Under the pieces are notes generated by a model. That model was given only the letters and a program-made list of their open reading frames with translations. It was not told the origin of the DNA and did not search any database. A stretch of DNA of 19,311 bases. Origin: Jimgerdemannia flammicorona. Its lineage: Eukaryota; Mucoromycota; Endogonomycetes; Endogonales; Endogonaceae. Made by a program: the position numbers and the translations under genes. Shown here one piece after another: positions 1-19,311 of the stretch (position 1 is the stretch's first letter; each line of letters starts with the position of its first letter). The stretch covers positions 1-19,311 of the forward strand of contig RBNI01002198.1 of assembly GCA_003990745.1 (NCBI GenBank). The letters are read 5' to 3'.

Positions 1-2342
1 ATATTGATGACATCCTAGTCTTCAGCAAAACCCTAGAGGAACATCTCGAACACCTTGAACTAGTACTACTGAAACTCCGAGAAAACAGACTCTTCGCAAA
101 ACTCAGCAAGTGCGAATTTCTCCTGAAAGAAATCCAATTCCTTGGATACATTATCACTCCAAATAGAATCAAAGTGGACTCTAGCAAAATCTCTACAATC
201 AAGGATTGGCTCAGACCCAAGAAGCTGAAAGACCTCCAGTCATTCCTGGGATTAGTAAACTATTACAGACGATTTGTTGCCAACTTCGCCAAAATTGCCA
301 CTGCTCTTACCCAAATAACCAAGCACAATAAGAAAGAAGAACAACCCTGGACCACGAAACAAGAAAAAGATTTCAACAATCTTGCAAATTGGGGACCTGA
401 ACAAGATACTGCCTTTCAAGCATTGAAAGATGCCTTGATAACCACTCCAGTACTTCAAGCAGCAAATCCTGCCCTATCATATGAAGTTACCACTGATGCC
501 TCTGACCTAGCTCTTAGAGCAGTACTCATGCAAGAAGGACACCCTGTGGCCTATCACTCCTGCAAGTTCAACGATGCTGAAATCAACTACGCAACTCATG
601 AGAAGGAAATGTTAGCCATTGTAGATACTCTGATCAAATGGCAACCATACCTAGAAGGAGTACACTTCACCATATTGACTGACCACAAGTCATTAGTCAA
701 CATCAAGACCCAGGCTACTCTTTCTCGAAAGCAAGCCAGATGGATGAAAGTCCTCACCAACTTTGACTATGAAATCCAGTATCATCCGGGCAAGGAAAAC
801 ATTGTTGCCGATGTAATCTCCAGACCACCTATTGAAGAAGTTATCCAAACTCTTACCTTGGTTACAAACTCCATCATGGAACAAATTATCGCAACATGTG
901 CTAACGATAAAGAAGCTCAAGCACTCCGAGAAATCCTGAATAGTGACGATGCTGATAAGCATACCCGGTATAATCAATACCAACTCAAGGACAATGCTAT
1001 CTACTACAAGGACAGACTGTATGTTCTAAATAACCGAGACCTCTGAAGGACTATCCTATTCGAATGTCATGATGCGCCTATAGCTGGACACTTAGAATTT
1101 GATAAATGCTATGAAGTTATCTCCCAAAACTTCTATTGGCCCCGAATAGTAGATCAACTCAAGACCTACATCACTTCCTGTGATGCCTGCCAATGGAACA
1201 AGTCCTCAACACTAGCAAAACCTAGTCTACTCCACCCTATCCCAGTACCATCTGCTAATTGGGAACAAGTCTCTATGGACTTCATTGTATAACTACCCCA
1301 AACTAAGAACAGGAAAGATGCAATTGTTGTCTTTATAGACTATCTCAGCAAACAAGCTCACTTTGTACCAACTACCACCACTGCAACCACACCAGACATA
1401 GCTATACTCTTGTTTGACAATATCTTCCACTATCATGGTCTCCCTAGGATCATTGTTAGTGACCAAGACCCGAAATTCACCAGCCATTTTTGGAAAGCCC
1501 TCCATGCACACCTTGGAACAAAACTTGCACTATCTACAGCCTTTCACCCTGAAACTGATGGCCAAACTGAAAGAATGAACCGAACTCTGGAGCAAATGCT
1601 AAGAAACTATGTTTCCTACAGAAAAGATGATTGGCATGAACACCTCACTGCAGTCGAGTTTGCCTATAACAATAGCAAGCAAGTCTCTCTTGGAATGACT
1701 CCATTCTTCGCCAACACTGGACAAAACCCAAACACTCCTCTGACACTCATCCGAACCACTGAAGAACCCTCTACAGTTGAAGCTGTTGAAGAATTCTTAC
1801 TCCAAATGCATAATCTAAGCCAGATCACAATTGAGAACTTATCACAAGCTCAAGAACAACAGTTACAGTATGTTAACCAACATTGCCGAGAAGAAACCTT
1901 TGATATTGGAGAAAAAGTTCTACTAGACATCTGAGGATACCGAGTTGATAACCTCAAGCACAGACCATCTACAAAGCTGAACAGCAAGTTCATTGGACCA
2001 TTTGAAGTCATTTCACAAATCTCTCCGACCTCCTACAAATTGGCACTACCAGACACTATTAAGATTCACCCAGTCTTCAATGTCTAACATCTCAAGCAAT
2101 ACAATGACAATGATGATGAACTATTCCTGAACCAAACTACAGAACCACCTGCACCTGTCATTATTAATGACCAGGAAGAATATGAAGTTGAACAAATCCT
2201 CAACAAACGTGGCCACAAGAACCACCCGGAGTACCTCATTAAATGGAAAAGATATCCAATCCATGATGCAACATGGGAACCCAAGACCAATCTCCAGAAT
2301 GCTACCGACTTAGTTCAGGAATACAATTCCTTGAACAACTGA
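1..2342 (+). pseudogene. pol: pol polyprotein of element 1 (RT end, RNase H, integrase, chromodomain), 5' partial with four stops
   Basis: One frame, codons starting at base 3, runs to the TGA at 2340-2342. It begins at the RT catalytic IDD (base 3, probably preceded by Tyr). RNase H acidic residues sit at codons 495 (TDAS), 600 or 606 (HEKEM), 681 (TDHKS) and 810 (NIVAD). The integrase zinc finger has His codons at 1068 and 1089 and Cys codons at 1179 and 1188. The integrase core has Asp at 1278 (MDFI), Asp at 1461 (VSDQD) and Glu at 1569 (GQTER), with 35 residues between the last two. A chromodomain lies at about 2175-2330 (EYEVEQIL, YLIKWKRY, TWEP). In-frame stops are at 1044 (TGA), 1290 (TAA), 1932 (TGA) and 2085 (TAA), each explicable as C-to-T in CGA or CAA. 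No indel breaks the frame. The product would copy and integrate the element, but as it stands only fragments could be made. Confidence 0.95.
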
Positions 2343-2479
2343 AATCTGAATACCCCAACACCTATCAGTACACAACATATATATACTACTCCCTCAAACA
2401 CTATAATTATTATGAACCTAAACAAGAACTCAGCAAGACAGAACAAAATTAGAAGACCCCGATGAGGACATCGAAAGCT
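2343..2479 (+). other. spacer between pol and polypurine tract, element 1
   Basis: AT-rich non-coding stretch between the pol stop and the polypurine tract. It matches element 2 at both ends, but element 2 carries about 280 extra bases in the middle (near 6048-6327). No gene is visible here. Confidence 0.6.
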
Positions 2480-2493
2480 AAGAAGGGGAGAGT
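2480..2493 (+). other. polypurine tract (plus-strand primer site), element 1
   Basis: AAGAAGGGGAGAGT lies immediately before the LTR start TGTAAG, the position where an RNase H-resistant purine run primes plus-strand DNA synthesis. Element 2 has the matching AAGAAGGAGAGAGT at 6374-6387. Element 3's LTR has no such tract before it, as expected for a 5' LTR. Confidence 0.85.
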
Positions 2494-2674
2494 TGTAAGC
2501 GCACAACCTCCAAGCCACTGAAATCATATATAATCTTCGAACAAATCTGGAAATCACCTGCAAGATCATGAAGCTGAGTCAAAGAGAAGTCACAGTGCAC
2601 AAAGCTGAGTCAATACCAAGTCATGGAACACAAGATTCACACAAATGGAATCTTACCAATCCAGAACAAATGCA

Positions 2675-2680
2675 TATATA
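2675..2680 (+). promoter_or_regulatory. TATATA box upstream of the LTR-embedded ORF, element 1
   Basis: TATATA lies 70 bases before the conserved ATG at 2750 and follows two TGAGTCA sites at 2575 and 2606. The same arrangement recurs at 6601 and 17263. A promoter role is inferred from position and conservation. Confidence 0.5.
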
Positions 2681-2749
2681 CCCAGCCCCAAGATGCATCG
2701 AAACAGAGAACCAAAACAAATAACAACCATAACTTCCAAATACACAAAC

Positions 2750-3847
2750 ATGACTACCGAGATCTACAACCGCATCTATGCTGACATTTGGAATGCCATT
2801 GTCAACCGAGCTACACCCCCTCTGCCCCTCATGAATATCTACAGCCAAGCACCTCTCTACTTCGTAGAAGCCTGATGGAACGCTCTGAACATGCTTAACG
2901 AGGCCCACCGGATTGGACAAATCTCAAGCTACTACCAGATCGGCCACCTTCTGAAAGACATGGTTGAACACTACCATGATACAGACATTACCCAGATGTC
3001 TCAACACCAGAAACTCATTTCCCACAAACACCAAGAACTCTTCTATGAGTACAGCACCTTTATTCTCCGCCTCCGAGTCACTACCAGCGAAATGGTTGCT
3101 ACCCTGTCCTATGGCCAAATCGACGACATGATACAAGAACTCAACCACAAGTATCTTGAGTACATTGAAACCACAGACAGAACCTTCCCGCACCCCAATG
3201 ACCACATCCTGCAAATGCCCCAAGTTGGGTATGCCATGAAGGACATCTACGATATAATCAACTTTGACAGAGATGAAGCAGAAGACAATGATCCTTCCAA
3301 TACTGATATGACCTCAAGCCAAGGATCTCTTCCAACTCTGATCACACTGCTAACTCTGCCAATGAACTTACAACAGTTCATAACCACATATGAGACTTAT
3401 TGGGACAATGACCACTGGTATGAATACCAACCTACATTCACTCCCGATTACTTCAACTATAATGAAGAGACTGGAGAACACAACCTGTACCTTCAGACAA
3501 CCCTCAAGATTGAACCAACCACTCCACTACCTGAGTACGAGCGACATGAACTATAACTGCCAGCATACTACAACCCTATGACTCATAGTGCTGTAATCTA
3601 CAGAAGGTACGCAGACAGCGAATCTGATGAAAATGAAGACGATACACCACTTCTTCACCCTCCAACACCTTATCCAGCATATGAGACAGATGATGCAATC
3701 CTGTGGGATGGAGATGAAGTTCCAATGTATTATTACCTCAGCGAACAAGAAGAAGTAATCCATGAACTACTCTTCCTAGACAACTACTTCTTCAGAGATG
3801 ATGCAATTGATGGTGATGTCATCGAAGACTACCCAGACAGTGCCTAA
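2750..3847 (+). pseudogene. LTR-embedded ORF, element 1 copy (two stops)
   Basis: This is the same 365-codon frame as the intact copy at 17338-18435, with identical length and no indels. It is broken by TGA at 2873 (CGA in element 3) and TAA at 3554 (CAA in element 3), both C-to-T changes. The first 131 bases differ from element 3 at 10 positions by my count, all transitions. Both PPxY motifs of element 3 are damaged here: PPPEY reads PLPEY, and the second reads LPAY. The family is not recognised; see the element 3 entry for the protein. Confidence 0.85.
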
Positions 3848-4036
3848 ACTTATAAATAGATTAGCAGTCATAGTATAGTTAGATTAGCTTTGTATGACAT
3901 GACTGTGAACTGACTCAGCAGTCAGATGATCTCTTGATATATCAGATCACACTTGTACTACATGACTGTATTCTGACTCAGCAAAGTACTTAGTGCTATA
4001 CCCATATTTAGTATAGTCCAGATAGCCCCTCACTAG

Positions 4037-4044
4037 TATAAATA
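4037..4044 (+). promoter_or_regulatory. TATAAATA box, main LTR promoter, element 1
   Basis: TATAAATA, followed by a C-rich stretch and CAGA-rich sequence, sits about 125 bases before the AATAAA at 4168 and after TGACTCA sites at 3911 and 3974. This is the expected layout of the U3/R border that starts the genomic RNA. The same box is found at 7965 and 18625. Confidence 0.65.
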
Positions 4045-4167
4045 CTCCCTCCCCCAGACCTCAGAATCTCAGACTTGAACAGACTCGAATACACAAGAAC
4101 ATTCCTGAATACTTCCCCAAATATTCCCCACACAACTACTCCTAGTATAGCAATATCATGAATAGCA

Positions 4168-4173
4168 AATAAA
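4168..4173 (+). terminator. AATAAA polyadenylation signal in LTR, element 1
   Basis: AATAAA downstream of the TATA box, in the place where the R region of an LTR directs 3' processing. It is conserved at 8088 and 18750. Confidence 0.55.
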
Positions 4174-4531
4174 CCTATATAATAACCCACAAACCACTCT
4201 TAAGTAAATCCACTCTCCATTAGGTCCTACTCCTAACCCTATCACAAAATTTCCTAATTGGGTATCATCTGCAGTGATACACCAATTCAACTAAACTGGT
4301 CTTAGTTTCTTGAACTTCCTGAAATACAGAAAATCCTGAACATCCAGAACTAGTCCGAAAAAGGACTTTGGTTGAGATGTCAACCTGATCTTGAAATCAA
4401 TAAGCGTAGAGGACATACTCCATATGAAATTGATCTTGACCATAAGAAAACGGTCTTCCAGAATATCCAGAACTTCCAGAAAAACCTTCCAGACTTATGT
4501 AATGATTACCCTAAAAAGCAACCCTCTAACA

Positions 4532-4536
4532 CTTAA
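4532..4536 (+). repeat. probable 5-bp target-site duplication (right copy), element 1
   Basis: CTTAA follows the LTR end directly and is the first piece of element 2; it matches CTCAA at 916-920 in element 1's own pol after one C-to-T. The left copy would lie outside the window, so the duplication itself is inferred. Confidence 0.45.
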
Positions 4537-5959
4537 ACACTCCAAGAAATTCTAAACAGTGATGATGCTGACAAGTATACCCAGTATCATCAATACTAAT
4601 TGAAGGATAATACAATCTACTACAAGGACAGATTGTATGTTCCAAACAACTGAGACCTCTAAAGGACTATCTTATTCAAATGTCATAATACCTCTACAGC
4701 TGGACATTTAGGATTTGACAAATGCTATAAAGTTATCTCCTGAAAATTCTATTGGCCCCATATGGCAGATCAGCTAAAGATCTACATTACTTCCTATGAT
4801 ACCTGCTAATGGAATAAGTCCTCAACACTAGCAAAACCTGGCCTACTTCACTCTATCTCAGTACTATCTGCTAATTGGGAACAAATCTCTATAGACTTCA
4901 TTGTATAACTACTCTGAACTAAGAATGGGAAAGATATAATTGTTGTCTTTATAGACTATCTCAGCAAATAAGCCCACTTTGTGCCAACTACTACTACTGC
5001 AACAGCACTAGACATAGCCACACTCTTGTTTGATAATATCTTTCATGATCATGGTCTTCCTAAGATCATTGTTAGTGACCAAGACCTGAAATTCACCAGT
5101 TATTTTTTGGAAAGCTCTCTATGCATACCTTGGAATGAAACTTGCACTATCTATAGTCTTTTACTCTAAAATGGATGGCCAAACTGAAAGAATAAACTGA
5201 ACTCTGGAACAAATGCTAAGGAACTATATTTCCTATAGATAAGATGATTGGCATAAATACCTTACTGCAGTTGAGTTTACCTACAACAACAGTAAGCAAG
5301 TCTCTCTTAAAATAACCCCATTCTTTGCCAATACTGGACAAAACCCAAACACCCCTCTGACACTAATCTGAACTACTGATGAATCCTCTACAGTTGAAGC
5401 TATTGAAGAATTTCTGCTCTGAATGTGCAATCTAAGCCAAATTACAATCGAGAACTTATCATAAGCTCAAGAACAACAGTCATAGTATATCAACCAACAC
5501 TGCTGAGAAAAGACTTTTGATATTGAAGAAAAAGTTCTACTGAATATCCAAGGATATCAAGTTGACAACCTCAAGCATAGACTATCTATAAAGCTGAATA
5601 GCAAGTTTATTAGACCATTTGAAGTCATTGTATAAGTCTCTCCTACTTCCTACAAATTGGTACTACCAGACACTATTAGGATTCACCCAGTCTTTAATGT
5701 CCAATATCTCAAGTGATATAATGAAAATAATGATGAGCTATTCCCAAACCAAACTACAGAACCACCTGTACCTATCATTATCAATAACTAAGAAGAGTAT
5801 GAAGTTGAACAAATCCTCAACAAATATGGCCACAAGAACCACCCTGAGTACCTTATCAAATAGAAAGATTATCTAATCCATGATACAATCTGAGAACCCA
5901 AGACTAATCTTCAGAATGCTACTAACTTAGTTCAGGAATATGATTCCTTGAATAACTAA
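4532..5959 (+). pseudogene. pol: pol fragment of element 2 (integrase and chromodomain), heavily decayed
   Basis: Homologous to 916-2342 of element 1. Recognisable pieces are the integrase core around 4981-5100 (TTTTATALDIATLLFDN, VSDQD), the D-35-E glutamate region near 5190, and the chromodomain near 5795-5940. It carries many stops, including two at the same codons as in element 1 (4660 and 4906, matching 1044 and 1290), and a +1 T in the T-run near 5104-5109 that shifts the frame. At 5549 it keeps CAA where element 1 has TGA (1932). It is non-functional. Confidence 0.9.
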
Positions 5960-6373
5960 AACCAAATACTTAGTACCTATCAGTATATACTATATATTAC
6001 CCTCCTGAACATTATAATTATTACAAATAAAATCAAGAACTCAGCAAGTTAAGACAAAAGAATACTGACCCTCTGAAAAAATAGCAAAACTGAAAGCAAG
6101 CTTATTCTCCCTGTACCACTGGTGGGAAATGAGGTGTAGACATTTAAGAAGATTTTCTTAAAAGAAATTCTCTAGCAGTAAATGACATCAGAATCACTTC
6201 TGGTGCATAGCATTGAATACATGACCCTTTAATATATGAATCCAATGCATTAGGCAACTATACTACAAGTATGCCACTTTCTAAAAAAATGGACTTCACC
6301 AGACTTTTGATCTCTCAAATGATGTAATAACACTAGAACAAATTAGAAGGCTCTGATAAGAATATTGAAAGCT
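5960..6373 (+). other. spacer between pol and polypurine tract, element 2
   Basis: The outer parts match element 1's spacer, but about 280 bases (near 6048-6327) have no counterpart there. The extra segment is AT-rich and shows no open frame. Similar short sequences at its borders (AAGACAAAA and AGAACAAAT) would fit a deletion between short repeats in element 1's line, or an insertion here. Confidence 0.6.
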
Positions 6374-6387
6374 AAGAAGGAGAGAGT

Positions 6388-8450
6388 TGTAAGTACACAA
6401 TCTCCAAGCTATTGAAATCACATATCACCTTCTGAATAAGCCACTGAAATCACATGTGACCTCTGAACAAATCTGAAAATCACCTGCAAGATCACAAAGC
6501 TGAGTCAAACTAAAGTCACAGTGCACAAAGCTGAGTCAATATGAAGTCACAGAATACAAAATTTACACAAATGGGATCTTACTAATCAGGACTAAATACA
6601 TATATACCAAGTACTGAGACATGTCAAAACAGAGAACCAAAACAAATCAAATATACAATCACAACTCCTGAACATATACAAACATGACCACTGAGATCTA
6701 CAATCACATCTGCACTGACATTTGGAATACCATTATCAACTGAGCCACACCCCCTCTGCCCCTCATGAATATCCATAGCTTAGCATCTCTCTACTTCATA
6801 GAAGCCTAATAGAATGCCCTGAACATGCTTAGTGAAGCCTACTGAATTGGACAAATCTCAAGCTACTACTAGATCAGCTGCCTCCTGGAAGACATGATCA
6901 AACACTACTATAATATAGACATTACCCAGATGTCTCAACACCAGAAGCTCATTGCCTGCAAATATTAAGAACTCTTCTATGAGTACAGCACCTTTATTCT
7001 CTGCCTCCAAGTTACTACTACTGAAATAGTTGCTACTCTATCCTATGACCAAATAGATAATATGATACAAGAACTCAACCACAAGTATCTCAAGTACATT
7101 CAGACTACAGACAGAACCTTCTTACATCTCAATGACTATATCCTACAAATGTCTCAAGTTAGATATGCTATGAAGGATGTTTATGATATAATCCAATTTG
7201 ATGAAGATGAAGACAATGATCTCTCTGATGCTGACATGACCTCAAGCCAAGGATCTCTGCCAACTCTGATCATACTGCCAATCTTATCAATGAACTTACA
7301 ACAGTTCATAACCACTTACAAAACTTATTGGGACAATGACCACTGATATGAGTACCAACCCACATTTACTCCCAATTACTTCAACTATAATAAAGAGATC
7401 AGAGAATACAACCTGTACCTCCAGACAACCCTTAAGATCAAACCAACAACTCCACCACCTGAGTATAAACAACATGAACTATAGCCACTAGCTTACTACA
7501 ACCCAGCAACTCGTAGTATCATAACTCATAGAAGGTATGCAGATAGTGAATCTGATGAAAGCAAAGATGATGCACCCCTCTTTCACCCACTAATGCCTTA
7601 CTCAGTATATGAGACAAATGATACTATTCTGTGGAATAGTGATGAAGTCCCAATGTATTATTACCTCAGCAAATAAGGAGAATTAATCTGCAAACAGCTC
7701 TTCCTAGACAACTACTTTATCAAAGATGAGATCATTGATAGTGATGTCATTGAAAACTACCCAGATAGTGTCTAAATCTATAGATAGCTTAGCAGTCCTA
7801 GTATAGTTAGATTAGCCTTATATAATGTGACTGTGAACTGACTCAGCAGTCAGATGATCTCTTGATATATCAGATTACACTTGTACTATGTAACTGCATT
7901 CTGACTCAGCAAGACACTAAGTGCTATATCTATATTTAGCATAGCTCAGATAGCCCCTCACTAGTATAAATATCCCCTCTCCCAGACCTCAGAATCTCAG
8001 ACTTGAATACACAAGAATATTCCTGAACACTTCTCCACAATATCCCTTTACACAACTACTCCTAGTATAGTAATATCATGAATAGTAAATAAACTTATTT
8101 AATAACTTATAAATCACTCTTAAGTAAATTCACTCTCTGTTAGATCCCACTCCTAACCCTGTTATGAAATTTCCTAATTGGGTATTGTCTGCAGTGATAC
8201 ATCAATTCAACTAAGCTGGTCTTAGTTTTTTGAACTTCCTGAAATATGGAAATTCTGAATATCTAGAACTAGTCTAAAAAAGATATTTAGTTGAGATGTC
8301 AATCCAATCTTGAAATCAATAAGTATAGAGGACATACTCTATATGAAATTGATCTTGACCTTAAGAAAACGGTCTTCCAAAATATCCAGAACTTCTAGAA
8401 AACTCTTCCAGAACTACATAATGGTTACCCTAATAAGTAACCCTCTTACA
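6388..8450 (+). repeat. 3' LTR of element 2 (2,063 bp, contains a decayed ORF)
   Basis: Runs from TGTAAGTAC after the polypurine tract to CTCTTACA. It retains every landmark of the family: TGAGTCA at 6501 and 6532, TATATA at 6601, the ORF relic 6684-7775, TGACTCA at 7839 and 7902, TATAAATA at 7965, AATAAA at 8088 and a stem-loop at 8176-8207. The base after the LTR begins TATAT, the possible right target-site duplication. Confidence 0.94.
6684..7775 (+). pseudogene. LTR-embedded ORF, element 2 copy (many stops)
   Basis: Aligns with the intact frame at 17338-18435 and is two codons shorter, from loss of six bases in the acidic stretch near 7200. Despite heavy decay no frameshift is evident in the alignment. 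Stops include a TAA TAG pair near 6807-6812 and a TAG near 7482. I count one CpG in this segment against roughly 34 in element 3. The PPEY motif near 7459-7467 is still readable, while the second PPxY is lost. Confidence 0.82.
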
Positions 8451-8599
8451 TATATATTGACCATATAGCCAGCTACCTGAGATCTCTAAATAATACAATC
8501 CAATCCAAATACTGATCACAGAGACTCTATTCTATATTCAATATTCTGAGTCTATTATATATACTTACTACTACTTAGTAGTAGTGCATCACAATCTGA
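8451..8599. other. AT-rich flank right of element 2
   Basis: Low-complexity AT-rich sequence between the LTR and the 33-bp minisatellite. No gene or element is visible. Confidence 0.5.
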
Positions 8600-8955
8600 G
8601 CTGACCCATGTCCATATTTAACCTGACCCAGAATTATATATCACCTATCTTTAACCTGACCTGGAATTATACATCACCCATCTTTAACCCAACCTGGAAT
8701 AATACATCATCTATCTTTAACCCAACCCAGAATAATACATCACCTGTCTTTAACCCGACTTGGAATTATATGTCACCTATCTTTAACTCAATCTGGAAAC
8801 ATACATCACCCATCTTTAACCCAACCCAGAATTATATATAACCTATCTTTAACCCAACCCAAAAAATATACATAATCTGACCCGAGAAATATACATGACC
8901 CAATCCTGACCCATATTTAACCTAACACAGACCTATCTTTAATCTGCCTTTAAGC
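8600..8955. repeat. 33-bp minisatellite, about 7 full units plus degenerate ends
   Basis: The unit reads roughly CCTGACCYRGAATTATAYAT followed by CACCYATCTTTAA. Units start at 8622, 8655, 8688, 8721, 8754, 8787 and 8820, and degenerate partial units lie on both sides. Since 33 is a multiple of three, the array keeps a frame open on the plus strand (an 11-residue repeat at 8608-8841), which I regard as a by-product and not a gene. Confidence 0.9.
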
Positions 8956-9096
8956 TATAAGGTACTAAAAAAAATATATTAGACATCTAAGATATATATT
9001 TAGAATAAATAAACAGAAATATAATTAGGAATCAGAAATTGGAAATAAATAGGAAGTAAATCAGAAAAATAAAGAACTTACCAGTGTGAACAGATC

Positions 9097-10098
9097 TTAC
9101 TCTTCATCACTATAAACCAACTGATCCTCCTTCTCTTCATCGCTATAAACCAACTGATCCTCCTTCTTCTCATATTCCAAACCATCTTCCTCCATATATT
9201 CCAAACTGCTTTCCTCTATATCCTCCTCCTCCATATCCTCCTCTATGCCAACCTTCTCTGTGCCAACCTCTATTTCATCCTCCATGCCGACCTCCCTGTG
9301 TTCCTCCATACTGACCTCCCCATATTCCTCTGCGCTGACCTTCCTGTATTTCTTTGTGCCAACCTCTCCATGTTCCTCCATGCTGATCTCTCCCATGCTG
9401 ACCTCCCTATGTTTCTCCATGCTGATCTCCCCCATACCAACCTCTCCATATTTCTCCATACCAACCTCTTCCATGCTGACCTCCCCCACGCTGACCTCCC
9501 CTGCACTGACCTCTCCCATGCTGATCTCTCCACTGACCTCTCCACCAGCGCCAACTCCTCCATCAGCACCGATCTCTCCCACCTCTCCATCTCCTTCACC
9601 ACCACCCCCCTCAATAAAATGTACAAGCCTGCCATCCATCAGTTGCATATAAAGCATTTTGTCATTCTTTACTGGTACTCATTCAAATATGGCCAGTAGT
9701 TTTTCATGTTCATCCATGATGACAATTCCATCTGGACAACCTTACTTGTTCCATGCTTTGGCATTCATCTTGAAGCTAGTGTGGTATGACAAATGTTCTA
9801 TGATTTTCGCACAGTTTTCTATCACTCTTATGACTTCTTGCCTCAGTTGGTCATCATGTACTTTTTTAATGTATTGTTGGCCACAGCAAAAGTATGCCTA
9901 ATGTCTGATTTATAAGGCCTTTTCTCTGTAAGATTTGGGGTATCTGGAAAATTGGTTTGGCAATACTTTCAGGTAATGTTTAGGCAAACTTGATGGCAAA
10001 AATGGCAATTGTAGCAAGATTTGCCCTCCGGCCCAGACTTAGAAGCTGAAGGATATATATTTCGAATGTTATTAGGAAAAAAATTTGGACATTGAAAA
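9097..10098 (-). pseudogene. decayed minus-strand gene with Cys-cluster part and Glu-rich repetitive C-terminus
   Basis: Read on the minus strand, one frame from 9897 down to the stop at 9097-9099 encodes a globular-looking segment (for example KIIEHLSYHTSFKMNAKAWN) and then a Glu/Met/Val-rich tail of 5- and 8-residue repeats, ending with two copies of KEDQLVYSDEE. It has stops at 9742-9744 (TAA, following Lys) and 9679-9681 (TGA), both explicable as C-to-T. Upstream, a second frame (10098 to 9843) holds a cysteine cluster, KSCYNCHFCHQVC, and DIRHTFAVANNTLKK, with one TGA at 9969-9971. The two frames would join by a one-base change in a run of six A's (T's at 9862-9867). The cysteine cluster faintly recalls CXXC-type zinc fingers of the CDCA7 class, but I cannot assign a family. 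The N-terminus is unclear. Confidence 0.5.
9240..9545. repeat. 15/24-bp minisatellite inside the minus-strand gene tail
   Basis: On the plus strand, units such as CATGCTGACCTCCCC and CATGTTCCTC alternate; they correspond to 5-residue (GEVSM) and 8-residue (EEHREVSM) repeats on the minus strand. The period is a multiple of three throughout, as expected if the array grew under coding constraint. Plus-strand frames over the array are shadows. Confidence 0.8.
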
Positions 10099-10169
10099 AA
10101 AAAAAAAAACTAACTTTTTCGAGCTATATTATTGGGATCTGATGGGGAACCTTGTGCTTACAGACCAGC

Positions 10170-10365
10170 AGTGAGCTGGCAGTCAAGCTGGAGATCGGGA
10201 AGCTGAGGGTCAGCAAGCTGGGAGTCAGCGAGCTTGGTAACCTGGGTATCGGCAAGCTTGGCAGACTGGGTGTTGGCAAGCTTGGCAGGCTGGATGTTGA
10301 TAAGCTCAGTAGGCTGGGTATTGGCAAGCTTGGCAGGCTGGGTGTTAGCAAGCTGGGCATCTTTA
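10170..10365. repeat. 24-bp minisatellite (12-bp half units)
   Basis: Repeats of AAGCTTGGCAGGCTGGGTGT followed by TGGC, with degenerate 12-bp half repeats at the left end. In frame they would read KLGRLGVG on the plus strand or PSLPSLPT on the minus strand. The minus-strand version (ATG at 10451-10453) could belong to the N-terminus of the decayed gene at 9097-10098, but nothing proves it. Confidence 0.8.
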
Positions 10366-10579
10366 GGGTGCCGAGCTTTGAAACAGCGAGCTGAAGTATA
10401 TTGAGCTTAGAGGGGGCCAAGTAAATACTTATTGGCTGGGCAGTCATATCCATGTTTTCTCAACATAGTGGTGAATTAAGTGAGGTGAAGCAAAGAACAA
10501 GGTAAAGTGAAGGACAAGATGAAAAGAATGAGAGGCAAAAGTAAGCTTTTGATATCTTAAATGTTCAAAAGCTATAACA

Positions 10580-10683
10580 TCTTTCAGAAGCTCTTTCAGA
10601 ATCTCTCCAAAATCTCTTTCAGAAGCTCTTTCCAAATCTCTTCGAAATCTCTTTCAGAATCTCTTCAAAATCTCTTTCAAAAC
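10580..10683. repeat. 11/12-bp tandem repeat, CTCTTTCAGAA type
   Basis: About nine imperfect copies of AATCTCTTTCAG / AAGCTCTTTCCA. No gene is supported over it; a minus-strand frame at 10444-10635 is an incidental reading. Confidence 0.75.
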
Positions 10684-10771
10684 CTATTTCTAAATTGCAT
10701 GTTGTTTGCAATCTGAGAAATGAGGGTTATATAAGAGAAGTAGAATGCAAGAGGAGTGGAATGCAAGAGGA

Positions 10772-10976
10772 GTGGAATGCAGTGAGGAAAGCTCCAGATT
10801 GTAAGCATAAGCATAAGTGTAAGCACAAGTACAAGCTTTGCTTTGCTCAGCTAATAGCTGATATCATATGATATCAGCTTATTATCAGCTTGTCAGACTG
10901 AGTAGAGCAAAGCTTATACTTATGCTTATGCTTATGCTTACACTTATAATCCAGAACTTTCCTCACTGCATTCCAC
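10772..10976. repeat. long imperfect palindrome 1 (about 100-bp arms)
   Basis: The left arm starts GTGGAATGCAGTGAGGAAAG and the right arm ends CTTTCCTCACTGCATTCCAC, a perfect 20-base inverted pair. Between them the arms pair through CATAAGCATAAG/CTTATGCTTATG and AAGCTTTGCT/AGCAAAGCTT. The centre is the perfect palindrome at 10857-10878 (GCTGATATCA-TA-TGATATCAGC). It would fold into a long hairpin and resembles a foldback element; no transposase is visible. Confidence 0.85.
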
Positions 10977-11035
10977 TTCTCTCTGCATGATTCAGCAGGT
11001 TCTACATAAGCCCCGATTGAGTGAGATTTGCAATG

Positions 11036-11412
11036 ATGTTTAAGCGAGGTTTATGGTACATTTGAGCAAGATTTGTAGCAAGATTTGCAGCAAGGTTTGA
11101 GTGAGATTTACAAGTGAGATTTGCATAAGCTAGGCTTTGCAAGCCTTGCACTTGCAAGCTCAGCCGATAGCTGATATCATGTGATATCAGCTTATATTCA
11201 CATCATATCAGCTTATAACTGAGCTTGTCTAGACTTGCAAGCATAAGGCTTGCAAAGCCTGGCTTATGCAAATCTCACTTTAATCTTATGTGCAAATCTC
11301 ACTTGCAAATCTTGCTTTAATCTTACTTGCAAATCTTGCTCAAACCTCACTGCAAATCTCACTCAAATGCACCACAAACCTTGCTCAAATGTTATTGCAA
11401 ACCTTGCTTAAT
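11036..11412. repeat. long imperfect palindrome 2, same core as palindrome 1
   Basis: The core at 11170-11191 is GCTGATATCATGTGATATCAGC, one base different from palindrome 1. Closer arms pair over 11114-11165 and 11215-11278 (GTGAGATTTGCATAAGC with GCTTATGCAAATCTCAC). The outer arms are built of GCAAGATTTG-type repeats on the left and CAAATCTTGC-type repeats on the right. Short repeats inside the arms suggest repeated local duplication. Confidence 0.8.
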
Positions 11413-11762
11413 ACAGAATATACTGAATCTCCAAAGTATGTTTGCTGTTTGCAGTTGCATGATGGGTACCAGTTCACCACCCATGTGTATTTATTCATCC
11501 ATCCTCTGTCTACAATCGATCATTGGCTATCACATGCCACCTTACTGCTCTCTCTCTTGCTGCCCCCCAGCTTGCTAACTCCTGTTCTAGGCCCCACAGT
11601 TCCTGGCTTTTCCTACTGCTCACCACCTCCCCCCAACTCCCTGTCCCCTAGTTCACTGCCCCCCCCAGCTCATTTCCCAGTTTACCACTCCCTAGCTCAC
11701 TACTTCCTAGCCACCGGCCTCCCACTCAAGCTCTCAGTCCCTGCCATCATCAAATATTTGAA
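11413..11762. other. C/T-rich intergenic stretch without a supported gene
   Basis: Pyrimidine-rich, with many CCCC and CTCC runs on the plus strand. A long frame (11290-11790) crosses it but is mostly palindrome arm and simple sequence, so I do not call it a gene. Confidence 0.5.
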
Positions 11763-12815
11763 ATGTCTAAAGATCAAGAAATATATTTAGGAGAAATCTC
11801 AGAACTGTCAGATGATATATTGGAGGATATATCAAAGGATATATCAGATATCTCTACCAGTTTGTTATTACCAATGAGTATAAAAATAAAAATAAAAACA
11901 AAACCTAGTGATAGCTAGGTGTGGAATCATACCACAAAGGTAGTTTTATATATTATACTAATGGTTACATTCATAGAGGTGATTGGTCTCATCAGTTATA
12001 AGGGTGGGTGGTTGGTTGTAAGTGGTTGAGGTTCTAATATAGTCTCATATCTCTCTATTCAAATAGAATTTACAAAGTAAGCTCATCAGTTGCAACCATT
12101 GTATGACTTGGAGCTATATATCAAAGGATAGTAATATCAACAATCTTAAATGACATCTCTGGAAGCATCACAATACCATGCTCTTACCTTTCCAATATGC
12201 TGAGAATCCTTGCTAGTCTAAGAAAGATGATATTGTGAGTATGGATAGAATGGAATTCAGGAAGTACTTAGAAGGTTATTAGAAAAATAATTCATCAAAT
12301 TTTATTATTACAAATAGGAACATACTAGTAAGACTTTAAGTGATGAAAATTTCTATTGGTTAATTGCCAACTTCATTGTCACTGGATATCAGTCATTCTC
12401 TACTATCAAAAATGCTGGCTTCAAGTATCTCCTTCACATATTATGTCCTGATCTGGCCCTTCATTTGGCTGATATGATTTCATGAGTTATTCAAAAGGAA
12501 TTTGAACTATTGCAGACTCAAGTGAAAGCAAGGCTAGCAGGACTTAAGTCAAAGGTGTCACTTACACTTGATTGTTGGACATCAGACATTAACATCAAGA
12601 CCTTCCTTGGAATAATAGCCCATTGGATTGATAGTGATTGGAAGATACATAACATTATCTTAGACTTTGTGAATATCAGTGAAATAATATACACAGGTGC
12701 TAATCTTGCAAAAAGTCTGGAGCTGGTAATAGATGATTTATTGCCTAGTAACAATCAAATCATTGCTATTGTGTGTGACAATGCCAGTAACAATGATACT
12801 CTGTTTGAGAATCTC
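11763..12815 (+). pseudogene. hAT-family transposase relic (BED zinc finger and start of catalytic domain)
   Basis: An ATG at 11763 opens an acidic N-terminus (MSKDQEIYLGEISELSDDIL). BED-finger pieces follow: VWNHTTKV near 11920 and, in another frame, NNLK-stop-HLWKHH near 12139-12170, the His-x(n)-His end of the finger with Arg lost to TGA. From about 12339 the catalytic N-terminal part is clear: WLIANFIVTGYQSFSTIKNA, then after a TGA at 12483 the SLTLDCWTSDINIKTFLGI block (12555-12615) and VCDNASNND near 12772-12800. These blocks are hallmarks of hAT transposases, which cut and paste DNA. Several stops and frame changes show it is dead. The catalytic C-terminus and dimerisation domain are missing; the relic stops at a poly(T) run. 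Confidence 0.88.
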
Positions 12816-13985
12816 TTTTTTTTTTTTTTTTTTTATAGACTCATGTCCCACGGAATTTTATTGGAAGGGAACCTAGACTATATAGGCCAAAACTCTCCCC
12901 CACCACCCACCAAGCACTGCCCCTCTATTAACCTAGGCTAGCTATTGTCTAGCAGCTCAACCATGCCAGGTACAGCAGGGCCTATGTTGGCCTGCATCTC
13001 ATTCTGTGCACCATGCTCTCCCTACTACCAGGGGAAACCCAACCATATGCCAATGACCAAAAGTGCATGCCTGAGAACCCAACATATGTACAAGGCCACA
13101 CTCGAGCTGAATAGAATAGCCCCTGCCACCCCAAAGAGAATAACAGGTAAAGAAAAACCCTCATCAAAGCACAATATGGTGGGAAGAGCCTGGTTCTCTC
13201 AGTTGAGGTGAGTAAAGGACTTATACATGAGATAGGAGGAAACCCCCAATACCCCACTACTCAAGCCTGCAGACCTCAATCACATTGCTATATCAGCTCC
13301 CAGTTCCAGTTGAGTATAGTCAAGATGCCTAAAATGGGTAGCCTTGGGCCCCCCGATCCCCCCTGATGACTGGGCCCAACCCTGCTGACCACCAAAAGAA
13401 GCCAAGAGTGACACCTATCATCTAACCATGCCACACCAATCAAAAGGTCTCACCGAAGTAGCACCTACCCCAGCCCTGATAACCGCCCCCAGTCTGGCAC
13501 CCTACTGGTTCACTATTAATGCCCTTTCTCCTATCTATAATGGCCATCTCCCCTCCCATCCCGACAACACCTGAAAAGCAGTCACCTATACCAGAACTGT
13601 ACTCGCCGGAAAGCTTACCAAAGCCAGAGGACCCCACCATAGGCACCGAAGACCTGCAGGTAACCTATACTGAGCACTTGACACCCAAGATTGACCGACT
13701 CCCTATATAGCCTGAGACACACCAAGACACCACCTTGTTGGTAACAGCAAAAGGAAGAAGGTGCTGCACCAAAATAGATGTACTCCAGACATAGCCAAAG
13801 ATACCAGAAACTGCGAAAAAGTAGAGAAGACACCAATCTGATACCGATAAAGGGGCAATTCATCACCATTACCCTCCTCCCATCATACCCATGCAGGTAC
13901 AGCAAACCAACCCAAGGTAGAGGGGGTAATAATAGAGGAAAGGGGACTCAGAAGGTTGCCTACCAAACCTTGTGACTGGTAAGAT
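12816..13985 (-). mobile_element. possible poly(A)-tailed retroposed insertion, minus orientation
   Basis: A run of 19 T's at 12816-12834 interrupts the hAT relic. On the minus strand it is a poly(A) tail, preceded about 23 bases upstream by AATAAA (TTTATT at 12857-12862), the normal spacing of a polyadenylated transcript. The sequence beyond is richer in C and G than the flanks. I recognise no reverse transcriptase and no known protein on either strand, and the far end is placed only by the change to simple repeats near 13985. No target-site duplication is evident. It could be a non-LTR element 3' end, a SINE-like element or a processed transcript. Confidence 0.5.
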
Positions 13986-14084
13986 AGTGGATAGTGCTCC
14001 GAATAGATGGAGTTGATCCAGATGAGATTCGATTCAGATTCGTCATGTAATAGATTCAAATCAACTCGGATTAGTCTTGTGATC

Positions 14085-14203
14085 TGATCTGGATTGATCC
14101 GGATTGATCCAACCAGATTGATCCATCTGGATTGATCCAGATTGGTCTATCTGGATTGGTCCATCCAGATTGGTCCATCCAGATTGATTCATCCGGATTG
14201 AAA
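14085..14203. repeat. 15-bp minisatellite, GATTGGTCCATCCA type
   Basis: About eight imperfect copies of CAGATTGGTCCATCC / GGATTGATCC. The approach (14010-14085) holds scattered GATTCAGATT-like degenerate units. Confidence 0.85.
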
Positions 14204-14204
14204 T

Positions 14205-14360
14205 CTTTAGTGTCATCACCCTTTCTTTTGTTTATTTTGCTCTTGTTTTTTTTTTCCTACTGCACTTTAGTGACATCACCCTTTCCTTTTGCTCCCTCTC
14301 TTCTTTTGTTCTTTTCTTTGTTCTTTTTCTTTGTTCTTTTTCTTTGTTCTTTCCTACCAC
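14205..14360. repeat. 60-bp duplication and TTCTTTG-rich pyrimidine tract
   Basis: CTTTAGTGNCATCACCCTTTC occurs at 14205 and again at 14265; it is followed by TTTGTTCTTTTC-type repeats to about 14350. It lies just upstream of the five-exon gene and might be part of its promoter region, without direct evidence. Confidence 0.7.
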
Positions 14361-14933
14361 ATCATGAGTAAACAAAACAGCAGCCCTTAATTCATACATT
14401 GGTCCAGTCTACTCATTTTTCACCCTGCAATGATCGTCAAAAGAGGGAGTATTCGAGGTAGAAATGCACTCTCTGCTGACAATGTTAGATTCTTTCTCAT
14501 ATGGACAGCACACAAGCTGCTTATCGAGAGCCAAAGGGGCGACAGTAGTGGTAGTGGCAATGGCGATGGCGATGGCGGAGATGAGGGAGAATTCTGGCAA
14601 CAACTCATGGTGGCCCTTCAGACCTTAGAATTCACAGACCTCACAGCTATATATGTGGCAGCCTTTTTGGAGCAGCTGATAGTAGATGTAGGTTACTCAC
14701 TCAGCTGCCACTTGTTTACTTATATTTATTTAAACTTCCCCAGCACAACCCAATTCACCTTGTGCTTTTCTTAGGGTCCACAGCTCTATGGTGAGATCTG
14801 CCGACTTTATTTGCAACATCTGGTCAAGATAAAGAAAGGCTGGTGGATGTTGCGGGGTATGCCTTTGGTGGCTGAGCTGTTGAGTCAATGCATCATGTGG
14901 CAGAGGTCTCAAAAGGAATAGAAGCAAGCCTTT

Positions 14934-15274
14934 GTGAGCAATCTTGTGTAACTCATACAACTCATTGGCATGCAACTCATCGGCATGTAACTCATTGGTA
15001 TATAGCTCACTCACTCACTCACTTACTCACTCATGCTCTTTTTCTGAAATACCCATCTCTATGTTTTATTTAATTTCATTTTTACATAGTCTCCCCCTAA
15101 AAAAACACTCACACCCACATGCAACCCGCCCACATGCAACCCGCCTACATGCAACTCACCCGCATGCAATCCACCTGCACGTAACCTGCCCGCACGCAAC
15201 CTGCCTGCATGCAACCCACTGGCACGTAACCCACCTGCATGCAACCTGTCCACATACTTATCTCGGTCTCTCAG
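14934..15274 (+). other. intron 2 of the five-exon gene, carrying a 15-bp minisatellite
   Basis: GTGAGC at 14934 to TCAG ending at 15274 gives a 341-base intron, long for a fungus. Most of the length is minisatellite, so expansion of the repeat probably lengthened it. Confidence 0.5.
14948..15250. repeat. split 15-bp minisatellite, CATGCAACCCGCCCA type
   Basis: Two blocks of the same 15-bp unit: 14955-15010 (CATGCAACTCATTGG) and about 15116-15250 (CATGCAACCCGCCCA, about nine copies). They are separated by about 100 bases of non-repeat sequence (15015-15113) containing CTCACTCACTCAC simple sequence. CATGCAAC is the most constant part. Frames on both strands across it are incidental. Confidence 0.85.
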
Positions 15275-16509
15275 ATCAGGGCTCAGTTCTATTGGAAAGG
15301 AGAGTTTAAAGTTACCTGAGTTCAACCACGTCTAGCATCTGATCAAATAGAGAAATTCAAGGGCAAGATGTTCAGCATGAGTAGTACCAGCATTGTTATC
15401 AAGGCTTGGGGGCCTACATTTGAATCAGAGCCAATCATACTCGACCAAGGGGTCCATTGGCTAGCAGGAGTAACCAATGATGAAGAGAACTATATCTTTA
15501 TTAACGAATGCAGAGAGGTGGTTGTGATGGTGGTAAGGAACCTCTACAGCAATGAGCTTTGCCGCCACATCAACGAGATTTGTGAGGATTGTGTCAAATA
15601 CTGGATGGCAGGAAAGAGGGGATGAAAAAAGCAAGGAGGGGGGGTTTGGATAGGAATTGGGTATACTGCAATACTGGTGAAGGGTGGGTTCCAGAGTTCT
15701 GAAATCCCCTGCACTCATCTCCCTTTTTTTTTTTAACCTCTCCCCAGATAAATCACACTCTTCACCAACATACTCTTTTTTGATACAATTCCAGGGATAC
15801 ACAAGATTCTGTACCCCTACTGGAACTTTAGAAGTGCCATCGAAGAGCAAACTGCATGCGAGCATGACACAGCCTGTGCAGTAATGGTGGCTATGATCTG
15901 GAGTTCTTTGAGCAGATTGGTAGAGCATATGGTAGACCAGCTTGGTGGTGATCTCGGCGCAGCTGTATATACATTCTTGGCACAATTTAGCATGCCTTAT
16001 GAGGTGAGGAGCTCCGCTTTTTCAGGGTGCTGTAGCCCAGGGGGTTTCTGCCCCCCTGCATGCAAAAAGGACTGACCAGTTGCCATCCATTTCGGTAGAT
16101 TTCTAAGCTGGGGCTCCTGAGGCTAGACAAAGGGCAGGCATCTACTAGCACAGCCTGGCAGTATGAGGTCCTAGGCCAAGGGTTCACCCAACTATATGCT
16201 TACATCACATCAGGATACGTCGGGTGCAACCCCCCTCTGCCCACATACACAGACAACAATATCACCCTGGTAATGTTTTACATCCTGGAAAGGAAGGGTC
16301 CAATCTGGAAGGACAGCAGTGGAGTCTGGTATGACCTCACCTATGGTTTCAGGGTCCTGTTTGTAGCCAACACAGCCATCCTATTCCAACCACACAACTA
16401 CCACGGCACCATCACCTTTGAGGAGAGCTTGGATACAATAGTTGTTGCACTCACAATAAATGATAGACTCATCAAGGCCTGGGACTGGTGGTTGGAGCAG
16501 TTTTTATAA

Positions 16510-16565
16510 GAGTTAGGCAATCTTTCACGAGGGTCAGGCAATCTTTCATAAGGGTTAGGCAGCCA
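16510..16565. repeat. 21-bp repeat, GGTTAGGCAATCTTTCATAAG, 2.5 copies
   Basis: Three successive GTTAGGCA/GTCAGGCA starts 21 bases apart, directly after the stop codon of the five-exon gene. Confidence 0.75.
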
Positions 16566-16800
16566 TTTTGCGCAGATTGGGTAGTCTTATGTGGGGGGGT
16601 TGGGCTGGGTACCTCTTATGTAGCACTAGCTTAGCTGTTATGCAGGGCCCTACCAGCCCCTCAGCCCTGCTCTGTAGCACTGCCAGTGTGGCACTGCAGC
16701 GCAGGGCCGGGGTGTCTGTGGGACCCAAACCAGTGACTTCAACCACCAGAAACGCCCTCTGACTGCCCTCTGACTGCCAGAAGCACCCTCTGCCCCAGAC
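16566..16800. other. GC-rich stretch without a supported gene
   Basis: Overlapping short frames exist on both strands, but none shows recognisable protein character or splice-linked continuation. It includes a short duplication, TGACTGCCCTCTGACTGCC, near 16760. Confidence 0.4.
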
Positions 16801-17082
16801 TCCTTGGCGGCTTAGGGCTGCCCCCATACCGCTGGCGGAGGGCTATGCTCCCTCTGTCTGCTCTACATTCTGGACACTTGTGGCTTGGAGCTGCCCCTTG
16901 CTGCCAGTGGAGGGCTGCAAATTTTGTGTGCTCCCTCCACTGATCCCACACTCGCCAACCTGCCAACCGACTCTACCCACTGACCTGAGCACTGACAGCT
17001 TGGGGCTGTCCCTCGCTGCTGGCGGAGGGCTGCAAATTTTACATGCTCCCCCCACCTACCCCCCCGACCTGGATACTTGCGG
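16801..17082. repeat. GC-rich triplicated repeat interrupted by element 3
   Basis: Three imperfect units share GGCTTRGGGCTGCCC...CTGGCGGAGGGCT; they begin near 16809, 16882 and 16997, and the last two also share GAGGGCTGCAAATTTT. The final unit ends GACCTGGATACTTGCGG, matching TTCTGGACACTTGTGG at 16868-16883, and is cut off by the LTR at 17083. Confidence 0.7.
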
Positions 17083-17163
17083 TGTAAGCGCACAACCTCC
17101 AAGCCACCGAAATCACACGCGACATCTGAACAAATCTAGAAATCAGCTGCATGATCATGAAGC

Positions 17164-17200
17164 TGAGTCAAACAGAAGTCACAGCACACAAGCTGAGTCA
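17164..17200 (+). promoter_or_regulatory. paired TGAGTCA sites upstream of the LTR-embedded ORF, element 3
   Basis: TGAGTCA at 17164-17170 and 17194-17200, each preceded by AAGC or AGC. TGASTCA is the binding motif of Gcn4/AP-1 type bZIP factors in fungi and animals. The pair is conserved at 2575/2606 and 6501/6532. Binding is inferred, not shown. Confidence 0.5.
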
Positions 17201-17262
17201 ATACCAAGTCACAGAACACAAGATTCATACAAATGGGATCTTACCAATCCAGAACAAATGCA

Positions 17263-17268
17263 TATATA
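17263..17268 (+). promoter_or_regulatory. TATATA box for the LTR-embedded ORF, element 3
   Basis: TATATA followed by CCCAGCCCCAAGA, 75 bases before the ATG at 17338. The A-rich, G-poor sequence from about 17290 to 17337 would make a plausible 5' untranslated leader. Confidence 0.5.
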
Positions 17269-17337
17269 CCCAGCCCCAAGACACGTCGAAACAGAGAACC
17301 AAAACAAACAATAACCACAACTTCCAAATACACAAAC

Positions 17338-18435
17338 ATGACTACCGAGATCTACAACTGCATCCGTGCTGACATTTGGAATGCCATTGTCAACCAAGCT
17401 ACACCCCCTCTGCCCCTCATGAATATCTACAGCCAGGTACCCCTCTACTTCGTGGAAGCCCGATGGAATGCCCTGAACATGCTTAATGAGGCCCACCGGA
17501 TTGGACAAATCTCAAGCTACTACCAGATCAGCTGCCTCCTGGAAGACATGGTCGAACACCACCACGATACAGATATTACCCAGATGTCTCAACACCAGAA
17601 GCTCATCGCTCGCAAACACCGAGAGCTCTTCTACGAGTACAGCACCTTTATTCCCCGCCTCCGAGTTACTACCAGCAAAATGGTTGCTACCCTGTCCTAC
17701 GGCCAAATCGATGACATGATACAAGAACTCAACCACAAGTATCTTGAGTACATTGAAACCACAGACAGAATCTTCCCACACCCCGATGATCACATCCTGC
17801 AAATGCCCCAAGTTGGATACACCATGAAGGACATCTACGATATAATCAACTTCGACAAGGATGAAGCAGAAGACAATGATCCTTCCGATGCCAACATGAC
17901 TTCAAGCCAAGGATCTCTTCTAACTCTGATCACACCACCAACTCTGCCGATGAACTTAGAACAGTTCATAACTACATACGAGACTTATTGGGACAATGAC
18001 CACTGGTACGAATACCAACCTGCATTCACCCCCGACTACTTCAACTACAATGAAGAGACCAGAGAACACAACCTATACCTTCAGACAACCCTCAAGAGCG
18101 AACCAACCACTCCACCACCTGAGTACGAGCGACATGAACCACAACCGCCAGTATACTACAACCCCGCAACTCATAGTGCTGTAACCTACAGAAGGTACGC
18201 AGACAGCAAATCCGATGAAAACGAAGATGATGCACCACTTCTTCACCCACCAACACCTTATCCAGCATATGAAACAGATGATGCTATCCTATGGGATGGA
18301 GATGAAGTTCCAATGTATTATTACCTCAGCCAACAAGGAGAAGTAATCTACGAACCACTCTTCCTAGACGACTACTTCATCAGAGATGATGTCATTGATA
18401 GTGATGTCATCGAAGACTACCCAGACAGCACCTAA
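17338..18435 (+). CDS. LTR-embedded protein of unknown function, intact, 365 aa
   Basis: The frame lies wholly within the LTR, between a TATATA box and the main LTR promoter. I chose the ATG at 17338 (AAACATGAC) because it follows the TATA box at a normal distance; an in-frame ATG at 17233 would add 35 residues but lies upstream of that box. Residues 1 to about 185 look helical and contain Tyr/His-rich segments (LNMLNEAHRIGQISSYYQ, IDDMIQELNHKYLEYIET). Residues 185-365 are acidic, Tyr/Pro/Asp-rich and probably disordered, with PPEY at 260-263, PPVY at 270-273, a DENEDD acidic run near 290 and an acidic tail (DVIEDYPDST). There is no signal peptide, membrane segment, Cys-His box or protease motif, so it is neither an obvious Env nor Gag nucleocapsid. 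Elements 1 and 2 carry the same frame with stops but no frameshift. The function is unknown; the PPxY motifs could bind WW domains, as in Rsp5/Nedd4 ubiquitin ligases. Confidence 0.75.
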   Translation: MTTEIYNCIRADIWNAIVNQATPPLPLMNIYSQVPLYFVEARWNALNMLNEAHRIGQISSYYQISCLLEDMVEHHHDTDITQMSQHQKLIARKHRELFYEYSTFIPRLRVTTSKMVATLSYGQIDDMIQELNHKYLEYIETTDRIFPHPDDHILQMPQVGYTMKDIYDIINFDKDEAEDNDPSDANMTSSQGSLLTLITPPTLPMNLEQFITTYETYWDNDHWYEYQPAFTPDYFNYNEETREHNLYLQTTLKSEPTTPPPEYERHEPQPPVYYNPATHSAVTYRRYADSKSDENEDDAPLLHPPTPYPAYETDDAILWDGDEVPMYYYLSQQGEVIYEPLFLDDYFIRDDVIDSDVIEDYPDST

Positions 18436-18498
18436 ACCTATAAATAGATTAGCAGTCATATTATAGTTAGATTAGCCTTGTACGATATGACTGTGAAC

Positions 18499-18568
18499 TG
18501 ACTCAGCAGTCAGACGATCTCTTGACATGTCAGATCACACTTGTACTATGTGACTGCATTCCGACTCA
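18499..18568 (+). promoter_or_regulatory. second pair of bZIP-type sites, upstream of the main LTR promoter, element 3
   Basis: TGACTCA at 18499-18505 within CTGACTCAGCAGTCAG, and CGACTCA at 18562-18568. Elements 1 and 2 have TGACTCA at both positions (3911/3974 and 7839/7902). The sites lie 57 to 126 bases before TATAAATA. Confidence 0.5.
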
Positions 18569-18624
18569 GCAAGACACTTAGTGCTACATTCATATTTAGC
18601 ATAGCCCAGATAGCCCCTCACTAG

Positions 18625-18632
18625 TATAAATA
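18625..18632 (+). promoter_or_regulatory. TATAAATA box, main LTR promoter, element 3
   Basis: The CACTAGTATAAATA context is conserved in all three LTRs. It is followed by CCCCCTCCCCCAGACCTCAG, where the transcript start of the genomic RNA would lie, and by AATAAA 125 bases on. Confidence 0.65.
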
Positions 18633-18749
18633 CCCCCTCCCCCAGACCTCAGAATCTCAGACCTGAACAATCTGAACACAACTCCTGAGCACTTCCCCAC
18701 AATATCCCTCCACACAACTACTCCTAGTATAGCAATATCATGAATAGAG

Positions 18750-18755
18750 AATAAA
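18750..18755 (+). terminator. AATAAA polyadenylation signal, element 3 LTR
   Basis: AATAAA in the context AGAGAATAAACC, between the TATA box and the stem-loop. In the 5' LTR this signal would have to be ignored and used only in the 3' LTR. Confidence 0.5.
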
Positions 18756-18837
18756 CCTATTTAATAACCCACAAACCACTCTTAAGTAAATCCGCTCCCC
18801 GTTAGGTCCTACTCCTAACCACAATACGAAATTTCCT

Positions 18838-18869
18838 AATTGGGTATTGTCTGCAGCGATACGCCAATT
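18838..18869 (+). other. conserved stem-loop in R/U5 of element 3 LTR
   Basis: AATTGG GTATTG pairs with CGATAC G CCAATT around the loop TCTGCAG, with one bulged G and one G-T wobble. Element 1 (4256-4287) has GTATCA with TGATAC, and element 2 (8176-8207) has GTATTG with TGATAC. Pairing survives in all three despite decay. A role in RNA packaging or 3' processing is a guess. Confidence 0.6.
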
Positions 18870-19116
18870 CAACTAAGCTGGTCTTAGTTTCTTGAACCTC
18901 CTGAAATACGGAAAATCCTGAACATCCAGAACTAGTCCAAAAAGGGACTTTGGTTGAGACGTCAACCTGATCTTGAAATCAATAAGCATAGAGGATGTAC
19001 TCCATACGAAATTGATCTTGACCATAAGAAAACGGTCTTCCAGAATATCCAGAACTTCCAGAAAACCCTTCCAGAACTACATAACAGTTACCCTAAAAAG
19101 TAACCCTCTTACAACT

Positions 19117-19128
19117 TGGTAGCAGCAG
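19117..19128 (+). other. primer binding site, tRNA-iMet type
   Basis: TGGTAGCAGCAG begins three bases after the LTR end. TGGT plus AGC matches the complement of the 3' end of initiator Met tRNA (GCTACCA), the usual primer for many fungal Ty elements. The match past TGGTAGC cannot be checked without the host tRNA. Confidence 0.75.
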
Positions 19129-19311
19129 TTTACAATCCAATTCCACTTCAAGACGCTTCCTCACCCTGCTACAAACCCTTCTGTGAATTCCTACAAGTTG
19201 GTATAAAGCCCAACCTCTGAACTGGAATTTATTCTGAACCATCTGACAATCTGGAGAGAATTGAACCTGATGTATAAGGACAATTTGACCTCCACACCTG
19301 CAACAAGTGGG
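19129..19311 (+). other. untranslated leader at the start of element 3's internal region
   Basis: Sequence after the primer binding site, before gag. No credible start of gag is visible before the window ends. Confidence 0.6.

What the first reader, a model, noticed from the sequence alone, without database searches (positions are those of the whole stretch)
17083..19113. An LTR that carries its own gene
A 365-codon open frame lies entirely inside an LTR whose borders are set independently: the same 2 kb follows a polypurine tract in elements 1 and 2 and precedes a primer binding site in element 3. A complete element would therefore carry the gene twice. LTR-internal genes are rare (mouse mammary tumour virus sag is the classic case), and I know of no fungal chromovirus described with one. 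All three copies keep the frame without frameshifts (365, 365 and 363 codons), which suggests it was maintained until each insertion decayed.
Basis: partly seen in the sequence, partly recalled or inferred. Interest (0 to 1): 0.88.

Follow-up and report, generated by a model that had tools for sequence, protein, structure and literature searches.

The report
Fungal retrotransposon gene inside its LTR
A retrotransposon in what is likely a fungal genome carries a 365-codon gene wholly inside the long terminal repeats at its two ends, a place that is ordinarily non-coding, and the pattern of mutations among more than fifty copies shows that selection protected its protein; it likely makes a helper protein for the element, whose job is untested.

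Summary
The 2,031-bp repeat at 17083-19113 is a true LTR: of ten elements picked by their pol gene, nine carry it with the frame at both ends, eight have exact 5-bp target duplications, and a predicted initiator-tRNA-Met primer site follows it. The element is a chromovirus (chromodomain found). The 365-codon frame lies in U3, upstream of the predicted genomic TATA box, and has a TATA box of its own preceded by two TGAGTCA sites. It behaves as a selected gene: 5 distinct indels in the frame against 61 in the shorter non-coding LTR; changes between the two LTRs of one element look neutral (N/S 1.47), whereas variants shared by ten or more copies are mostly synonymous (0.32; p about 1e-7). One relative, 66-67% identical, was found; no Pfam, PDB, NCBIfam or PHROG match. 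The gene is therefore accessory, not essential in cis. Its function is inferred, not shown. New variant of a known kind (sag-like placement, unrelated protein).

The parts
17083..19113 (+). LTR, copy 3 (2,031 bp, TG...CA); the contig ends shortly after its primer binding site
17338..18435 (+). U3-internal gene, 365 codons plus stop; acidic product (pI about 4.3), no membrane-spanning segment predicted
17160..17222 (+). 30-bp unit repeated 2.1 times with TGAGTCA (bZIP-type) sites at 17164-17170 and 17194-17200; predicted enhancer of the ORF promoter
   Evidence: sites exact in 38 of 43 and 44 of 44 copies readable there
17263..17268 (+). TATATA box 70-75 bp upstream of the ORF start; predicted ORF promoter
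   Evidence: sequence; the six commonest variants, 38 of 45 copies, begin ATATATA
18499..18505 (+). TGACTCA site upstream of the predicted genomic-RNA promoter
   Evidence: exact in 42 of 46 copies
18625..18632 (+). TATAAATA box; predicted promoter of the genomic RNA, which places the ORF in U3
   Evidence: sequence
18750..18755 (+). AATAAA; predicted shared polyadenylation signal
   Evidence: sequence
19117..19128 (+). primer binding site, complement of the initiator tRNA-Met 3' end (11 of 12 here; 12 of 12 in L082)
2494..4531 (+). LTR copy 1, 3' LTR of element 1; its ORF at 2750-3847 has 2 in-frame stops and no frameshift
6388..8450 (+). LTR copy 2, 3' LTR of element 2; its ORF at 6684-7775 has 9 stops and one 6-bp deletion
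3..2339 (+). pol remnant of element 1, in pieces broken by stops: RT end and RNase H 3-1043, integrase zinc domain 1047-1289, integrase core 1293-1931, Tf2-type SH3 1935-2084, chromodomain 2088-2339
2480..2493 (+). polypurine tract directly before LTR copy 1

Best explanation
The LTR of this high-copy chromovirus contains a protein-coding gene of 365 codons, placed by its predicted promoter in U3, that was kept by purifying selection and likely makes an accessory protein that regulates the element's expression in trans. Shown by calls: the borders of the LTR, the gene in both LTRs of single elements, frame protection, synonymous bias of shared variants, near-neutral change between the two LTRs of one element, and a subfamily that lacks the gene but keeps its tail. 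Predicted from sequence: a promoter of its own (two TGAGTCA sites, then TATATA at 17263) and a second promoter downstream (TGACTCA, then TATAAATA at 18625) that would start the genomic RNA, both ending at one AATAAA. Inferred, untested: because U3 is copied to both ends and stays behind in every solo LTR, the gene could be expressed without gag-pol, so the many solo LTRs may act as a shared source of the protein; its acidic, aromatic C-terminal half resembles an activation domain, and the shared TGASTCA sites would couple both promoters. ORF-less elements would then live on protein supplied by others.
For: LTR: 9 of 10 pol-selected elements carry the frame in both LTRs, 8 of 10 have exact 5-bp target duplications. 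Frame: among 46 copies (one per element or place, window copy 3 as reference) 5 distinct indels in 1,098 coding bp, 61 in 933 non-coding bp, binomial P 1e-15; of 30 whole-frame copies picked by U5 or pol only, 2 have a frameshift. Selection: 8 intra-element LTR pairs N 300, S 204; variants in 10 or more copies N 21, S 65 against private N 113, S 78, Fisher 7e-8; CpG-only p 9e-4, non-CpG 6/29 against 168.5/96.5, p 2e-7; no codon-position skew in the non-coding 3' part. Rough yardstick: pol N/S 0.45 (6 pairs of 4 copies), ORF 0.60 (21 pairs of 7 high-scoring copies). P0001, 66-67% identical with in-frame gaps only. Regulatory sites. Not essential in cis: ORF-less elements with pol between their LTRs.
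Against: No transcript or peptide seen. No family match in Pfam, NCBIfam, PHROGs or PDB, and AlphaFold gave no model (mean pLDDT 33), so the regulator role rests on composition and position only. 9 of 54 distinct copies are open and unshifted; the rest have stops, frameshifts or both. The ORF-less subfamily shows that the gene can be lost. TATA, TGASTCA and AATAAA are consensus matches, and the 12 LTR-borne TGASTCA sites of the window come from three copies of one LTR, so they are not independent; which factors bind them is recalled from other fungi. Copies are related, so the p-values are approximate.
Confidence: 0.4

Rival explanations
1. The gene makes a counter-defence (anti-silencing or anti-deamination) protein that protects the family from host methylation or RIP-like mutation.
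For: The family is under heavy C-to-T decay: within element pairs 0.42 of CpG, 0.10 of CpA, 0.065 of CpC and 0.006 of CpT sites differ, so such a factor would pay. It is kept without being essential in cis.
Against: No domain evidence; the copies decayed all the same; C498 without the gene shows about the same LTR divergence (4.9%, one pair) as eight elements with it (3.6-7.8% in the ORF).
Confidence: 0.25
2. The gene makes a structural or replication protein (second capsid-like, RNA-packaging or RNA-export factor) used in the transposition cycle.
For: Pairwise N/S of the ORF is of the same order as that of pol.
Against: No similarity to the 2 kb after the 5' LTR that holds gag (best E 4.4); gag has a zinc knuckle, the ORF has no Pfam match; ORF-less elements multiplied, though supply in trans could explain that.
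Confidence: 0.2
3. The gene is captured cargo of host origin, kept because it serves the host or manipulates it.
For: No relation to known retroelement families found; placement in the LTR makes it survive as a solo LTR.
Against: No host homologue seen, but these lists are saturated by family copies and were not checked one by one, so a lone host gene could be missed.
Confidence: 0.1
4. No protein is made: the open frame is a by-product of composition or of conserved regulatory DNA or RNA in U3.
For: No transcript or peptide is at hand. The synonymous bias also shows in antisense frame 2 (28/61 among variants in 10 or more copies), as expected when third positions coincide.
Against: Indel exclusion, third-position bias in this frame, no stop among its variants shared by 10 or more copies (4 in antisense frame 2), near-neutral change within elements, and the in-frame protein relative P0001. 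LTR copy 3 has no antisense frame of 100 aa or more.
Confidence: 0.05

Closest known systems
MMTV sag and related betaretroviral sag genes (PMC4667437, passages seen)
   Same: Gene in U3 of the LTR, so present at both ends and in solo LTRs; several promoters, one of them internal to U3, are reported for sag; purifying selection (omega 0.289 in one test there).
   Different: Host kingdom; no detectable protein similarity; no membrane segment here; here the whole frame is inside the LTR, whereas the passage says the majority of sag is.
crapaud chromovirus of Podospora anserina (PMC10787394, passages and section 6 read)
   Same: Fungal chromovirus whose subfamilies differ in the U3 part of the LTR ahead of the TATA box while the 3' half is conserved; the ORF-less subfamily here shows the same kind of U3 replacement.
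   Different: The figure legend there gives two ORFs (gag and pol domains), none in the LTR; its two LTRs together are about 800 bp.
Additional ORFs of plant LTR retrotransposons (PMC7264820, four passages seen)
   Same: An accessory frame kept in all or most copies of some families, function unclear.
   Different: Described there mostly between pol and the 3' LTR, hence once per element; here in the LTR and twice.
Fungal chromoviruses surveyed in PMC2864245 (passages seen)
   Same: gag-pol with chromodomain, PPT; [quoted passage not shown]
   Different: Where that ORF lies is not told in the passages and figures are not held, so I cannot exclude a case like this one there; the one LTR length seen is 440 bp (SM-Tcn1 of a spikemoss).

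Membership tests
Chromovirus (Ty3/Gypsy) | Chromodomain after integrase | tested here: met
   PF00385 E 4.1e-17 in 2088-2339; Tf2-type SH3 just before it
Chromovirus (Ty3/Gypsy) | RT, RNase H, integrase in this order | tested here: met
   RVT_1 end, RT_RNaseH, Integrase_H2C2 PF17921, rve at E 6.7e-7 but below its gathering score
Chromovirus (Ty3/Gypsy) | LTR pair, 5-bp target duplication, PBS and PPT | tested here: met
   8 of 10 elements exact, one not exact (C1276), one not testable (C1954); PBS
Chromovirus (Ty3/Gypsy) | gag with zinc knuckle after the 5' LTR | tested here: met
   PF00098 E 2e-5 in L082, one element
MMTV-type sag | Sense-strand gene in U3 of the LTR | tested here: met
   U3 assigned from the TATA box, transcript start not mapped
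MMTV-type sag | Homology to sag proteins | tested here: not met
   0 Pfam families up to E 10, 0 PDB matches
MMTV-type sag | Membrane protein (type II, recalled) | tested here: not met
   highest 19-residue Kyte-Doolittle mean 0.77
env-type additional ORF | Transmembrane segment; place between pol and 3' LTR | tested here: not met

The most novel reading that the evidence does not exclude
The LTR is a two-in-one unit: a trans-acting gene with its own promoter nested in U3, so that recombination to solo LTRs, which strips other LTR elements of their genes, leaves this family with a large stock of gene-bearing solo LTRs that together supply a regulator to the complete elements; the ORF-less subfamily is a parasite of that shared supply.
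Probability: 0.25. Interest if true: 0.88.

Novelty: new variant of a known kind. Interest (0 to 1): 0.72.

Why it matters
LTRs are treated as regulatory DNA, and repeat annotation masks them. A selected gene inside one means that an element can keep a protein product after losing its whole coding body, which changes how solo LTRs are read. The family offers natural gene-bearing and gene-less versions of one element in one genome, so the gene's effect on spread and silencing could be measured from sequence and RNA data alone. It would also be an independent case of the sag arrangement outside vertebrate retroviruses.

Tried and rejected
Not an LTR but an independent 2-kb element: rejected (pairs around pol, target duplications, PBS, PPT). 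Gag duplicate: no similarity in tblastn of the ORF against L082, best E 4.4 (L082 is only the first 2,025 bp after one 5' LTR). Env-like: no membrane segment. N/S signal as an artefact of CpG hot spots: tested and rejected. Fold search: not run, because the AlphaFold model is meaningless. Host naming: Zn_clus 51 matches, 0 of the tool's 14 control genomes; PF20151 none, but its control did not ring either, so it says nothing. Homologues: 1 protein in two searches. Print: searches for genes or ORFs in LTRs showed no fungal case in the rows listed, at most 25 of up to 145 papers each, titles and abstract starts only; the library lacks most subscription papers, and the 'add. ORF' of PMC2864245 could not be placed. 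Against my reading: the ORF-less subfamily; L081, an older relative, has many stops and two frame changes; private transversions are also rather synonymous (34/22), so the private class is not purely post-insertion, which makes that test conservative. Left out of counts: copies not spanning the whole ORF; L017 (same place as L005) and in the frequency classes of 82 (it stayed in the expected value of 82); the second LTR of eight elements in 39, 42 and the classes of 82; the C94 pair in 38, as its 3' piece is incomplete.

Full report
What is there. The 2,031-bp stretch 17083-19113 begins TGTAAG and ends CTTACA and occurs three times in the window; twice it follows a purine tract (2494, 6388) and once it precedes a primer binding site. 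The window is one whole contig, C2198, of a 134.8-Mb assembly of 7,754 contigs. The genome is likely fungal: 51 Zn2Cys6 matches (that this domain is nearly confined to fungi is recalled). The pol remnant of element 1 has RNase H, integrase zinc and core domains, a Tf2-type SH3 and a chromodomain, and a zinc-knuckle gag stretch lies downstream of the 5' LTR in another copy (L082), so the element is a chromovirus.

It is an LTR. Nine of ten carry the repeat with the frame at both ends (in C94 the fetched 3' piece starts inside the frame); in one, C498, both LTRs lack the frame. Eight of ten show exact 5-bp target duplications (C812, C356, C747, C672, C602, C849, C94, C498); C1276 does not match exactly and C1954 could not be tested. 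Three LTRs without PPT or PBS neighbours also have exact 5-bp duplications and are solo LTRs (L018, L073, L074). The primer site matches the 3' end of the genome's tRNA-Met gene, 12 of 12 in L082, 11 of 12 in the window; that it is the initiator is judged from its A1:U72 pair (recalled mark).

Copy number. The LTR query gave 3,757 first-look candidates of which 40 were scored (45 matches); the protein gave 3,898 of which 112 were scored and matched. Matches are lower bounds and candidates only a rough guide, so a total in the thousands is an inference. Choosing by U5 alone and leaving out the window, 29 loci were held: 13 span the whole frame, 3 hold part of it (L022, L024, L042), 3 lack it with a break at LTR position 1299 and a C498-type U3 (L027, L034, L048), and 10 end too early to tell.

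The frame is a gene. Of 54 distinct copies spanning the frame (window copies 1 and 2 included), 4 have a frameshift and 9 are open and unshifted; the stops are nearly all explicable by C-to-T or G-to-A changes. Some copies were chosen by protein similarity (L010-L018, L073-L079), which favours open frames; among the 30 whole-frame copies chosen by U5 or pol, 2 have a frameshift. Distinct indels: 5 in the 1,098-bp frame, 61 in the 933 non-coding bp (22 in the 255 bp before, 39 in the 678 bp after), in 46 copies.

Selection. The two LTRs of one element are expected to be identical at insertion, so their differences are a neutral yardstick in the same sequence. In 8 pairs there are 504 differences in the frame, 491 of them transitions, N/S 300/204 = 1.47; the value expected from context-weighted deamination is 1.77. 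Between elements the mean pair has N 41.2 and S 58.4 (1,477 non-independent pairs). Variants in ten or more copies are N 21, S 65, private ones N 113, S 78 (Fisher 7e-8), with no stop among the shared ones in this frame. The effect remains within CpG sites (16/38 against 131.5/107.5, p 9e-4) and outside them (6/29 against 168.5/96.5, p 2e-7). The non-coding 3' part shows no codon-position skew. Pol gives N/S 0.45 in 6 pairs, the ORF 0.60 in 21 pairs of 7 high-scoring copies; this comparison is rough, as neither is corrected for decay. The gene was thus held by selection in the source lineages and decays freely after insertion. The protein P0001 (247 aa, one ENA contig) is 66-67% identical with two in-frame gaps of two residues and a similar C-terminus. 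L081, an older relative in this genome, has a 2.06-kb LTR with the same frame, heavily broken.

The gene-less subfamily. C498's LTRs are 1,484 bp with target duplication CCTGG. The first 64 bp (78%) and the last 733 bp (94%) match the window LTR, the middle of U3 is different and holds no frame over 69 codons (frames of 60 aa or more with ATG, GTG or TTG); about 17-19 codons and the stop of the ORF remain. This points to loss, not gain. The unique U3 piece gave 1,337 candidates, 40 scored, with same-strand pairs at about 8.01 kb (C498, C954) and 4.87-4.88 kb (C4156, C486, C7611); a pol match lies between the pair in C498 and in C954. So the gene is not needed in cis.

How it may work. The U3 has two predicted promoters with the same kind of site: TGAGTCA twice in a 30-bp tandem repeat, then TATATA 70-75 bp before the ATG; and TGACTCA, then TATAAATA before R. 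The window has 13 TGASTCA sites against 5.0 expected, 12 of them in the three LTR copies (not independent). The gene-less LTR keeps one TGASTCA site only, the downstream one. The product is acidic (pI 4.3; C-terminal 190 residues 4.05 with 28 aromatic residues), with no membrane segment. I infer an accessory regulator acting in trans; counter-defence and a structural role are open rivals. AlphaFold gave nothing usable.

Known and new. MMTV sag is the known gene in U3 (PMC4667437, passages: LTRs 'ordinarily non-coding'). Fungal U3 swapping is known from crapaud (PMC10787394, passages and section 6). Plant additional ORFs lie mostly between pol and the 3' LTR (PMC7264820, passages). A survey of fungal chromoviruses names an additional ORF of unknown function in a figure legend without a place that I could read (PMC2864245). 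My searches showed no fungal LTR gene in the rows listed. I rate it a new variant of a known kind.

Noticed in passing
L053-L072 pairs: Differences within eight element pairs have a strong context: 42% of CpG, 10% of CpA, 6.5% of CpC and 0.6% of CpT sites, a methylation- or RIP-like signature with CpT nearly spared.
   Followed up: partly
G000 C4156, C486, C7611: ORF-less LTRs in same-strand pairs 4.87-4.88 kb apart on three contigs, suggesting a shortened, possibly non-autonomous derivative.
   Followed up: no
G000 C7672:2834-6491, C3664:4842-8333, L005:3533-3739: LTR stretches abutting in opposite orientation with almost no gap; nested insertion or assembly artefact.
   Followed up: no
window 4531-4532: LTR copy 1 runs straight into the middle of element 2's pol, so element 1 appears to be inserted in element 2.
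   Followed up: no
window 8584-8873, 9100-9545, 10213-10359, 14087-14201, 15114-15255: Several tandem arrays with 14-15-, 24-, 33- and 39-bp periods.
   Followed up: no
window 12510-12941: 143-aa frame that reads like part of an hAT-type transposase (recalled resemblance); no Pfam match.
   Followed up: partly
window 10766-10982 and 11112-11280: Two imperfect inverted repeats with 85- and 76-nt arms.
   Followed up: no
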